Of a DNA stretch of 64,000 bases, positions 1 through 64,000 are shown piece after piece. Origin of the DNA: Desulfosporosinus fructosivorans (GTDB lineage: Bacteria; Bacillota; Desulfitobacteriia; Desulfitobacteriales; Desulfitobacteriaceae); assembly GCF_004766045.1 (NCBI RefSeq), contig NZ_SPQQ01000008.1, positions 85,062 to 149,061 on the forward strand, given 5' to 3'. The notes below the pieces were generated by a model. That model did not search any database. It worked only from the letters and a program-made list of their open reading frames with translations, and was not told the DNA's origin. How positions within the stretch are numbered: position 1 is the first letter of the stretch; every line of letters starts with the position of its first letter. The position numbers and the translations under genes were made by a program.

Positions 1-818
1 TACGAAAATATTTCGATACCATCGAACATGGACAAATACAGGCAATGCTTCGACAACGGGTTAATGATGGAGTCGTTACAAGGCTGATAGGAAAGTGGCT
101 AAATGCAGGTGTACAGGAGAAGGATCAACTCAGTTATCCAGAAGCCGGCTCTCCTCAGGGCGGGGTAATTTCGCCGCTTCTTAGTAACATCTATTTACAT
201 CACGTAATGGATGTATGGTTCGAGACGGTGGTCAAACCACGTATGACGGGAAAGGTATTCATGGTCCGTTTTGCCGATGATCTAATAGTAGGATTTTCAG
301 ATAAACAAGACGCCATGCGAGTAATGGAGGTTCTCCCCAAGAGGTTTGGCAAATTCGGACTTACAGTGCACCCTGAGAAGACACGCTTAGTTCCCTTCAA
401 CCGACCGAGGAAAGCAGACCAAAAACCAGATGAGGAATGTAGGACATTCGACTTCCTGGGTTTTACCCACTATTGGGGACGGAGTCTGAGAGGGAATTGG
501 GTTGTCAGACGGAAAACTATAAGTAAGCGTTTGAGCAGCAAAATACAAGGGATAGGAAAGTGGTGTCGGGATAATCGGCACCTTCCCATAAGAGATCAGC
601 ATAAAATCCTATGTGTTAAACTGCAGGGACACTATCAGTATTATGGCATTAATGGGAATGCCAAGTGCCTTAGCGCTTTTCGTCACGCAGTATCGCATTT
701 ATGGCTAAAGTGGCTAAACCGACGGTCGCGGAAAGGTAAAAGAAACTGGGACTCGTTCAACGATTTCCTCAAGCATTTTCCACTTCCAACGCCAAAAATA
801 ATGCACTACAACATTTAG
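1..818 (+). CDS. ltrA: Group II intron reverse transcriptase/maturase, C-terminal part (5' end outside window)
   Basis: The reading frame is open from base 3, so the gene starts upstream of the window. The first residues ([12 protein letters not shown]) match the conserved RT motif around the first catalytic Asp. The second catalytic block is FADD in RFADDLIVG (near base 275), followed by [11 protein letters not shown], the thumb, and the maturase X domain ending with [14 protein letters not shown]. After domain X the protein stops at [10 protein letters not shown] with no HNH endonuclease, so it belongs to the endonuclease-less maturases. It would splice the intron RNA and copy it into DNA at target sites. 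The intron's domain V follows directly. The frame is intact, so the element may still be active, but its 5' half cannot be judged here. Confidence 0.93.
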
Positions 819-830
819 CAAAACCATAAT

Positions 831-912
<82 letters not shown>

Positions 913-984
913 AATTACCTTACTGTAAGCCTAGAAGAATAACCGGATTAACTTAATGGCGAATATTAAAGGATGTAAAATACA

Positions 985-1734
985 TTGAAAATCATAATCT
1001 CTCCAGCGAAGAAAATGAATATGGACGCGGATTTTCTGCCGTCTCGCAATCCTCCGGTATACCTTGAAAAAGCCCAAAAGCTTAAAGAATATCTACAAAG
1101 CCTAACATACGAGGACCTTAAAAAACTGCTTTGCTGTAACGATGAGATTGCAAGGCTGAACTATGAACGCTATCAAAAAATGGATTTGTGCGGTTACACA
1201 AACCTGGCCATTTTATCCTACGATGGCATTCAGTACAAGTACATGGCACCACAGGTATTTGAGGACGATTATTTTGACTACATAGAAAATCATCTACGGA
1301 TTTTATCTGGATTTTATGGGATATTGAAACCTTTCGATGGAGTTGTACCCTATCGATTGGAAATGCAGACAAAGTTAAAAACGGCCTTCTGTCATAATAT
1401 GTATGACTATTGGAAAGATGATATCTATCGGGACCTAACCCAGAATGATACCACGATTTTGAATCTTGCTTCTACTGAATACAGTAAAACTGTTGAGAAA
1501 TACCTGACAGCCGACATTAATTACATTACCTGCAGATTCGGCGAACTGATCGGCAGTATAGTTATAGAAAAAGGAGTTTATGTTAAAATGGCTCGCGGTG
1601 AAATGGTGCGTTTCATGGCTGAAAACGCGGTTGAAAATTTGGATGAAATCAAAGAGTTTAATAGACTTAATTTTATTTATATGGATGAGCTATCGGATAA
1701 CAAAACCTTTGTTTTTTTGAAGACCAGAAAGTAA
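985..1734 (+). CDS. yaaA: YaaA family peroxide-stress protein
   Basis: The 249-residue protein begins with MKIIISPAKKM, the family signature, and continues with LSYDGIQYKYM and FYGILKPFDGVVPYRLEM, both conserved blocks of the UPF0246/YaaA family. Length is normal for the family (about 250). The start is TTG at 985, chosen because AAAGG at 968-972 sits at the right distance and the signature starts there. In E. coli YaaA lowers free intracellular iron and limits DNA damage during peroxide stress; the biochemical mechanism is not settled. It stands alone after the group II intron and is not obviously in an operon. Confidence 0.9.
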   Translation: MKIIISPAKKMNMDADFLPSRNPPVYLEKAQKLKEYLQSLTYEDLKKLLCCNDEIARLNYERYQKMDLCGYTNLAILSYDGIQYKYMAPQVFEDDYFDYIENHLRILSGFYGILKPFDGVVPYRLEMQTKLKTAFCHNMYDYWKDDIYRDLTQNDTTILNLASTEYSKTVEKYLTADINYITCRFGELIGSIVIEKGVYVKMARGEMVRFMAENAVENLDEIKEFNRLNFIYMDELSDNKTFVFLKTRK

Positions 1735-2142
1735 AACCATATTTAAAAACAACATTGAGCGAGATGGATTGGAACTAACTGCTGCTGATCAAAGTTTCCT
1801 TGGGCGTTTCTCTTAAGGAAGATTTTTTTAAGAACAATCCAAAGATTCCCTGCTCTCAGTTCAAACCGGCACGTGGGAGATTCCTTTGTTTAAAGTAAAT
1901 TTTGCATCATCATGTTGCGATCGGTTACAAGAAGACGATGGTGGCGAATAAAGTAAGAAATTAACTCTAACCTCACAAATTTTAGGTATCAACGACATCG
2001 ATGTCAGATAGGGATTATTGAAACCGATATACATTATGCCAAAATGGGGCTAATATCAGGAGGAGATATAGTAGTAAACCTCTGGCGATAAATAAACAAA
2101 GTTTATATTATCTCAGAAATCCTAAGAAAAGGGTGAAGAGTT
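1735..2142. other. Intergenic region without a recognised gene
   Basis: No convincing coding sequence is visible in either strand over these 408 bases. A weak hairpin TTCCTT/AAGGAA at 1796-1820 is followed by a run of seven T (1823-1829) and may terminate yaaA transcription. The last 20 bases carry the Shine-Dalgarno-like AAAGGGTGAAGAG of the next gene. Confidence 0.5.
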
Positions 2143-2763
2143 TTGAGCGGAATTAAATTTCTTTTTATTAGCGGAGAAGGCGAGGTGTACCCAGTCCCGG
2201 TTTTAAAGAAGTCGAACTATAAAGCGGTACCAATGCTAGCAAATGAGTCAGTCCTAGTAGTTGAACTGTTTTACGAGATTGAAAACAGAAAACCTTTGCG
2301 GTTAATCTATGCTGGGTTTGACAGGATTCAACTTGATGGGCATGGTCAGTATATACTGACTATGGAGGAGAAAGTGAGCAAGTCTTACAACATACACCAT
2401 TTTGGATTAGCAAGCGCGGAGGAATTAAGCAAAAGAGAAGACCCCATAGCAATTCCAATGGCACCGATTGTTCCTAATACTAAAGAAAAAGAAGCCTTGA
2501 TTAGTTTTATAAAAAGAAAATATCCGATCTTATGGGAGAATAGCCCGGAGATAGTTGAGCTTTCCATACAATCTAGGTTTAATAAACATTATGATCTCGT
2601 AAATCTAGTTAAGAAATCAACAGTTATCAGGCGAAAAATAAACTGGCAGAGTACAAATAGAGATGAAATTCTAATTTTGGGGTATTTAAATAGCATCCTG
2701 ATAATACTGAGTTTTAGGTGCCGTATAGTTTACAGACATATAGGAACAAATATAAACTTCTAA
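2143..2763 (+). CDS. Hypothetical protein, 206 aa
   Basis: I do not recognise this family. The TTG start at 2143 follows a purine-rich stretch (AAAAGGGTGAAGAG). The N-terminal 110 residues look like a beta-rich domain (alternating hydrophobic strands such as SVLVVELFYEI and LRLIYAGFDRIQL). The middle contains a proline-rich linker (PIAIPMAPIVP) and a charged helical part. The last 40 residues turn hydrophobic and basic (ILILGYLNSILIILSFRCRIVYRHI), which could be a membrane segment or a frame-shifted tail. It is transcribed toward the tyrosine recombinase and may be cargo of that element. Confidence 0.5.
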   Translation: MSGIKFLFISGEGEVYPVPVLKKSNYKAVPMLANESVLVVELFYEIENRKPLRLIYAGFDRIQLDGHGQYILTMEEKVSKSYNIHHFGLASAEELSKREDPIAIPMAPIVPNTKEKEALISFIKRKYPILWENSPEIVELSIQSRFNKHYDLVNLVKKSTVIRRKINWQSTNRDEILILGYLNSILIILSFRCRIVYRHIGTNINF

Positions 2764-2797
2764 ATATTAAAACTTTAGTCGCAGATGTGCTTGGTAA

Positions 2798-3733
2798 TTA
2801 GTTAAACATCATAGCAAGCGGGTTTGAATTGACAGCAGATTGCAATTGATGTTCATCAATATGAGTATAAATTTCGGTTGTGGCCACGCTTTCGTGTCCT
2901 AAAATTTGCTGAAGTGATCGTATATCAACCCGTCCATACTTGTACATTAATGTGGCTGCTGTATGGCGAAGTTTGTGGGTTGATATGTATTTCGGATCGA
3001 GTCCTGAAGCAATTACATATTTCTTTACGACATTTTGAATAGCTTTGGTTGTCATCCGCCTGTTGTTTCTTGAAATAAACAGTGCATTGGTAGGTATATC
3101 GAAGGAGCTCCGAATTTGAATCCATTTATTAATCGATTTTTTGGCAGCTGGAGTCAAATAGATTCTACGTTCCTTGTTCCCTTTGCCAACGACACTAATA
3201 ACTTCATTATCCACTTGGTCGATATCTAAGCTTGCTAATTCGGATAAACGTAAAGCACAGTTTAGAAAAATGGTTATTATGCTATGATCGCGTGGAGACT
3301 TCTCGCATTGAATTAGAAGCCTGACTGATTCTTCTAGACTTAAGTATTTGGGTATTCTTTTAGGGAGTTTTGGGGTCTCCAATTCTTCAGCAATATTGTT
3401 ATCAATGAGATGAACCTTGGTTTTAAGATACTTCCAAAATTGACGGATAGATACAATTTTTCTTGCTCTAGTACCGGCAGCAGCGTGTAGTTCAGTTTGA
3501 CAATAGGCAATGAATGTATACATATCGTTAAGAGATATTGTTTTAATGAATTCCAAGTCTACCCCTACAAAGATTTTGTCAGTTATAGGCTTGTTTCGGG
3601 ATGCCATTACAAAGCTGAAAAACATAAGTAAATCCGTTCGGTATTCTTTAACCGTGTTTTCTGACCTGCCTTTTATAACGACAAGATACCCTAGGTACTG
3701 TTCAACAAGTTGACAAGTTTTATTGGATTGCAT
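2798..3733 (-). CDS. Tyrosine recombinase/phage-type integrase
   Basis: At 311 residues this has the normal length of XerC/XerD-type recombinases. The N-terminal half is a SAM-like core-binding domain (ENTVKEYRTDLLMF). The catalytic domain shows the first Arg in CALRLSELASLD, the HxLRH box in THKLRHTAATLM, and the C-terminal box LGHESVATTEIYTHI with the nucleophilic Tyr. All catalytic residues are present, so it should be active. ATG at 3731-3733 is preceded by AAGGAGATG. It most likely mobilises a local element rather than acting as the dif recombinase. It is divergent from the adjacent large helicase gene (3916-6789). No att repeats were identified. Confidence 0.9.
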   Translation of the reverse strand: MQSNKTCQLVEQYLGYLVVIKGRSENTVKEYRTDLLMFFSFVMASRNKPITDKIFVGVDLEFIKTISLNDMYTFIAYCQTELHAAAGTRARKIVSIRQFWKYLKTKVHLIDNNIAEELETPKLPKRIPKYLSLEESVRLLIQCEKSPRDHSIITIFLNCALRLSELASLDIDQVDNEVISVVGKGNKERRIYLTPAAKKSINKWIQIRSSFDIPTNALFISRNNRRMTTKAIQNVVKKYVIASGLDPKYISTHKLRHTAATLMYKYGRVDIRSLQQILGHESVATTEIYTHIDEHQLQSAVNSNPLAMMFN

Positions 3734-3915
3734 TTGCTAATCATCTCCTTGCAAGTAGTATTGACTTAATTTGCAGAAGACAACAAATGCACATAACCAG
3801 AAGTTGGAAGAGGCTTGCGTAAGTTACAATTAGGCTAATAATGTGCACTTTGCTGATAAAGATAAGCCCCAAGAAAAAATATGAAAGCATATCTAACGGA
3901 AAAGAGGAAGTCAAT

Positions 3916-6789
3916 ATGTGCTACTTCATTGAAACATATGATAGCTTGAGGTATCCAATAGATAGCAATGAATCAATTGGCCTCCGAAACGCTCAGATTG
4001 GAGCTATTCATGCTATAGCGTCATATGACACCTTTAATAAGAAGTGTGCAGCAATTGTTGTAATGCCTACTGGCTCAGGGAAAACAGGGGTGCTAATGAT
4101 GGCACCTTATGTGACTCAAAGACATAAAGTGTTAATTGTAACGCCGAGCATAATGGTGCGCGGTCAAATATACGAGGACTTTTCTCACTTGCATACTCTC
4201 AGGAAAATCCACGTGTTTCATGAGGATGTAGTTCCACCACGCACCTATGAGCTTAAGAACAAGTTTTCTGAGGAATTACAAGAAGACGTATCAAGTGCTG
4301 ATGTCGTTGTGGCTACGCCGCAGGTTGCGCTGTCTTTATCTGAAAATGAGATAAAAGCTTCTTTTGATTACATTATCGTTGATGAAGCACATCATGTACC
4401 TGCTCAAACGTGGCAAAGTATACTAAACAACATGAAAGATGTTAATACAATCTTATTTACAGCTACTCCGTTTAGGATGGATAGAAAAGAAATTAGGGGC
4501 GAAAACATTTATACCTACCCATTGTCGTTAGCATATAGGGATGGAATATTTGGAGAAGTAACATATATTCCAATTGAAGAGGCACCAGAAAAAGATGATC
4601 TTATAGCCATTGAAGCAGAAAGAGTTCTAATAAACGACAGAGAGCAAGGATTTGACCATTATTTAATGGTTAGAACCGATACAAAGGATAGCGCTAAGGC
4701 ACTTGAGAAATTATACAGCAGTGTTACTCAACTCAGGCTTAAGAGAATTGATAGCTCGACAACATACAATACTGTCGCACGTGCAATTGCTTCGCTTAAA
4801 TTAAAGGAAATCGATGGTTTGATTTGTGTTGATATGCTAGGTGAAGGTTTCGATTTTCCAAATCTTAAAATAGCCGCTGTACATGCTCCCCACAAATCAT
4901 TAGCTAGCACTTTGCAGTTTATCGGAAGATTTGCCCGAACAAATGCTGATAATATCGGCAAAGCAAAGTTCATTGCAATGAATGATAATGATCTTGTTAT
5001 TGAAAATTACAAAATGTACGCAAGCGATGCTGTGTGGCAAGAGATCATAATTGATATGAGTGAGCGAAAAATACATGAGGAAGAAAGTGTGAAAAACAAT
5101 TTAAAAGAGTATTCAAGAATAACTGATGTCGAAAAATCATCTGATGACACTGTTTCTCTACATAATATCAGGCCCAATTGCCATGCAAAAGTGTACCATA
5201 TTTCTAATTTCGACATAGAAGGCGCTTTCCCTAAATCATGTGGAGTGCAAGATAATGTCTATCGTAGTTATGCAGATAATACGGTTATAGGTCTTGCTGC
5301 AATGAAAACTGGTCCAGTCTGGCTTGAAGGGGATCAAGCGTTGGACGTCCAGAATTTTTTATATATTGTCCACTATCAGCCGGATACATCACTTTTGTTC
5401 ATTTATTCTCAAAATAAAACGGAAGCTTATTATGAAGAAATAGCAGAGGCATTCTCTGAATTGTATGAGAAAATTCCAAGAAATGAGATGCACCGAGTTT
5501 TGGGCAACATGAAAGATTATCAGTTCTTTAATACGGGGATGCAGAACAGATATTCTGAGGATGGAGAATCATATAGGATCTATGCAGGGTCAAATACTGC
5601 ATCTTCAATTGATGAAACCACAGGAAAAATGAGATCTGCTGGTCATGCTTTTTGTAAAGCGAACAAGGATAACGTTCCAGTTACGATAGGGTACAGCAGC
5701 GGCTCCAAAATATGGAGCAGTTTATATTTGAAGATACCAGAATACGTGGCATGGTGCAATGAATGCGGCTCAAAGATTGCAGATGAAGGTATTATTGTAA
5801 AAACTCAAACAAATTATGACCTTTTACCTATACCAAAAAGGCTACAAAATTATCCGAGTTCTGTTTTCTTTACCTTTTTCTCTGACAAAACTTATTTGTC
5901 ACCTCCATCAATCTTTTTAGGGGGGGACTTGACTGATTACGTGCTAACTGATGTAGTTGTCAAAATCGATAATGTCAAGGAAAAACAGATCGAGTTTACG
6001 GCTAGTATAGATAGCATAGTGGAGCATTTATCATGTGATATTAATGGCAAATACAAGTCTGAGCTTAATCAGATATATATCAAGGATGGAAGAAATAGGG
6101 TATCTCTCGTTGAACATCTTAATGACAATCCGTTACAATTTAAGACTACAAATGATGCGCTAATTGTTGGGAATGAAATATGCACAGGAAATCCGGACGC
6201 CATCGCTTTTTCATTGAACAATATTGATGCTGTAGACTGGGAGGCATATAATACTGACATAAGAAACGAGTGTGGAGATCCCACCGAAACAGGGAGATCA
6301 ATTCATGCTGCGTTGCTGGATATGTTTGATGGAGATACGTCATTTCATTACCTCATATATGATCATGGAACTGGCGAAATTGCTGATTTTCTAACGGTAT
6401 CAGAAGAAGAATTTTCGATAGACGTTACTTTATATCATGTAAAAGCTATGGGTGCTCAAAACTTTAATAGTGGTGTTAATGATATCTATGAAGTAACACA
6501 ACAAGCAGTAAAGTCCACAATATGGCTCAAATCAAAGTCAACTTTATTGCAAAAACTTGTTGAACGGCGAAAAGGTGGTAGGTGTATTCTTCATAAGGGA
6601 GATTTTGAACAACTGAAAAGGTTGTTAAGGACGAACAAGTACTTTTCCGCAAAAATGGTCATTGTTCAGCCGTCGATAAGTAAAGGTATTGCAATGCCGG
6701 CTAAGTACCAGGAAGTGCTCGCATCTACAAAATTCTATGTTGATCACAGTGGTAGGGTTAAGGGACTTCGCATTTGGGGAAATAAATAA
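3916..6789 (+). CDS. DEAH-box SF2 helicase with a C-terminal nuclease-like domain
   Basis: 957 residues from ATG 3916, chosen because GAGGAAG lies 6 bases upstream; an ATG at 3841 in the same frame lacks a good ribosome site. The N-terminal 370 residues are a superfamily 2 helicase core of the ResIII type: Walker A PTGSGKTG (about residue 51), DEAH (156-159), TATPF (182-186) and QFIGRFART (about 334). The middle 400 residues are not recognised. Near the C-terminus GEIADFL (Asp824) followed by DVTLYHVK (Lys843) resembles a PD-(D/E)XK nuclease core in which HVK replaces ExK; this is inference. Such stand-alone helicase-nuclease proteins commonly occur in antiphage or restriction loci. Its neighbours are a divergent tyrosine recombinase and the exonuclease-RecQ-UvrD gene. 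No methyltransferase or partner subunit is adjacent. Confidence 0.8.
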   Translation: MCYFIETYDSLRYPIDSNESIGLRNAQIGAIHAIASYDTFNKKCAAIVVMPTGSGKTGVLMMAPYVTQRHKVLIVTPSIMVRGQIYEDFSHLHTLRKIHVFHEDVVPPRTYELKNKFSEELQEDVSSADVVVATPQVALSLSENEIKASFDYIIVDEAHHVPAQTWQSILNNMKDVNTILFTATPFRMDRKEIRGENIYTYPLSLAYRDGIFGEVTYIPIEEAPEKDDLIAIEAERVLINDREQGFDHYLMVRTDTKDSAKALEKLYSSVTQLRLKRIDSSTTYNTVARAIASLKLKEIDGLICVDMLGEGFDFPNLKIAAVHAPHKSLASTLQFIGRFARTNADNIGKAKFIAMNDNDLVIENYKMYASDAVWQEIIIDMSERKIHEEESVKNNLKEYSRITDVEKSSDDTVSLHNIRPNCHAKVYHISNFDIEGAFPKSCGVQDNVYRSYADNTVIGLAAMKTGPVWLEGDQALDVQNFLYIVHYQPDTSLLFIYSQNKTEAYYEEIAEAFSELYEKIPRNEMHRVLGNMKDYQFFNTGMQNRYSEDGESYRIYAGSNTASSIDETTGKMRSAGHAFCKANKDNVPVTIGYSSGSKIWSSLYLKIPEYVAWCNECGSKIADEGIIVKTQTNYDLLPIPKRLQNYPSSVFFTFFSDKTYLSPPSIFLGGDLTDYVLTDVVVKIDNVKEKQIEFTASIDSIVEHLSCDINGKYKSELNQIYIKDGRNRVSLVEHLNDNPLQFKTTNDALIVGNEICTGNPDAIAFSLNNIDAVDWEAYNTDIRNECGDPTETGRSIHAALLDMFDGDTSFHYLIYDHGTGEIADFLTVSEEEFSIDVTLYHVKAMGAQNFNSGVNDIYEVTQQAVKSTIWLKSKSTLLQKLVERRKGGRCILHKGDFEQLKRLLRTNKYFSAKMVIVQPSISKGIAMPAKYQEVLASTKFYVDHSGRVKGLRIWGNK

Positions 6790-6992
6790 GAACTGGCATA
6801 ACAGCTGGTATAAATATAGTTGCAGTAATAAGGAAATCCGGCTACCCATCATCCATATTATCTGCTTCTAATGCACCTTTCCTTTGGAGCAAACTGATTA
6901 TATCGAAAGTGGTTTAGTTAATGGGTCATTATTAGCCGAAGGCCTTATCTTGCCTGGAGAAAACCACCAAGTCTTTAAAGGAGGAAACGAAC

Positions 6993-9900
6993 CTGAAACC
7001 CATCGTCTTTATCGATATCGAAATTGAACCGAAAAGTGGAAAGATACTTGATATCGGCGGTGTCAAGGGCGTTGGCAGTTCATTTCACTCCAATTCTTTG
7101 GTTGACTTCGCCAAGTTTCTCTATGGGTCGGAATATGTTTGCGGTCACAATATCTTCAATCATGATTTGAAATACATTCGCAATGCCCTTATTTATGCTG
7201 GCCTTGAGGATGCAAATATCATTGATACGTTGTTTCTTTCGCCGCTTCTTTTCCCAGCCAAACCTTATCATAAGCTACTCAAGGACGATAAGCTGCAAAC
7301 AGAAGACACTAACAATCCGCTGAATGATTCCATCAAAGCAAAAGACCTTTTCTTTGATGAGATTGCAGCTTTTCAGCAGGCAGATGCCGATTTAAAACAA
7401 ATCTATTATCAGCTCTTGAGAGACCAAAAGGAGTTTTTCTCCTTCTTTCATTTCCTTGGCTATCAAGCAGATCATATCAATCTCGAAAAAGTGATTCGTG
7501 AAAAGTTTCATTCCCAAATCTGTAAAAATAGTGATTTGGCCAAGATAATCGTAGACTATCCCATCGAACTGTCCTACTGTCTGGCGCTGATCAATACCGA
7601 TAACCGATATTCCATTACGCCGCCCTGGGTTTTGAAGAACTATCCGGCAGTAGAACGGATCATGTTTTTATTAAGAAGCAGCCCGTGCCTGACAGGCTGT
7701 GGGTATTGCGATCAGGCGCTTGACGTTCATCAGGGGCTGAAACGTTTCTTCGGCTTTGCTGATTACCGAACCTATGCCGGGGAACCTTTGCAGAAGAAGG
7801 CCGTCCAAGCCGCCGTTGATAACAAATCTCTTTTGGCCATCTTTCCTACCGGTGGCGGGAAGTCCATTACCTTTCAAGTGCCGGCCTTAATGAGCGGGAT
7901 CAACACCAAGGGGCTGACAGTCGTCATCTCCCCATTGCAGTCCTTGATGAAAGACCAGGTGGATAACCTGGAAAAATTGAATATCACAGATGGTGTGACG
8001 ATTAATGGTTTGCTGGACCCGATCGAAAGAGCCAAAGCTTTGGAACGAGTAGAAAATGGTTCAGCCTCGATCCTTTATATCTCGCCGGAATCCTTGCGTT
8101 CCAAGACTATTGAACGTTTGCTTTTAGGGAGAAATGTGGTCCGTTTCGTGATCGATGAAGCTCACTGTTTTTCATCCTGGGGTCAAGATTTCCGGGTGGA
8201 CTATTTATATATTGGGGACTTTATCAAAAGCTTTCAGGAAAAGAAAAGTCTTCTAGAAGGAATTCCTGTTTCTTGTTTTACGGCGACAGCCAAGCAGAAG
8301 GTGATCGAAGATATCCGGGATTATTTCAAGGAAAAGTTATCTCTGGAATTGGAAGTCTTTAGTTCCAATGCCTCTAGGACCAATCTTCATTATGAGGTGT
8401 TCGAAAAGCATGATGAGGAGGAAAAGTACAACACCCTTAGGAATATGATCGAAGAAAAGAATTGTCCGACGATCATTTATGTTTCACGTACCCGTAAAGC
8501 AGAAGTATTGGCGCAAAGATTAACCCAAGACGGTTATCAGGCCAGAGCCTACCATGGTCAGATGGACAAGCAGGAGAAAACAGAAAATCAGGATCTCTTT
8601 ATGCGAGGAGAGATTCAGATCATGGTAGCCACTTCTGCTTTTGGCATGGGGGTGGATAAGAAAGATGTTGGTCTGGTAATTCATTACGACATCTCCGATT
8701 CCCTGGAAAATTACATTCAGGAAGCAGGAAGAGCAGGACGGGACGAAACTATTTCGGCCGCCTGTTTTGTGCTGTTTAATGACGATGACCTGAGTAAGCA
8801 TTTTGTGATGTTGAATCAGACCAAGCTGAGTATCCAGGAAATTCAGCAGGTCTGGAAGGCTGTTAAAGATATCACCAAAACACGGGCAAAGGCATCCCAA
8901 TCCACCTTAGAGATTGCCCGCAAGGCCGGTTGGGATGATAGCATCATGGACATTGGCACCAGAGTGACCACGGCAATTGCGGCCTTGGAAAACGCAGGCT
9001 ATCTGAAAAGAGGTCAGAATAGCCCGAGGCTCTACGCGAACAGTATTTTGGCCAAAAATGCCGAAGAGGCCGTTCAGAAGATTTACAGTTCCAGTCGTTT
9101 TAGTGATAAGCAAAAGGAACAGGCATCGAGGATCATTAAGAAACTGATCTCCAGTAAAAGCAAAGGACGCTCCGGTGATGAAGTGGCAGAAGCAAGGATC
9201 GATTATATCTCCGATCATTTGGGTATTGTGAAAGAGGAAGTCATCCAGATTGTCAGTCTTTTGCGGGATGAAAAGATATTAGCAGATTCTCAAGACCTGA
9301 ATGCCTTTATTAAGAAAAAGGATAGTAAGAAAAATTCCCTGAGTATCCTGAAGACCTATGGGCAAATCGAAAAATTTCTACTCACCATAATCAGCGATGA
9401 GGAAAAAATCATCCACCTCAAAGAGCTGAATGAGCAGGCTGAAGCGTCGGCCTGTGAAGATGTCTCGCCCAATAAGATCAAAACCATTTTGAATCTTTGG
9501 GCGATCAAAAACTGGATCAGACGACAGACGACACCCCATTCTAAAAACCACCTTGCCGTTCTTACGCTTTTTGATACAGAGACCTTGACAGCAAAGCTCG
9601 AAAAACGGAATGATATCGCCCAATTTATTTTGGCTGAACTTTATGATCTAAGCAAAGCAGACTCCGGTACGGAGGAAAGCAGTCAGGAGGAAGTGCCGGT
9701 TGCTTTTTCTGTTTTAGAATTGAAAGATAAATACTCCAAGAGATCTACCCTCTTTCGGAGTAGCGCGACGACGGAAGAGATTGAAGATGCACTTTTTCAT
9801 CTTTCCAGAATCGAAGCCTTGAAGATCGAGGGCGGCTTTATGGTGGTTTATAATGCGCTGACGATTGAACGTCTGGAGAAGGACAACAAAAAGCGTTACA

Positions 9901-11801
9901 AAGTAGAGGATTACCGGAGACTGGAAGAGTATTACCAGAATAAAGTCCAGCAAATCCATATTGTTGGAGAATATGCCCGGAAAATGATCAGGAATTATCA
10001 AGAGGCCCTGCAATTTGTGGATGATTATTTTAAGTTGAATTACCTGTCCTTTCTGCATAAATATTTTCCGGGCAGCCGTCAGGAGGAAATCAAACGAAAC
10101 ATTACACCCTCAAAGTTCAAACAACTGTTTGGCGAATTATCACCGACCCAACTAAAAATCATCAATGATAAGGAATCGAAAACCATTGTCGTCGCCGCTG
10201 GACCGGGAAGCGGTAAGACGCGGATTCTGGTGCATAAGTTGGCGTCTCTATTGTTAATGGAAGATGTCAAGCATGAGCAATTGCTGATGGTGACATTTTC
10301 CAGATCGGCTGCTACGGAATTCAAGAAGCGTTTGTTAAAGCTGATCGGCAATCCTGCCCACTTCATCGAGATCAAAACTTTTCATTCCTACTGCTTTGAC
10401 TTATTGGGAAGAGTGGGATCCCTGGAAAAGTCAGGGGAGATCATTCTGGAAACGATTAAGCGGATCAAGAACGGACAAGTTGAACCGGGCAGGATTACGA
10501 AAACGGTCTTGGTCATTGATGAAGCCCAGGACATGGATGCCCATGAATTTGCCTTGGTTAAGGCTTTGATGGAACAGAACGAGGGGATGCGGGTCATTGC
10601 CGTCGGGGATGATGACCAGAATATTTTTGAATTCAGGGGCGCAAGTTCCAAATATATGGAGAACCTGATTACGGAACCAGATGCCGTGATGGTTGAACTG
10701 GTTGAAAACTACAGGAGCAAGCGCAATCTCGTCGATTTTACCAACCAGTTTTTAATGCGCATTCCGAACCGTTTGAAGCACACGCCTATTATGGCTGTCC
10801 AGAGTGACAATGGCAAGCTTAAACGGGTCCGTTATCGAAGCCGTCATTTGATTACTCCATTAGTCCAGGACATCCTCGCGGAAGGGCTTACAGGAAGCAC
10901 CTGTGTTTTGACGAAGAGGAATGAAGAGGCTTTACAGATTGCAGGACTGCTCATCAAGAACGGTAGGCAGGCCAAGCTGATCCAGTCCAATGAAGGGTTT
11001 AGTCTCTATAACCTTTTGGAAATCCGGTATTTTCTGAGCCGCCTTAATTTGGCGGACGATGTCTATATCATCCATGATGAGCTTTGGGAAAATGCCAAAC
11101 GAAAACTGGCAGAGCGGTTTGGCAGCAGCTTGAATTTAGAGAGTTGTCTTAATCTTATCCAAGATTTTGAGGCGGCGAATCCGAAGTATAAATATAAATC
11201 TGACCTAGAGATCTTTATCCGTGAATCTGTGCTGGAAGATTTCATTGGCGAAAATATGGAAACGATCTTTGTTTCGACCATTCACAAGGCCAAAGGCCGG
11301 GAGTTTGACAATGTCTTTCTGATGCTGGACCAATTCAACCCTGGAACGAACGAGGGGAAACGCCAGCTTTATGTTGGGATGACTAGGGCAAAACACAATC
11401 TTACCCTTTACGATAACGGGACCTATCTGGATTCCATTATAGCCGAGGGGATGCAAGTGGTTCTTGATTCCCAAACCTATCTGCCCCCCCAAGAATTGCT
11501 CATGCAATTATCCCATCGGGATGTTCAGTTGGATTTCTTCCTTTACTATCCGCATTTAATTAAAGAGCTGAATAGCGGGGAGTTCCTTGGTTTTGACGAG
11601 AATGGCTGTAATAATTCTAAGGGACAAGCAGTTGTCAAATTCTCCAAACAATTTTTAACACAAATTGCGTCGCTGAGGCATAAGAATTATGTGCCGAAAA
11701 CAGCTAAAATAAGATTCATAGTTTACTGGCAGAAAGAAAACACAGAGCGCGAGGTTAGAATTGTTTTGCCAGAGCTTTACTTTGAGAAAATATTGCCATA
11801 A
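6993..11801 (+). CDS. Exonuclease-RecQ-UvrD triple-fusion DNA helicase
   Basis: The protein has 1602 residues if translation begins at CTG 6993, which sits 7 bases after a perfect AAAGGAGGA (6977-6985). This start is preferred over TTG 7098 because residues 1-35 contain the first exonuclease motif FIDIE (Asp8, Glu10), completed by GHNIFNHD (Asp58) and NDSIKAKD (about 111-118). A RecQ core follows: DYRTYAGEPLQ, PTGGGKS (Lys290), DEAH (388-391), AFGMGVDKKDV and QEAGRAGRD. The C-terminal third is a UvrD/PcrA-like SF1 helicase: AGPGSGKTR (Lys1075), VIDEAQD, GDDDQNIFEFRGA, VENYRSKRN, STIHKAKGREFD and YVGMTRAKHN. It should be a cytoplasmic DNA repair or recombination enzyme, possibly defensive. A broken second copy lies at 12786-13010 and 20346-22185. 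Confidence 0.88.
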   Translation: MKPIVFIDIEIEPKSGKILDIGGVKGVGSSFHSNSLVDFAKFLYGSEYVCGHNIFNHDLKYIRNALIYAGLEDANIIDTLFLSPLLFPAKPYHKLLKDDKLQTEDTNNPLNDSIKAKDLFFDEIAAFQQADADLKQIYYQLLRDQKEFFSFFHFLGYQADHINLEKVIREKFHSQICKNSDLAKIIVDYPIELSYCLALINTDNRYSITPPWVLKNYPAVERIMFLLRSSPCLTGCGYCDQALDVHQGLKRFFGFADYRTYAGEPLQKKAVQAAVDNKSLLAIFPTGGGKSITFQVPALMSGINTKGLTVVISPLQSLMKDQVDNLEKLNITDGVTINGLLDPIERAKALERVENGSASILYISPESLRSKTIERLLLGRNVVRFVIDEAHCFSSWGQDFRVDYLYIGDFIKSFQEKKSLLEGIPVSCFTATAKQKVIEDIRDYFKEKLSLELEVFSSNASRTNLHYEVFEKHDEEEKYNTLRNMIEEKNCPTIIYVSRTRKAEVLAQRLTQDGYQARAYHGQMDKQEKTENQDLFMRGEIQIMVATSAFGMGVDKKDVGLVIHYDISDSLENYIQEAGRAGRDETISAACFVLFNDDDLSKHFVMLNQTKLSIQEIQQVWKAVKDITKTRAKASQSTLEIARKAGWDDSIMDIGTRVTTAIAALENAGYLKRGQNSPRLYANSILAKNAEEAVQKIYSSSRFSDKQKEQASRIIKKLISSKSKGRSGDEVAEARIDYISDHLGIVKEEVIQIVSLLRDEKILADSQDLNAFIKKKDSKKNSLSILKTYGQIEKFLLTIISDEEKIIHLKELNEQAEASACEDVSPNKIKTILNLWAIKNWIRRQTTPHSKNHLAVLTLFDTETLTAKLEKRNDIAQFILAELYDLSKADSGTEESSQEEVPVAFSVLELKDKYSKRSTLFRSSATTEEIEDALFHLSRIEALKIEGGFMVVYNALTIERLEKDNKKRYKVEDYRRLEEYYQNKVQQIHIVGEYARKMIRNYQEALQFVDDYFKLNYLSFLHKYFPGSRQEEIKRNITPSKFKQLFGELSPTQLKIINDKESKTIVVAAGPGSGKTRILVHKLASLLLMEDVKHEQLLMVTFSRSAATEFKKRLLKLIGNPAHFIEIKTFHSYCFDLLGRVGSLEKSGEIILETIKRIKNGQVEPGRITKTVLVIDEAQDMDAHEFALVKALMEQNEGMRVIAVGDDDQNIFEFRGASSKYMENLITEPDAVMVELVENYRSKRNLVDFTNQFLMRIPNRLKHTPIMAVQSDNGKLKRVRYRSRHLITPLVQDILAEGLTGSTCVLTKRNEEALQIAGLLIKNGRQAKLIQSNEGFSLYNLLEIRYFLSRLNLADDVYIIHDELWENAKRKLAERFGSSLNLESCLNLIQDFEAANPKYKYKSDLEIFIRESVLEDFIGENMETIFVSTIHKAKGREFDNVFLMLDQFNPGTNEGKRQLYVGMTRAKHNLTLYDNGTYLDSIIAEGMQVVLDSQTYLPPQELLMQLSHRDVQLDFFLYYPHLIKELNSGEFLGFDENGCNNSKGQAVVKFSKQFLTQIASLRHKNYVPKTAKIRFIVYWQKENTEREVRIVLPELYFEKILP

Positions 11802-11838
11802 TCGTTTTTGCTGTCATTGATTATGGCAGTTTTATCTA
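11794..11838 (+). terminator. Probable intrinsic terminator of the fusion helicase gene
   Basis: The 10-bp inverted repeat TGCCATAATC (11794-11803) / GATTATGGCA (11819-11828) overlaps the stop codon and is followed by GTTTTATCT. The T run is short, so efficiency is uncertain. Confidence 0.5.
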
Positions 11839-11937
11839 TGGCTCAGCGTCTACTTTACAAATTGATTAGTAGCGTATACTTCCATTTTAGAATGGATTTC
11901 ATATCTTTGAAAAGAGTAATGGTTCTAGTTCTATATA

Positions 11938-12252
11938 GTACTACGGCCAGTCTATCATCGTAAAGAAGAACGGATACGAGCGCATGTCCTACTGTGTTGG
12001 TTATCCCCTCTCCTCGTTAGAATCGCAGAGGTTAACACTAAGGAAACTTGGCCCCAATTACGCTCGGAACTGGAAGGTATGCATCTGATTGAATACGAAT
12101 CGACAGATGGTAAGGTCTATCAAAGAACAGAGATAACCGAAGGTCAAAAGAGAATTCTTTTTTTGCTTAAAATCTCGGAACCCGCCAAAATACTGGATAT
12201 TAACCTTTTTAGGGGGTCAAAACGTAGACAAACTAGTAAAGAAACTATATAA
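11938..12252 (+). pseudogene. IS1634-family transposase remnant (C-terminal end)
   Basis: This frame, starting right after an in-frame stop at 11935-11937, translates as LRPVYHRKEERIRAH followed by a hydrophobic helix, then ETWPQLRSELEGMHL and a C-terminal QRTEITEGQKRILFLL block. It matches the C-terminal portion of IS1634-type (IS4-like DDE) transposases, which are about 550 residues long. Only about 104 residues remain and there is no start codon or catalytic core, so it is a decayed fragment. It marks past insertion between the intact helicase gene and its broken copy. Confidence 0.72.
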
Positions 12253-12267
12253 GGGAGGTTTTGATTT

Positions 12268-12495
12268 TTGTCTAAATTTGAATTTTTAACGTATTTAATT
12301 TTTTCATGGTTACCTATTATCACAATTGTTACGGGGGCAATTTTAATGATAGCGGGTGCTGTTTTAAAACATAAAGGGCTTGCATATAAAAAATTGTTTA
12401 CAGCAGGAATTATATTTCTAGCCATTTTCCTTTTATGTTTAGTTGCACTTGGGGTTATGGGGCTAATTGGTGTGGATCCAGGAAGGTTTGATTGA
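12268..12495 (+). CDS. Small two-helix membrane protein, 75 aa
   Basis: TTG start at 12268, ten bases after AAGGGAGG (12250-12257). Two hydrophobic segments are clear: about residues 8-32 (YLIFSWLPIITIVTGAILMI) and 43-66 (LFTAGIIFLAIFLLCLVAL), separated by a basic loop (KHKGLAYKK). A topology with the loop inside fits the positive-inside rule. The family is not recognised. It sits just after a transposase remnant and before a long hairpin, in a low-density accessory strip, so its functional status is uncertain, but the ribosome site and helices argue that it is real. Confidence 0.5.
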   Translation: MSKFEFLTYLIFSWLPIITIVTGAILMIAGAVLKHKGLAYKKLFTAGIIFLAIFLLCLVALGVMGLIGVDPGRFD

Positions 12496-12508
12496 TTTTC
12501 ATATACGG

Positions 12509-12565
12509 ACAAGGTTAAAGCCTCGTGTCGTAGTTTTTATCCTACGCAGGAGGCTTTAACCTTGT
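12509..12565. repeat. Long perfect inverted repeat (hairpin)
   Basis: Arms ACAAGGTTAAAGCCTC (12509-12524) and GAGGCTTTAACCTTGT (12550-12565) are perfectly complementary over 16 bp, with a further inner pairing CGTAG/CTACG around a T-rich loop. No T run follows on either strand, so it is not a typical terminator; it could be a non-canonical terminator of the small membrane protein gene or the remains of a mobile-element end. The next 220 bases (to 12785) carry no gene I can name. Confidence 0.6.
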
Positions 12566-12785
12566 CGGAAGTCCTCACAGATACGATCATAGTTGATTCG
12601 TCTTGAACCGTTTCCCAATCTTCGCTGAAGCTTTTCGAGAAACGTTCATAGCTTTCGAAGAGACAAGAAGATCGTAATTCTTTGCAAATCCAGTAAGTCT
12701 CCTTCCAATACAATTGCCTAGGCTGAATCGGTCTGGTCAGTAAAAGGTGGTCGTCTGAGGTTTGTCAGTGAGAAGATTGAAGGTA

Positions 12786-13010
12786 TTTAAAGGAGGGAAA
12801 AGTGGAAAAATACTTGATATCGGCGGTATCAAGGGCGTTGGCAGTTCATTTCACTCCAATTCTATGGTTGACTTCGCCAAGTTTCTCTATGGGTCGGAAT
12901 ATGTTTGCGGTCACAATATCCTCAATCATGATTTGAAATACATTCGCAAGGCCCTCATTTATGCTGGCCTTGCGAATGTATTTCAAATCATTGATACCTT
13001 TTTGTCTTAG
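12786..13010 (+). pseudogene. 5' fragment of a second exonuclease-RecQ-UvrD gene
   Basis: This is a near copy of 6974-7240. It begins with the shared TTTAAAGGAGG ribosome site (12786-12796), then lacks 46 bp that in the intact gene hold the start codon and the FIDIE exonuclease motif, and resumes at GAAAAGTGG. The encoded KILDIGGIKGVGSSFHSNS and SEYVCGHNILNHDLKYIR match the intact protein with few changes. It ends in LANVFQIIDTFLS and a stop, because a short tract was rewritten into an inverted copy (see 12928-12991). The downstream half of the copy resumes only at 20346. Confidence 0.9.
12928..12991. repeat. Perfect 26-bp palindrome arms inside the broken gene copy
   Basis: Left arm 12928-12953 and right arm 12966-12991 are exact reverse complements over 26 bp with a 12-base loop (CTCATTTATGCT). 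In the intact homologue (about 7158-7221) the left arm is nearly the same but the right-hand sequence is GGCCTTGAGGATGCAAATAT, only partly complementary. The right arm has therefore been replaced by an inverted copy of the left arm, the signature of a template-switch event at a quasi-palindrome. Confidence 0.92.
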
Positions 13011-13043
13011 GCCACTTGAATTAATCGCAGGTGGCCATTTTGT
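13010..13043 (+). terminator. Possible intrinsic terminator
   Basis: Hairpin GGCCACTTG (13010-13018) / CAGGTGGCC (13028-13036), nine pairs with one G-T, followed by ATTTTGT. It lies right after the broken helicase fragment and upstream of the aldo/keto reductase promoter. Confidence 0.45.
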
Positions 13044-13069
13044 ATGATATTAGGGAAATAAATTAATTC

Positions 13070-13100
13070 TTGACCTTGAGTCAACTCTAAGATGTATAAT
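13070..13100 (+). promoter_or_regulatory. MerR-type promoter for the aldo/keto reductase gene
   Basis: TTGACC (13070-13075) and TATAAT (13095-13100) are separated by 19 bp instead of 17. The spacer holds an interrupted dyad CCTTGAGT / ACTCTAAG. An overlong spacer with a central dyad is the classic layout of promoters activated by MerR-family regulators, which untwist the DNA. No merR gene is visible in the window, so the regulator would act from elsewhere or have been lost. The leader to ATG 13262 would be about 155 bases. Confidence 0.7.
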
Positions 13101-13261
13101 CGAAATATCTTACTAGGAGTTTTTAAATTTTGGCTGTGGAGATATACTAAGAGGAAAAATGCCATGATTTGCATAGCAGGTCTTGCGTACTTGGTCAGGA
13201 TATGCGGCAGATAAATTTTCTAAATCGAGTAAGCGGAATAAAATGGAAAGAAGTTGAAACA

Positions 13262-14386
13262 ATGGAATACGTACAATATGGGGAAACAGGGATGAAAGTA
13301 TCTAGATTTGGACTTGGGTGCATGCGGTTTCCTTCGGATGAGAAAGAAGCTATTGATATGGTACGTTACGCTATCGATCATGGCGTGAATTACCTTGATA
13401 CCGCATTTATTTACAAAAATAGCGAGATCATAACAGGAAAAGCTTTAAAAGATGGCTATAGAAATAAAATTTATTTAGCGACGAAAAGTCCTATTTGGAA
13501 TATCGAAAAATATCAAGATTTCGAAAAGTATCTGGATGAAGAATTAATACGACTTGGAACAGACCATATTGACGTGTATCTTCTGCATAATATGAATCAT
13601 GGACATTGGGAGAAGGTCAAGAAATTTGATGGTCTGACTTTCTTAGATAAAATGATTGAAAAGGGGAAAATAGCTCATAAAGCTTTTTCTATTCACAATA
13701 CCTTAGAGGCCTTTAAAGAAATTGTGGACAGCTATGAATGGGAGATGGCTCAAATTCAGCTTAATATTCTAGATGTGAAACAACAAGTGGGCCTCGAAGG
13801 CCTGCTATATGCGGCAAATAAAGGCTTAGCGACAGTTGTAATGGAACCCCTAAGAGGGGGTTATATCCTCAATACTGTGCCCAAGGAGGTAGAGGATTTA
13901 ATTAATCAATATCCGGAAAAGCGTTCTTTAGTAGAATGGTGTTTTAGGTGGCTTTACAACATGCCAGAAGTATCCGTAATTTTGAGCGGTACAAGCACTC
14001 TAGAGCAACTAAAAGATAATCTGAAAATTTTTGAAGATGCAGCAGCAAATGTTATGTCAGAAGAGGACTTGCATTTGATTGAAATGATACGTGAGGCTTA
14101 TGAAGCCAAAAAGAGCATTGGCTGTACCGGCTGTAGATACTGTATGCCCTGTCCACAGGGTGTAGCAATTCCTGATATATTTAAGCTATATAACAGCCAA
14201 CAGCTTATGAAATCACATGTAATAGACGCAGTTGTATATCAAAGCAATTTGGTACCAACCGGTACCGGTGGGGATCAATGTGTGTCTTGTGGAATTTGTA
14301 CAGAAAATTGCCCACAGACTTTAGAAATTCCGGAATTATTGAAAAGAGTTCATACGGAATTAATGAACACTACTCGTGCACTATAA
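13262..14386 (+). CDS. Aldo/keto reductase with C-terminal ferredoxin-like domain
   Basis: 374 residues from ATG 13262; the frame is open upstream to 13169, but the family N-terminus (MEYVQYGETGMKVSRFGLG) begins here. The TIM-barrel reductase domain shows the catalytic tetrad context: DTAFIY (Asp, Tyr), ATKSP (Lys) and YLLHNMNHGHW (His). NADPH-side motifs include ILSGTSTLEQL. The C-terminal 90 residues carry two Cys clusters, CTGCRYCMPCPQG and CVSCGICTENCPQ, predicted to bind [4Fe-4S] clusters, as in the common anaerobe subfamily. It is a soluble oxidoreductase; the substrate is unknown. The MerR-type promoter upstream suggests induction by a small molecule or redox stress. It lies between the two halves of the broken helicase copy. 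Confidence 0.88.
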   Translation: MEYVQYGETGMKVSRFGLGCMRFPSDEKEAIDMVRYAIDHGVNYLDTAFIYKNSEIITGKALKDGYRNKIYLATKSPIWNIEKYQDFEKYLDEELIRLGTDHIDVYLLHNMNHGHWEKVKKFDGLTFLDKMIEKGKIAHKAFSIHNTLEAFKEIVDSYEWEMAQIQLNILDVKQQVGLEGLLYAANKGLATVVMEPLRGGYILNTVPKEVEDLINQYPEKRSLVEWCFRWLYNMPEVSVILSGTSTLEQLKDNLKIFEDAAANVMSEEDLHLIEMIREAYEAKKSIGCTGCRYCMPCPQGVAIPDIFKLYNSQQLMKSHVIDAVVYQSNLVPTGTGGDQCVSCGICTENCPQTLEIPELLKRVHTELMNTTRAL

Positions 14387-14618
14387 TTCCCTTGGCCTGG
14401 AATTATGGAAGAGGGGGGAGTATATAAAGTACCTATAGTTGATTTTATTGCCATTCATGGGGAGTTTAGCGATACGACTATACAAAGATTAATTTATTGA
14501 ATTATAAAGAGAATTAGCGCTTAAACTTTATAGATCTGAGGCTCTGCGATTGAACTTAGCAATCCAGGTCAAGAATTATTGCTCCTTTTGATTTATGCTG
14601 TTACAAAGGGGTGAGAAA

Positions 14619-15524
14619 ATGAATCAGGTTGAAACAGTAATGGCAGTTCAGAAAATGCAGGATTATATTGATGCCCATATATATGAAAAAATCACACTTA
14701 AGCAACTCTCAAATGCGGCTGGATATTCTTCATGGTACTCGGCGAGAATTTTTAAAGAGATAACGGGAAGAACGTCCTTTGATTATATTCGTGCTTCAAG
14801 ATTAACCAGAGCAGCACTTGTTCTTCGTGATGAGGAACGAAAAATAATAGATGTTGCCTTGGATTTTGTATTTGACTCTCACGAAGGCTTCACTCGTGCT
14901 TTTTCAAAAGAGTTTGGCTTACCCCCCAAACGATATAGTCTAAACACTCCGCCTATCCAACTTTTCATGCCTGCAAGAGTTTTCGATACCTTCCGAGCAT
15001 TTCATAAAGGAGGAATGAAGATGAGTGAGAAAAAAGCAACCAAAACAGTCTTTGTGCAAATTATAGAACGTCCTGCCAGAAAGGTGCTTCTAAAGCGAGG
15101 ATTTAAAGCAACAGAGTATTTTGCATACTGCGAAGAAGTCGGCTGTGATGTGTGGTCTATGCTTTCCAGTGTTAAAGAAGCAATGTATGAACCCATTGGA
15201 ATGTGGTTGCCGGAAGACCTGATAAAAAATGGTACTTCCCAATATGTGCAGGGTGTGGAGTTGCCGCTTGATTACAATAATGCTGTCCCTGATGGATATG
15301 ATCTGATCGAGTTGCCACCTTGCAAGATGATGGTTTTTCAAGGAGAACCTTATAACGACGATGACTTTATGGAGGCTATCGGCGAAATTTGGAAGCACAT
15401 TGAGAAATTCAACCCCAATATTTACGGATATAAATGGGCACCTGAAACAGCACCGAGATTTCAACTTGCTCCGTTGGGGTATAGAGGGTATATTGAGGCG
15501 CGTCCTGTTGATACAGTGAATTAA
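14619..15524 (+). CDS. AraC-family regulator with GyrI-like effector-binding domain
   Basis: 301 residues. ATG 14619 is chosen because AGGGGTG (14607-14613) precedes it, rather than the upstream in-frame ATG at 14595. Residues about 8-105 are a double helix-turn-helix AraC domain (KITLKQLSNAAGYSSWYSARIF, then AALVLRDEERKIIDVALDFVF and EGFTRAFSKEFGLPPKRY). The rest is a GyrI/Rob-like small-molecule-binding domain (IIERPARKVLLKRG to EARPVD). This arrangement is typical of regulators sensing lipophilic cations or drugs. It lies downstream of the aldo/keto reductase with a gap of about 230 bases, so it is probably a separate unit. Its target is not evident. Confidence 0.88.
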   Translation: MNQVETVMAVQKMQDYIDAHIYEKITLKQLSNAAGYSSWYSARIFKEITGRTSFDYIRASRLTRAALVLRDEERKIIDVALDFVFDSHEGFTRAFSKEFGLPPKRYSLNTPPIQLFMPARVFDTFRAFHKGGMKMSEKKATKTVFVQIIERPARKVLLKRGFKATEYFAYCEEVGCDVWSMLSSVKEAMYEPIGMWLPEDLIKNGTSQYVQGVELPLDYNNAVPDGYDLIELPPCKMMVFQGEPYNDDDFMEAIGEIWKHIEKFNPNIYGYKWAPETAPRFQLAPLGYRGYIEARPVDTVN

Positions 15525-15551
15525 CGTCATAAGATGAGCATTTAACGTTAT

Positions 15552-15602
15552 ATGAGAAAGCATCCTTTGTATGCCTAAGTGGCCACAAGGATGCTTTCTC
15601 AT
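15552..15602 (+). terminator. Hairpin downstream of the AraC gene, possible terminator
   Basis: ATGAGAAAGCATCCTT (15552-15567) and AAGGATGCTTTCTCAT (15587-15602) form a perfect 16-bp stem with a 19-base loop. Only GGGTCTTT follows, so it is at best a non-canonical terminator of the AraC gene. Confidence 0.5.
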
Positions 15603-15742
15603 GGGTCTTTAAGTAATAGTTTCCAGTAGCTTTATGGGCCTATAAATACGGGTAACTTCCCTTGTTATAAATCTCGGTACGATGATTGCTGGGGTAAAAG
15701 TCCAGACCGGTAACTGCTTTGCCCAGGAGTACTTTTGCAGCC

Positions 15743-16102
15743 TTAAAGATTAGTCTTCAGAGGCTCAGATGAAAAACGCACACGCATAAGCTTGGGTTTC
15801 CTCGCCTTGCTCCCAAAGATAGGGATGCTCACCCAGACGCTCCTGCACCTCTGGTTCCGTTCAGCAACTTCCAGCAAACTAACCCCCAACAAATCCACGT
15901 CGATCACAACCTGTTGTTGATCAATTGGTAATAGCCGGAGAACCCGAGCCAGCTCACACCGCATCACGACCAACTCATCCACTGCAACCCCTATTTGCTG
16001 TAGAATCTCTAGATCGAAGCCTTCTGTATCCCGTTGTTTGAGCCGGAGAATCATGTAGACCTCGTTCGTAACAATTCGCCGCCACCAAGCAGAAAATGAC
16101 AT
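15743..16102 (-). pseudogene. Degenerate sigma-70-like (region 4) fragment, tentative
   Basis: A 119-residue frame on the minus strand. The segment LARVLRLLPIDQQQVVIDVD then GVSLLEVAERN resembles the region 4 pattern of sigma-70-like factors (polymerisation helix, QREVI, EGLSYEEIAE). The rest (SIPIFGSKARKPKLMRVRFSS) is not recognisable and no ribosome site was found, so this looks like a truncated or frame-damaged remnant. It could also be a chance frame; confidence is low. Confidence 0.3.
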
Positions 16103-16412
16103 TGTAACAGAGAACGGAGAAACGCTGATCCGCTACACAACAGAAGGCAAAGCGCCGTACCATCAGTGTAGGTCGTTTTACATAAAAGATGCCTCAGGGG
16201 AAACCGTGACAGCCAAAAACTATGATATTCGAAGGGATGCGGCGCACCCGAACGAGTTTACGCAGGTATACCCGCTTCTTGACTTGAGCAAAGGATATTA
16301 TGCCAGCACAAGTAAGTATCAAGACTTTACAGGAGCAACTGGACGCTGCCAAGAATGGCGACGCCTCAGCCGCAAAATCGCCGTCCTGCAAAAGGATATT
16401 AAAGCCGCTTAG
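16083..16412 (+). pseudogene. Decayed coding fragment of unknown family
   Basis: An open frame without a start codon reads ENDIVTENGETLIRYTTEG, then SFYIKDASGETVTAKNYDIR and a short C-terminal helix, ending at a TAG near 16410. Codon use is protein-like (regular hydrophobic/polar alternation), unlike the surrounding sequence, so it is probably the C-terminal end of a lost gene. I do not recognise the family. From here to 17400 there is no intact gene. Confidence 0.35.
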
Positions 16413-16691
16413 ATCAAACTCTCGGCCAACAAAGTCGTCTTTCTCTTCAACAGTCAGGCAGTTTTCGCGAATTAATTGAGTCGAAACAGAGGTTGCTTGT
16501 CACAGGTGAGGGCTTGAACACATAGGTTATGAGTGAGGTTGTTCAAATTCACCAGCATCTTTGACTTAGGCTGCAGGAGAAAGTGAGGTAAGTGAGTTGA
16601 GTATTCCATTAAAAGAAAAGGTCGTAAAAGAATTAGAAGACTATCTATAAACTGACCTCTACCAAGTTCCAAGGAGACTGATATTGTTTAA

Positions 16692-17030
16692 CGGTATATT
16701 CGAATATGTAAAGTTACTACTCAGGGTCATCGAGAATACGGGACGTTCTACGAATATCTTATTCCAACGCTGCCACAAAAGAGCGTTTGGAGCGGCTTGG
16801 AATTAGCTACAAAACTACTTGGTGGTGTACCATCCGAGATTCCACGTCCATTACAGTATGATGATGAACCTGCCACGATAGCGGCGCTTGACGGTTTCGC
16901 CATAGAAAACGGCTTTATCATAGATATTGACGACACCCGCCGTCATCACGAGATATACATTTCCGACCCCCGCAAGATAGCGCCGGGGAAATTGAAAACA
17001 GTGCTTCGGCATCCGATACGCAGTGCATGA
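16692..17030 (+). pseudogene. GyrI-like domain protein fragment
   Basis: The frame is open from 16692 after a stop. Its C-terminal half reads YDDEPATIAALDGFAIENGF, then RRHHEIYISDPRKIAPGKLK and TVLRHPIR. This matches the C-terminal half of GyrI-like small-molecule-binding proteins, whose usual form is YDDEPATI..., HHEIYLSDPRK and LKTVLRHP. Intact relatives have about 200 residues; the N-terminal domain is missing and the upstream sequence (GTFYEYLIPTLPQ) does not fit, so this is a remnant or fusion. Confidence 0.6.
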
Positions 17031-17067
17031 TGTTATTGGATACATGAGGGGTATCCGCATGAGGGGA

Positions 17068-17391
17068 GAGGGAAGTCAGATGAAAGGGATGAAAAAAAAC
17101 CTGGGGGTATTGGCTTGCGGAGGCCTAGGCCCTGCTCAAGTATGTAGAATGGGGCAGTGGCTGGAGGAGTCGGTTGATTTCTCCCAGAGCAGGGCAAATA
17201 AACTGATGCGTATCTTCAAAGAGTACGGAACCGGACAGCCTACCTCCTCAAATTCGGATTCGAATCCGAATTTAAACTACAGCCAGGCGGTGCTTCTTTT
17301 AGGTATCCAAAGGAGGAACGGGCGCAATTCATCATCGATATGGATGCAGTCTTTCGATATAGACTCTTCCCCAGAAAACGACTTCTTATAA
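17068..17391 (+). pseudogene. DUF3102-like fragment with frameshift
   Basis: GQWLEESVDFSQSRANKLMR, then IFKEYG, a serine/asparagine linker and NYSQAVLLLGI match the DUF3102 domain found in phage and integrative elements (pattern W.WLEENV.FSQ.TANNLMRIYEEYG...LSYTQALALLGI). Near 17303 the expected continuation PKEERAQFIIDMDAV is in another frame, so a frameshift has occurred. No plausible start or full-length domain remains. It indicates that a phage or conjugative element once occupied this strip. Confidence 0.62.
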
Positions 17392-17403
17392 CGCCTTGTG
17401 AAA

Positions 17404-18204
17404 TCAATTTTCTATTCGATTTTCCATCAGAAAAGAAGAGCCTAAGAAAAGTGAACCACCAAATAATAGTACAAAAATTAGTGAGCTTAAAGATTCCTCT
17501 ATTCCAAACAGATCAAACTCAACAATAGGAAATTTTACAATTTGTGTCGCTGCAACTATAAAAACAGCTATACAAGCAATAAACATACTTATACCGATCG
17601 GAACTGCAATCCGATTTTTGTGGGTTATAGACTTTGAAAAAGCTATACAAAACATAACAAGTATATAGATTAATGCTAAGATGTAAATTGCATACAGCGC
17701 AACAATAGAACTTTTTCCTGGAGAAGATATTATAATCCTGGCATTATAAAGAGTTGAATCTACGATTTCTTTGTTGAAATTGGAATTTACAAGAACATAG
17801 GCCATGATGGAAAGTGCTGCAGTCATTTGGAACACTATGGTCGATAAAAGCATAACAATCAATTTGGACAGAATCTTTTTCCAGGAAATTATGGGTATCA
17901 TGAGTTCAAGTACTGCTTGTTTTCCTGATAAATCCTTTTCAAATCGATAGATATTTTCAATTATTGGCAAGAAAAATAGCCCCGTTGCAATACCAAAATA
18001 CAGTAAAGAAATTAAGCCTAAAGTGAAACTTCCATTTTGCCCATTGTCCCCTATCCCCATGACCATTTTTGACAAAGCATCGTTCCAAAAGAAAACCCTA
18101 GTGATTGATAATAGAAGCACCTGTAAAACGATGAAGCCACCCAAAATATTTCTTGATACTTTCCATTTTTTATAGATCTCATAACCCAGTAGTCGAATTA
18201 ACAT
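17404..18204 (-). CDS. ABC transporter permease (YtrC/YhcI type)
   Basis: 266 residues with about six hydrophobic segments (for example NILGGFIVLQVLLLSITRVF, LISLLYFGIATGLFFLPII, VALYAIYILALIYILVMF, ISMFIACIAVFIVA and SSLIFVLLFGGSLFLGSSF). The layout is that of ABC-2-like permeases that pair with a stand-alone ATPase. It overlaps the ATPase gene by 7 bp, so the two are translationally coupled. With the GntR gene it forms a three-gene unit of the YtrA type, usually induced by cell-envelope stress or glycopeptide-like compounds; the substrate is unknown. Confidence 0.8.
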   Translation of the reverse strand: MLIRLLGYEIYKKWKVSRNILGGFIVLQVLLLSITRVFFWNDALSKMVMGIGDNGQNGSFTLGLISLLYFGIATGLFFLPIIENIYRFEKDLSGKQAVLELMIPIISWKKILSKLIVMLLSTIVFQMTAALSIMAYVLVNSNFNKEIVDSTLYNARIIISSPGKSSIVALYAIYILALIYILVMFCIAFSKSITHKNRIAVPIGISMFIACIAVFIVAATQIVKFPIVEFDLFGIEESLSSLIFVLLFGGSLFLGSSFLMENRIEN

Positions 18205-18893
18205 GCAAAAACCTCCCTGTAGATCTCGTCCAGAGTCATTTTCTTTTCATTTCTTAATTCTTCGGCATTTCCGTGAAGTTCCACTTTGCCTTCCTTTAAG
18301 AAATAAACCTCATCCAACATACTTTCCATTTCGTTAATAAGATGGCTTGTTATAATCATTGAGCTTTCAAAGTTAAAGGCCTTTAAAATCGACACCAAAA
18401 TCTGCTCCCTCGCCACTGGATCAACCCCGTTTAATGGCTCGTCAAGAATAATGAGCTTGGCATCTCTTGCCAAAGTTAAGGCCAAAGCGAGTTTTTCCTT
18501 CATACCCTTTGAAAGACTTGTAACTTTCATATCGCTCGTTAATTTCATGAACTCTAAAAGATCATCAAAGCGCTTGCTATTAAAGTCCTTGTAGAATCTT
18601 ATGTACACGTCTTTAGCATCCTTAATCTTCATCCAACTATATAAAAACTCACTATCTGGAAGGTAGGCTACGAGTTCTTTAGTTTTGTAGCCGATCTCAT
18701 TTTCGCATATCTTAATACTCCCAGCAGTTGGCCTTATCAACCCCACAAGAATCTTTAAGAAGGTTGTTTTCCCACTACCGTTCGGGCCTAATAGCCCAAC
18801 GATCTTACCTTGTTCGATGACTAAGTTAATCCCTAACAATACCTGCTTTTTAAAATATTTTTTTCCAACAGATTCAACTTCTAATATTTTCAT
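18198..18893 (-). CDS. ABC transporter ATP-binding protein
   Basis: 231 residues. Walker A GPNGSGKTT (about residue 36), signature LSKGMKEKLALALTLA (the Gram-positive export variant of LSGGQ), Walker B LIILDEPLNGVDP, and H-loop IITSHLINEME. The Q-loop lies in AYLPDSEF. It energises the adjacent permease. The start ATG overlaps the end of the GntR gene by 20 bp, as expected for a tightly coupled operon. Confidence 0.92.
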   Translation of the reverse strand: MKILEVESVGKKYFKKQVLLGINLVIEQGKIVGLLGPNGSGKTTFLKILVGLIRPTAGSIKICENEIGYKTKELVAYLPDSEFLYSWMKIKDAKDVYIRFYKDFNSKRFDDLLEFMKLTSDMKVTSLSKGMKEKLALALTLARDAKLIILDEPLNGVDPVAREQILVSILKAFNFESSMIITSHLINEMESMLDEVYFLKEGKVELHGNAEELRNEKKMTLDEIYREVFAC

Positions 18894-19257
18894 TTTCGTG
18901 TTCCTCCAATTCTAGTTTCAGATACTTCATTAACTCACTTTTTTTCATGCCCAATTCGTTCATTTCGCTCACAAATCGATGGGTGTATTTTTTAGCCTGC
19001 GTCGTCCTTAAGGTTTCTAGCAGCTCATCTCCATCGACTACAAAGGTTCCTATCCCTCTTTGAGAATAAGTAATACCCTCTCTTTCAAGCTCTAATAAGA
19101 CTCTTTGAATTGTGTTTGGGTTAACCTTAAAGCTCTCTGACATATCTCTGACAGAGGGCATCTTGTCTCCCGCCTTTAATCGTCCTGAAATAATATCTGC
19201 TTTTATTCTTTGAATGAGTTGCAAATATATTGGTGCTTTATCCGATTGAAAATGCAT
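18874..19257 (-). CDS. GntR-family regulator, YtrA subfamily
   Basis: 127 residues: an N-terminal winged helix (IYLQLIQRIKADIISGRLKA, GDKMPSVRDMSESFKVNPNT, IQRVLLELEREGITYSQRG) followed by only about 55 residues of helix, the short C-terminus that defines the YtrA subfamily. It heads the operon with the ATPase and permease and most likely represses it from the operator at 19274-19307. Relatives respond to envelope-active compounds; the ligand is not predictable here. Confidence 0.9.
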   Translation of the reverse strand: MHFQSDKAPIYLQLIQRIKADIISGRLKAGDKMPSVRDMSESFKVNPNTIQRVLLELEREGITYSQRGIGTFVVDGDELLETLRTTQAKKYTHRFVSEMNELGMKKSELMKYLKLELEEHENENIRS

Positions 19258-19273
19258 CTTATCATCTCTTTTC

Positions 19274-19307
19274 TAGTAAACTAGTGTACCAGTATAATAA
19301 CACACTA
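19274..19307 (-). promoter_or_regulatory. Operator of the GntR-ABC operon
   Basis: TAGTGT (19282-19287) and ACACTA (19302-19307) form a dyad spaced by 14 bases, and a second small dyad TAGTAAACTA lies next to it (19274-19283). On the minus strand TATTAT/TATACT -10-like boxes fall inside the dyad, about 40 bases before the ATG. The position fits autorepression by the YtrA-type regulator. Confidence 0.5.
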
Positions 19308-19309
19308 AC

Positions 19310-19641
19310 TGATAGATTTCAATCTTCAGTCCCTTCAAAATTTACGATTGCGTAGACGAAAGCCCCCGACTTCAGTTATAAATAACAGAGAACAGAGAAC
19401 CATCAATTGTGGGTTCGCTGTTCTCTGCATGTAAACAATGTACAAGTTGGCTAATAATTGGAAGTTCTCAGAAGCATAGGTTTGGAGCAGTTAGTAGGAT
19501 AATCAGAAGTTGCTGTATTTATGATTCCCCTCATTAAAATGTGTGCCTAGGAGGAAATTTGGGCTAATTTATAGAAGGATTATGGAGATATGTAGTTTGC
19601 AGATGCGAAATAGAGATGATAGCATTCTATATTTACAATAG
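19310..19641. other. Intergenic region with one hairpin
   Basis: No gene is seen. A hairpin at 19386-19427 pairs CAGAGAACA with TGTTCTCTG and GAACC with GGTTC, without a T run. The rest is AT-rich sequence leading into a transposase remnant. Confidence 0.45.
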
Positions 19642-19833
19642 GGGGAGATTGTACACAGCAAGTTAAAAAAGTGGATGGATGGGTTTAATGGTGTTGCAAC
19701 TAAATATATCAGTAATTATATGTATTGGTTCAAATGGTTACAATTGTTTGAAAATGATAAGGAAGCAGTAAAAATCAAAAACTTCATGGTTCAAAGTAAT
19801 GTAGCCCATGCTTATACAAAGATATCGGATTAA
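19642..19833 (+). pseudogene. IS1595-like transposase remnant (C-terminal end)
   Basis: A frame open from 19642, with no start, reads HSKLKKWMDGFNGVATKYIS then NYMYWFKWLQLFEND and ends at a TAA. This matches the C-terminal end of IS1595/ISXO2-type transposases, where a short basic helix and the YL..YL.WF.W motif follow the DDE core. Only about 63 residues remain. It adjoins the VOC gene, inside the gap of the broken helicase copy. Confidence 0.65.
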
Positions 19834-19945
19834 AGAGAACCTATATTCATTTGAATATATCATTATATGGAAATTTATAGTGTATTTAACATATAAGCAA
19901 ACTACAATTGAATTTCAAATTAAAATAGAATGGGGTTGATTAAAG

Positions 19946-20353
19946 ATGATTTTTAATAAAATGGTTCCTGAATTATCTGTAAGTAATATCAATATATCTA
20001 AAAAATTCTATATTGATACACTTGGTTTTAAAGTAGAATATGAAAGAGAAGAAGATAAATTTGCTTTCATTTCACTTGATGGTGTTCAATTGATGCTAGA
20101 TGAAGGCGTTAACGGAAGTTGGAGTACAGGAATTACAGAATATCCATTCGGAAGAGGGATTAACTTTCAATTTTTTGTAGGTGATGTAAAGAATGTTATA
20201 TTAAATCTAAGTAATAATAATATAAAATTCTTTAAAGAACCTTTTGTTAGTGAATATAGAATAGACTCAGAAATGCAAGTGTTTGAAGAAATATTGGTAC
20301 AAGACCCAGATGGATATTTATTACGATTTTCAGAGTTACAACAAAAAGATTAA
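19946..20353 (+). CDS. VOC-family protein (bleomycin-resistance/glyoxalase-like)
   Basis: 135 residues from ATG 19946 after TGGGGTTGATT. The VOC fold is clear in two repeats: MVPELSVSNINISKKFYIDT, LGFKVEYEREEDKFAFISL, and the second half from GINFQFFVGDVKNV to ILVQDPDGYLLRFSE. It most resembles bleomycin-binding or small VOC proteins; the ligand is unknown. The stop codon TAA (20351-20353) lies in sequence homologous to the helicase gene (AAGATTAACAGTTCC against AAGATTTACAGTTCC in the intact copy), so the last codons may derive from the junction. AT content is higher than in the flanking helicase fragments, suggesting separate acquisition. Confidence 0.85.
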   Translation: MIFNKMVPELSVSNINISKKFYIDTLGFKVEYEREEDKFAFISLDGVQLMLDEGVNGSWSTGITEYPFGRGINFQFFVGDVKNVILNLSNNNIKFFKEPFVSEYRIDSEMQVFEEILVQDPDGYLLRFSELQQKD

Positions 20354-22185
20354 CAGTTCCAGTCGTTTTAGTGAAACGCAAAAGGAACAGGCCACGAGGA
20401 TCATTAAGAAACTGATCTCCAGTAAAAGCAAAGGACGCTCCAGTGATGAAGTCGCGGAAGCCAGGATCGATTATATCTCCGATCATTTGGGGATTGTGAA
20501 AGAGGAAGTCATCCAGATTGTCAGTCTTTTGCGGGATGAAAAGATTTTAGCAGATTCCAAAGACCTGAATGCCTTTATTAAGAAAAAGGAGAGTAAGAAA
20601 AATTCCCTGAGTATCTTGAAGACCTATGGGCAAATCGAAAAATTTCTCCTCACAGTGATCAGCGATGAGGAAAAAATCATTCACCTCAAAGAGCTGAATG
20701 AGCAGGCTGAAGCGTCGGCCTGTGCAGATGTCTCACCCAATAAGCTCAAAACCATTCTGAATCTTTGGGCGATCAAGAACTGGATCAAACTTATTGGGAA
20801 GAGTTGGATCACTGGAAAAGTCAGGGGAGATCATTCAGGAAACAATTAAGCGGATCAAGAACGGACAAGTCGAACCGGGCAGGATTACGAAAACGGTCTT
20901 GGTTATTGATGAAGCCCAGGACATGGATGCCCATGAATTTGCCTTGGTCAAGGCTTTAATGGAACAGAACGAGGGGATGCGGGTCATTGCCGTAGGGGAT
21001 GATGACCAGAATATTTTTGAATTCAGGGGTGCAAGTTCCAAATATATGGAAAACCTGATTACGGGACCAGATGCCGTGCTGGTTGAACTGGTTGAAAACT
21101 ACCGGAGTAAGCGCAATCTCGTCGATTTTACCAACCGGTTTTTATTGCGCATTACGAACCGGTTAAAGCAGACGCCCATTATGGCTGTCCAGAGTGATAA
21201 TGGCAAGCTTAAACGGGTCCGCTATCGAAGCCGTCACTTGATTACTCCCTTAGTCAAGGACATCCTCGCCGAAGGGCTGATCGGAAGCACCTGTGTTTTG
21301 ACGAAGAGGAATGAAGAAGCTTTACAGATTGCCGGACTGCTCATCAAGAACGGCAGGTAGGCCAAGCTGATCCAGTCCAATGAAGGGTTTAATCTATATA
21401 ACCTTTTAGAAATCCGGTATTTTCTGAGCCGCCTCAATTTGGCTGACGATGTCTATATCATCCATGATGAGCTTTGGGAAAATGCCAAACGGAAATTGGC
21501 AGAGCGGTTTGGCAGCAGCTTGAATTTAGAGAGCTGTCTTAATCTGATCCAAGAGTTTGAGGCGGAGAATCCGAAGTATAAGTATAAATCTGACCTGGAG
21601 ATCTTTATCCGCGAATCCGTGCTGGAAGATTTCATTGGCGAAACTAGGGAAACGATCTTTGTGTCAACCATTCACAAGGCTAAAGGTCGAGAGTTTGACA
21701 ATGTCTTTCTGATGCTGGACCAATTCAACCCTGGAACGAACGAGGGGAAACGCCAGCTTTATGTTGGGATGACTAGGGCAAAACACAATCTTACCCTTTA
21801 CGATAACGGGACCTATTTGGATTCCATTAAAGCTGAGGGGATGCAAGTGGTTCTTGATTCCCAAACCTATCTGCCACCTCAAGAATTGGTCATGCAATTA
21901 TCCCATCGGGATGTTCAGCTGGATTTTTTCCTTTACTATCCGCATTTGATTAAGGAGCTGAAGAGCGGGGAGTTCCTTGCTTTTGACGAGAATGGCTGTA
22001 ATAATTCCAAGGGACAAGCAGTTGTCAGATTCTCTAAACAATTTTTAAAACAAATAGAGTCGCTGAGGCATAAGAATTATGTGCCGAGGACAGCTAAGAT
22101 AAGATTTATTGTCTACTGGCAGAAAGAAAATACTGAGCGCGAGGTTAGAATTGTTTTGCCGGAGCTTTACTTTGAGAAGAAATAG
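20346..22185 (+). pseudogene. 3' part of the second exonuclease-RecQ-UvrD gene, broken
   Basis: This copy matches 9078-11790 at well over 90 percent by eye. It starts abruptly after the VOC gene, within the RecQ C-terminal region (SSRFSETQKEQATRIIKKL). At about 20788 roughly 878 bp are missing (equivalent to about 9520-10400), removing the SF1 Walker A motif and shifting the frame. After the join it continues as GRVGSLEKSGEII, VIDEAQDMD and GDDDQNIFEFRGA. A CAG to TAG change at 21358 interrupts the frame, which then continues in the same phase to STIHKAKGREFD, YVGMTRAKHN and the normal C-terminus. It therefore carries an out-of-frame deletion and a nonsense codon and cannot make the full helicase. 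Confidence 0.92.
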
Positions 22186-22443
22186 ATGGCTTTGACCGTA
22201 GGCGAATAAACAGCGTTCCGAGGGAATCTAATATTAGAATCAGAAAAAGATGAGGCTAAGTTTAACTGTTGCCAGCACAACCGCGCCTAGAGAGGAAGAT
22301 TTGACTGCGCCGTGGAAAGAATTGGGTTGGATTTAATGAATATCTTTGATAAGATTACGGTGAGAAATTAACTTAATTATACAATAGTGTAATCAAGTTA
22401 TTGAGGTTGAAGGACTAACAATTACAAAGGGGAATGAAAGAAG

Positions 22444-22986
22444 ATGGTAGAGCAAAAGGTTTTAGAAATGTTGAATGAGCTAATGGGTGAAATTAAGAAA
22501 ACGAGAGCTGACCTAACAAGCGAAATAACACAAACGAGAGCTGACCTAACAAGCGAAATAACACAAACGAGAGCCGATCTATCAAGCGAAATAACACAAA
22601 CGAGAACTGATCTATCAAACGAAATATTGCAAACGAGAACAGATCTATCAAACGAAATATTACAAACGAGAGCTGATCTATCAAGCGAAATAACACAAAC
22701 GAGAGCTGACCTATCAGGCGAAATAAATACGATAAAATCCGAAGTTGGTAGAAACCGCATACTATTGGAGGAGGTACAAAACCAGATTAAAACGGTTGCC
22801 GAGGGAGTAACGTCATTGAGGGAACAAACTGTTCAGCAATTCGAAACACTTACACACTATGTAAACGAAAAAACGAGTTTACTAGAGAAGGTTATCCGAA
22901 ACGATGTTGCTGAAGCGAAACACATAAAAGGTATATTGGGCGAACATGAGGTTTCTATAAGGCATTTGAAAAGCAAAAGTTTATAA
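22444..22986 (+). CDS. Hendecad-repeat coiled-coil protein, 180 aa
   Basis: ATG 22444 follows AAGGGG (22426-22431) and GAAAGAAG. Residues 18-94 are seven tandem 11-residue units of the form TQTRADLSSEI, a hendecad pattern that should form a long, nearly straight coiled coil. The remainder (NTIKSEVGRNRILLEEVQNQ, HYVNEKTSLLEKVIRND, KHIKGILGEHEVSIRHLKSK) is also helical, so nearly the whole protein is a rod. There is no membrane segment or signal peptide. Function is unknown; similar short rod proteins are common in Peptococcaceae, sometimes near regulators. It is followed by a terminator and forms its own unit. Confidence 0.75.
   Translation: MVEQKVLEMLNELMGEIKKTRADLTSEITQTRADLTSEITQTRADLSSEITQTRTDLSNEILQTRTDLSNEILQTRADLSSEITQTRADLSGEINTIKSEVGRNRILLEEVQNQIKTVAEGVTSLREQTVQQFETLTHYVNEKTSLLEKVIRNDVAEAKHIKGILGEHEVSIRHLKSKSL
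22495..22725 (+). repeat. Seven tandem 33-bp coding repeats
   Basis: Units of 33 bp (consensus close to ACGAGAGCTGACCTATCAAG plus CGAAATAACACAA) repeat seven times with 70 to near 100 percent identity. The strong nucleotide identity means copy number could change by slippage or recombination without breaking the frame. Confidence 0.88.
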
Positions 22987-22989
22987 GGA

Positions 22990-23027
22990 CAAAATGAGCC
23001 ACAGAAAATGCGGTTCTCTTTTTTTTA
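22990..23027 (+). terminator. Intrinsic terminator after the coiled-coil gene
   Basis: An imperfect hairpin (GAGCCAC ... GCGGTTCTC) is followed by an eight-base T run (TTCTCTTTTTTTTATG), directly after the stop codon. Confidence 0.55.
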
Positions 23028-23460
23028 TGTCGGCGACTCAGGCAGCTAAGTGATTGCCAAGTAAGCTTCTCCGTCAGCCTGTTCAGCCTGATTATGCTGG
23101 TGCTGCGGAAAAAGAAGGGACACTTATTTATAGAAGAGAAAGAAAAATTCAAAAACAAAAATCACAAAAATGATTAAAAACGAGGCGCAGCCGAGGTTTT
23201 TCTTAATCACCACGACTCGCAAGCCTCCGGCTACTGGTTCAAAGACAAGCCAGAAACCGTTCCAGTTGTTCGATATTTGAACAATGATAAGCAGAAGTGC
23301 AATTTTTCTGGTATTTTTCCATGCGCTGGTAGATAAGTTATAGTCATCCCCAGGCCGCCCCAGAGGTTTCCCCAACGCTGGCGAGCTATGATGCTATCAA
23401 AGAAATGTAGGCATAATTGATTGATAATGAGCGCATTTGTTTGTAAGCACTAAATGAAAA
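23028..23460. other. Region without a recognised gene
   Basis: A plus-strand stretch (about 23205-23338) reads HHDSQASGYWFKDKPETVPV and may be a decayed coding fragment, but there is no start or family match. An imperfect inverted repeat GATTAAAAAC / GTTTTTCTTAATC occurs at about 23171-23207. Confidence 0.35.
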
Positions 23461-23504
23461 AACAAAGGTTTGATTCTTGTGAAGAAATCAAACCTTTGTT
23501 TTAT
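23461..23504. terminator. Bidirectional hairpin terminator
   Basis: Perfect 15-bp arms AACAAAGGTTTGATT (23461-23475) and AATCAAACCTTTGTT (23486-23500) with a 10-base loop. TTTTAT follows on the plus strand, and the minus strand continues into TTTTTTCATTT, so it can stop transcription both ways. It isolates the PucR gene from upstream sequence. Confidence 0.75.
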
Positions 23505-23591
23505 ACGAACCGACCATATCTGATATAATAATACAAATTGCAACATCAAGAACAGCGACCTAAGATGACTTTCTGCGGAAGAGGGTATGTT

Positions 23592-24815
23592 ATGAATATT
23601 GAAGAAGCGCAAACTGTGCAAACTGATTTACTAAAGATTATCGCAGAAGGAGCTGGAGTAGCTGGTATAGTCAACATCCTAGCCAAGGCGACTGAATTGC
23701 CAGTCGTTGTGACGAATGAATTTTATAAAGTTCTTGGTTCTTCCCATGAGGATTATCCAAGAAACTCATTTGTCAGAAGTTGTATCAATGGGACAGAAAA
23801 AAATCCGGGATTATGCCAGATAAAACTAGAACAAAGTATTAAACTAGCTTATGTCTTTCCGAGTTATATTAAAAATGAAACACTCGGATTTTTATATATT
23901 TTTAGTGACGCTTCAGATAGGATGGATATAAAAGACTTCGGAAAAATTGCTTCTCTCGTCTTGACCGTTCAATTAACAAAAGATAAAGAGCTTTTGCTAA
24001 CGGAAAAGAGATATGTCGACGCGTTCTTGTTTGATCTTCTCTATGGCAACATAGAATCAGGGGAGGACATCCTCGCCAGAGGGGAACTTTGGGGATGGGA
24101 TCTAAGTCGACCACAATGCGTATTAGTCTTTGAATTAGATGATTATGACTATTTTACGGAAGATAAAAACTTACTTGAGATACTCATTGAGAGTGTTAGG
24201 TTTGTGATGAAGGAGATGGGTGAAAAACCTATTCTAACTAAGAAAAAGGGAGAAGTTATAGCCATCCTTTTTAAGACCAAGGGCAGTAAACATGAACAGC
24301 GGGAATACATGAAATTAGTGGTTGACAAGATACAGAGCCTTGCCCAACAACGAATTCCTGCTAGAGTGCTGAGGCTGGGAATTGGAAGGATATACGAAAA
24401 TCCAAACGAAATATTCCGTAGCTATCAAGAGGCAAAAGTGGCTTTAGAACTAGGTAAGTTGATGCACTCGCGTTTGAGAACCCCATTCTTTGAATATTTA
24501 GGGTTAGCTAGGATTCTTTATAATCATGACCGCCAGGAGTTAGCAGAGTTATACCAAGAGACTTTAGGTGAACTCGAACGGTATGATAGTGCGCACAACA
24601 CTGAGTTGATGAAAACTTTAGAAAATTTTTTATCACACCGCTGCGATTTAAAGGAGACCGCTAAAACGAGTTATATACATCCCAACACCTTGCGTTATCG
24701 CTTGAAGAAGATTCAGGAAATATTGGATCTCGATTTCGATGATTTTGATACAAAGCTGAATCTTATGGTTGCCTTCAAGATTAAGCATCTAAAAGTATCC
24801 GATATAGATGAGTAG
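23592..24815 (+). CDS. PucR/CdaR-family transcriptional regulator
   Basis: 407 residues from ATG 23592 (GAAGAGGG at 23577-23584). The N-terminal 170 residues are a sensor-like domain (ATELPVVVTNEFYKVLGSS, YIKNETLGFLYIFSD). The centre is a GGDEF-like CdaR domain (RPQCVLVFELDDYDYFTED, GIGRIYENPNEIFRSYQEA). The C-terminus is the PucR helix-turn-helix: LKETAKTSYIHPNTLRYRLK. This family activates purine, sugar-diacid or amine catabolism. It lies 44 bases upstream of, and co-directional with, the molybdoenzyme gene, so it most likely controls that enzyme; the N-terminal ligand would be the enzyme's substrate or a related compound. Confidence 0.88.
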   Translation: MNIEEAQTVQTDLLKIIAEGAGVAGIVNILAKATELPVVVTNEFYKVLGSSHEDYPRNSFVRSCINGTEKNPGLCQIKLEQSIKLAYVFPSYIKNETLGFLYIFSDASDRMDIKDFGKIASLVLTVQLTKDKELLLTEKRYVDAFLFDLLYGNIESGEDILARGELWGWDLSRPQCVLVFELDDYDYFTEDKNLLEILIESVRFVMKEMGEKPILTKKKGEVIAILFKTKGSKHEQREYMKLVVDKIQSLAQQRIPARVLRLGIGRIYENPNEIFRSYQEAKVALELGKLMHSRLRTPFFEYLGLARILYNHDRQELAELYQETLGELERYDSAHNTELMKTLENFLSHRCDLKETAKTSYIHPNTLRYRLKKIQEILDLDFDDFDTKLNLMVAFKIKHLKVSDIDE

Positions 24816-24859
24816 TGCTTGATGGGTTTAGAAGGTATGTAAGAAAGGGGGAGAAATAG

Positions 24860-26914
24860 GTGGATGGTGACGTTCGGGTATATAAAAATGTTTGTCCTCG
24901 TAACTGTTACAATACCTGTGCTATGCTTTCTCATGTAGTCAATGGTAAATTGATCAAAGTAGAGGGAGAACCTTGGCACGGATATACCCAGGGACGCCTT
25001 TGTGCCAAAGGATATGCCTATTCGCGCTATGTCTATAGTCCGGAACGGTTACGTTATCCCATGCGACAGTATCCAAGAGGTTCGGGGAATTGGGTCCGTA
25101 TTACTTGGGAGGAGGCTTTTAGTATTATTGGGGCTAAAATTTTAGAGCTCAATCACCGCTATGGATCAAATCTTCCCCTCGCTTATAATAAATGTTCTGG
25201 GAATGTCGGCTTTTTGCATTATGCGACGGAAGGGATGTTTAACAGCTTTGGTTCGCATACTAAATTAAAAGGTAACCCTTGTATGGCGGCAGGACTGGAT
25301 GCCATAATGTATAGTTCTGGAGAGGGGAAAGGCCCTGACCCTGAAGCAATGTCAGGTTCAAAATTAATCGTCCTATGGGGAGCTAATCCTGCCTGGACGG
25401 CTGTGCATCAACTTTATTTTATTAATCAAGCGAGAGACAAGGGAGCAGAATTTGTGGTTATCGACCCAGTCTATACCCCCACGGCTGCCACAGCTGACCA
25501 TTATATCCAAATTCGCCCGGGTACAGACGGGCTACTAGCGCTAGGAATTGCTAAGGTCCTTATTGAAGAAGGCAGGTATGATCCCTCATTTCTGGCGGAG
25601 CATGTTGAAGGGTGGGAAAGTTTTCAAGGCTATCTTAAAGAGAAGGTAACTCTCGAAGAGGTACAAAACGTAACTGGGGTTGCTGAAGAAACTGTACGGA
25701 TGCTGGCAGACCTCTACGGGAAATGCGATCCTGCTGCGAATTGGTCTGGATATGGTTTGCAACGTTATCCAAACGGTGGGCAAAATGTAAGGGCCATCTT
25801 TGCGTTAAGTGTTTTGACTGGGAATCTTGGCAAAGTAGGTGGAGGGTTTTACTATTTTCACCCCAGTACAGACTCGTTTCCTTTACATTTATTAAATCAT
25901 CAGGGCCCCAATGATGGTTTAGTGTCACGATCCATCGATATAAATTATTATCCGTCTCAGGCATTGGAGCTGGTGGATCCTCCCGTGAAGTTTTTGTGGA
26001 TTGCGGGTAGAAATCCATTAAGTCAAGATCAAGAGGTTTCAAGTTGGTCCAGGTTGTTAGCTGAACTGGAGTTGGTCGTGACGGTTGACTTATTCATGAC
26101 GAAAACTTGTGAAATGTCCGACCTTGTACTCCCCGCAGCGAGTCATTTTGAGGAAATCGACATAAATGTGAGTTATTGGCATCACTGGTTAGCCCTCAAT
26201 GAAAAAGCTATTGCACCTTATTATGAAGCAAAGAGTGATTTGGAAATTGCTCAGCAATTGACTCGAAGCTTAAACGAGCTACAGCCTGGTTTCTCTAATT
26301 TTCCATTTGAACGAACCCCAGAGGAATGGATTGGAATGGAGTTTACGCCGGAAGTATTAGAACTCTACGGGTTATCGAGTTGGAGAGACCTAGCTGAAGC
26401 ACCAGCAAAGCTACGGGGCGGTGATAATCCGTGGGCGGACTTCGCTTTCAAAACTAAAACAGGAAAATTTGAACTTTTCTCCAAAGATGCAAAAGAAAAC
26501 AACCTGCCAGCTTTGCCTAGGTTTTCTGCTAAAAGCAGTGATCCTTCGTTTCCCCTCCGTTTGCTAACCCCTCAGAGCATTGCCAGCATCCATTCTCAAG
26601 ACTGGTCTTCAAAGTGGATCGGGTCTGAAGAAAGTGAGGATGTTGTAAAGCTAAATCCTCTGGATGCTGTTCAGAGAGAAATACAGAACGGTGATAACGT
26701 TCGGATCTATAATGCGCTAGGAAGTGTCACGAAGAAGGCAATATTAAATCCGGAAATATTACAGGGCTTGATTATTATTTATCAAGGTGGAAAAGATCCT
26801 GTGAATAGTCTACTTTCCGGGTTATCCGCAGATATGGGGAAAAATTATAGCGGAGGTGAAGGTGCTGCATTTTATAATGCTTTCGTCGATGTGGAAAAGA
26901 TGGTGAGGAGATAG
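24860..26914 (+). CDS. Cytoplasmic molybdopterin oxidoreductase, DMSO-reductase superfamily
   Basis: 684 residues from GTG 24860 (AAGAAAGGGGGAG upstream). The N-terminus carries the [4Fe-4S] motif Cys12, Cys16, Cys20 and Cys48 (VCPRNCYNTC ... GRLCAKG), then the Mo-bis-MGD domains (VRITWEEAF, KLIVLWGANPAWT, FVVIDPVYTPTA, IAGRNPLSQDQ, FMTKTCEMSDLVLPAASHFE). Cys141 in NPCMAAG is the likely Mo ligand, as in the formate dehydrogenase/polysulfide reductase groups. There is no twin-arginine signal, so it acts in the cytoplasm. The Fe-S subunit gene begins one base after its stop. Substrate is unknown; the PucR regulator suggests an organic N-heterocyclic or hydroxylated compound, as with pyrogallol transhydroxylase-type enzymes, but that is inference. 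Confidence 0.88.
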   Translation: MDGDVRVYKNVCPRNCYNTCAMLSHVVNGKLIKVEGEPWHGYTQGRLCAKGYAYSRYVYSPERLRYPMRQYPRGSGNWVRITWEEAFSIIGAKILELNHRYGSNLPLAYNKCSGNVGFLHYATEGMFNSFGSHTKLKGNPCMAAGLDAIMYSSGEGKGPDPEAMSGSKLIVLWGANPAWTAVHQLYFINQARDKGAEFVVIDPVYTPTAATADHYIQIRPGTDGLLALGIAKVLIEEGRYDPSFLAEHVEGWESFQGYLKEKVTLEEVQNVTGVAEETVRMLADLYGKCDPAANWSGYGLQRYPNGGQNVRAIFALSVLTGNLGKVGGGFYYFHPSTDSFPLHLLNHQGPNDGLVSRSIDINYYPSQALELVDPPVKFLWIAGRNPLSQDQEVSSWSRLLAELELVVTVDLFMTKTCEMSDLVLPAASHFEEIDINVSYWHHWLALNEKAIAPYYEAKSDLEIAQQLTRSLNELQPGFSNFPFERTPEEWIGMEFTPEVLELYGLSSWRDLAEAPAKLRGGDNPWADFAFKTKTGKFELFSKDAKENNLPALPRFSAKSSDPSFPLRLLTPQSIASIHSQDWSSKWIGSEESEDVVKLNPLDAVQREIQNGDNVRIYNALGSVTKKAILNPEILQGLIIIYQGGKDPVNSLLSGLSADMGKNYSGGEGAAFYNAFVDVEKMVRR

Positions 26915-26915
26915 C

Positions 26916-27455
26916 ATGGAGGATCAATTGGGTTTTTTGTTTAATGCGGATCTGTGCGTAGGGTGCAAGTCCTGCGAGATGGCCTGTAAAAATGAAAACT
27001 CGACGCCAGCTAATGTCAACTGGCGTCGAGTATCATCGTTAGGCTCAGGAAACAGTCTGTCAATATCGTGTAACCACTGTGAAAGCCCGGAGTGCTTTAG
27101 AGTATGTCCCAAAAAAGCCTTTGTCAAACGTAGAGATGGCATCGTGATGATTAATGTAAATCGATGTGACGGATGTATGATCTGCGTTTCTGCTTGTCCG
27201 TATAAAGCACCACAATTTGACATAGAGAAACGCAAGGCTAGCAAATGCACCTTTTGTTTGCCCCGCAGAGAAGCCGGGTTACAACCAGCTTGTGTAAGCG
27301 CTTGTCACACAGGGGCACTCAGCGTCATAAACTTTGATCATCCGCCCCGTGATACGCTACCCACGATAGAGGGTTTTCCAGATATCACACTCACTAAGCC
27401 GTCTATTCGGTTTCGTCCGATAAAAGTAAAGTCAAGATACTGGATAAATAATTAG
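26916..27455 (+). CDS. Four-cluster ferredoxin-like subunit of the molybdoenzyme
   Basis: 179 residues. Cys motifs CVGCKSCEMACKNEN, CNHCESPECFRVCP, CDGCMICVSACP and CTFCLPRREAG with CVSACHTGA give the DmsB/PhsB pattern for four [4Fe-4S] clusters. The C-terminal 40 residues have no membrane anchor. It follows the catalytic subunit with a 1-base gap and transfers electrons between that subunit and a soluble partner. With no anchor gene downstream, the pair is probably a soluble two-subunit enzyme. Confidence 0.92.
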   Translation: MEDQLGFLFNADLCVGCKSCEMACKNENSTPANVNWRRVSSLGSGNSLSISCNHCESPECFRVCPKKAFVKRRDGIVMINVNRCDGCMICVSACPYKAPQFDIEKRKASKCTFCLPRREAGLQPACVSACHTGALSVINFDHPPRDTLPTIEGFPDITLTKPSIRFRPIKVKSRYWINN

Positions 27456-27488
27456 AGCCACTTTAGTTTTAGTGGCTCTAATTATTTA
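27451..27488 (+). terminator. Intrinsic terminator of the cytoplasmic molybdoenzyme operon
   Basis: ATTAGAGCCACT (27451-27462) and AGTGGCTCTAAT (27471-27482) are perfect 12-bp arms with an 8-base loop, followed by TATTTATC. The stem overlaps the stop codon of the Fe-S subunit. Confidence 0.8.
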
Positions 27489-27589
27489 TCTACGCCAAAA
27501 AAGCCTGCTTAGTATGGCTAGCATTTACGCTAGCTCAATCCGTCCGGCCTAGTCCAATGCCCATACTTTCATTTAATGTAACATAGTGA

Positions 27590-27688
27590 CGCTCTTTTCT
27601 TGGCATGACGGGCGCGCTAGTCGCAGCTGTAACTTTGCCTGGCTGTGGACTGGCTCCAGTGGATGCCAAAAAACAAAGGACTATTTGA
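27590..27688 (+). pseudogene. Remnant of a DmsA-type signal peptide
   Basis: The frame from 27590 reads RSFLGMTGALVAAVTLPGCG then LAPVDAKKQ and a stop. It matches residues 16-43 of the intact DmsA at 30714 (RSFLRMT ... AVTLPGCGLVKVDA), including the Tat-type signal core and the LPGC box. The start, the first Arg of the twin-arginine pair and the whole enzyme are missing. A second exported reductase gene therefore once stood here and has been deleted. Confidence 0.72.
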
Positions 27689-27745
27689 AGCCAAGTTTTC
27701 TTTAAAGAGTGGGCAGACTAGTGGAGTATTAATGCCTCAAAGTGA

Positions 27746-29068
27746 CTAAAGATCTAATTTTAGGTCGAAGTCTTTTGGAGTAGTCACATCAAGCCTTAAT
27801 TCTCGAAGATAACTTCCGTCATCCCGTTTTTCCATCACATTATAAGCGATTACTACTTCAAGGTCTAACTTAGCTAGACTCTTTATCTTCTCAACATGAA
27901 ACTCTAGGAACTGGTAGTCATTATTGATTAGATAGTTGGTATAATGAAGCTTCTTAAAGACTTTGAGAACTTTAGGGATGTCCTCACCAAAAACTTTGGC
28001 GGATTTATAGAAGTAGTCCTTATTAGAAAAATACTGGGTTTTAGCAACCCGTTGGGTATAATTTTGCTGATAGATTTGAGCGGTATGCTTGTTTTCTAAG
28101 GAACAATATTGGGCACCCAGAGTTAGTTTTTGATCGATGATGAACTCCAGAAGTTGAAGACACTCTAGTTCACTATGAGAGATTGGAAGCCCTCCGGCAT
28201 ACCAGTAATCATAGAGAACTCGGTAGGGGGGATTTTTCACCTGGAACTTATTTTTCTGAAACTCTTCAGCATTGTTGTGGGGGAAACAAAACTCTAAAAG
28301 GTTAATACCAAAAATACCGATCGAGTCTAGCTTTATAAGTAAATCTTTCATGGCGCCCAAGGTTCCAGGAACGACTGGCATTTCGACCATAACGGTTGGG
28401 ATGTAGGCTTTGGCTAAAGCTATTTTTGCCAAGACGTCAAGTTGTAAAGCGTGTGGGTCATCAATTTTAATACTAAAACGGATCTCGTCGAGCTGAGATT
28501 CTTGCAGTTCTTTCAGAACGTCTTCATCAAGTAAATCACCAGAGGTGTATAAACGAGTATGAACGCGTGGAAATTTAGCCAAGGCATACTGAAAAAAGTC
28601 AATTGTTTCAGGCTTATGTAGTAGTGGTTCACCGCCAGTTAAGCCTAGGTAGGTCAGCTTGCCTCCATTTTGAGATAGGGCGTCGAGTTCTTCGCGGTAG
28701 TTTCTCTTGTGCTTGGAAAACTGCTCATAGTTATCCTGGTTTTTATTAAAGCAGAAATAACAATCGCGGTGACACATGAGAGAAATAAACAAGGAAACAC
28801 TACCAACCCCTTTTTGACAGGCAACACAGGCAGGAGATATTTGGTTAACGTAGATGCTTTTGCCATCATTTCTGAAGATAGCCCCTTTGGCGTGGAGGCG
28901 TTCGAGGAGGGTCTCTGTTTCAGGAGAAATGTCCTTAGCCAGGACAAGCCCCGTCTGATTAACCCAATCATTAAAGCTATCGTCAATCTTCAGATAGATC
29001 TGGCCGTAGTCCTTAAGAGTTTGGTTTTTCACAGTTGCAAGTCGTTTTTGAGACAGATTCATGAGCAT
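27746..29068 (-). CDS. Radical SAM protein, 440 aa
   Basis: The cluster motif is CHRDCYFCFNKNQ (C-x3-C-x2-C), followed by LGLTGGEPLLH and the barrel strands RLYTSGDLL and EIRFSIKID. An upstream pair CVACQKG suggests an extra metal site. ATG 29068 follows AAAGGGG. The C-terminal 150 residues are not recognised. Its reaction is unknown. It is probably co-transcribed with the small membrane protein gene upstream (33 bases apart). Lying between two molybdoenzyme operons, it may serve respiration or cofactor modification, but nothing in the sequence proves this. Confidence 0.82.
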   Translation of the reverse strand: MLMNLSQKRLATVKNQTLKDYGQIYLKIDDSFNDWVNQTGLVLAKDISPETETLLERLHAKGAIFRNDGKSIYVNQISPACVACQKGVGSVSLFISLMCHRDCYFCFNKNQDNYEQFSKHKRNYREELDALSQNGGKLTYLGLTGGEPLLHKPETIDFFQYALAKFPRVHTRLYTSGDLLDEDVLKELQESQLDEIRFSIKIDDPHALQLDVLAKIALAKAYIPTVMVEMPVVPGTLGAMKDLLIKLDSIGIFGINLLEFCFPHNNAEEFQKNKFQVKNPPYRVLYDYWYAGGLPISHSELECLQLLEFIIDQKLTLGAQYCSLENKHTAQIYQQNYTQRVAKTQYFSNKDYFYKSAKVFGEDIPKVLKVFKKLHYTNYLINNDYQFLEFHVEKIKSLAKLDLEVVIAYNVMEKRDDGSYLRELRLDVTTPKDFDLKLDL

Positions 29069-29101
29069 GCCGTAAGCCCCTTTATAATTGTGATATTGAT
29101 A

Positions 29102-29632
29102 TTAAAGAAAGTTAAGGTGAATGATTATTAATAATATTAACACAATCGATGCAAAAACGTGTTTAAAATAAACGGATTCAAAATTTAAATTCTTGAAGAT
29201 TGCATTCTTGCCTGACAAGATAACAAAGACTGAACATATCAAAGCACATAATCCTGTAATTATGATGAGAACAGAAATTTCTTCGATTGGATAGATGTAA
29301 TAGTACATAAAAAACAGACTGTGATAGAGTGCTAGGAGAAAAATTAACCAGCCTAAGAATTTATGGAGAAACCGAAAGATCGTTTGTCCGGTACTACGTA
29401 CTGCGCTGTTGTTGACAAATTCAAAAAAAGTTGCTTTAAGGACACTGAGTAAGAATAAGGCCCCTATTGTATAAAAGGATAAGCCTCCCGCTTTTGTAGC
29501 CATGTTTATAGTCGTTTGATTCAGAGGGATGGAAAAGATTCCTGAGATAGCTATATACAACATTACAGTAAGGGTAGAAAACAAAATAATTTTCCGATAA
29601 AGACCTTTAGTAAGATGGCTTATTGTTAACAT
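29102..29632 (-). CDS. Heme-b-like integral membrane protein, 176 aa
   Basis: ATG 29632 follows GGAGGG; an earlier TTG at 29644 is less likely. Five or so transmembrane helices are visible (IILFSTLTVMLYIAISGIFS, YTIGALFLLSVLKATFF, WLIFLLALYHSLFFMYYY, ISVLIIITGLCALICSVFVI, VFASIVLILLIIIHLNFL). His residues in FLHKFLG, LYHSLF, FKHVF and IHLNFL are spaced like heme ligands of ferric-reductase-like or cytochrome b561-like proteins. It could pass electrons across the membrane. It leads the operon with the radical SAM gene and is divergent from the DMSO-reductase operon. Confidence 0.65.
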   Translation of the reverse strand: MLTISHLTKGLYRKIILFSTLTVMLYIAISGIFSIPLNQTTINMATKAGGLSFYTIGALFLLSVLKATFFEFVNNSAVRSTGQTIFRFLHKFLGWLIFLLALYHSLFFMYYYIYPIEEISVLIIITGLCALICSVFVILSGKNAIFKNLNFESVYFKHVFASIVLILLIIIHLNFL

Positions 29633-29942
29633 TTTGCCCTCCAAAACTTAATTTATTAAAGTTATCGATTACAGCATAATTCGATATATTCTCCATTAGT
29701 TTTCACAATCCCTTTGGACTCATGTACAAGAATTACCCCTTATCTTTGTAAGATGAATTAGTACCCACGGACAGACTCAGCCTTTGCGGTAAGTTTAGAA
29801 GCTGTCAGTTTTTTGAGGCTCTATCAGTGAGGGGGGCATACGATTGTATCCGATGACGGAAAGGCTGGTTTGTCAATTCTCCATATTACAAAGATACAAT
29901 AATATTGTCGGATTTTTGGACCTCTGTACAAAAGCGAATGTT

Positions 29943-29964
29943 GTATAATGTGACTGAGATCACA
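29943..29964 (+). promoter_or_regulatory. TATAAT box with CRP/FNR-type palindrome upstream of torD
   Basis: TATAAT (29944-29949) is directly joined to TGTGACTGAGATCACA (29949-29964), a perfect TGTGA-N6-TCACA dyad of the CRP/FNR class. No good -35 lies 17 bases upstream, so either the promoter needs an activator or the true start site is elsewhere and the dyad acts from upstream. The site is 25 bases before ATG 29989. The rest of 29645-29942 has no gene. Confidence 0.6.
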
Positions 29965-29988
29965 TTTAAATTAAAGGAGTTGATTAAA

Positions 29989-30684
29989 ATGTCTTCAGAT
30001 CTGGTGACGTTTGAGCAAATCCTGCCTCTCTTGGGAGTGAGGGTATTCGCATATGATTGGTTGAGAAGAACGTTTTTAACAGAACCAACGAAAGATCTAC
30101 TCCAAACCATGAGTCAAGAAGGTTTTGTTGAAGGATTTCCCTTTGTTGACGATAGTGAATTAATCCACGAAGGAGTGGGTAAGGTCTCTAAATATCTGAA
30201 AGAAAAGGATATTTTAAGCGAAGAAGTTTACAATCAATTGCATTGGGACTATACACGTATGTTTATAGGGCCGTACGAATTATCAGCTCCTCCGTGGGAA
30301 TCGGCCTACCTGAATAAGGAACGGTTGTTGTTCCAAGAAGAAACTTTGAACGTCCGAAGGGCTTATTTGAAATATTTATTTCTGCCCAAGGACTATGGTC
30401 ATGAAGCAGATGATCATCTGGGCTTAGAGCTTGACTTTATGTATCAACTCTGTGAATTAGCCATATCCAAGGTTAATAAGCAAGATAAAGCTGGCCTAAA
30501 AGAGGTTCTTGTAGACCAAAAGTCGTTTTTGGAAGAGCATTTACTCATGTTGGTACCAGATTTTAGTAAAAACATGGCGAAAAATGCTCAAACCCAATTT
30601 TACGAGGGTATGGCCATGGTTTTAGCAGGTTTTATAGAATTGGATCTTAAAGCCTTAGAAGAGCTTTTAGATATATTGGGTTAA
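29989..30684 (+). CDS. TorD/DmsD-family molybdoenzyme chaperone
   Basis: 231 residues from ATG 29989, with AAAGGAG at 29973-29979; an in-frame start at 29905 would include non-conserved sequence. The all-helical TorD fold is indicated by LHWDYTRMFIGPYELSAPPW (the conserved W.YTRLF.GP....PPWES motif) and by the later DDHLGLELDFMYQLCELA. It binds the signal peptide of the reductase until the Mo cofactor is inserted. It heads the four-gene operon with dmsA, dmsB and dmsC. Confidence 0.88.
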   Translation: MSSDLVTFEQILPLLGVRVFAYDWLRRTFLTEPTKDLLQTMSQEGFVEGFPFVDDSELIHEGVGKVSKYLKEKDILSEEVYNQLHWDYTRMFIGPYELSAPPWESAYLNKERLLFQEETLNVRRAYLKYLFLPKDYGHEADDHLGLELDFMYQLCELAISKVNKQDKAGLKEVLVDQKSFLEEHLLMLVPDFSKNMAKNAQTQFYEGMAMVLAGFIELDLKALEELLDILG

Positions 30685-30713
30685 GTGTTCTAAATTTAGG
30701 AGGTGTCTAACGA

Positions 30714-33257
30714 ATGGCAGACCTCATTGGAAAAGCCAAGGACTACATGTTAAGTAGAAGATCGTTTTTGCGTATGACGGCAACGTTTACTGCAGGCGCT
30801 GCGGCGGCCGTCACTCTGCCTGGGTGTGGACTGGTCAAAGTAGATGCGGAGCAAGCAGCGATGCTAGCCAACAAAGAAGGTATGTGGGTGACTTCGGCCT
30901 GTTGGCATAACTGCGGTGGACGCTGTCTTAATAAGGCGTTCGTTGTCGATGGTATCGTAACCAAGATGAAAACAGATGATACCCATCTGGACAGCCCAGA
31001 TAATCCCCAACAAAGAAGTTGCGCACGGGGTCGTTCCCATCGTCAACATGTCCAAGGTGTGGATCGCCTAAAATATCCAATGAAACGTAAAAACTGGGAA
31101 CCGGGTGGTGGGAAAAAAGAGCTGCGTGGCAAGGATGAATGGGTTCGTATCTCCTGGGATGAGGCTCTTGACATTGTATCCAGTGAAATCAAACGGATTA
31201 AGGAAAAGTATGATAATACTGCTTTCTTCTATCCGAGTGGTGGCACGGAAATCCCCAGAGTTCTTAGTTTATATGGCGGATTTACAGCCCGCTGGGGACT
31301 AGTATCTTGGGGCGCTTGGGCAGATGTTTATCCTAAAATTACTGGAATTGCCAACAATGGAGCTTCTTCAGGAAACGATCGCTTTCGATTACGTGATTCA
31401 AAACTCATCATTCTTTGGGGTGCTAATCCCGCATCCTCAAGCCTTGGTACGCCAACATTTAACTTCTTACAAGCAAAAAAAGAAGGGGTTAAGTTTATTG
31501 TCATTGACCCGCTCTACACTGAATCGGCAAGGGTTTTAGCGGATGAGTGGATTCCTATTCGCCCTGCGACGGATACAACCCTCATCTTGGCGATGGCGCA
31601 CTATATAATTACAAACGATTTACTTGATAAGTCATTCCTAGATACGTATTGTCTGGGATATGATGCGGATCACTTGCCCGAAGGCGCTGATCCCAAAGAA
31701 AACTTCAAAGATTATGTACTCGGCACGTTTGATGGAACGCCTAAGACACCTGAGTGGGCAGCCGAGATATGTGGTGTTAGTGCTGACCTTATCACAAAAC
31801 TAGCCAAAGAGTATGCAACATCTAAACCAGTAGCGATCGTCTCCGCAGGTGCGCCTGCACGAATTAACAACGGAGAACATTTCCCTCACGCCCTAATGAC
31901 GCTAGCTTTCATGACTGGAAATATCGGAGTTCCTGGCGCGGGAGTAAGTCCTAATATGCACAATAGCTCGACTAACGCTGGACCGGCTCTCGTGAAGGCT
32001 GGAGGCACAGGTGTTCCTGCCATTGCCAATCCAAAAGCCAAAATCAAGCTTAACAACTTGGAGATGTGGCAAGCAATGCTGGATGGAAAATATACAGACG
32101 GTCTTGGTCCCCAAAAGAATATTAATATCCAGATGATCTATCATGGATTTGGCTCGGATCTAAATCAGAGAGCCGGTATGTTAAAAGGGATTGAAGCTCA
32201 TCGGAAGGTCGAATTCGTCGTGTCCCAAAATTTATTTCTGAATACTAACTCTAGATACTCAGATGTCGTTTTGCCAGTTTATTCTCAATGGGAGGAATAC
32301 GGTGGGCTGCTGACTGGTAATCGAGAGATCCTCATTTACTATAGCCAAGTTCTAAAACCTCTATTTGAGTCCAAGAGTGATATGTGGATCGCTAAAGAAC
32401 TCGGTAAGCGTTTAGGGCTTGATCCCATGGTCATCGATCCTGTTCCTATCGAGCAACAGGTTTACAACCAATTAGCCGGGTCAACGGTTATGAAAATGGA
32501 TGCTTCGGGTTATGAGAAGTTAGTTGCGTTTACCGCGGAAGACATTCAAAGCATGGGCGTTAAAGGGACTCCTCAAACAGGCCGGATAACCTATGCAGAG
32601 TTCAAAGAAAAAGGTATCTATCAATTCCCAAGATCTCGGGGAGATAAGTTTGAATTCACTTCGTTTCAAGATTTCGTATCAGATCCTGTGGGCAAGAAAT
32701 TAGCGACTCCGAGTGGTAAGTTAGAGATTTATTGTAAACCCTTAGCAGATCACATCGAAAAAATTGGATTTAATCTAAAGTCGCCCCTGCCGAAATATGA
32801 ACCTTCCACTGAAGGATTTGAAGATGGCGTCAAGGATGGACTTCCATTCCAACTCGTTACAATTCATTATTTGAGAAGGTCGCACTCAACTATGGATAAT
32901 GTGCCCTGGCTGAGGGAAGCTTTCCCACAAGAATTTTGGATTAACGCCAGCGATGCAGCAACCCTAGGGATCAAAACCAATGATATTGTCAAAGTAACTA
33001 GCCGTTGGGGTGCTATCATACGTCCCGCCTATGTTACCGAACGAATTAATGTCGGGGTGGTTGCTGTTGGTGAAGGTGCATGGATTGAGTATGACGAAGC
33101 AGAAAAGGTCGACAAAGCAGGAGCCACCAACGTCCTTAACGGTCCTATTCCATCAGGTCAAGGGCATACTGGTCACAACTCCTGTAACGTTAAGCTCGAA
33201 AAATATAACAAGCCTCTTGCACCAGACTATAAGTGGCCACAACGAATTATATTTTAA
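30714..33257 (+). CDS. dmsA: DMSO-reductase-type catalytic subunit, exported by Tat
   Basis: 847 residues, ATG 30714 after AGGAGGTG. The N-terminus has the twin-arginine motif RRSFLRM (15-21), a hydrophobic stretch and LPGC (Cys38), a possible lipobox, so the enzyme may be a Tat-exported lipoprotein outside the cell. CWHNCGGRC ... CARGRS supplies the [4Fe-4S] ligands in the DmsA pattern, followed by VDRLKYPMKR, RISWDEAL and LIILWGANPASS. Ser198 in GLVSWGAW is at the place of the DmsA serine Mo ligand. Later motifs (FIVIDPLYTESA, NTNSRYSDVVLPVYSQWEEYG) are typical. Substrate could be DMSO, TMAO or another N- or S-oxide; sequence alone does not decide. Confidence 0.9.
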   Translation: MADLIGKAKDYMLSRRSFLRMTATFTAGAAAAVTLPGCGLVKVDAEQAAMLANKEGMWVTSACWHNCGGRCLNKAFVVDGIVTKMKTDDTHLDSPDNPQQRSCARGRSHRQHVQGVDRLKYPMKRKNWEPGGGKKELRGKDEWVRISWDEALDIVSSEIKRIKEKYDNTAFFYPSGGTEIPRVLSLYGGFTARWGLVSWGAWADVYPKITGIANNGASSGNDRFRLRDSKLIILWGANPASSSLGTPTFNFLQAKKEGVKFIVIDPLYTESARVLADEWIPIRPATDTTLILAMAHYIITNDLLDKSFLDTYCLGYDADHLPEGADPKENFKDYVLGTFDGTPKTPEWAAEICGVSADLITKLAKEYATSKPVAIVSAGAPARINNGEHFPHALMTLAFMTGNIGVPGAGVSPNMHNSSTNAGPALVKAGGTGVPAIANPKAKIKLNNLEMWQAMLDGKYTDGLGPQKNINIQMIYHGFGSDLNQRAGMLKGIEAHRKVEFVVSQNLFLNTNSRYSDVVLPVYSQWEEYGGLLTGNREILIYYSQVLKPLFESKSDMWIAKELGKRLGLDPMVIDPVPIEQQVYNQLAGSTVMKMDASGYEKLVAFTAEDIQSMGVKGTPQTGRITYAEFKEKGIYQFPRSRGDKFEFTSFQDFVSDPVGKKLATPSGKLEIYCKPLADHIEKIGFNLKSPLPKYEPSTEGFEDGVKDGLPFQLVTIHYLRRSHSTMDNVPWLREAFPQEFWINASDAATLGIKTNDIVKVTSRWGAIIRPAYVTERINVGVVAVGEGAWIEYDEAEKVDKAGATNVLNGPIPSGQGHTGHNSCNVKLEKYNKPLAPDYKWPQRIIF

Positions 33258-33270
33258 GGAGGTGGAGTAA

Positions 33271-33822
33271 ATGGCACAACTGGGATTTTACTATGATATG
33301 ATGGTTTGTACGGGCTGTAAAACTTGTCAAATAGCATGTAGTGATAAAAATAATTTGGAAGTGGGGACCACCTTTAGAAAGGTCTTTGATTTCGAAGGTG
33401 GAAAATTTCCCAAACCATGGGCATATCACCTTTCCATTGGCTGTAATCACTGTGCAGATCCAAAGTGCGTAAAAAACTGTCCATCGGGTGCGTTATATAA
33501 ACGCACGGAAGACGGTGTCGTAATGCAGGATAAAGATAAATGCATCGGGTGTAAACTTTGTACTTGGTCTTGTCCTTATGGAGCGCCCAAGTACATCGAG
33601 AAGGAAGGAAAAACTGGTAAATGCAATATGTGTGTTGACCTTCTCGATATGGATGAACAGCCATCCTGTGTGACCGCTTGTCAGATGAGGGCTTTACAGT
33701 TTGGAGATATCGAAGAGCTGCGCAAGAAATATAAAGGTACAGCGGATATCAAAGGATTACCAGATTCAGGAATCACACATCCTTCGATTACCATTAATCC
33801 GAACAAAGAAGCTCTTAAGTAG
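33271..33822 (+). CDS. dmsB: DmsB-type four-cluster iron-sulfur subunit
   Basis: 183 residues, ATG 33271 after AAGGAGGTGG. The DmsB signature is present from the start (LGFYYDMMVCTGCKTCQIAC) with CNHCADPKCVKNCPSG, CIGCKLCTWSCPYG and CNMCVDLLDMDEQPSCVTAC, sixteen cysteines for four [4Fe-4S] clusters. It links the catalytic subunit to the membrane anchor. The gap from dmsA is 13 bases. Confidence 0.94.
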   Translation: MAQLGFYYDMMVCTGCKTCQIACSDKNNLEVGTTFRKVFDFEGGKFPKPWAYHLSIGCNHCADPKCVKNCPSGALYKRTEDGVVMQDKDKCIGCKLCTWSCPYGAPKYIEKEGKTGKCNMCVDLLDMDEQPSCVTACQMRALQFGDIEELRKKYKGTADIKGLPDSGITHPSITINPNKEALK

Positions 33823-33895
33823 TGAACTTGGTTCAATATAAATTTTAGGGATTACGTTTTGGAATTCAACTAAAGAATATGGAAGGGGCCTTACA

Positions 33896-34771
33896 ATGTT
33901 TGCTGAAGAATGGCCTTTAATGATGTTCACGTTATTAAGCCAGATGGCTGTAGGAACTTATTTTATCCTAATCCTTGTGCGGTCTATCTTAAACGCTAAA
34001 AATTCCCAGGTAGCTAATCAAATCACAAAAAGTGGAGTAGCGGTGGTTGGCCCTTTGATGGCGATAGCCTTGATTTTTTCCTTATTTCATTTGGGAAGTC
34101 CACTGGGAGCTTATCGGTCGATTTCTAATTTGGGGTCGTCTTGGTTGAGCCGCGAGATTGTGACTGCCGGTGGTTTCTTCGTGCTCTGGGCGATTGGTTA
34201 CTATCTTGAGAAAAAAGGTAAGAGTGGATCCGCCCTGAGCTGGATTACAGTACTCTTTGGATTCGCAGCAATCTTTAGTATGGCCAGTATTTATGCCACG
34301 TCTGTTCGCCCTGCGTGGGCAGATGTCAACACGTATATTGCCTTCTTTGGTACTACCCTTCTCTTTGGTACTGCAGGAGCATTGGCTTCTATCGTTTATG
34401 GGATGAAAGGGTCGACAGTCTCGGCAGAAGTAACGGATAGCTTGAAGAAAATAAGCTATCTGGGCATCGCAGCTTTGGCCGTCCAACTAGTTTATCTGCC
34501 GTTCTATATATCCGGTCTGGGATCTGCTGGAAGTGCAGCAATGGCTTCAGCAGAACTTCTTAAGGACAGTTACTCCATGACTATGATATTTAGGTGGATT
34601 GTCTCTATAGCAGGTGGAATGCTATTACTTTATGCTGTCTTTAAAGGTGGCAAAGGAACTATTCCTGCCAATACAATTTACCTTGCTTTAGGAGTCGTAA
34701 TTGTCGGCGAGTTTATCGGGCGATATGTATTCTATGCATCAGCGGTATCAATTATGGTCGGCTTAAAGTAA
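33896..34771 (+). CDS. dmsC: DmsC-type membrane anchor subunit
   Basis: 291 residues with eight hydrophobic helices. The N-terminus EWPLMMFTLLSQMAVGTYFI and the FHLGSPLGAYRSISNLGSSW loop match the DmsC family (quinol-oxidising anchor). RIVSIAGGMLLL and EFIGRYVFYA close the protein. It follows dmsB with a 73-base gap and completes a TorD-DmsABC respiratory system: menaquinol is oxidised in the membrane and electrons pass through DmsB to DmsA on the outer face. Confidence 0.9.
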   Translation: MFAEEWPLMMFTLLSQMAVGTYFILILVRSILNAKNSQVANQITKSGVAVVGPLMAIALIFSLFHLGSPLGAYRSISNLGSSWLSREIVTAGGFFVLWAIGYYLEKKGKSGSALSWITVLFGFAAIFSMASIYATSVRPAWADVNTYIAFFGTTLLFGTAGALASIVYGMKGSTVSAEVTDSLKKISYLGIAALAVQLVYLPFYISGLGSAGSAAMASAELLKDSYSMTMIFRWIVSIAGGMLLLYAVFKGGKGTIPANTIYLALGVVIVGEFIGRYVFYASAVSIMVGLK

Positions 34772-34839
34772 CCTCAAAGAGCATATGCGGTTTAGAAACG
34801 GCTCTAGGTAATTAATCGTCGAGCAATTAAGACACAAGG

Positions 34840-34883
34840 AATACTGGCAGCACCAATTCAGTTGGAGCTGCCAGTATTTTTCT
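34840..34883 (+). terminator. Intrinsic terminator of the dms operon
   Basis: AATACTGGCAGC (34840-34851) and GCTGCCAGTATT (34867-34878) pair perfectly; CCAA/TTGG pairing extends the stem, and TTTTT follows. The remaining sequence to 35105 has no gene. Confidence 0.88.
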
Positions 34884-35105
34884 ACTCTATTTCAATTACT
34901 TAAATAAATCTTCACAAATTCTACATACATAGGTCACGGAACGGTAACAAATTTGGATTACTATTATTAAGGACAACTTATATCTCACTAACGAGTTGGC
35001 ACATATGGGCAGCAGCAAATACATGGACATTTTATTTTTTATGAAATTCACTGTCGGTTTATCACATAAAAAATACCTGGTGGAACACGAAAGGTTATGT
35101 AACAT

Positions 35106-37187
35106 ATGAAATATTCTTTAATAAAGCAACGGTTGAAATCCACAAATCTTTTATACTTATTAATGATTCCTTTAGTTACGTTATTGGCACTGCAGATATT
35201 TTATAATGGGGATTTATTCAGTGTATACGCCTGGATAATAGAATATCCCAAACAATTTTTAGTCAGTTACATATTGATGTTTGGAATAATCAATATTTTC
35301 TATGGCTTACCTCGTAAAGCTTATTTGGCGATCTGCAGTATCCTATTTGGTCTATTTTCAATATTAGGTTATATCAGTCGACAAAAACTAAACATTAAAG
35401 GCTCTCCTTTACTACCAACGGATTTTTCCATAGCTAAAGAGGCCATTGAGATATCGGGGCGTTTCAAGGATGTCTATATTTGGATGGCACTAATTGCCAT
35501 TGGTGCGCTTGTACTGATTGTGTTAATGTTAAAGTTTACTCCGCGAGAGAAATACAAGTGGCAGCAGAAAACTGCTGTATTCCTGACGTCATTAACCCTG
35601 TTAACCCTCTTTTACACGGCTTTCGGGCCGATTAAGAAAGCATTTGCACTGCAATTAAACAATTTGAGCCAGAAGATAAACTACGAAGAAAATGGCATGA
35701 TGCTCGGTTTTGCCCTTAATGCGGAATATCTTAAGGTGCAGGAGCCTGCTAATTACCAAGAAGATTCTATTAAGCAGGTCGTTGAGGGAAGTAAAGCTTC
35801 CTATTCAACAGACCCTGATTTTAAGCCCAACATCATTTTCGTAATGAGTGAAGCATTTTGGGATCCAACGCTGATGAAGAATGTTTCATTTAACCAAGAC
35901 CCCATGCCGTTTTTCCGCTCCCTGCAAAAATCCCAGACCAGTGGTACCATGCTCTCACCAGTTTATGGTGGTGGGACAGCCAATACCGAATTTGAAGTCT
36001 TAACTGGATTTTCGACACAATTTCTACCCAACGGCGCGATTCCTTATGCCCAATATGTCAACAAGCCGATCGAAGCCCTGCCGACAATTCTCCAGAGACA
36101 AGGCTATGCCACTTCGGCGATCCACACCTATGACAATTGGTTTTATAATCGAAATAATGTTTATAAGGATTTAGGCTTTGACAAATTTATCAGCAAAGAG
36201 TACTTTAATAGTCCAGAATACAAAGGGTCATATATCCGCGACACTGAGCTAACTAAGAAAATTCTCGAGGAAGTCAAAGCAACAGATAAATCGGATTTTA
36301 TCTATGCTACTTCAATGCAGGCCCATGGGCCTTACTCAAGTACTCCGAATCCTGAAAACCAAATTAAGGTGAGTGGCAGCAATTTAAGTCCGGCGTCTCA
36401 GGCGATTTTAGAAAACTACAGCAATACCGTCGCTGATGTCGATCAATCACTCAAACAACTTATTGAAGGCTTAGAACAAAGCGGAGAGCCTACTGAAGTG
36501 ATCTTCTATGGTGATCATCTACCGATGCTTGGTGACGACTATAGTGTTTATAAAGAAGCAGGCTTTATCAAAGGCGACAACTCCTATCAGGAAAATATAG
36601 ATCTTCACAGTGTTCCCTTCGTAACCTGGAATAACTTTTCGACGACCAAGCAAGACTTAAGTTTATCGTCCAACTTTTTGGGAACATACGCGTTACAGCT
36701 TGCCCAAAAATCAGGTAGTCCGATGACAGACTTTCTCTCGAATCTCTTACAGAAGGATTCAGACGTCGTCATCAATCAAGACTATCCAAGTCAGGAAAAA
36801 ATAACACCCACTGAAGTTACTCAATATAAGTTGCTACAATATGATTTGATGTTTGGAGAAGAATTTACGAATCTGCTGGAACCGAGTCATAAACCGTCAA
36901 CTAACACCGCCTATATCCAAGGGGAGGGACCAGTAAAAATCACGAAGGCTGTGATTACAGCTGGTTTGCTCACGATCGAAGGCGAAAACTTCAGCCAAAA
37001 TGACAAAGTTTATATAGATGGAAAGACAATCGACTCAACGTTTGCCAATCCTAAAGGATTATCTGCTAGTCTGCCAAAGGATTTCAGCGGAAAATCAGGT
37101 ACTGTAGATGTTCAGATCAAGTTATCTGACAGTATGAGTAACGTGATTTCGCAATCTAATGTCTATCAGTTACCGGTGAGTAACTAA
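35106..37187 (+). CDS. LTA-synthase-like membrane sulfatase-fold transferase
   Basis: 693 residues. The first 200 contain about five transmembrane helices (LLYLLMIPLVTLLALQIFY onward). The extracellular domain has the LtaS pattern: IIFVMSEAFWDP (metal Glu), GGGTANTEFEVLTGFS with Thr291 as the expected nucleophile, HTYDNWFYNR, FIYATSMQAHGPYS and VIFYGDHLPMLGDD. It should transfer glycerol-phosphate from phosphatidylglycerol to a glycolipid or related polymer on the outer membrane face. The last 90 residues (about 605-693, KAVITAGLLTIEGENFSQND onward) look like an IPT/TIG-type beta domain, an addition absent from standard LtaS. Start ATG 35106 has only a weak ribosome site (GAAAGG). Confidence 0.87.
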   Translation: MKYSLIKQRLKSTNLLYLLMIPLVTLLALQIFYNGDLFSVYAWIIEYPKQFLVSYILMFGIINIFYGLPRKAYLAICSILFGLFSILGYISRQKLNIKGSPLLPTDFSIAKEAIEISGRFKDVYIWMALIAIGALVLIVLMLKFTPREKYKWQQKTAVFLTSLTLLTLFYTAFGPIKKAFALQLNNLSQKINYEENGMMLGFALNAEYLKVQEPANYQEDSIKQVVEGSKASYSTDPDFKPNIIFVMSEAFWDPTLMKNVSFNQDPMPFFRSLQKSQTSGTMLSPVYGGGTANTEFEVLTGFSTQFLPNGAIPYAQYVNKPIEALPTILQRQGYATSAIHTYDNWFYNRNNVYKDLGFDKFISKEYFNSPEYKGSYIRDTELTKKILEEVKATDKSDFIYATSMQAHGPYSSTPNPENQIKVSGSNLSPASQAILENYSNTVADVDQSLKQLIEGLEQSGEPTEVIFYGDHLPMLGDDYSVYKEAGFIKGDNSYQENIDLHSVPFVTWNNFSTTKQDLSLSSNFLGTYALQLAQKSGSPMTDFLSNLLQKDSDVVINQDYPSQEKITPTEVTQYKLLQYDLMFGEEFTNLLEPSHKPSTNTAYIQGEGPVKITKAVITAGLLTIEGENFSQNDKVYIDGKTIDSTFANPKGLSASLPKDFSGKSGTVDVQIKLSDSMSNVISQSNVYQLPVSN

Positions 37188-37252
37188 GGGCTGGAACTGC
37201 TAAGGATGAGCTATTTACCAAATACGGGTATGGGTGTAACGCCATGTAGCAA

Positions 37253-37291
37253 AACGCCTCCTACACGCATTTTTAAGCGTTAGGGGGCGTT
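37253..37291 (+). terminator. Intrinsic terminator after the LTA-synthase-like gene
   Basis: AACGCCTCCTA / TAGGGGGCGTT arms (one mismatch) enclose a second stem ACGC/GCGT around a T5 loop. The downstream T content is low, so it is likely but not ideal. Confidence 0.6.
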
Positions 37292-37363
37292 CTATAATGC
37301 TGGTGATATAAGGCGTAGAGGAATTTTTGAGTAGCATCGGACAAAGTTTGACAAAAAAAATAG

Positions 37364-37410
37364 TTGACATATACGACCTAACAACCTATGATTATAAAAG
37401 AAGTTGTTAG
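37364..37410 (+). promoter_or_regulatory. Sigma-A promoter with operator dyad for ablAB
   Basis: TTGACA (37364-37369), 17-bp spacer, TATGAT (37387-37392): a near-consensus housekeeping promoter. CTAACAAC (37378-37385) and GTTGTTAG (37403-37410) form an 8-bp dyad that straddles the -10 box, the position of a repressor operator. The start codon of ablA is about 115 bases downstream, leaving room for leader control. Osmotic control of ablAB is known in methanogens; the regulator here is unknown. Confidence 0.75.
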
Positions 37411-37514
37411 TAATTTATCTGATGTTCCCATAGTGCTGCATAATTTAGATGGCTATGATAAAGCGCTATTTTTGAATAATTTTTTTTAGTAGTCAATTAG
37501 AGGAGGAAAAACAA

Positions 37515-38798
37515 ATGAACGAACAGCGACAAAAATTATGGTCTCATATAAGTGATGAAAAATGGAATGATTGGCACTGGCAAATGTCCAACCGGATTAC
37601 AAACCACGAGGAATTACTGGACTCTATGTCTCTTCCCGCTGAAGAAGCTGAACAAATTGAGCGTTGCCTGGAAAATTTCCGCATGGCAATCACGCCCTAT
37701 TACTTTTCTCTGATGAATCCTCAAGATCCTGAGTGTCCAATCAGAAAACAAGCAATTCCTTCAATCCATGAATTAAGTAAATCCTCATGTGATTTAGAAG
37801 ATCCATTGCATGAAGAAGCCGATTCACCGGTGCCGGGGCTGACCCACCGCTATCCTGACCGTGTTCTGCTCTTGGTAACGGATCAATGCTCGATGTACTG
37901 CAGACATTGCACCAGACGAAGAATGGCTGGGCAAACTGACCAGGCTCTGCCTCTTAATCGATTCAAGCGCGCCTTAGAATATATCCGTTCCAACCCACAA
38001 ATACGTGATGTTCTGATTTCTGGAGGAGATCCGTTTACCCTTGGTGATGACCGTTTAGAATTTATCCTCTCCAATCTGCGTTCGATTCCCCACGTCGAAA
38101 TTATTAGGATCGGGACAAGAACTCCTGTGGTTCTTCCGATGCGCATTACGGATCACCTTATTGAGGTATTGCAAAAATACCATCCGATCTGGATCAACAC
38201 ACACTTTAATCACCCTGAAGAGCTTACGCCAGAAGCTCGTAATGCCCTGAGCAAACTGGCCAATGCAGGCATTCCGCTTGGGAACCAATCAGTTTTGCTT
38301 AAAGGAATCAATGATTGTCCTGTTATTATGAAAAAACTGGTCCACGAACTCGTAAAATGCCGGGTAAGACCCTATTACCTGTACCAATGCGACTTGTCCA
38401 CTGGGATTGAACACTTCAGGACATCGGTCAGTACTGGTTTGGAAATTATCGAAATGCTCAGAGGGCACACCTCCGGTTTCGCAGTCCCTACCTTTGTTGT
38501 CGATGCCCCAGGAGGTGGCGGTAAAATCCCTCTGCAACCTAATTATTTGATTTCGCAATCCAACGATAAAGTCATCCTGCGTAATTATGAAGGGGTTATC
38601 AGTGTATATCAGGAACCAGAAGATAAAACGAGCCGTTGTAAGACTTGCTCGGACCCATGTGACAGCACAAAAACTCGCCAGATTGGTCTTGGCAAGTTGC
38701 TGAAAGGGGAGCGAATTAGTCTGATACCCCAAGGAAACATGCGACAGGAAAGAAGAAAAAAAGTTTCCCGCGATTGCGACGGTATAGCAAATGTTTAG
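37515..38798 (+). CDS. ablA: Lysine 2,3-aminomutase (KamA/AblA)
   Basis: 427 residues, ATG 37515 after AGAGGAGGAAA. It has the radical SAM motif CSMYCRHCTRRR, the DVLISGGDPFTL block, RIGTRTPVVLPMRIT and the PLP lysine context NQSVLLKGIND, all hallmarks of the KamA family; SAM and PLP drive L-lysine to L-beta-lysine conversion. A C-terminal CKTCSDPC pair may bind zinc, as in the Clostridium enzyme. Glutamate 2,3-aminomutase is a related alternative, but the overlapping ablB gene supports lysine as substrate. The two genes make the compatible solute N-epsilon-acetyl-beta-lysine. Confidence 0.92.
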   Translation: MNEQRQKLWSHISDEKWNDWHWQMSNRITNHEELLDSMSLPAEEAEQIERCLENFRMAITPYYFSLMNPQDPECPIRKQAIPSIHELSKSSCDLEDPLHEEADSPVPGLTHRYPDRVLLLVTDQCSMYCRHCTRRRMAGQTDQALPLNRFKRALEYIRSNPQIRDVLISGGDPFTLGDDRLEFILSNLRSIPHVEIIRIGTRTPVVLPMRITDHLIEVLQKYHPIWINTHFNHPEELTPEARNALSKLANAGIPLGNQSVLLKGINDCPVIMKKLVHELVKCRVRPYYLYQCDLSTGIEHFRTSVSTGLEIIEMLRGHTSGFAVPTFVVDAPGGGGKIPLQPNYLISQSNDKVILRNYEGVISVYQEPEDKTSRCKTCSDPCDSTKTRQIGLGKLLKGERISLIPQGNMRQERRKKVSRDCDGIANV

Positions 38799-39618
38799 GA
38801 TGATGAATCCTGTGACTATTTCTAGCCCTATTGCCGAGGAGGCGAATAAACGGCTTGTAGCCAACGGCTATCCACCTGGAACTAAGCCGTCTCTGTTCAG
38901 TCGACAGCTAATCGATAGAGCAATACAAAAGAAACTGGAAAAAATATGGCTTTGGGCATTGCCGGCAGATGTTGAGGAATTTCTACGAGCTGGATTTCTT
39001 CTGGAAGGCAGTCTTTTCCGAGGCAACTACGAGGAATTTGCTGTTAGCCTTGCCTATTATGTTAGTGAGACAAGAGGTTATTCCGATAAGTTGCAGGCAG
39101 AGAAAGAAATTATCCATTCAGTGAGGACGAGACCGATCAAGCCGTCACAATCTTTGCCTTCAGGATTCGAGTTAAAACTTTTAAATGAAACCTTTGCCCC
39201 GCAAATATCGCAATTACTAACAAGAGTATTTGCAAGTTATCCCACCCCTGTGGAAAACCCCCATTATGTCCGTTCCTTAATACAAGAGGGGAATATTTTT
39301 GCTGGAGCATTTCTCCAAGAACGTCTAATTGGTCTTTCGGCTGCTTACCTTGATCCAATACTTAATCGGTGCGAAATGACGGACTGTGCAACATTAGAAG
39401 AATACCGGGGATATTCACTATCCGAACGTTTACTGTGGATCTTAGAGCAGGAAGTTCAAAAGCGCGGCGCATTTAACATCTATACTCTGGCTCGGGCCCA
39501 GTCCTATGGGATGAACAGAGTATTCCATAAACTTGGTTATAAATATCAAGGACAACTAGTTAACAATTGCCATATTGCCGGTTCCTTTCAAGACATGAAC
39601 CTTTGGATTCGATTGTAG
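38791..39618 (+). CDS. ablB: Beta-lysine N6-acetyltransferase (AblB)
   Basis: 275 residues. The first 130 residues form the AblB-specific N-terminal domain (GYPPGTKPSLFSRQLIDRAI, LRAGFLLEGSLFRGNYEEF). A GNAT fold follows (FELKLLNETFAPQISQLLTR to GMNRVFHKLGYKYQGQLVNN), with the acetyl-CoA loop around LEEYRGYSLSERLL. It acetylates beta-lysine to the osmolyte N-epsilon-acetyl-beta-lysine. The start at 38791 overlaps ablA by 8 bp; ATG 38800 or 38803 are alternatives. Confidence 0.9.
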   Translation: MFRMMNPVTISSPIAEEANKRLVANGYPPGTKPSLFSRQLIDRAIQKKLEKIWLWALPADVEEFLRAGFLLEGSLFRGNYEEFAVSLAYYVSETRGYSDKLQAEKEIIHSVRTRPIKPSQSLPSGFELKLLNETFAPQISQLLTRVFASYPTPVENPHYVRSLIQEGNIFAGAFLQERLIGLSAAYLDPILNRCEMTDCATLEEYRGYSLSERLLWILEQEVQKRGAFNIYTLARAQSYGMNRVFHKLGYKYQGQLVNNCHIAGSFQDMNLWIRL

Positions 39619-39711
39619 TTTAGATTCTAATATTTGCCGCGGTTAAAATGAATGTTTTAATCCGTTCTTCAATATATATAATCTAAACGACATGTCTAAT
39701 AGGGGGAAGCT

Positions 39712-40284
39712 ATGTCCTGGGACATAAAAAATCGTAACTGGTCAGGCACCATCGTAACGATATCAACAGCTATCTTTGCTTTTGTATCGATTGTGTCGTC
39801 CTTTATCACTGTGAATACTTGGCAGAACCAACGCGAAGCAGCCCGTCCATATTTTACTTTCAAAGAGTCTCCTTCCGTTCAGCTAACAGACAGGCTCAGT
39901 TTTGAATTTAAATTCAACAATGTAGGTGTTCATCCAGCGACGAACCTTTCTAGTAGAAGCATAGTCTTCGACGAAAATTTGTTGCGTGAGCCTACTCTTG
40001 TCCATGATTACACAGTAGTTAACGATATACCTAGAGACACCAACACAAGTTTGCTCCTTAGCATAAAGAACCCTAGCTCGCTACAAGCTAATTTCAATCC
40101 ACAGTTTGTTGTCATTTGTCTCAGTTATGCTGATCCAATCGCTCGCAAGAAATATACCCAAACCATCTATACCAAATGGGCAGGCGTGATTGCCCAAAAA
40201 CCTCAACCCCTTATTCATGTTGAAGCAAGTCAAAAGCCATTAATTGTAAACTATTTAGAATTTCACCACCTATTGAGTTCATGA
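39712..40284 (+). CDS. Membrane-anchored hypothetical protein, 190 aa
   Basis: ATG 39712 after AGGGGGAAGC. One N-terminal transmembrane helix (TIVTISTAIFAFVSIVSSFI, about 14-33) anchors an approximately 150-residue beta-rich domain (YFTFKESPSVQLTDRLSFEF, FNNVGVHPATNLS, PQFVVICLSYADPIARKKY). The pattern of a helix and a beta-sandwich with NVGxxPA is seen in many uncharacterised anchored proteins; the family is not identified. It is a single-gene unit followed by a strong terminator. Confidence 0.65.
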   Translation: MSWDIKNRNWSGTIVTISTAIFAFVSIVSSFITVNTWQNQREAARPYFTFKESPSVQLTDRLSFEFKFNNVGVHPATNLSSRSIVFDENLLREPTLVHDYTVVNDIPRDTNTSLLLSIKNPSSLQANFNPQFVVICLSYADPIARKKYTQTIYTKWAGVIAQKPQPLIHVEASQKPLIVNYLEFHHLLSS

Positions 40285-40296
40285 TAAGAATGATAG

Positions 40297-40335
40297 AAAA
40301 GGAGTGCCTTTCAGTACGAAGGCACTCCTTTTTGT
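40297..40335 (+). terminator. Intrinsic terminator
   Basis: Perfect 14-bp arms AAAAGGAGTGCCTT (40297-40310) and AAGGCACTCCTTTT (40319-40332) with an 8-base loop and a T5 tract. Confidence 0.92.
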
Positions 40336-40503
40336 TGATAACTATATGCAAAACAAATATATACTTTCCTCTATATAACCACGTTACTTACAATATTTTA
40401 CAATATCTCTGAAGGGAATTTTTCCTAACCTAGCGAAGTGTGATTATGTGATCGTTAAACTAGTTGAATATCGGGCGCAAAATCATAAGGAGGGGTTAGT
40501 AAA

Positions 40504-40863
40504 ATGAGTCTTATCAATTCTTTTCGAAATGCTGGTTTCGAACTTAATGGATTAACGTATTTTCTAATTGCATTAATGCTACTGACAGTTATGGTGTTTG
40601 TAGTTCGAAAGATTGTGCTTGCGCTTAAAACGGAAAGAAAAATTGATGCACACTTGAGAGAAACCAGAGCTAGAATATCAAAAGCTTTAACAGAAATAGA
40701 AGATTCTAAAGTTAAGATTTCTGAAGTAATAGTAGAAGGCGAAGGGTCTTCTATTCCAGAGATATCTGAATTAGCTTCAAATGGCAGGAAAACTCGAGCA
40801 ATGTCAATGGAAGAACGTTGGGCTGAATTCGATAAAAAACGGTCGATGTGGAATACTGCCTAG
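40504..40863 (+). CDS. Small membrane protein with cytoplasmic coiled coil, 119 aa
   Basis: ATG 40504 after AAGGAGGGG. One transmembrane helix (about 18-40, TYFLIALMLLTVMVFVVRKI) is followed by a charged helix (LALKTERKIDAHLRETRARI) and a low-complexity tail (RAMSMEERWAEFDKKRSM). There is no recognised family. The clear ribosome site, single helix and flanking terminator support it as a real gene. Confidence 0.62.
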   Translation: MSLINSFRNAGFELNGLTYFLIALMLLTVMVFVVRKIVLALKTERKIDAHLRETRARISKALTEIEDSKVKISEVIVEGEGSSIPEISELASNGRKTRAMSMEERWAEFDKKRSMWNTA

Positions 40864-40950
40864 TTAGAAGTTACAGCGATACATTGACTGGATGCTCTGA
40901 AGGAAGAAAGTATGCAATATCAATATCTATTCTAAAATTGCCTAATACGT

Positions 40951-40995
40951 AAAAACAAACCTGTCCAATTTGTAATGGACAGGTTTGTTTTTACT
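40951..40995 (+). terminator. Strong intrinsic terminator, possibly bidirectional
   Basis: AAAAACAAACCTGTCCA (40951-40967) and TGGACAGGTTTGTTTTT (40976-40992) are perfect 17-bp arms with an 8-base loop. T runs occur on both strands, so it can serve the plus-strand gene and the small minus-strand gene at 41015-41170. Confidence 0.93.
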
Positions 40996-41014
40996 TTATT
41001 TATAGTTGATAAGC

Positions 41015-41170
41015 TTACCTAACTAATAGAGCATAATAGACGATGTACACCCAACCTAATAGACCATGGATTAGAGCCCATATTATGGAGTGATTTGCAG
41101 TCCATGATATGACTATTGCAATAATATTACCAATACCAATACCTGCACCAATACTAGATTTGCTGCTCAT
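41015..41170 (-). CDS. 51-residue two-helix membrane protein
   Basis: The minus-strand reading frame starts at ATG (41168-41170) after AGAAGGAGTAATTTGT and ends at TAA (41015-41017). The protein is glycine-rich at first (SSIGAGIGIGNIIAIVISW), then has a second hydrophobic segment (IIWALIHGLLGWVYIVYYAL). Strong ribosome site, two membrane helices and a shared terminator make it credible despite its size. Short proteins with this IHGLLGWVYxxYYAL ending are widespread and unassigned; role unknown. Confidence 0.72.
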   Translation of the reverse strand: MSSKSSIGAGIGIGNIIAIVISWTANHSIIWALIHGLLGWVYIVYYALLVR

Positions 41171-41362
41171 ACAAATTACTCCTTCTTTTCCTAATATTTT
41201 AAAATAATCTTAACGAGATAATGGCAAGGATAAGCAAGTCTAATCCTTGCCATCGCTATTAATTTATAATTATAACACCTATCTGGACAAATTGCCCGGA
41301 TATTTTCATGTTTCAAGGTTAAAAGACAAGAGAGGACAGGACAGGATTTTAGGTAAATATAG

Positions 41363-41396
41363 AGCACTTGCTGAATGATGGCAGGTGCTTTTCTAT
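41363..41396 (+). terminator. Possible terminator-like hairpin
   Basis: AGCACTTGC (41363-41371) / GCAGGTGCT (41381-41389), one G-T pair, followed by TTTCTATTT. No gene ends directly before it on the plus strand, so its role is unclear. Confidence 0.4.
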
Positions 41397-41445
41397 TTAC
41401 TATGACTCATAATATGGATTTCTACTTGAATTATATAATGTGCTA

Positions 41446-41480
41446 TTTACAAATACCACAAATAGTGTAATATTACACTA
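41446..41480 (+). promoter_or_regulatory. Promoter with perfect 18-bp palindromic operator for the XRE gene
   Basis: TTTACA (41446-41451), 16-bp spacer, TAATAT (41468-41473). The -10 box lies inside TAGTGTAATATTACACTA (41463-41480), a perfect 18-bp palindrome, and AAGGAG follows at once. A repressor bound here would block its own promoter, so autorepression by the XRE-type protein is likely. Confidence 0.78.
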
Positions 41481-41495
41481 AAGGAGTGTTGAGTT

Positions 41496-41957
41496 TTGAC
41501 GAGAATGGAATTCATAAAATTTGCCTCTGAAAAATTAAAACTCATCCGCATTGAAGGTGGATATACCCAGGACAAAATGGCTGAAATACTGGGTATGTCT
41601 AAAAAGACCTTGGTGCAGATTGAAAAAGGACGGTCCACCCTGGGCTGGGCAGGTGCCGTTACAATGTGTACGATTTTTAAAAATAGTGAGGTCTTAGAGA
41701 TGACTTTTGGAGGGGATCCTCAAGATATCATCCTTTCTTTAGCCTTCACCGATTCTGAAAGTAATGAAAAAACCATGGGAGGGAAAGTATGGTGGATAAA
41801 TATTAAGTTAACGAATGAATTCCGCATCCAGCGAAATATTATTTCCGAGCACTATCGGATTCTCGACAGTAAGGACCGAAGGATTTGTTCTTCCTTTGAT
41901 TACGACTATATCAAAAAACGAATGCAGGAGCTTGCAGAAAAGGGTGAGGTTAGATGA
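41496..41957 (+). CDS. XRE-family regulator heading the lipid-type cluster
   Basis: 153 residues from TTG 41496, nine bases after AAGGAG; ATG 41505 would be too far from it. Residues about 14-70 form a Cro/CI helix-turn-helix (LIRIEGGYTQDKMAEILGMS, KKTLVQIEKGRSTLGWAGAV). The C-terminal part (VWWINIKLTNEFRIQRNIIS, HYRILDSKDRRICSS) is a small domain of unknown role. It ends one base before the UbiA start, so regulator and prenyltransferase are co-transcribed. Confidence 0.82.
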   Translation: MTRMEFIKFASEKLKLIRIEGGYTQDKMAEILGMSKKTLVQIEKGRSTLGWAGAVTMCTIFKNSEVLEMTFGGDPQDIILSLAFTDSESNEKTMGGKVWWINIKLTNEFRIQRNIISEHYRILDSKDRRICSSFDYDYIKKRMQELAEKGEVR

Positions 41958-41958
41958 A

Positions 41959-42939
41959 TTGGTAAAATTCATGAAGGCTTATATCAAATCAATGAGGCTT
42001 TACTATGCTTTTGTAACCGGGATTGCGGGCTGGATTGGGATGGCGTTTTACGAATACATCGCCAAATCTCCCTTTCAGACAGTGGAGCTCGTACCCGCAA
42101 CCGAAAAGAAAGCCTTAGTCCTGATCATGCTTTTTCTCAGTTGGGGTACAAACCAGATTATCAATGACTATCTGGGTTTAAAAGAGGACAGGGTCAATGC
42201 ACCAAACCGTCCCATGGTAACTGGCGAACTCAATCCTGGAAAGGCTCTAGCCTTAACGGGAGTCCTGCTGACTATGACGCTTTTGGTTACATACACGTAT
42301 CTAGAACCTATTGCCCTTATTCCCGCAATTCTGGGAATCGTTTTAAACATTCTCTATGAATATGCCAAGGGTCACGGTATTTTTGGGAATATCGTCTTTG
42401 GCCTGATGATTGCCATGTGTACCGCCTTTGGGTTTCTGGCAGCAGGTCCCACAGAGTCCCCCTATTTTACGTCCAGTCGGGTTTCCGTGCTGATCTTGGT
42501 AGCGGTAATGAACGGGCTGATGACCTTTTATACCTATTTTAAAGACTATGAAGGAGACAAAGAGGCAGGTAAACGGACGATCATCGTATCGCTGGGGATC
42601 GAAAAATCTCGTTATCTTGCGGTAGTCTCCGCTTTTCTCCCTGCAGTGATCTTTGCGCTCCTCTATTTAAATCACTTTATTGAGGCCAGAGTTAACACGA
42701 TGTTCCTCATCCTCTCTGGATTAACGGTTTTTCTAGAATTGTGGACGGGCTATCTTTACTTTAAGAACCCCCAGGGTGAGAGAACTTATTATTCTCTGGT
42801 GGCAAATTTTCGAGCTTGTATCTGCGGACAGGCAACCTTAATTGCGTTATTTAATACCGAACTATCGATGATCCTATTCTTAGTATCTTATATGTTTGTT
42901 GGATTCTTGTTTGATCTGCACACTGATCCTAAATCATAA
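41959..42939 (+). CDS. UbiA-superfamily prenyltransferase
   Basis: 326 residues from TTG 41959, eight bases after AGGGTGAGGT; ATG 41971 is the alternative. Eight to nine membrane helices are visible. The first Asp-rich motif is NDYLGLKEDRVNAPNRPM and the second DYEGDKEAGKRTI, the two Mg/diphosphate sites of the family. It should transfer a prenyl chain from its diphosphate to an aromatic, quinone, lipid or glycerol acceptor. Its membership in the ACP/oxoamine-synthase cluster suggests an unusual acceptor, though a menaquinone or heme-type role cannot be excluded. Confidence 0.85.
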   Translation: MVKFMKAYIKSMRLYYAFVTGIAGWIGMAFYEYIAKSPFQTVELVPATEKKALVLIMLFLSWGTNQIINDYLGLKEDRVNAPNRPMVTGELNPGKALALTGVLLTMTLLVTYTYLEPIALIPAILGIVLNILYEYAKGHGIFGNIVFGLMIAMCTAFGFLAAGPTESPYFTSSRVSVLILVAVMNGLMTFYTYFKDYEGDKEAGKRTIIVSLGIEKSRYLAVVSAFLPAVIFALLYLNHFIEARVNTMFLILSGLTVFLELWTGYLYFKNPQGERTYYSLVANFRACICGQATLIALFNTELSMILFLVSYMFVGFLFDLHTDPKS

Positions 42940-43105
42940 GGGAACCTTACGAAAGGCGAATTAAGTCCTAGCTACTTTACAACGTGAAAATGCTCAACAC
43001 ACTTCACTTCCGTTACACTTAGTTTCTATTAAATTCGAAAGCGTTGCCTTATATTAATATTCGAACCACCACGAAGCATGAACCACGATCCAAGGGAGGG
43101 ATGGT

Positions 43106-44302
43106 ATGAAGTTATTTGAACCAGCAATGTTAGGCACCTGCCAGTTGAAAAACAGGCTGATCCGCTCGGCAACCTTCGAGGGAATGGCGGATCCTCAGGG
43201 TTATCCAAGACCAGAGTACCGAGGTTTATATAAAAAATTGGCTTCTGGAGGCGTGGGCGGGATTATAACTGGCTTTGCATATATCTCGCCCGAAGGAAAA
43301 GCGATGCAACCTGGTCAGGTCGGAATCGATTGTGAAGAAAGGGTCGAAGCCTTTTTGCCCGTCACGAACGAGGTCCACCAATACGGCTGTAAGATTTTTA
43401 TGCAGTTGGCCCACACCGGAAGACAGACCAGAAAAGCGGAAACAGGGCAGGATGTCTGGGGTGCCTCGACTAAAGAGTCCTTGTATTTTGGGGGTTCTCC
43501 TCGGGAGTTGTCAACTGAGCAGGTGTATTCAATGGTCAATAGGTTTGCAGAAGCCGCGATATATGCGAAGGCAGCGGGATTTGACGGAGTCCAGGTTCAT
43601 GCTGCCCATGGCTACCTTATCCATCAGTTTCTACTTCCTACTATTAATAACAGAGACGATGAATTTGGTCTTGACGTTCAGAGTGGTATCGGCACGAAAT
43701 TCCTTGGCCTGGTGATCGAGGAGATCCGCAAGACATGTGGACCTGATCTTGCCCTGTTGGTCAAGGTTAGCGGCAGTGATGACTATTTCCCCAGATTCTC
43801 CGCCGAGCAGTTTGCTAGCTTGATACGATTCCTTGATGCTCAGAAAGTCGATGGGATAGAGGTTAGCTATGGGACGATGGATAATGCCCTGAATATCTTT
43901 CGCGGGGATATCCCTCTTAAAGTGATTTTAAAGCATAACCCAGTATTTAAGAGCAACAACGGGCTTAAGGGATTGCTCCATAAGGCGTTTATCTTCTGCT
44001 TGATGAGGATGAAACTAAAGCCTTTTACCCCTATTTACAATCTTGAGTATGCCAAACTGGCCAAATCTTTAACGAGTATTCCCATAATCAGTGTCGGCGG
44101 TTTCCGGAAGGGTGCAGAAATGAGTGAGTGCCTTGAGCATGATTTTGCTGATTTTATAAGCCTGTGCAGACCCTTTATTTGTGAACCAAATCTGGTCAAT
44201 AAGCTGGAGCAAGACGAAAATTATTCGGCAAAATGCGTCAACTGCAACGTTTGCGCCATTATGTGTGATTCAGACCAACTAACTCGTTGTTACAAGCGAT
44301 GA
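43106..44302 (+). CDS. Old-yellow-enzyme family NADH:flavin oxidoreductase
   Basis: 398 residues, ATG 43106 after GGGAGGG. OYE motifs: [27 protein letters not shown], the [20 protein letters not shown] substrate/FMN site with the conserved HAAH, and ISVGGFRK for FMN phosphate. The end [19 protein letters not shown] may hold an Fe-S or zinc site. It would reduce an activated C=C bond (enone or dienoyl). It is 166 bases after the UbiA gene and directly upstream of the acyl carrier protein. Confidence 0.85.
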
Positions 44303-44325
44303 TTTCAGTGGGAGGTGGGCGTCAG

Positions 44326-44565
44326 ATGAATTTGGAAGAGCGAATTATAAGCACGATATACGGTGTTTTAGAAAAAAGTTCAGACATAACCCCTGAGAGC
44401 CGTTTACAAGAAGACTTAAAGGTGGATTCCTTAGACCTCTTAATGATTCTCTCAGGCTTGGAGGATGAATTCGCCATAATCATTGCAGAAGATGATTTTC
44501 TCGATGTAGTTACGGTCAATGATATCGCAGTAAAACTTCGAGCCCGAGGTGTGTCAGATAGCTAA
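44326..44565 (+). CDS. Acyl carrier protein
   Basis: 79 residues from ATG 44326, eight bases after GGAGGTG; an earlier in-frame ATG at 44287 lacks a site. The attachment motif is LKVDSLDLL with Ser35 for 4'-phosphopantetheine. The rest has the acidic four-helix ACP composition (LEDEFAIIIAEDDF). As a stand-alone ACP beside an alpha-oxoamine synthase and a ketosynthase, it most likely carries the acyl chain for a specialised lipid, rather than serving bulk fatty acid synthesis. Confidence 0.9.
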   Translation: MNLEERIISTIYGVLEKSSDITPESRLQEDLKVDSLDLLMILSGLEDEFAIIIAEDDFLDVVTVNDIAVKLRARGVSDS

Positions 44566-44588
44566 CAGCCCTTGGATAGGTTAAATAA

Positions 44589-44620
44589 ACTTCAGATGGA
44601 GCTAATACTCCACCTGAAGT
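44589..44620 (+). promoter_or_regulatory. Intergenic mRNA hairpin between ACP and oxoamine synthase genes
   Basis: ACTTCAGATGGAG (44589-44601) and CTCCACCTGAAGT (44608-44620) form a 13-bp stem (one G-T) with a 6-base loop. No T run follows and the next gene's GGAGGG comes 14 bases later, so it is more likely to set relative expression by attenuation or RNA stability than to end transcription. Confidence 0.55.
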
Positions 44621-44644
44621 AAGTTCTATAATTGGAGGGAAAAC

Positions 44645-45820
44645 ATGGATCTAAGAGAGTTTTATAACCGATTTAGCTTGGACGAGAGCCTTGCCGAAGA
44701 AGTTGGACATAATCCCTATTACCTGAGAGTTGAATCTGGATTGAATGAAAGAATTCAGGTGAACGGACATGAGATGATTGACCTGGCATCGAACAATTAT
44801 CTGGGTCTGGCCACAGACAGTAGGGTGAAACAAGCTGCTGAGGAGGCCATAAAAAAGTATGGGGTTTCTCTCTGTGGAACACCCATCGCCACAGGCTACC
44901 TTGATTTATACCAAAGGTTAGAAGAGAAGCTATCAAGCTTTGTCGGGCTGGAAGAGACGATTATCCTACCCTCGTGTTACCAGGCAAATAATGGCTTATT
45001 TAGTTGTATTGCTGGAGCCCAGGATCTGATCGTCGTTGACCGGTATGCCCATTCTTCCTTGATTCAAGGAATCAAATCCGCTGGCTGTAAAATTAGGCCC
45101 TTTCTTCACAATGATCTTGAGCATCTGGAAGGGATTTTGCAGCGTTCCACTGGGTACCGGCAGGTCTTTGTTGTGACAGAGTCCGTGTTTTCCACGGAGG
45201 GCAGCATTGCTCCTTTTAAGGAAGTTGTGCAATTGTGTGAGACCTATAACGCCATGCCTGTGATTGATGATTCCCATGGTATTGGAGTGCTGGGAAAATC
45301 GGGGCGAGGTATTCTTGAGGAGCAGGGAATCGATGGATACCTTGGAATCTATACAGCGTCCTTAGGAAAGGCACTGGCTAACTCAGGGGGGATGATCAGC
45401 GGTAAGAAAGGGCTGATAGGTTATCTGAAATATTACTGCCCTCACTTAGTTTATTCGACGGCCCTTACCCCTGCAGTTCTGGCCGGCACAGTGGCTGTTC
45501 TGGAAGTCATTCGCGCTGACTTCGAAGTGCTTAAGCGTAAGTTGGTGACCTATCAACAGGCGATCTATGAAAGTCTCGTTGAGGGGGGCTTTACAGTCTC
45601 GACGGGTGAGGCCCCTATAAATTCAATTCAATCCGGAAGTAAAGAAGCGACGTTCAAACTAGCTAAGAGGCTTTATGAACAGGGGATTCTTTCCACAACG
45701 TTTATTGAACCCTCTGTCCCAGTCGGTGAAGGTCGAGTCAGGTTGATCGCTGGAGCCAATCTCACCTCGGAGACGGTTGCCGAAGCCACGGAAATTATTA
45801 AAAGGGTAAGACGCCTGTGA
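44645..45820 (+). CDS. Alpha-oxoamine synthase (BioF/KBL/serine palmitoyltransferase family)
   Basis: 391 residues, ATG 44645 after TTGGAGGG. PLP enzyme with the AONS pattern: DLASNNYLGLATDSRVKQA, GVSLCGTPIATGYLDLYQRL, DRYAHSSLIQG (stacking His), ESVFSTEGSIAPF, DDSHGIGVLG (Asp for the pyridine nitrogen) and TASLGKALANSGG with Lys242 as the Schiff-base lysine. The reaction is decarboxylative condensation of an amino acid with an acyl thioester. Biotin synthesis (BioF) is unlikely because no bio genes are near; the neighbouring ACP, kinase, SDR and KS genes favour a sphingoid-like base or related amino ketone. Its stop overlaps the next gene by 4 bp. Confidence 0.88.
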   Translation: MDLREFYNRFSLDESLAEEVGHNPYYLRVESGLNERIQVNGHEMIDLASNNYLGLATDSRVKQAAEEAIKKYGVSLCGTPIATGYLDLYQRLEEKLSSFVGLEETIILPSCYQANNGLFSCIAGAQDLIVVDRYAHSSLIQGIKSAGCKIRPFLHNDLEHLEGILQRSTGYRQVFVVTESVFSTEGSIAPFKEVVQLCETYNAMPVIDDSHGIGVLGKSGRGILEEQGIDGYLGIYTASLGKALANSGGMISGKKGLIGYLKYYCPHLVYSTALTPAVLAGTVAVLEVIRADFEVLKRKLVTYQQAIYESLVEGGFTVSTGEAPINSIQSGSKEATFKLAKRLYEQGILSTTFIEPSVPVGEGRVRLIAGANLTSETVAEATEIIKRVRRL

Positions 45821-46803
45821 GATATCTCTTAATCATGAATCCCGGTTCTGGCGGGGGCAGTAAGGAAAAGGTTGAGAAAATCCTGACAATCTTTCAGCAA
45901 AGCCGGCTTGAGTTTGACTATAAGCTAACAGATACCTTAGAAGATGCCTATACTCTATCCGTCGAAGGAAACACTAAGGGCTATGATGTGATCGTAGCTG
46001 TGGGGGGAGACGGAACGATTAACCGGGTCATCAACGGGTTTTATGATTCTGAGGGTAGAAGAATTTCCAGTTCCAAACTGGGTGTCATTCATATCGGAAC
46101 CAGCCCTGACTTATGTAATAGCTACAATATACCGCTGGACATTGAACAGGCTTTGAACACTGTCTTTGCGGGAAAGAGTCAAGAAATTTCCATCGGTAAA
46201 ATAACCTACACTTGTGCTTATGACCAGGGACTGGAGGGTCAACCGATACAGCCGCTAAGTAAGATTAACAGAAATGTGCAAACCAGTTATTTTGCTTGCT
46301 GTGCCAATTTCGGCTTGGGAGCCTCCGTCGCCAGAAGTGCTAACAGCGGTATAAGAAAGTATATCGGAGATTACGCTGGGACATTTGCCTCCCTGATTAA
46401 AACCTTATTTGAGTATAAACCCAATCACTTCTCCGTTCGTTTTGACGGACAGAGTGAGGTGCTCGAAAAGGTTTATAATATTTCCGTGGGCAAGACAACG
46501 TACATAGCTTCAGGTATTAAAGTGAAGAACCAGTTAACTCTTGGAGACAAGCGGTTTTATGCTCTAACCATCAAGGAGATAGGCTGGGCTGATTGGTTCA
46601 ATGTCCTTTTGAAACTATACAGGGGGAAGAGGTTTGGCAATACCAAGTCGATGTCCCTGCAATACGCCTCATCAATAGAAGTGTACGGAAATAGCAAAAA
46701 TCCTGAAATAGAGTTTGATGGGGATCCTAGAGGGTTTTTGCCGTGTGTGATTGAAACTGCACGGGACCCCTTAGACTTGATATGTGAGGTGCATGATGAG
46801 TAA
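45817..46803 (+). CDS. Diacylglycerol/sphingosine-kinase-like lipid kinase
   Basis: 328 residues. The DAGK catalytic pattern is clear: LIMNPGSGGGSKEK at the N-terminus, VAVGGDGTINRVINGF, and HIGTSPDLCNSYNIP in the place of the usual GTxNDxAR. The second domain (ASGIKVKNQLTLGDKRFYAL, EIEFDGDPRG) is the typical beta-sandwich lipid-binding part. It should phosphorylate a lipid alcohol. Overlapping the oxoamine synthase gene by 4 bp, it may act on that pathway's product, like eukaryotic sphingosine or ceramide kinases of the same fold. It may alternatively be diacylglycerol-specific. Confidence 0.85.
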   Translation: MRYLLIMNPGSGGGSKEKVEKILTIFQQSRLEFDYKLTDTLEDAYTLSVEGNTKGYDVIVAVGGDGTINRVINGFYDSEGRRISSSKLGVIHIGTSPDLCNSYNIPLDIEQALNTVFAGKSQEISIGKITYTCAYDQGLEGQPIQPLSKINRNVQTSYFACCANFGLGASVARSANSGIRKYIGDYAGTFASLIKTLFEYKPNHFSVRFDGQSEVLEKVYNISVGKTTYIASGIKVKNQLTLGDKRFYALTIKEIGWADWFNVLLKLYRGKRFGNTKSMSLQYASSIEVYGNSKNPEIEFDGDPRGFLPCVIETARDPLDLICEVHDE

Positions 46804-47797
46804 AGAAACAGAAATGATTGAGCTGATAAATAAGCATATGCCGAGGAGTATCAATCAGCTTAATAAGCTCTTTGAGTCCGACTCGGAAATAGTTCAGTTT
46901 CAGGGAAAGAGACTTCTCTACACGATGGACGAGTTTTCGGAAGAAGACCTATTAAGGGATAAGGACCCTTACGTGCTGGGCTGGAATATGGCAGTTGGCA
47001 GTATCAGTGACATCCTAGCCTCGGGGGGGACTCCTAAGTATTATGCGCATAGCTTAGTGATCCGAAAATCCTGGTCCCAAGACTATGTGAGCAAATTGTC
47101 TCAAGGGATCGCTCAGGTACTTAAGGAAGTGGGGGCAGCGTTCATCGGTGGAGATTTTGGGACTTCCAAAACTTGGCGCTACACTGGTTCGGTCATTGGA
47201 GAGCTAGAGGGAGAGCCCCTGTTAAGGAGTGGGGCAAAGGTTGGAGATGGGATTTATGTGACTGGCCACATCGGCGGCGGGAATATTGAAGCTGCCCTAG
47301 TCCTGTATGCCAAAAACCCCTACATTAAGCATTTAACGGGTCAATGGAAAAAACCTTTCCAGTTGAGAAGCAAAGAGGCAGAGCTCATAAAACGACACAG
47401 CTGCTGCTGTATTGATACCAGTGATGGAATCTTTAACGCGCTCAATTCTATTTCAGAGATGAGCGAAACTGGTTTTGTGGTAAGCGACCTACCCTATATA
47501 GAAAGTGGGGTATTCCTGGCCAAAGGCCTTAACCTACCCGAGGAAGTGCTGTTTTTAGGGGAATGTGGGGAGTATGAATTGCTTTTCACTCTGAGTAAAG
47601 AAGGCGAAGAAGAGTTTCTAAACGAAGCCCAGCAGAAGACTTTGAAGTTCTATAAATTAGGTGAAGTTAAGGACCAGGGCAGCAAATCACTATGGAAGAA
47701 AGATCGGGAGATCGACTTAGCGATGTACGATTTGAGTGCTAGAGATTTCTCAGATTCGAAAGACTATTTGCGAGCTGTGGCAAATTTTCTAAAGTAG
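46796..47797 (+). CDS. ThiL-like (AIR-synthase superfamily) protein
   Basis: 333 residues from ATG 46796 (GAGG at 46786-46789), overlapping the kinase gene by 8 bp; GTG 46784 and ATG 46793 are possible. Motifs of thiamine-monophosphate kinase: the N-terminal lid with MDEFSEEDLL, GWNMAVGSISDILASGGTP, IGGDFGTSKTWRYTGSVIGE, DGIYVTGHIGGG, IDTSDGIFNALNSISEM and LFLGECGEYELLFT. The fold binds ATP and a phosphorylated substrate. Its location in a lipid-type operon, away from thi genes, suggests a different phosphate acceptor; a true thiamine role cannot be ruled out. Confidence 0.8.
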   Translation: MSKETEMIELINKHMPRSINQLNKLFESDSEIVQFQGKRLLYTMDEFSEEDLLRDKDPYVLGWNMAVGSISDILASGGTPKYYAHSLVIRKSWSQDYVSKLSQGIAQVLKEVGAAFIGGDFGTSKTWRYTGSVIGELEGEPLLRSGAKVGDGIYVTGHIGGGNIEAALVLYAKNPYIKHLTGQWKKPFQLRSKEAELIKRHSCCCIDTSDGIFNALNSISEMSETGFVVSDLPYIESGVFLAKGLNLPEEVLFLGECGEYELLFTLSKEGEEEFLNEAQQKTLKFYKLGEVKDQGSKSLWKKDREIDLAMYDLSARDFSDSKDYLRAVANFLK

Positions 47798-47856
47798 AGG
47801 GACTCAAGTCAAATTACCAACAACGAACATCGCACATCGATTTAAAGGAGGACCAA

Positions 47857-49200
47857 GTGAAACGAAGAGTTGTTATTACTGGGATCGGACCGGCCACAGC
47901 CATAGGAATTGGTAAAAACGATTTCTCAGCAGGGATTTACGGTTTAAAAACGTGCATAGCTGAGATTCCGAAGTGTTATGAACAGAACTATACGTTCAAA
48001 TCGCGTTACTTTGTTCCTAAACCGGAATTCTCCTTGACCGATTTAATCCATAAATCCGTGGAAGGGATGATGGAAGAATCCTCGAGACTTTCCGTCTTAT
48101 GCGCGAAGTTGGCATTAGAGGACGCAGGATATCAGATTGATAAGGCTGAAAAACACATGCAGGTTAAGGGATTGGAAAACTGCCCTATCATAATCGGTAC
48201 TGGTATGAGTAGCTTGCAAACCGCTTTGGAATCCTACTCAGCTCATATGGTTGGGGTAGAAATGTCCGAGTCTGATTTTGAGTCTAGAACTGGTTCTAGT
48301 TCTAGTTCTGGTACTAATCCTAATCCTAATCCTAATCCTAGAACAACCGGATCAGGAACTCGGTTCAACAGAATGGTTATTCCCATGCTGATGACTAATT
48401 CGCCTGCTGCCTGGATTTCGATACTATTCGGACTGAAAGGGTTTAATTATACGCTCAATGCCGCCTGTGCCTCAGGGACTTTTGCTCTTGGTGAAGGGTA
48501 TAGAACTATTTTATCCGGCAGAAGTGATGTGATCCTAGCGGGTGGAGTGGAAGCCCTAGTAGAAAAGAATGGCGCAATTATGAGAGGGTTTGATATGCTG
48601 TCAACCCTTACCAGAGCCAAGGACGGAAGGCCTCAGCCGTTTTCTCAGCAGAGAAGCGGGTTTTTATTCAGTGAAGGGTCAGGTTGTGTTCTCGTTCTGG
48701 AGGAGCTGGAAAGGGCACGGAATAGAGGGGCTGACATTTATGCTGAGGTTGTTGATTACGAAGCGTGCAGTGACGCTTACAGTATTGTGCAGATGGAGCC
48801 CTCCGGGGACAGTATTACTGGGCTTTTTCAGAAGGTGACCCAGGGGATCAAGATTGACTATCTAAATGCCCATGGTACGGGGACATTGGCTAATGATGAC
48901 ATTGAAGCCCAAGTTATCCAACGGATCTTTGGAGCTAAAAGCACTCAGCCGTACATTAATTCTACTAAAGGGATCCTAGGCCACAGCATTGGAGCCAGTG
49001 GAGCCCTTGAGGTGGCAGTAACGGCCTTATCGATCAAAGAGTCGAGACTCCATGGGAACCTAATGTCTGAGCCGATGGATAATCTGAATCTACCACTAGA
49101 GACAATTGAGACTCCAATTGACTATGCACTCTCTGCTTCCTACGGCTTTGGGGGGCATAATGCCCTGATCCTACTGAAGAGATATGAAGAGAATGAGTAA
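47857..49200 (+). CDS. Beta-ketoacyl-ACP synthase (KAS II-like) with repeat insert
   Basis: 447 residues from GTG 47857 after AAAGGAGG. The thiolase-fold catalytic triad is complete: Cys204 in NAACASGT, His339 in NAHGTGTLANDD and His376 in KGILGHSIGASG. It should extend or prime an acyl chain on ACP. Residues about 143-167 are a low-complexity insert (SSSSSGTNPNPNPNP) encoded by hexanucleotide repeats, absent from ordinary FabF proteins (about 410 residues). The N-terminal region (GLKTCIAEIPKCYEQNYTF) also diverges from FabF, fitting a specialised enzyme. The stop overlaps the next gene. Confidence 0.88.
   Translation: MKRRVVITGIGPATAIGIGKNDFSAGIYGLKTCIAEIPKCYEQNYTFKSRYFVPKPEFSLTDLIHKSVEGMMEESSRLSVLCAKLALEDAGYQIDKAEKHMQVKGLENCPIIIGTGMSSLQTALESYSAHMVGVEMSESDFESRTGSSSSSGTNPNPNPNPRTTGSGTRFNRMVIPMLMTNSPAAWISILFGLKGFNYTLNAACASGTFALGEGYRTILSGRSDVILAGGVEALVEKNGAIMRGFDMLSTLTRAKDGRPQPFSQQRSGFLFSEGSGCVLVLEELERARNRGADIYAEVVDYEACSDAYSIVQMEPSGDSITGLFQKVTQGIKIDYLNAHGTGTLANDDIEAQVIQRIFGAKSTQPYINSTKGILGHSIGASGALEVAVTALSIKESRLHGNLMSEPMDNLNLPLETIETPIDYALSASYGFGGHNALILLKRYEENE
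48292..48339 (+). repeat. Hexanucleotide microsatellite inside the ketosynthase gene
   Basis: Four related units (GGTTCT, AGTTCT, AGTTCT, GGTACT; 48292-48315) run into four exact AATCCT units (48316-48339). They encode Gly-Ser/Ser-Ser and Asn-Pro pairs. Length changes by one unit would add or remove two residues without a frameshift. Confidence 0.9.
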
Positions 49201-50224
49201 GGTCATGATTACTGGAGCCACAGGATTTATCGGTAGTCATATTGCTAGGGCCTTCTGTGAAAGCCTGGTTAGTGTAGGCTGTTTGGTAAGAGAAGGCAGC
49301 AGCCTGGCCAACCTTGAGGGTCTGCCTGTCGAGATAAAGACTGGAGATATTAAAAACATAGGGGATTTAACTAAGGCTTTCGCTGGCTATGACTGGGTGA
49401 TTCATAATGCCGCCAAAGTATCCGACTGGGGGAATTATGATGAGTTTTATCAGACAAATGTTACTGGCACAATCAATGTACTAACTGCTTGTGTGCAGGC
49501 CGGGATCAAGAATGTCCTGATAACAGGGTCCAATTCCGTATACGGCGAAGAGAATACCTTGCTCGTAAAGGACGAAACGTCGCCCTATAATTCGCATTAC
49601 CAGTACTTTGGAGACCGTTTTTTCCCCTGTAAGTTGAATTTCTATCGCGATACTAAAGCCCTGGCCAAAAAAGAGGCCCTCGAGTTTGCAGGCGCATTTG
49701 ATTTAAACCTGACTATATTAGAGCCGGTTTGGGTCTATGGTGAGATGGAGTTAAACGGGGGATTTTATGAATACCTTAAAACAGCCAAGGCTAGAATTCC
49801 CTTGGTGCCAGGAGCAAAGCAGAACAAATTCCATGTCATCTATGCCGGAGATCTGGCCAGAGCTTATGTTCTAGCCTATACAAAACATCTAACAGGGGTA
49901 AATTGTATCCTAGTTGGCAACGAACAGGCGGAAAGCATGGACAGAATTTATAGGTTATTTTGTTCTGAAGCAGGACTTAAAAAACCCGGGAATCTTCCTA
50001 AGCCCCTGAGTTATCCCATTGCTTTGCTGATGGAGCTTTTATACACTGTGGTTAAGGCCCAAAGTCCCCCACTTCTAACTAGGGGGCGGGTTAACATGTT
50101 CTACGACAATTTAGAGGTTTCAGTGGCGAAGGCTGAGCAGCTTCTAGGGTTTAGAAACGCCTATAGCCTTGAGGAAGGTATTAAAAAAACGGTCCTATGG
50201 TACAAAGAACAAGGTCTGATCTAA
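49193..50224 (+). CDS. Extended SDR, NAD(P)-dependent epimerase/dehydratase family
   Basis: 343 residues from ATG 49193 (GAAGA just upstream); ATG 49184 in the same frame is possible. The Rossmann motif is ITGATGFIGSHIARAF. LITGSNSVYGE gives the catalytic Ser and YRDTK the Tyr/Lys pair. The family includes 3-beta-hydroxysteroid dehydrogenase-like enzymes and the bacterial ketosphinganine reductase CerR. In this cluster, reduction of the 3-keto group made by the oxoamine synthase is the natural guess; sugar or steroid-like substrates are alternatives. It overlaps the ketosynthase gene by 8 bp. Confidence 0.82.
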   Translation: MSKVMITGATGFIGSHIARAFCESLVSVGCLVREGSSLANLEGLPVEIKTGDIKNIGDLTKAFAGYDWVIHNAAKVSDWGNYDEFYQTNVTGTINVLTACVQAGIKNVLITGSNSVYGEENTLLVKDETSPYNSHYQYFGDRFFPCKLNFYRDTKALAKKEALEFAGAFDLNLTILEPVWVYGEMELNGGFYEYLKTAKARIPLVPGAKQNKFHVIYAGDLARAYVLAYTKHLTGVNCILVGNEQAESMDRIYRLFCSEAGLKKPGNLPKPLSYPIALLMELLYTVVKAQSPPLLTRGRVNMFYDNLEVSVAKAEQLLGFRNAYSLEEGIKKTVLWYKEQGLI

Positions 50225-50231
50225 AAGGGAT

Positions 50232-51578
50232 ATGAAATGGGGTAGGCCCGTGATCAAGATAAGAAATGTTACTGGCTGGCAAAAAACAAAGTTTAACCTG
50301 AAACTAAAAATAAACATCTTTTTTCACCATATCCCGGTGCTTTGCAAAAGAGAGATTTCCTTTACAGGGTTTATTCTGCTCTTAAAAAGGCTGTTGCTTT
50401 TTGTGTCTAAGATGCAGCACAATAAATTTGTTAATATCGACGGTAAGACAAGGTTAGGTCTCTACGTACCAGGTTATCCATCCCAGGCTTTTTACACTGC
50501 CTGTCATAAATTCAGTCAGTTCTCAGAAAAAATGCCCTGCACCACAGTCTTGTTATCGATTACCTCCGCCTGCCCCTATCATTGCAATTACTGTTATCAG
50601 AAGTTAGATAAGGGCAAGGATGTCGAGCTAGAGACGTTGATCAAGACCGTAAGAAAGCTGCAGGAGATGGGAATTGCCTTTTTTAATATTGAGGGTGGCG
50701 AGCCCTTTATAGTTTATGAGCGGTTAAAGAGGGTTTGCACAGTTATTGACGCCAGATCGGAAATCTGGATCAACTCTACAGGCGCTGGGATGAGTCCAGA
50801 AAAGCTTTCAGAACTTAAAGAATTGAACGTGACAGCCATTATGTTTTCTCTACACAGTCCCGATGCCGTTACGTTTAATCAGTTTATGGGGGAGGATTCT
50901 GCTTGGGATACTATGGAGAAAGGGGTTGAGATGTGCCACAAGGCGGGCCTAGCGGTGGCGTTTAATACCTGTCTGATGCGAGAGGACTTTTATAGTGGTA
51001 ATTTTGAGAGGATTATGGAGGCGGCCAAAGGCTTTGGGGCCTGTCTTATCCAGATCATTAAGCCAAAACCTGCCGGAGGGTGGCTGGAAAAAGGAAATAT
51101 TGAGTTTACCACTGAGAATCTTAATTATATTAAAAACAGGGTGAATCAATACAATTTGGAAGAAGCGTTCTCTGAGTATCCTGCAATCTCGGCTCAGATT
51201 ATTGAGGAAGATAAAGCAGTGTTCGGCTGTACGGCTGGAGGTACGGATAGATTTTATATCAATGCCAAGGGGGATTTACAGCCCTGTGAGTTTCTTAACA
51301 TATCTTTTGGTAATATCATGGTGGATGAATTTGAGGATATTTATCAAAAAATGCGCAATTGCTTCGCCTGGGGTGGAGAGCGCTATCTATGTGAGAGTTG
51401 CTCAAAGGATATTTATAAGGTATTTCTGGAAAATGAATTAAAATCCCTACCTCTGACTCCCACGCTGTCGGAGAAGATCTACAGTTCCTGGGATCGGGGG
51501 AAGAAAACGGATTTATACGAGAGGTTGGAGAAGATGATTAGGAGTGGGCAAGCAAATATATTTGGAAGGAGAAAATAA
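50232..51578 (+). CDS. Radical SAM/SPASM-like protein
   Basis: 448 residues, ATG 50232 after AAAAGGGA. The cluster motif CPYHCNYCYQ (C-x3-C-x2-C) is followed by FFNIEGGEPFI and MFSLHSPD; the C-terminal CTAGG ... CEFLN ... CESCSKD cysteines fit an auxiliary SPASM/twitch cluster. The first 70 residues are basic with a hydrophobic stretch ([19 protein letters not shown]), suggesting membrane association. The reaction is not predictable; radical C-C or C-heteroatom chemistry on the cluster's lipid product is possible. It follows the SDR by 7 bases. Confidence 0.85.
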   Translation: MKWGRPVIKIRNVTGWQKTKFNLKLKINIFFHHIPVLCKREISFTGFILLLKRLLLFVSKMQHNKFVNIDGKTRLGLYVPGYPSQAFYTACHKFSQFSEKMPCTTVLLSITSACPYHCNYCYQKLDKGKDVELETLIKTVRKLQEMGIAFFNIEGGEPFIVYERLKRVCTVIDARSEIWINSTGAGMSPEKLSELKELNVTAIMFSLHSPDAVTFNQFMGEDSAWDTMEKGVEMCHKAGLAVAFNTCLMREDFYSGNFERIMEAAKGFGACLIQIIKPKPAGGWLEKGNIEFTTENLNYIKNRVNQYNLEEAFSEYPAISAQIIEEDKAVFGCTAGGTDRFYINAKGDLQPCEFLNISFGNIMVDEFEDIYQKMRNCFAWGGERYLCESCSKDIYKVFLENELKSLPLTPTLSEKIYSSWDRGKKTDLYERLEKMIRSGQANIFGRRK

Positions 51579-51579
51579 T

Positions 51580-52167
51580 ATGAGTATAAATAACGAAATC
51601 TTAAATTGCATCCATGAGCGGAGGAGTACGCGCCGATTTACTGACAAACAAATATCATCGGAACAACTGGATGCTCTGCTTGATGCTGCAATATGGGCAC
51701 CTAGCGGCGGCAATAGCCAAAGCTGGCTGTTTACGGCGATTCAGAAAAGAGAGGTGCTTCTTCATTTAAACGAGCTTGTTCGTGAAGGATTTCAACATTG
51801 GATTCCTGATGACGATTACCCCGGCAAGCAAGCTATAAAGGAGCATTCGCAAAAGGAAGGTTATAACTTCTATCGCGAAGCGCCAACGCTCATCATTGCC
51901 TCCAATCGCCCAAATTACGAAAATGCAATGGCAGATTGTGCGATGGCGCTCCAGAATATTTTTCTTGCGGCCCAGTCTCTGGGGTTGGGAAGCTGTTATA
52001 ACAACCAACTTCATTGGCTTCGGGATGATCCTGGTGTCCGAGCGTATCTGCTTGAATTGGGCATCCCAAAGGAGCATACGATCTGCTCTTCCGCGTCTAT
52101 CGGTTTTATAGGTGCAGAATCGACTGCGCCTATTCGTAAAGAAGGTACGATACACATTATTCGATAA
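51580..52167 (+). CDS. Nitroreductase-family flavoprotein
   Basis: 196 residues from ATG 51580, one base after the radical SAM stop, with AAGGAG in that gene's end. Motifs: HERRSTRRFTDKQ (FMN-binding Arg), AAIWAPSGGNSQSW, DCAMALQNIFLAAQSLGLGS and the C-terminal IGFIGA. It reduces quinones, nitro groups or enones using NAD(P)H. It is the last gene of the run, ahead of a terminator; whether it belongs to the pathway or only to the transcript is open. Confidence 0.88.
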   Translation: MSINNEILNCIHERRSTRRFTDKQISSEQLDALLDAAIWAPSGGNSQSWLFTAIQKREVLLHLNELVREGFQHWIPDDDYPGKQAIKEHSQKEGYNFYREAPTLIIASNRPNYENAMADCAMALQNIFLAAQSLGLGSCYNNQLHWLRDDPGVRAYLLELGIPKEHTICSSASIGFIGAESTAPIRKEGTIHIIR

Positions 52168-52217
52168 AGTAAAGTAGTATCGGGATAGTGGGAATCGTCG
52201 ATTCACTTCTTTTCCTC

Positions 52218-52260
52218 CACGGCGGTGGATTTTCTTTGAAAGTAACCGCCGTGATTTTCT
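52218..52260 (+). terminator. Terminator at the end of the lipid-type cluster
   Basis: CACGGCGGT (52218-52226) and ACCGCCGTG (52245-52253) pair perfectly around an 18-base loop and are followed by ATTTTCTT. Confidence 0.65.
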
Positions 52261-52410
52261 TACAGCGCAGTAAGCAACTGTTGACATCACACAGCCGCTG
52301 TGGAAGCAATGAGTCTTTTCACCTTTGTTACTTTTCAAGCATTCTGTACAGCTTTTCTTATTGCTTCCGAAGAATTTTGTTCTATATAGAACCTTACATA
52401 CCTATAGTTT

Positions 52411-55400
52411 TTAGCTTTTTACCGATTTCTGCCCTACAACTACTACAGACGGTTTCCTGTGAAAAAACCCTTTGGCGTCATCCAACAGCGTATAAATCAC
52501 AGGTACAACGATGAGTGTTAAAAAAGTCGAGGTAATTAAGCCACCAATAATGGCATAAGCCATAGGTGCGCGTCCTTCAGAGCCTAACCCTGTGGAAAGC
52601 GCTGTGGGAATCATACCAAATATCATCGCTAATGTCGTCATAATGATCGGTCTAAGTCGTGTAGAAGACGCCTGTAGTAGCGCTTCATTTCGCTCCTCTC
52701 CCTCGGACAGCCTTTGTTTGGCATAGTCAACTAACAAAATCGCATTTTTGGTGACTAGTCCCATCAACATAATAATACCAATCATGGCCATCATGCTTAA
52801 ATTGCTGCCGCTAAGAAACAGGCCTAACAGTGCTCCAATGATACCGAAGGGCAAAGCCAAGACAATCGCAAAGGGATCAATAAAACTTTCAAACAGAGCG
52901 GCAAGGATCAGGTAAATGAACAGAATTCCCATCAAGAGGGCTTTCAGTAAGCCGGGGATAGCTACTGCCATCATTTCCTGATCTCCTCCGGTAACTTGGC
53001 TTACTTCGGCGGGCATCTTCGTGTCATTTTTCAAGGCTGTGTTAAACTGAGTATTCAACTGAGTTGCCGTAACTCCGGAGGCATTTGCCGATACCACAAT
53101 CTCTCGAGCTTTATCATATCTGCTAATGGTAGTAGAGCCGGTAGCGAAAACTTGCTTTGTGACCTGATCGAGAGGAACCATACTGTTATTTGAACCAGGC
53201 ACATAAATTCCTGTTAAGCTGTCAAAGTCCTCCCTCTGATCATCTTGGAGCAACACTTTAACGTCATAACGATCCTTTTCTGTTTCATACTGGGTTACGA
53301 GGGAACCATTAAAGAGTGTTCCCAACGTATTGGCCACGACCACTGGACTGACCCCTAAATCAGCGGCCTTATCACGATCCACGTCAATTCTTGCTTCTGC
53401 TTTTCCAGTTTTATAGCTTATACTTACGTCAACCGCTCCGGGAGTTTTCTTTAAGACTTTCTCGGCTTGCAGCGAATAGTCTAAAAGTTGATTAAAGTCA
53501 TTGCCAGTAAAATGAATCTCAGCGTCCTTCCCTCCTTGCCCCACAGTTGAACCAATCGTCATAGAAAAGCTAATCCCCGGAATCTGCGTTAAACTCTCTC
53601 GCATTTTATTGGCTGTTTCACTTAAGAGTTCTTTTCTCGTATTCTTGTCTGGAAGCTGTACGCTAATGTTAATGCTGCTGGGTGTAACAGTCGAGTACAG
53701 GTACACTACTCCCGGATACTCATTAAGAATACGTTCCATTTTTTTGGTTGTTTCTGCAGCGCTAACCAGTGTTGTCCCTCCATCTGTCGTCGCTGCTATT
53801 GTGATCTTTCCGTTGTCTGAGGAATCTAAAAAGCTAATATTAATGACGTTAAGAAGGAGCAGACTGCCGACGAACATTGCCGTGGCAATAGCTATGGTTT
53901 TAATTCTGTGCTTCAGTGTTACCCTGAGAAGTCTTGTATAGACTCTGGCAAGTTTAACAAACAGGTGATTGAACCATATTAAAAATCTACCCAGGGGACC
54001 GTGTTTTTTATCTAATTCATCGTTTTCGCTTTTTATATATTTAGACGCCATCAACGGCACTAATGTAAAGGATACAAATAAAGAAATCAAGACGCTGATA
54101 GCAACCGTTAGACCAAATTCCTTGAAGTAGGCCCCGATCAATCCATCAACCATGGTAATGGGGAGAAAGACAGCAACTATGGTAAGCGTTGTAGCCGTCA
54201 CGGCCAATCCAATCTCACTCGTACCGTCTTTCGCCGCTTGAATGGGTGATTTACCCATATTTAAGTGACGTACAACATTCTCAACGACGACAATTGCATC
54301 ATCAATCAGCAATCCAACCGATAAGGAGAGGCCCATTAATGACATGGTGTTGAGTGAAAAGTTCATCAGTTTCATAGCAGCAAAGGTCGTGATAATCGAG
54401 GTGGGCAGTGAAATGGCACTGATGGCCGTGCTTCCCCCACTCCGCAGGAAGAGGAAAACAACGAGAACCGCCAGGATACACCCTTCCAGCAAGGTTTTCT
54501 GAACTTCAGTTACGGACGCCCGTATGACCTGCGAATTGTCATTGACAATATCTAGTTTCACATCGTTAGGCAGTGACGTTTGAATTGCTGCAAGTTTCAC
54601 TTTAAGATCATCCGCTACTTGGGTGGTGTTTTCTCCGGATTGTTTGACAATATCAATACCAATCGATTCTGCACCCTTATAATAAGATAAGCTGTCCTTA
54701 TCCTTAATAGTATCTACTACTTGGGCAACATCCTTGATTCTTATTTCAGTCCCATTACGATTGGCGACTAAAATATTCAAGAAATCATTGACTTCTTTGA
54801 CCGTACCATTCGTTCTGATCGAAACTTCTTTGTCACCGTTGGAAACTGTACCACTTGAGCTATCGATGTTATCACTTTGCAGGCTCTGGGTAATTTGCGC
54901 AGTGGTCACATTAAGAGAGGCCATTTTTTCTTTATCGAGTTTGATATGTATTTCCCTGACTTGCGCACCATAGGTGGTAACCGATCCAACACCTTTCACC
55001 GTATTTAGTTTTTTGGTGATGTTATCTTCGACGACTTGTGATAAGTCCTTGTTGGAAAGAGGGCTAGTGACCACAAAGGATATAATGGGCGTTGCTGCAA
55101 AGTCAAATTTTTGAATAATGGGTTCTTCAATATCCTGCGGCAAAGTGCCCCGAATACCGCTTAGTTTATCTTTGATATCTTGGGCAGCCACATTGACTTC
55201 TGTTCCAGAATTAAACTCAATGACGGTCTGGGAAACCCCTTCCGAAATGCTGGAGGTAATGTGTTTCACTCCCGAAATTTGTCCGACAGATTCCTCGACT
55301 CTTTTTGTCACTTTCGATTCAAGCTGTTCAGCTGAAGTTCCCGGTAAAGAGATGGCAACCGCTATATAAGGAATCTCGATCTCAGGGTTTTCGTTGATGG

Positions 55401-55497
55401 GTAGCCCTATATAACTCATAGCCCCTACTGCCAGCATGGCGATAATGATTACAGTGGCAAATACTGGCCGTTTCAGGCTGATATCTGTTAAAAACAT
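52411..55497 (-). CDS. RND-family (HAE1-type) efflux permease
   Basis: 1028 residues, the normal size of AcrB-type pumps. N-terminal MFLTDISLKRPVFATVIIIA is typical, with two sets of transmembrane helices around large extracytoplasmic loops. Proton-relay residues appear in SVGLLIDDAIVVVENVVRH (the Asp-Asp pair of TM4) and a Lys occurs in TM10 (LMGLVTKNAILLVDYAKQR). It exports amphiphilic compounds together with the adaptor protein 13 bases upstream. No outer-membrane channel gene is present, as expected for a single-membrane cell. Confidence 0.94.
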   Translation of the reverse strand: MFLTDISLKRPVFATVIIIAMLAVGAMSYIGLPINENPEIEIPYIAVAISLPGTSAEQLESKVTKRVEESVGQISGVKHITSSISEGVSQTVIEFNSGTEVNVAAQDIKDKLSGIRGTLPQDIEEPIIQKFDFAATPIISFVVTSPLSNKDLSQVVEDNITKKLNTVKGVGSVTTYGAQVREIHIKLDKEKMASLNVTTAQITQSLQSDNIDSSSGTVSNGDKEVSIRTNGTVKEVNDFLNILVANRNGTEIRIKDVAQVVDTIKDKDSLSYYKGAESIGIDIVKQSGENTTQVADDLKVKLAAIQTSLPNDVKLDIVNDNSQVIRASVTEVQKTLLEGCILAVLVVFLFLRSGGSTAISAISLPTSIITTFAAMKLMNFSLNTMSLMGLSLSVGLLIDDAIVVVENVVRHLNMGKSPIQAAKDGTSEIGLAVTATTLTIVAVFLPITMVDGLIGAYFKEFGLTVAISVLISLFVSFTLVPLMASKYIKSENDELDKKHGPLGRFLIWFNHLFVKLARVYTRLLRVTLKHRIKTIAIATAMFVGSLLLLNVINISFLDSSDNGKITIAATTDGGTTLVSAAETTKKMERILNEYPGVVYLYSTVTPSSINISVQLPDKNTRKELLSETANKMRESLTQIPGISFSMTIGSTVGQGGKDAEIHFTGNDFNQLLDYSLQAEKVLKKTPGAVDVSISYKTGKAEARIDVDRDKAADLGVSPVVVANTLGTLFNGSLVTQYETEKDRYDVKVLLQDDQREDFDSLTGIYVPGSNNSMVPLDQVTKQVFATGSTTISRYDKAREIVVSANASGVTATQLNTQFNTALKNDTKMPAEVSQVTGGDQEMMAVAIPGLLKALLMGILFIYLILAALFESFIDPFAIVLALPFGIIGALLGLFLSGSNLSMMAMIGIIMLMGLVTKNAILLVDYAKQRLSEGEERNEALLQASSTRLRPIIMTTLAMIFGMIPTALSTGLGSEGRAPMAYAIIGGLITSTFLTLIVVPVIYTLLDDAKGFFHRKPSVVVVGQKSVKS

Positions 55498-55510
55498 AAA
55501 TCTTGTCCTC

Positions 55511-56725
55511 CTATTCCGTCACGACTGAAACCATATCGCCATCTTGAAGTGTATTTACATTAGTAATAATGACGCTGTCAGCTTCTTTCACACCATCTTT
55601 GATCTCTACTAGACCTTTGGTAATTTCCCCAATACTAACAATGCGTTTACGGGCGACCCCTTTATCATTCACAAACACTGTATAATTTCCTTGATTTCCG
55701 CTCAAGGCATCTGTTGTCACAGCAATCACCTCTGATGTCTGGTCACCTACAATATCCACGTTGGCATAAATGCCCGGTTTCAGTGTCTGATCGAGATTAG
55801 CGACCTCAACTTTGCATCTAAAAACTCTTGAAGTAGCATCGGCAGAGGCTTCAATACTTTTTATAATTCCGTCATAGTAATTGATATCAATACTTCCAAC
55901 TTTGACTTTGGCACTCTGTCCTATTTTAAGAGAACTCATATCGTTTTGGTCTACTTCAATTACCGCGTAGATCGGTGATATAGTCTTAACCTTTCCTAAG
56001 GCAGCTCCTACGTTGGCATATTGTCCTAGACTCACACTTTTCTCATCTATGATCCCAGTAAGGGGCGCAGTGATGATCGTATCCGCCAGCGAATTTGTAA
56101 GAATTTTTAAATCAACCTGTGCTGCAGTCACATTTGCTTGTGCTGTTTTAATACTGGCTTTTGAGGTTTCGATATTGGCTTTTGCCGATTCCAGGTCACT
56201 TTTCGCATTACTTACCGTTGTTTCAGCGCTTTCCAGTTCAACCATGGAAATGGCCCCGCCGTTAAAAAGCTCTTTCGTTCTGTCATAGGTGCGCACTGCA
56301 TTGTCTACACTCAGCTGCATTTTCTGCAATCCGGTTTGTGAAGAAACTAATTGGCTCTCAGAAGATGTTACTTGACTTTCTGAGGCTTTCAGCTTGGCTT
56401 CAGAAGAAGCTATATGGTTTTTAATGTCCTGATCATCCAATTTGATTAACGTGTCCCCTTGGGATACATATTGACCATTTTCGAACATGACCTGAACGAC
56501 CTTACCACCAACTTTGCCACTTACAATTCCCTCTTGAGAAGCTTCTAAGGAAGCTTTATACGAAAGGGTTGAATTCTTTATAACATTCTTTGCCTCACTG
56601 ACTTTGACAGAAACCTTATTTGGAGCGGCTTCGATTGTCTTTTCCGTCTTTCCCATGATGGTTGTAACTCCTGTACCAGCCAAAGCAAGTACAATAACAA
56701 TTGCCAGAACTCTCATTTTCGTCAT
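55511..56725 (-). CDS. Membrane fusion (periplasmic adaptor) protein of the RND pump
   Basis: 404 residues. A single N-terminal helix (VLAIVIVLALAGTGVTTIMG) anchors it. The lipoyl halves (EASQEGIVSGKVGGKVVQVM and TIITAPLTGIIDEKSVSLGQ) enclose a long coiled-coil hairpin rich in Ser/Ala (SEAKLKASESQVTSSESQLV, SDLESAKANIETSKASIKTA), followed by beta-barrel and membrane-proximal domains. It is the first gene of the operon, expressed from the repeat-containing promoter at 56760-56803. Confidence 0.9.
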   Translation of the reverse strand: MTKMRVLAIVIVLALAGTGVTTIMGKTEKTIEAAPNKVSVKVSEAKNVIKNSTLSYKASLEASQEGIVSGKVGGKVVQVMFENGQYVSQGDTLIKLDDQDIKNHIASSEAKLKASESQVTSSESQLVSSQTGLQKMQLSVDNAVRTYDRTKELFNGGAISMVELESAETTVSNAKSDLESAKANIETSKASIKTAQANVTAAQVDLKILTNSLADTIITAPLTGIIDEKSVSLGQYANVGAALGKVKTISPIYAVIEVDQNDMSSLKIGQSAKVKVGSIDINYYDGIIKSIEASADATSRVFRCKVEVANLDQTLKPGIYANVDIVGDQTSEVIAVTTDALSGNQGNYTVFVNDKGVARKRIVSIGEITKGLVEIKDGVKEADSVIITNVNTLQDGDMVSVVTE

Positions 56726-56759
56726 TTATCTGTAACTCCTTTTCTTTTTGTCGTGTTTT

Positions 56760-56803
56760 ATTCTAACAAGCCAATATCAACTCAACCTCAACTCAACCTC
56801 AAC
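56760..56803 (-). promoter_or_regulatory. RND operon promoter with 11-bp direct repeats
   Basis: Read on the plus strand, TCAACTCAACC occurs twice in tandem followed by TCAAC (56777-56803), an 11-bp period typical of OmpR-family binding. On the minus strand the repeats (GTTGAGGTTGA type) end 11 bases before a -10 box TAGAAT (56765-56760). The same array with the same spacing lies upstream of the response-regulator gene, so that regulator is the likely activator. Confidence 0.78.
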
Positions 56804-56990
56804 TTTTGGCCCCGGTAAATAAAGTTTTTTAAACGCATTTTCCGGAGCTTAAAGTCCGACATAGTGCATGACTACGTCGGTTATAGGTATTTCCCATTTT
56901 CAGAAGTATGGTTCATTGACTTCAAAACGCCTAAAAGCCGCATGATTACACTATTTTTGAGAGCTTCGCATGTATAGCGGCAAGTAAAAT

Positions 56991-57040
56991 AAAAAAGTGC
57001 CCGCAAATGGCGTGATTATCCATTTGCAGGCACTTTTTTA
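56991..57040 (-). terminator. Terminator of the two-component operon
   Basis: AAAAAAGTGCCCGCAAATGG and CCATTTGCAGGCACTTTTTT form a 20-bp stem with one mismatch and a 9-base loop, T-rich on both strands. It separates the histidine kinase gene from the RND operon promoter. Confidence 0.9.
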
Positions 57041-57067
57041 CTCCGAGAAATATGATAAAAATAGATT

Positions 57068-58117
57068 TTAGCCGTGTCTATTATCCATCGGCATCCCCGA
57101 AGGTAAGAAAATAGTGAAGGCGCTGCCTTTTCCTAGACTGCTTTCGACTTCTATATGGCCGTTGCAGAGGCCGACAATTTTTTTAACCAACGTCAGTCCA
57201 AGTCCATTCCCAATAGTTGTGTGTGATGTATCGCCTTGATAAAACTTGTCAAAGATATGTTGTTTTGTTTCCTCGTCCATTCCATGTCCATTATCCTGCA
57301 AACAAAACCGTATTGATGAATTGATGCGTCTTAAACTGACTTGCAATTTCCCACCGTTATCTGTGAATTTGATAGCGTTATCCAATAGGTTTACCCATAT
57401 TTGTTGGAGTAGGGGTGCATTGTTATAAATATTTATACTCTGCAAATCCACATCCACTGAAAGATTTTTAGCGCTCCATTTGGGTTCCAATATAAGTATA
57501 GCGCGGCGAATTTGCTCATCCAGCGCATAAACCTCTTTTCCACTAATGATCTCCGTATTTTCGACCTTTGATAAATTAAGAACATATGTGGAAAGGTCAA
57601 CCAATCTTTGGGACTCCTGAATGATTATATCTAAATATTCCTGCGCTTCTTCACTGGTTAAACCGCCTTCTTTCAAAAGTTTTGCAAAGCCCTTAATAGA
57701 AACAATAGGCGTTTTAAACTCATGTGAAAAATTATTAATAAAATCAACACGTAACATTTCAATTCCCGCAAGCTCCCGCACCATTTTATTAAAACTCGCA
57801 GCAAGGCTCTCAAGCTCTGGAATGTTGCTGCCTTTAACCGTAACCGAAAAATCGCCTTTAGCTACATCTTCAATAGCTTCAATCAGATTACGGACAGGCT
57901 TAACCATCCACCTGCTTAGGAGAGCGGTGATAGAAGTTCCAATAGATACGCTTATTAGCAGCATTGCAAAAAATTCTAAAATACCACTTTTTAAAAAGCT
58001 AATGTCAAAAATAGAATCCAGTAAATAAATACATAATCCGACAATCACAACAGACAAAACCATAACAAAAAAGACAAATACAACTAGTGAAACAGCGAGA
58101 CTCATTCTTTTTTTCAT
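57068..58117 (-). CDS. Sensor histidine kinase
   Basis: 349 residues. Two N-terminal transmembrane helices (LVVFVFFVMVLSVVIVGLCI and SGILEFFAMLLISVSIGTSI) enclose only a short external loop, so it is an intramembrane-sensing type kinase. HAMP (WMVKPVRNLIEAIEDVAKGD), the phospho-acceptor NNFSHEFKTPIVSIKGFA, then ATPase boxes NLLDNAIKF, DNGHGMDEE and GNGLGLTLV. The gene overlaps the response regulator by 4 bp. It likely senses membrane-perturbing compounds and controls the RND pump. Confidence 0.93.
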   Translation of the reverse strand: MKKRMSLAVSLVVFVFFVMVLSVVIVGLCIYLLDSIFDISFLKSGILEFFAMLLISVSIGTSITALLSRWMVKPVRNLIEAIEDVAKGDFSVTVKGSNIPELESLAASFNKMVRELAGIEMLRVDFINNFSHEFKTPIVSIKGFAKLLKEGGLTSEEAQEYLDIIIQESQRLVDLSTYVLNLSKVENTEIISGKEVYALDEQIRRAILILEPKWSAKNLSVDVDLQSINIYNNAPLLQQIWVNLLDNAIKFTDNGGKLQVSLRRINSSIRFCLQDNGHGMDEETKQHIFDKFYQGDTSHTTIGNGLGLTLVKKIVGLCNGHIEVESSLGKGSAFTIFLPSGMPMDNRHG

Positions 58118-58788
58118 GTATGCTTCACCGCCTTATATCCTAGTCCGCGCACAGTAACGATCTCAACATCAGGGTTATCTTTAAATTTTTCGCGCAGCCT
58201 GCCCATATGGACATTCAGGGTATGCTCATCCGTTTCTGTATCGGGGCCCCATATTTCATCCATCAATTGCATGCGGGTAAAAATCATATTTGGATAACTC
58301 GTCAATTTAAAGAGTAAATAAAATTCTTTTTGGGGAAGCGTAATTGTATCTTCAGCATGAGTGACGGTAAGAGTGTTATAATCCAGCGTGGTGCCGCCGA
58401 TTGTTAATTTGTGCTCATTTACAATTTGCGCCCGACGTAGTAATGCCTTTATGCGAAACAGCATCTCCTGCTCGTCAAACGGCTTTGTCATGTAATCGTC
58501 TGTCCCTACAAGGAAGCCTCTATGTTTATCCTTAATTTCTTGTTGGGCTGTGATCATCAATATAGGAATATTTTCTCCTACATCGCGTAATTCTTTGCAA
58601 AGCTGATAGCCGCTCATCCTTGGCATCATCAAATCCAAGATAATCAAATCAAAATATTGCCTTTCCATCATACTTAAAGCGTCGAGGCCATCTTTTGCCG
58701 CCAAAGCAGTGTAACCTCCCCGCTTTAGAACAGCGCAGATCAGTTTTTGTGTGTTGGTGTCATCTTCGACTACCAAAATATTGAACAT
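58114..58788 (-). CDS. OmpR/PhoB-family response regulator
   Basis: 224 residues: receiver domain with acidic pocket Asp9/Asp10, phospho-acceptor Asp52 (LIILDLMMPRMSG), Thr in MITAQ and Lys in TKPF; then a winged helix (TLPQKEFYLLFKLTSYPNMI, TDEHTLNVHMGRLREKF, EIVTVRGLGYK). It precedes its kinase. The direct repeats upstream of its own gene and of the RND operon indicate autoregulation and pump control. Confidence 0.94.
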   Translation of the reverse strand: MFNILVVEDDTNTQKLICAVLKRGGYTALAAKDGLDALSMMERQYFDLIILDLMMPRMSGYQLCKELRDVGENIPILMITAQQEIKDKHRGFLVGTDDYMTKPFDEQEMLFRIKALLRRAQIVNEHKLTIGGTTLDYNTLTVTHAEDTITLPQKEFYLLFKLTSYPNMIFTRMQLMDEIWGPDTETDEHTLNVHMGRLREKFKDNPDVEIVTVRGLGYKAVKHT

Positions 58789-58827
58789 AAATTCACCTCC
58801 TGTTACGTCAACTTAGAATTACCTCTT

Positions 58828-58860
58828 ACTTTACCATCCCAAAATCAACTGAACCTCAAC
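58828..58860 (-). promoter_or_regulatory. Response-regulator promoter with matching direct repeats
   Basis: TCAACTGAACC followed by TCAAC (58845-58860, plus strand) repeats the 11-bp element of the RND promoter. On the minus strand the -10 box TAAAGT (58833-58828) is again 11 bases from the repeat. Confidence 0.74.
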
Positions 58861-58897
58861 TTTTAATCTTAAAATAATTGTCTACTAAACTTGTTTA

Positions 58898-59038
58898 GGC
58901 GCGCTCGTTAAATATTTACCACGACCTGTTTATACAGTTCCTGATACGGGAAACCTAAGAGCAGATGTGTTTATGTTAATGCATAGAACAGCAGAGGGAT
59001 GCAATTTCCTCCTTCAGTATACCATCCAGTACTTCTAA
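58898..59038 (+). pseudogene. TetR-family C-terminal remnant, tentative
   Basis: The frame reads GALVKYLPRPVYTVPDTGNL then RADVFMLMHRTAEG and ends at TAA 59036. The VPDTGNLRAD stretch resembles the PDTGSLRGDLLALL motif of the TetR_C_11 domain. There is no DNA-binding domain or start, so it would be a decayed piece. The remaining sequence up to 59284 has no gene. Confidence 0.4.
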
Positions 59039-59284
59039 GCTGTGGCCATTAATAAAAGCGGAACTTTCGTTTAATCGGGAGTTCCCTTGTTATCTAGCAC
59101 TAACTTTAATGCTATCCATGTGCCTAGTTCTATGGTTACAAGTTTGAATAGTAATGAATTATGCTTATGAGTTATGAATTTGCATTTATGATAAAAGGGA
59201 TATACGATACGATAATGTTAGGTTAATTTTATAGGTAGCTTAATACTTATTCCAGTAAAGTAATTTGTTTGTGGAGTGATATAT

Positions 59285-59821
59285 GTGAAAGAGCCAAAAA
59301 ATGAACAAGAGCAAGAAGTGAACAAGAAATCGAACACAGATATTAGCGATGCTCATGCCGAGCGTATTGATCGTCTCGTCGATGAATATAAAACTCACAT
59401 TCTTTCACAACTAAACGCCCGAGAATATCGTGAAACGACCCGTTCAGACCATCTAGCTGACAAAGTAGCTTTTTTTGCTGGCAGTTGGAAGTTCATTATT
59501 ATTTTCACATCATTCCTTGTTCTTTGGATGGTGTGGAACACTCTTGCTCAAACAACAGCACTTCATTTCGATGTCGCACCATTCATTCTACTCAATCTCA
59601 TTCTTTCGTTCACTGCGGCATTTCAGGCTCCTTTCATAATCATGAGTCAAAACCGCCAAGGCATCCGGGACAAACACGAAGCAGTCGTTGATTTTTCTAT
59701 TAACTATAAAGCTGAGCTTGAAATAGCCGACATGCAAAAGCATCTCCATCGTCTAGAACTTCAGGTCGCAGATATTCATCAGATGCTCCATAAGCTACAT
59801 AGTAAAGAAACAATAAAGTAA
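59285..59821 (+). CDS. DUF1003 membrane protein
   Basis: 178 residues from GTG 59285, eight bases after GGAG; GTG 59276 is an alternative. Two membrane helices (FAGSWKFIIIFTSFLVLWMV and FILLNLILSFTAAFQAPFII) follow a hydrophilic N-terminus and precede the hallmark MSQNRQGIRDKHEAVVDFSI, with a C-terminal coiled coil (LHRLELQVADIHQMLHKL). DUF1003 has no settled function; in the known gene contexts it is a small cytoplasmic-membrane protein. Confidence 0.9.
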   Translation: MKEPKNEQEQEVNKKSNTDISDAHAERIDRLVDEYKTHILSQLNAREYRETTRSDHLADKVAFFAGSWKFIIIFTSFLVLWMVWNTLAQTTALHFDVAPFILLNLILSFTAAFQAPFIIMSQNRQGIRDKHEAVVDFSINYKAELEIADMQKHLHRLELQVADIHQMLHKLHSKETIK

Positions 59822-59971
59822 AGTCCTATGAAATAGAAATCAATGACTTAGGAATTTTTTCTACCCCGGACTAACAACTTCAAGCGGAATTATTATTGAC
59901 CGCTCAAGACATGTGGAGTGTGTTGCGTTGATAGAAAGGGAATTACTTAAATAAAGGGAGCTTTTTGGTAT

Positions 59972-60940
59972 ATGAATTTTTATTTCGCACCTATGGAAGG
60001 TTCAACCGGATACATTTATAGAAATGCCCATAATGCTTTATTCAATAATATAGATAAATATTTTTCACCTTTTATTATTGCAAATCAAAGCGAAAGCTTT
60101 AGAACTCGTGAATTAAATGATATTTTGCCTGAAAACAACCAAGGACTAGTTTTGATTCCGCAATTACTAACCAATCATGCAAAAGATTTTATCCATACTT
60201 CAAAGAAAATAAAGATTTTAGGTTATAATGAGATAAATTTAAATCTGGGATGCCCTTCTGGAACTGTAGTTTCAAAAAATAGGGGGTCGGGATTTCTTTC
60301 GAAAAGAGAAGAACTTGATGTGTTTTTAGAAGAGATTTTTTCTCAATCCATAACAAAGATCTCGGTAAAAACGAGAATAGGCAAAGACCAGCCTGAAGAA
60401 TTTTATGATTTAATCGAAATATTTAACAAATACCCTATAGAAGAGCTTGTCATTCATCCTAGAATTCAAAAGGATTTTTATAAAAACAAGCCTAATCTAG
60501 AAATTTTTAAGGAAGCCTTGAGGATGAGTAAAAATCCCATTTGCTATAATGGCGACATTTTCACAGCCAAAGATTACAAGGAGTTTTCAGCTCAATTTCC
60601 GAGTGTAAGTACTCTAATGTTAGGCCGCGGATTATTAGCTAATCCGGGTCTGATAAGCGATATCAAAAATAATATTAAACTCAAAAAAAATTTACTAAAA
60701 GACTTTCATGACAAAGTATATAACGATTATAAAGTGATACTTTTTGGAGATAGGAATGTCTTGTTTAAAATGAAAGAGTTATGGTTTTATATGATTTCGG
60801 TGTTTTCTAATAACGCAAAATATGCAAAAAAAATTAAGAAATCAGAGAGGTTAGATGATTACGATGAAGCTGTTTCAAGCTTATTCAGTGAACAGGAGAC
60901 TTTAGAAAACTATGAAGAAAATCTTGTTTTTAAAGCTTAA
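59972..60940 (+). CDS. tRNA-dihydrouridine synthase family protein
   Basis: 322 residues, ATG 59972 after AAAGGGAGC. TIM-barrel Dus pattern: FYFAPMEGSTGYIYRN (FMN site), INLNLGCPSGTVVSKNRGSG with the catalytic Cys in GCPS, ISVKTRIG, LVIHPRIQKDFYKNKPN, ICYNGDIFTAKDY and LMLGRGLLANP. It reduces uridine to dihydrouridine in tRNA using FMN and NADPH. It is a divergent subgroup common in clostridia. It appears to be a single-gene unit. Confidence 0.9.
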   Translation: MNFYFAPMEGSTGYIYRNAHNALFNNIDKYFSPFIIANQSESFRTRELNDILPENNQGLVLIPQLLTNHAKDFIHTSKKIKILGYNEINLNLGCPSGTVVSKNRGSGFLSKREELDVFLEEIFSQSITKISVKTRIGKDQPEEFYDLIEIFNKYPIEELVIHPRIQKDFYKNKPNLEIFKEALRMSKNPICYNGDIFTAKDYKEFSAQFPSVSTLMLGRGLLANPGLISDIKNNIKLKKNLLKDFHDKVYNDYKVILFGDRNVLFKMKELWFYMISVFSNNAKYAKKIKKSERLDDYDEAVSSLFSEQETLENYEENLVFKA

Positions 60941-61060
60941 TGTATTCATCGTTTCACATATAGGAATCACGCAATATAGAGCGGAAGTAGCCTTAAATCG
61001 GTGAGATTTAGCATTTATACAATAAAATGAGTTAGGGAAGTAAATTCATAGGAGGAATAC

Positions 61061-61630
61061 ATGGCCTGGAGTAAAATTAAGCAACTTCTGGAGAGCTTTC
61101 TTTGCCCTGCATTATATGGAAGGGTTGAGTACTGTGCAACCAGCTACCGTTATTCACCTGATAAGGCAGGCCTTTGTTATATTACGGTAAATAAAAAGAA
61201 CGTGTTCAATATGAGAGATGTAACTACATTGATCAGGTGGTATCAAACGGAGCAGGAAATAAAGAATGATCCAGATATTCAAATTCCTATCAACAATGAA
61301 GAAATTGAAGCAGTCAGAAAAGATATTAATGGGACAGTCCCTGAGGATCGTCTAGTTGTAATTGCCAGAAATAGAAAAATATCAGAATATGCAAAAGAGC
61401 TGCTGTCAGCGCAATCAGTATTAAGTAAATCGAATTTTACTGTTGTAGCAAATAAGTTTTTATCTATTTCTATAGTGGATAGTATAGAGAGCAATGATAT
61501 ATTATTGAATATATTGGCTTTGGTGGACAGAAGGGTCGGGAAAAAGCGACTTTTAAGCATGACTGAGAATATGAAGTTGAAGCACCCGATTGTGCAGTAT
61601 TTTTATGAGCTGCGGCTTAGTACACTGTAA
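61061..61630 (+). CDS. SF0329-like hypothetical protein
   Basis: 189 residues, ATG 61061 after AGGAGG. The N-terminus (MAWSKIKQLLESFLCPALYG, RVEYCATSYRYSPDKAGLCY) matches a conserved uncharacterised family I recall as SF0329. The C-terminal 110 residues are helical and charged. No membrane segments or catalytic motifs are evident; function unknown. Confidence 0.6.
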   Translation: MAWSKIKQLLESFLCPALYGRVEYCATSYRYSPDKAGLCYITVNKKNVFNMRDVTTLIRWYQTEQEIKNDPDIQIPINNEEIEAVRKDINGTVPEDRLVVIARNRKISEYAKELLSAQSVLSKSNFTVVANKFLSISIVDSIESNDILLNILALVDRRVGKKRLLSMTENMKLKHPIVQYFYELRLSTL

Positions 61631-61698
61631 TATCAGGTCTGAGAAGATTGAAATTTTCTCAACAGCGCATTTTGTTTTTGTTTTGAAGAGTAGTTGCA

Positions 61699-62385
61699 TT
61701 ATTCAAACTTATGAATACTGATGCAAGGGTCGTCCTTCAAGACGAAATATCTTTTTTCCCGGTCAATTATATTAGCCGCTTTAAACTCTTTAAGTGCCTG
61801 AATGACCATAACACGCGAAGAGCCAATCATATCAGCTAATTCCTGCTGGGTGATTTTTAGATCTATCAACGTCGAGGTTGGCGTTTGTTTTCCATATTGT
61901 TCTGCTAAACGATAAAAAAGTTGCAACAGTCTCTCTTTAACAGGTAGTCCAGCTTCTTTTCCTAATTTCACCATGGTTTCGTAACGTTTTTGCCCTAAGT
62001 AGCCAATAATCCGCATGGCAAACGAAGGATCTTGTTTGATTAACGCCTCAAATTGGAGTTTGCTGAAACAGCATATGCAAACATCTTCCATGGCTATGGC
62101 GCTACAATGCTCATTTTGTTCTCGATATAAGGACAATTCACCTAACACTTCGCCGGGGCCGCATATATCTAGAATTGTTTCATGGCCCGCCTCAGTAGTT
62201 TGTACTAGTTTCAGTTTACCCGATTTTATAAGGTATATGGTACTTCTTGCCTCTCCTTGACGAAAAAGATAGTGTCCTCTGGACAATTTCTTTCTTTGCG
62301 TACATTGACATAAGTTAGTAAGTTGCTCTTGTGCTAGTCCTAGAAATAGGTCCAATTGTTGCAGACAGATGATGCAACGCTTCAT
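61699..62385 (-). CDS. Crp/Fnr-family transcriptional regulator
   Basis: 228 residues from ATG 62385, after GAGGAGGAAAAG; an in-frame ATG at 62400 is less likely. The cyclic-nucleotide-binding fold is evident (GHYLFRQGEARSTIYLIKSG, ICGPGEVLGELSLYREQNEH), then the dimer helix and a winged helix (ITQQELADMIGSSRVMVIQA). The recognition helix has SSRVMV, where classical CRP/FNR has SRExV, so its DNA target may differ. N-terminal cysteines (CIICLQQ, LCQC) could form a redox or Fe-S site. It may regulate anaerobic functions. Confidence 0.9.
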   Translation of the reverse strand: MKRCIICLQQLDLFLGLAQEQLTNLCQCTQRKKLSRGHYLFRQGEARSTIYLIKSGKLKLVQTTEAGHETILDICGPGEVLGELSLYREQNEHCSAIAMEDVCICCFSKLQFEALIKQDPSFAMRIIGYLGQKRYETMVKLGKEAGLPVKERLLQLFYRLAEQYGKQTPTSTLIDLKITQQELADMIGSSRVMVIQALKEFKAANIIDREKRYFVLKDDPCISIHKFE

Positions 62386-62467
62386 ACTTTTCCTCCTCAT
62401 GTATCAACAGTTGCTATAGATAGAGTGTATAAAGGAAATGTTCTAACACTACTATAATATCTGAAAA

Positions 62468-62522
62468 CCTGAAATGCACAATAAACCCGCCTGTCATAAG
62501 CGGGTTTATTGTGCATTTCAGG
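62468..62522 (-). terminator. Long perfect hairpin terminator
   Basis: Arms 62468-62490 and 62500-62522 are exact complements over 23 bp with a 9-base loop. On the minus strand it follows the PNPOx-like gene by 6 bases and runs into AGGTTTTCAG. It separates that gene from the Crp/Fnr gene. Confidence 0.75.
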
Positions 62523-62527
62523 AAAAT

Positions 62528-62839
62528 CTACAGAAGCACATCTACCTTTTCTGCCTTAAATAGAACCAGTTTTTCTTCTATACATGCTTTACCTGTCAGC
62601 CTGAAGCCTTTGGGGCCACCTTCCATCGTTGCTATTACAACCTGCATCATTCCGTTAGCTTTGATGTTCTGCTGAGTGACCTCCATCTTGTAGATGCCAA
62701 ACCCTAGTATGTCACCTTCTCTTATTTCCGCTACTTTTCCTACCACGATCATGTGCGGTTCTCCATGAGCAGAAGCAGTAGTGATAGGAATAAACGGAGC
62801 CTTTGATATTACGTCTTTAATTTCTTGAGTTATAACCAT
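62528..62839 (-). CDS. Pyridoxamine-phosphate-oxidase-like flavin-binding protein
   Basis: 103 residues. The split-barrel pattern is seen in IPITTASAHGEPHMIVVGKV and MMQVVIATMEGGPKGFRLTG, typical of small FMN- or F420-binding PNPOx-like proteins. AAGGAGTG precedes the ATG. It is probably co-transcribed with the DUF1638 gene upstream (39-base gap). Its substrate is unknown; a redox or chaperone-like role with bound flavin is likely. Confidence 0.82.
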   Translation of the reverse strand: MVITQEIKDVISKAPFIPITTASAHGEPHMIVVGKVAEIREGDILGFGIYKMEVTQQNIKANGMMQVVIATMEGGPKGFRLTGKACIEEKLVLFKAEKVDVLL

Positions 62840-62878
62840 TAAAATACACTCCTTAAATTGTTTTGTTGGGTATTTTTC

Positions 62879-63502
62879 TTAATTTAACCGATTATGAGGG
62901 GTTTCTTTACTAAAAGCTTTCTCTAGAGTTTGAATCACATTATTTTTGAAAACTGCCAGATCTACGCTCTCAATTTCGATTGGTACCTGTGTATATTCGA
63001 AAAAATCCAAGATATCCTCATCATCGAACTTGGAAACGCCAGTGTCGAGGAGCAAAATTTTATCGTAGAAACCAAAATTCTGCCTAGCGTCAATTTCGTC
63101 CCAGCCTTGTGCTTGACTGAAAATTTCTCGCCAGTTTTGCAACCAACCCTGTGTAAGGTAAAATATCTTAATCGATTTTTCTAGCTCCTCCTGTCTCTCC
63201 TTACCTAAAATCAATTCAATACAATTCCGGGGTTGCAACCTGATAACATGATATTTTTCAGTGAACTCGTTCATCTCAGGATGGCACATAGAGCCAAAAA
63301 AGAGGACTGTCTTTTCTTCGGTCGCATTATTATTTAGAGCCTCGGTGATGCCATCTTTCAGTTTATCATAGTCTACATGCAAAGCTGGTGGTGTATAGAT
63401 AACTTTAAACTCAGCATCAGTTGCCCATTCAGTTCTTATTTCCTCCAGAACTTGCTCAAGCTCCAGTTGGAAGATGCCGCAGGCAACTATGCGTACCTTC
63501 AT
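62879..63502 (-). CDS. DUF1638 protein
   Basis: 207 residues from ATG 63502, preceded by AGAGGTGAT; a longer frame to 63541 lacks a site. The DUF1638 pattern: VRIVACGIFQLELEQVL, ALHVDYDKLKD, VLFFGSMCHPEM, RLQPRNCIELILG, FYLTQGWLQNW and KILLLDTGVSKF. Conserved Cys residues (ACGIF, SMCHP, RNCIE) suggest a metal or cofactor site. In methanogens and related anaerobes DUF1638 genes lie near corrinoid methyltransferases; none is visible here. Confidence 0.85.
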   Translation of the reverse strand: MKVRIVACGIFQLELEQVLEEIRTEWATDAEFKVIYTPPALHVDYDKLKDGITEALNNNATEEKTVLFFGSMCHPEMNEFTEKYHVIRLQPRNCIELILGKERQEELEKSIKIFYLTQGWLQNWREIFSQAQGWDEIDARQNFGFYDKILLLDTGVSKFDDEDILDFFEYTQVPIEIESVDLAVFKNNVIQTLEKAFSKETPHNRLN

Positions 63503-63829
63503 ATAAATATCACCTCTTCTCTGAGCTGCGTTATACTTCAAGTCATTGGATCTAACAAACCGCTCGTCTTATGTGATCTTAACATGGGGTTAAAAAGATA
63601 AATGTTAAATAATTAACAATGGAGAAAAATAAAAAATGTTCTTGGAAAGAATCGTAGCTACAGTAAGGCATATCTTTCGGTTTATCTTGCCAAACTGTAT
63701 TGTTCGGGAATGACTTCTGGATTATGTTTGAGGTGGGTTCTTAAGTCTTTTTGTTTGTAATAGCTAATTGTACGAACTGAATAATTTCTTCTTTCAATGC
63801 AATACTAAATTAAAAGGAGGCAGGGTAAT
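63503..63829. other. Intergenic region without a recognised gene
   Basis: AT-rich sequence with no coding signal I can support. AAAGGAGGCAGGG at its 3' end is the ribosome site of the next, damaged frame. Confidence 0.5.
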
Positions 63830-64000
63830 TTGAAAAAATTAATTGTTTTCGCTCATCAACTAGAAGTTTTACAAATTGCCCAAACCGCACCATTGTCATG
63901 GTACTGCATGATATAAATCAGGCGGCACGGTTTTTACATGAAATAGTAGCGATGAAAGCAGGTAAAATTATTAAGATTGGAACTCCTACTGAAATTATTA
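63830..64000 (+). pseudogene. Damaged FecE-type iron/siderophore ABC ATPase fragment, runs off the window
   Basis: TTG 63830 after AAAGGAGGCAGGG opens a frame MKKLIVFAHQLEVLQIAQ, whose HQLEVLQI matches the region after Walker B in FecE/FepC ATPases. The next conserved block, RTIVMVLHDINQAARFLHE, is in another frame (from 63886), about 10 residues closer than normal. The Walker A and signature regions are absent. The gene has thus suffered a 5' deletion and a frameshift; the rest (MKAGKIIKIGTPTEII) continues normally past the window edge. Confidence 0.72.

Follow-up and report, generated by a model that had tools for sequence, protein, structure and literature searches.

The locus and its regulator

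The window analysed here, the whole 64,000-nucleotide stretch of Desulfosporosinus fructosivorans DNA whose first lines stand above, holds a ten-gene unit at 41496-51578 on the forward strand, in the order XRE, UbiA, OYE, ACP, alpha-oxoamine synthase (AOS), DAGK-like kinase, ThiL-like kinase, KS, extended SDR and radical SAM enzyme, with a palindrome before its first gene:

41464-41479, no strand: operator-like perfect palindrome AGTGTAATATTACACT, overlapping a promoter-like -10 box of the operon
41496-41957, +: XRE-family HTH regulator (Pfam HTH_19/HTH_3), kept in 14 of 14 genus loci and in other Bacillota
41959-42939, +: UbiA-family integral membrane transferase, DGGGP-synthase/chlorophyll-synthase branch (Pfam UbiA)
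43106-44302, +: OYE-type flavin reductase (Pfam Oxidored_FMN)
44326-44565, +: dedicated ACP with DSL motif (Pfam PP-binding)
44645-45820, +: AOS (Pfam/NCBIfam, tree, residues)
45817-46803, +: YegS/DgkB-type lipid kinase (Pfam DAGK_cat and YegS_C; relative of DgkB 2qv7)
46796-47797, +: ThiL-like kinase of AIRS fold (TIGR01379, resemblance to ThiL structures)
47857-49200, +: FabF-type KS, Cys-His-His (family match and residues)
49193-50224, +: extended SDR, HpnA/OleD-like (Y154-x3-K158)
50232-51578, +: radical SAM enzyme (Pfam Radical_SAM and SPASM)

An earlier interpretation made from the letters alone (the sequence-only reading) had named ten gene types on one strand at this position, and all of them are present in the window. 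It had also described many overlaps of 1-8 bp, which holds for three of the ten junctions (AOS/DAGK, 4 bp; DAGK/ThiL, 8 bp; KS/SDR, 8 bp), the remainder being gaps of 1 to 166 bp, and it had counted the nitroreductase gene at 51580-52167 as a member. That gene merely adjoins the unit: tblastn matched it in 0 of 14 same-genus loci, and we therefore reject its membership and place the end of the unit at 51578.

The proposal that the XRE gene has an operator of its own agrees with the perfect palindrome at the -10 box. Of the 22 further cassette loci from Bacillota, 21 carry this palindrome 5' of the XRE gene with 0-3 mismatches; in the one exception, locus L080, no XRE gene is seen either. The regulator accompanies the cassette in Bacillota only and is probably its local autoregulator. 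AGTGTAATATTACACT is the sole perfect copy in the 6.1-Mb genome, and since no second perfect operator lies elsewhere in that genome, the regulon gives no clue to function.

Conservation across phyla

How widely does this gene set hold together? All 14 orthologous Desulfosporosinus loci carry the identical ten genes in identical order, one of them truncated by a contig end, and a single genome scan found the nine enzymes, with their order mostly kept, in about 18 phyla, so that the earlier description of a pathway "in a Firmicute" was too narrow. Carriers are mostly anaerobic bacteria, and those outside Bacillota are for the most part MAGs. UbiA distances correlate with those of every partner protein (r = 0.69-0.83, p = 0.001), and catalytic residues are kept across the cassette, the exception being the KS His residues in Riflebacteria. 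The sequence-only reading had offered to give way if genomic neighbours did not conserve the set; they do, within the genus and across phyla, and the kept order and partner co-divergence support its view of a real conserved pathway unit.

Distribution within lineages is patchy, a pattern consistent with transfer and loss from time to time: the cassette is present in 16 of 30 Desulfosporosinus genomes and in 4 of 291 Bdellovibrionota. A UbiA query against a plasmid collection gave no cassette-type match; the SDR did have matches there. We saw no tenth partner recurring across phyla, only lineage-specific additions: in Riflebacteria, MMPL together with an ACP and, beside KS, a dehydratase-like gene; in Ignavibacteria, an unassigned protein; and in Omnitrophota, small clusters. 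Pfam searches with c13 and the L092 insert returned no match. Riflebacteria and Bdellovibrionota cassettes contain an MMPL/HAE3 transporter with similarity to HpnN, and because of this exporter we consider the product probably a lipid, although most cassettes lack it.

Signatures of the enzymes

The AOS forms its own group in the tree, apart from BioF, KBL and SPT. Its best NCBIfam score is to BioF, at 305 bits against the TIGR00858 cut-off of 426, and it also falls under the curated KBL cut-off, so that tree and curated cut-offs together reject its assignment as BioF, KBL or SPT. The other outcome by which the sequence-only reading would have been refuted, firm clustering of the synthase with BioF beside biotin genes, was thus not seen. 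The AOS loop C77-x-T79-P80 is invariant (T79 in 42 of 43). The T79 position resembles one in published work on ALAS, but the annotated ALAS compared here has Ser at the equivalent position, so that this residue gives no guide to the amino acid used.

The UbiA protein scores 97 bits against 34 for the Pfam family, and superfamily match and fold agree (fold matches 6m31/4od5), with archaeal DGGGPS 6m31 its nearest solved relative by both sequence and predicted fold. Motif 3 (DxxxD) is intact and the Tyr/Lys of motif 2 are conserved, whereas motif 1 reads NDYLGxxED where NDxxDxxxD is expected: the first of its two Mg-binding Asp residues is replaced by Gly in 60 of 60 sequences, leaving one of the two Asp motifs incomplete. 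As this Asp binds Mg in DGGGPS, it is uncertain whether the donor is an ordinary prenyl diphosphate. The substrate of DGGGPS is a phosphate-bearing lipid with a free hydroxyl (PMC9385802).

Two kinases follow the AOS. The DAGK-like protein combines a DAGK_cat match with GGDGT in 46 of 46 sequences, as expected of a lipid kinase, and shows only remote similarity to a DAGK-family kinase from a sphingolipid-type locus in Roseomonas. The ThiL-like protein retains the Mg/ATP Asp residues and reaches 144.6 bits against the TIGR01379 cut-off of 184. Among 30 Desulfosporosinus genomes, the 16 that have the ThiL-like gene are precisely those that have UbiA, and a separate ThiL above the curated cut-off is present in 7 of 19 carriers from elsewhere; we reject a housekeeping thiamine (TMP) kinase, since the gene tracks the cassette and coexists with canonical ThiL. 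We know of no precedent for a ThiL-like step in a lipid pathway.

The OYE protein conserves H165/H168/Y170 and a C-terminal Cys cluster (C377/C380/C383/C395; 4Fe-4S, FadH-like) and is without the FAD/NAD domain. The ACP, beside AOS in most loci, keeps its D-S in 26 of 26 sequences. The KS bears a variable low-complexity insert (Ser/Asn-Pro repeats) around residues 145-165, and four Riflebacteria copies lack both catalytic His residues; KS and ACP are absent from the Ignavibacteria cassettes and from one Spirochaete cassette that retain the rest of the set. The SDR is nearest to HpnA and to OleD, which reduces 2-alkyl-3-oxo acids. The radical SAM enzyme shows CxxxCxxC in 46 of 46 sequences, auxiliary-cluster cysteines and two N-terminal helices, by which it is possibly membrane-associated; its AF2 model (pLDDT 92) found only generic SPASM/viperin/MoaA relatives in a fold search.

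A proposed pathway and its likeness to known systems

The cassette looks like a complete pathway that would join an amino acid and a fatty chain and then turn the product into a decorated membrane lipid; we could identify no pathway that it matches. We read the ten genes as one autoregulated, occasionally transferred unit for a self-contained membrane lipid pathway whose product derives from an amino-ketone or amino-alcohol, and we put the probability of this at slightly better than even (about 0.55); the product, its lipid nature, the amino acid, the substrates, the prenyl donor and the order of steps are what we infer within it. ACP and KS, which we regard as accessory because the cassettes of some lineages lack both, would supply an acyl-ACP. 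The AOS would then join the acyl chain to an amino acid in a decarboxylating, PLP-dependent condensation; the extended SDR would reduce the ketone, and the DAGK-type kinase would phosphorylate a hydroxyl. The ThiL-like kinase might place a second phosphate onto the first, or onto a phosphorylated partner. UbiA could furnish the phosphorylated amino-alcohol with another hydrophobic chain, which is probably prenyl; alternatively, the diphosphate that the two kinases produce could serve as its donor. OYE would reduce an activated C=C bond, and the radical SAM enzyme may make a late change to chain or head group.

More tentatively, the product may belong to a new class of bacterial membrane lipid, a long-chain amino-alcohol phosphate that stems from an amino acid and carries a second chain derived from an isoprenoid or other diphosphate, attached by UbiA after activation by the DAGK and then the ThiL-like kinase. 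If so, this two-kinase activation would be new to lipid synthesis, the ThiL fold would gain a new role and UbiA a metal-motif variant, and a fatty amino-alcohol/isoprenoid hybrid would mix sphingolipid-like and archaeal-type chemistry in bacteria and offer a possible biomarker. Our literature searches found neither such a gene set nor its lipid described, and a nine-enzyme pathway that keeps its gene order in about 18 phyla, but that seems never to have been described, would mean that a class of lipid or hydrophobic metabolite is missing for anaerobes and sediments. The 16 of 30 split within one cultured genus makes the proposal directly testable by comparative lipidomics.

Could the product instead be a prenylated or alkylated hydroxy-pyrrole? 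Here KS and ACP would build a beta-ketoacyl-ACP, the amino-diketone made by the AOS would close to a pyrrole, UbiA would alkylate the ring and the kinases would activate a hydroxymethyl group. PigJ and PigH make the prodigiosin pyrrole by such a KS/ACP/AOS route, whose logic the cassette shares; a diphosphate from the DAGK and ThiL-like kinases would suit a UbiA-type transferase, and the AOS of Riflebacteria, Bdellovibrionota and Phycisphaerae cassettes groups with PigH (98/89), a placement that carries a long-branch warning. The main AOS group, however, does not have PigH as its nearest relative, the SDR would eliminate the ketone required for ring closure, and the Ignavibacteria and Spirochaete cassettes without KS and ACP, like the Riflebacteria KS copies without both His residues, show that KS, ACP and AOS do not always occur together with a complete KS, as a prodigiosin-type pathway would demand. 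We regard a hydroxy-pyrrole as unlikely, while leaving some probability to the prenylated amino-ketone or alkyl-pyrrole that the sequence-only reading had named as its alternatives.

A sphingoid pathway would run from serine and acyl-ACP through 3-keto-sphinganine to sphinganine (SDR) and sphinganine-1-phosphate (DAGK), the remaining genes merely decorating the long-chain base. The sequence-only reading was right that an AOS with its own ACP, an extended SDR and a kinase of DAGK fold recalls bacterial sphingolipid loci: Caulobacter and Rhodobacteria share them (PMC11324152), a Roseomonas plasmid locus has a comparable set, and a bacterial SPT is among the solved proteins that match the AOS best, although KBL (1fc4) scores equally well. 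Sphingolipid identity itself is at most undecided. The AOS stands outside the SPT group and far under the NCBIfam SPT cut-offs (265 against 640, 227 against 500 and 172 against 670 bits), its substrate loop reads C-G-T-P rather than G-S-R, and the kinase resembles the Roseomonas enzyme only remotely. Neither an acyl-ACP synthetase (AasR) nor a ceramide synthase (CerS) or other N-acyltransferase lies within the cassette; in the known cases cerS sits in another operon (PMC11324152). The cassette is best read as non-canonical for a sphingolipid pathway, and a plain sphingoid route seems improbable to us.

Also improbable is a secreted or diffusible small molecule (a signal, pigment or antibiotic-like compound) in place of a structural membrane lipid. 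Patchy distribution, a local dedicated repressor and the MMPL transporters of some cassettes speak for it; such transporters also export natural products, and CqsA-type signals are themselves products of AOS enzymes. Most cassettes, however, have no exporter or resistance gene, no non-cassette partner recurs across phyla, and whole-set conservation over so many phyla is unusually strong for a secondary metabolite. That unrelated housekeeping paralogues (copies of BioF, ThiL and FabF) became neighbours by chance, each cassette protein being of a large, common family, is refuted by gene order in 14 of 14 genus loci and about 18 phyla, by correlated divergence, by family-specific residue signatures and by the canonical ThiL that 7 of 19 carriers have in addition.

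How, then, does the proposed lipid pathway compare with known systems? BioF and the AOS share a superfamily, whereas the AOS occupies a separate tree group and has no biotin genes in its cassette; ThiL and the ThiL-like kinase share fold and catalytic Asp, whereas the latter is under the cut-off and tracks the cassette. With prodigiosin PigH/PigJ the cassette has in common KS, ACP and AOS acting together, as well as the AOS grouping of some lineages; it differs in separate proteins, in having no PCP/adenylation component and no methyltransferase, and in its SDR, kinases, UbiA and radical SAM enzyme. Archaeal DGGGPS and the cassette UbiA share the Tyr/Lys of motif 2 and the Asp of motif 3, whereas the cassette protein has an invariant Gly for the motif-1 Asp, is bacterial and lies within an AOS cassette. 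In the Rhodobacteria ceramide loci (spt, acpR, aasR, cerR, cerS; ceramide kinase CpgB), as in the cassette, the AOS has an ACP of its own and shares the locus with an extended SDR and a lipid kinase of DAGK fold. By contrast, the cassette has an AOS outside the SPT group, goes without AasR and CerS, and adds UbiA, the ThiL-like kinase, OYE, KS and the radical SAM enzyme, all of them conserved.

The cassette and its boundaries

The nine enzyme genes from UbiA to radical SAM lie behind an XRE regulator gene in a genome of 6.12 Mb; the named relatives that share the locus belong to Desulfosporosinus.

Features of the locus, from gene calls and family profiles (positions in the window)
41464-41479: perfect palindrome AGTGTAATATTACACT, in front of XRE, overlapping a promoter-like -10 box
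41496-51578, + strand: XRE, UbiA, old yellow enzyme (OYE), ACP, alpha-oxoamine synthase (AOS), DAGK-like kinase, ThiL-like protein, ketosynthase (KS), extended SDR and radical SAM enzyme
51580-52167: nitroreductase

The sequence-only reading described many overlaps of 1-8 bp; overlaps do exist, at three junctions (4 to 8 bp), but the others are gaps of 1 to 166 bp. Its XRE gene with its own operator finds support: the palindrome, the sole perfect copy in the D. fructosivorans genome, is found again ahead of XRE in 21 of 22 further Bacillota cassettes inspected. One Bacillota cassette, L080, lacks the palindrome, and no XRE gene was seen there either. The nitroreductase, previously included, drops out, for despite following by one base it is not conserved across 14 same-genus loci. 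All ten genes keep an identical order in 14/14 loci retrieved from the genus (identity 55-92%; one contig stops within the SDR gene). An AOS orthologue is present in 14 other genomes, UbiA in 16 of 30 Desulfosporosinus genomes, D. fructosivorans counted, and the ThiL-like gene in exactly those 16.

Distribution and variation across phyla

How far does the set extend? A cross-phylum scan with a UbiA alignment as query, one genome per species, gave 80 loci, close relatives of the gene being present in about 68, and their cassette content was judged by tblastn with all cassette proteins. This search, which the sequence-only reading had proposed, found neighbourhoods that keep the set, its order largely unchanged, in Bacillota, Cloacimonadota, Auribacterota, a proteobacterial MAG, Neomarinimicrobiota, Delongbacteria, Bacteroidota, Fibrobacterota, Calditrichota, Omnitrophota, Desulfobacterales, Latescibacterota, Ignavibacteria, Phycisphaerae, Spirochaetes, Riflebacteria and Bdellovibrionota, with a reduced copy in Synergistota. 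Most often the genes run UbiA-OYE-ACP-AOS-DAGK-ThiL-KS-SDR-rSAM; a circular permutation, ThiL-...-rSAM-UbiA-OYE-AOS-DAGK, occurs in Ignavibacteria and one Bacteroidetes genome. Loci L110, L116, L117, L124, L128 and L092 are circularly permuted, as though one half had been relocated before the other.

Carriers are infrequent and patchy among sampled genomes (Bdellovibrionota 4/291, Riflebacteria 10/40, Fibrobacterota 5/168), and the one carrier in an even sample of 398 Bacillota is D. fructosivorans itself. Those outside Bacillota are mostly MAGs; among the isolates are Desulfosporosinus spp., Petroclostridium sp. X23 (complete genome), Herbivorax sp. and Acetivibrio alkalicellulosi. The UbiA tree clusters largely by phylum, and UbiA pairwise distances correlate with those of each partner (r 0.69-0.83, permutation p 0.001), which, since the correlation contains shared ancestry, demonstrates only that the genes travel together.

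Nearly all full loci contain UbiA, AOS, DAGK, ThiL, SDR and radical SAM genes. OYE is missing from the loci of Latescibacterota, Synergistota and Delongbacteria, and KS and ACP from the cassettes of Ignavibacteria and one Spirochaete. Riflebacteria, whose complete set was verified on further flanking DNA, add a dehydratase-like gene adjoining KS and another ACP, and share with Bdellovibrionota an MMPL/HAE3 transporter similar to the hopanoid transporter HpnN. No further partner recurring across phyla was found among cassette neighbours. A Synergistaceae MAG (L106:10001-15649) has a reduced cassette without OYE, KS and DAGK and with an apparently broken ThiL-like gene, possibly a decaying copy.

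The enzymes

The AOS scores below the curated cut-offs for BioF (305 vs 426 bits), KBL (297 vs 460) and SPT (265 vs 640), and its closest solved relatives are a bacterial SPT and E. coli KBL, tied. In a maximum-likelihood tree, a placement proposed earlier, the main cassette AOS form their own group, separate from KBL, BioF, ALAS, SPT and PigH; this position and the score reject SPT-group membership. The group retains K242, D208, H211 and H136, and its loop C77-G/A-T79-P80 is invariant, at a site where G-S-R or the like prevails in the references. A separate BioF-like copy in D. fructosivorans (L032) falls with BioF. AOS from Riflebacteria, Bdellovibrionota and Phycisphaerae cluster with PigH, subject to long-branch warnings, and would therefore be a second synthase type recruited into the same pathway.

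The D. fructosivorans KS has intact catalytic residues. In four Riflebacteria copies the active-site Cys is preserved and Ser/Thr replaces both catalytic His, which suggests that they act as acyltransferases and not as condensing enzymes:

L120:14482-15726, Riflebacteria KS lacking both His
L121:14485-15729, the same
L127:13000-14241, the same
L132:8423-9835, the same

A Ser/Asn-Pro low-complexity repeat in the window's KS (48283-48345, residues ~143-163), strongly variable in length among close relatives, looks like a microsatellite-like linker within an otherwise conserved enzyme.

The ThiL-like protein has ThiL as its closest structures and retains the catalytic Asp residues. Because it scores under the ThiL curated cut-off and 7 of 19 carrier genomes have a second, canonical ThiL, it is, judging from sequence, a specialised kinase; no ThiL above the cut-off, which would take thiamine monophosphate to the diphosphate, was found in D. 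fructosivorans (G000) or any of 30 Desulfosporosinus genomes searched. The DAGK-like protein, closest to DgkB, has GGDGT in 46/46. ThiL-family enzymes convert a phosphate to a diphosphate, and in plants a phytol kinase and phytyl-phosphate kinase pair supplies a UbiA enzyme, an arrangement that DAGK, ThiL-like protein and UbiA recall, as a lead only.

UbiA is closest in sequence and predicted fold (pLDDT 92) to archaeal DGGGP synthase, followed by A. fulgidus and A. pernix UbiA. Whereas DGGGP synthase binds Mg through both motif-1 Asp, D66/D70 (PMC9385802), cassette UbiA has Gly at the first position (60/60), retaining the second Asp and a Glu immediately before it (59/60 each). The donor may therefore be other than an ordinary prenyl diphosphate; alternatively, metal binding may be rearranged.

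In the OYE the active-site His and Tyr are preserved, as are four Cys for a 4Fe-4S cluster; unlike FadH-type enzymes it has no FAD domain. The radical SAM enzyme, with generic solved relatives only, keeps CxxxCxxC and three more Cys, and two modelled N-terminal helices may lie on the membrane. The SDR retains Y-x3-K and is closest to HpnA and OleD.

Product and known systems

A lipid built from an amino acid and an acyl thioester is the most likely product, because an integral membrane transferase, an ACP and a protein of lipid-kinase fold occur in one self-contained set, with a lipid-type exporter in two lineages. In a rival reading that we consider less likely, KS, ACP and AOS would follow PigJ/PigH logic to an amino-diketone closing to a pyrrole, later alkylated by UbiA. 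A prodigiosin-type cluster (PigH-like, PKS, RedY) was seen on a 919-kb plasmid of Pseudoalteromonas xiamenensis (L158).

For the cassette, novelty is provisional, since our search, which found no description of such a gene set, of Desulfosporosinus sphingolipids or of UbiA with AOS and radical SAM, was mostly confined to open literature. A sphingolipid-type locus on Roseomonas mucosa plasmid p1-AD2 (L159) comprises ACP, SPT-like AOS, a DAGK-family kinase and a CDP-alcohol phosphatidyltransferase. In known sphingolipid loci, too, the synthase is accompanied by a special ACP; Caulobacter also has a ceramide kinase (PMC11324152). The cassette's AOS, SDR and DAGK steps would run as in sphingolipid synthesis, whereas those of the ThiL-like protein, UbiA, OYE and radical SAM enzyme are without counterpart there. 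The sphingoid-like pathway proposed from sequence would be matched in these three steps and the ACP, but the synthase lies outside the SPT group; the cassette therefore shares some of the workings of a sphingolipid pathway without being classed as one.
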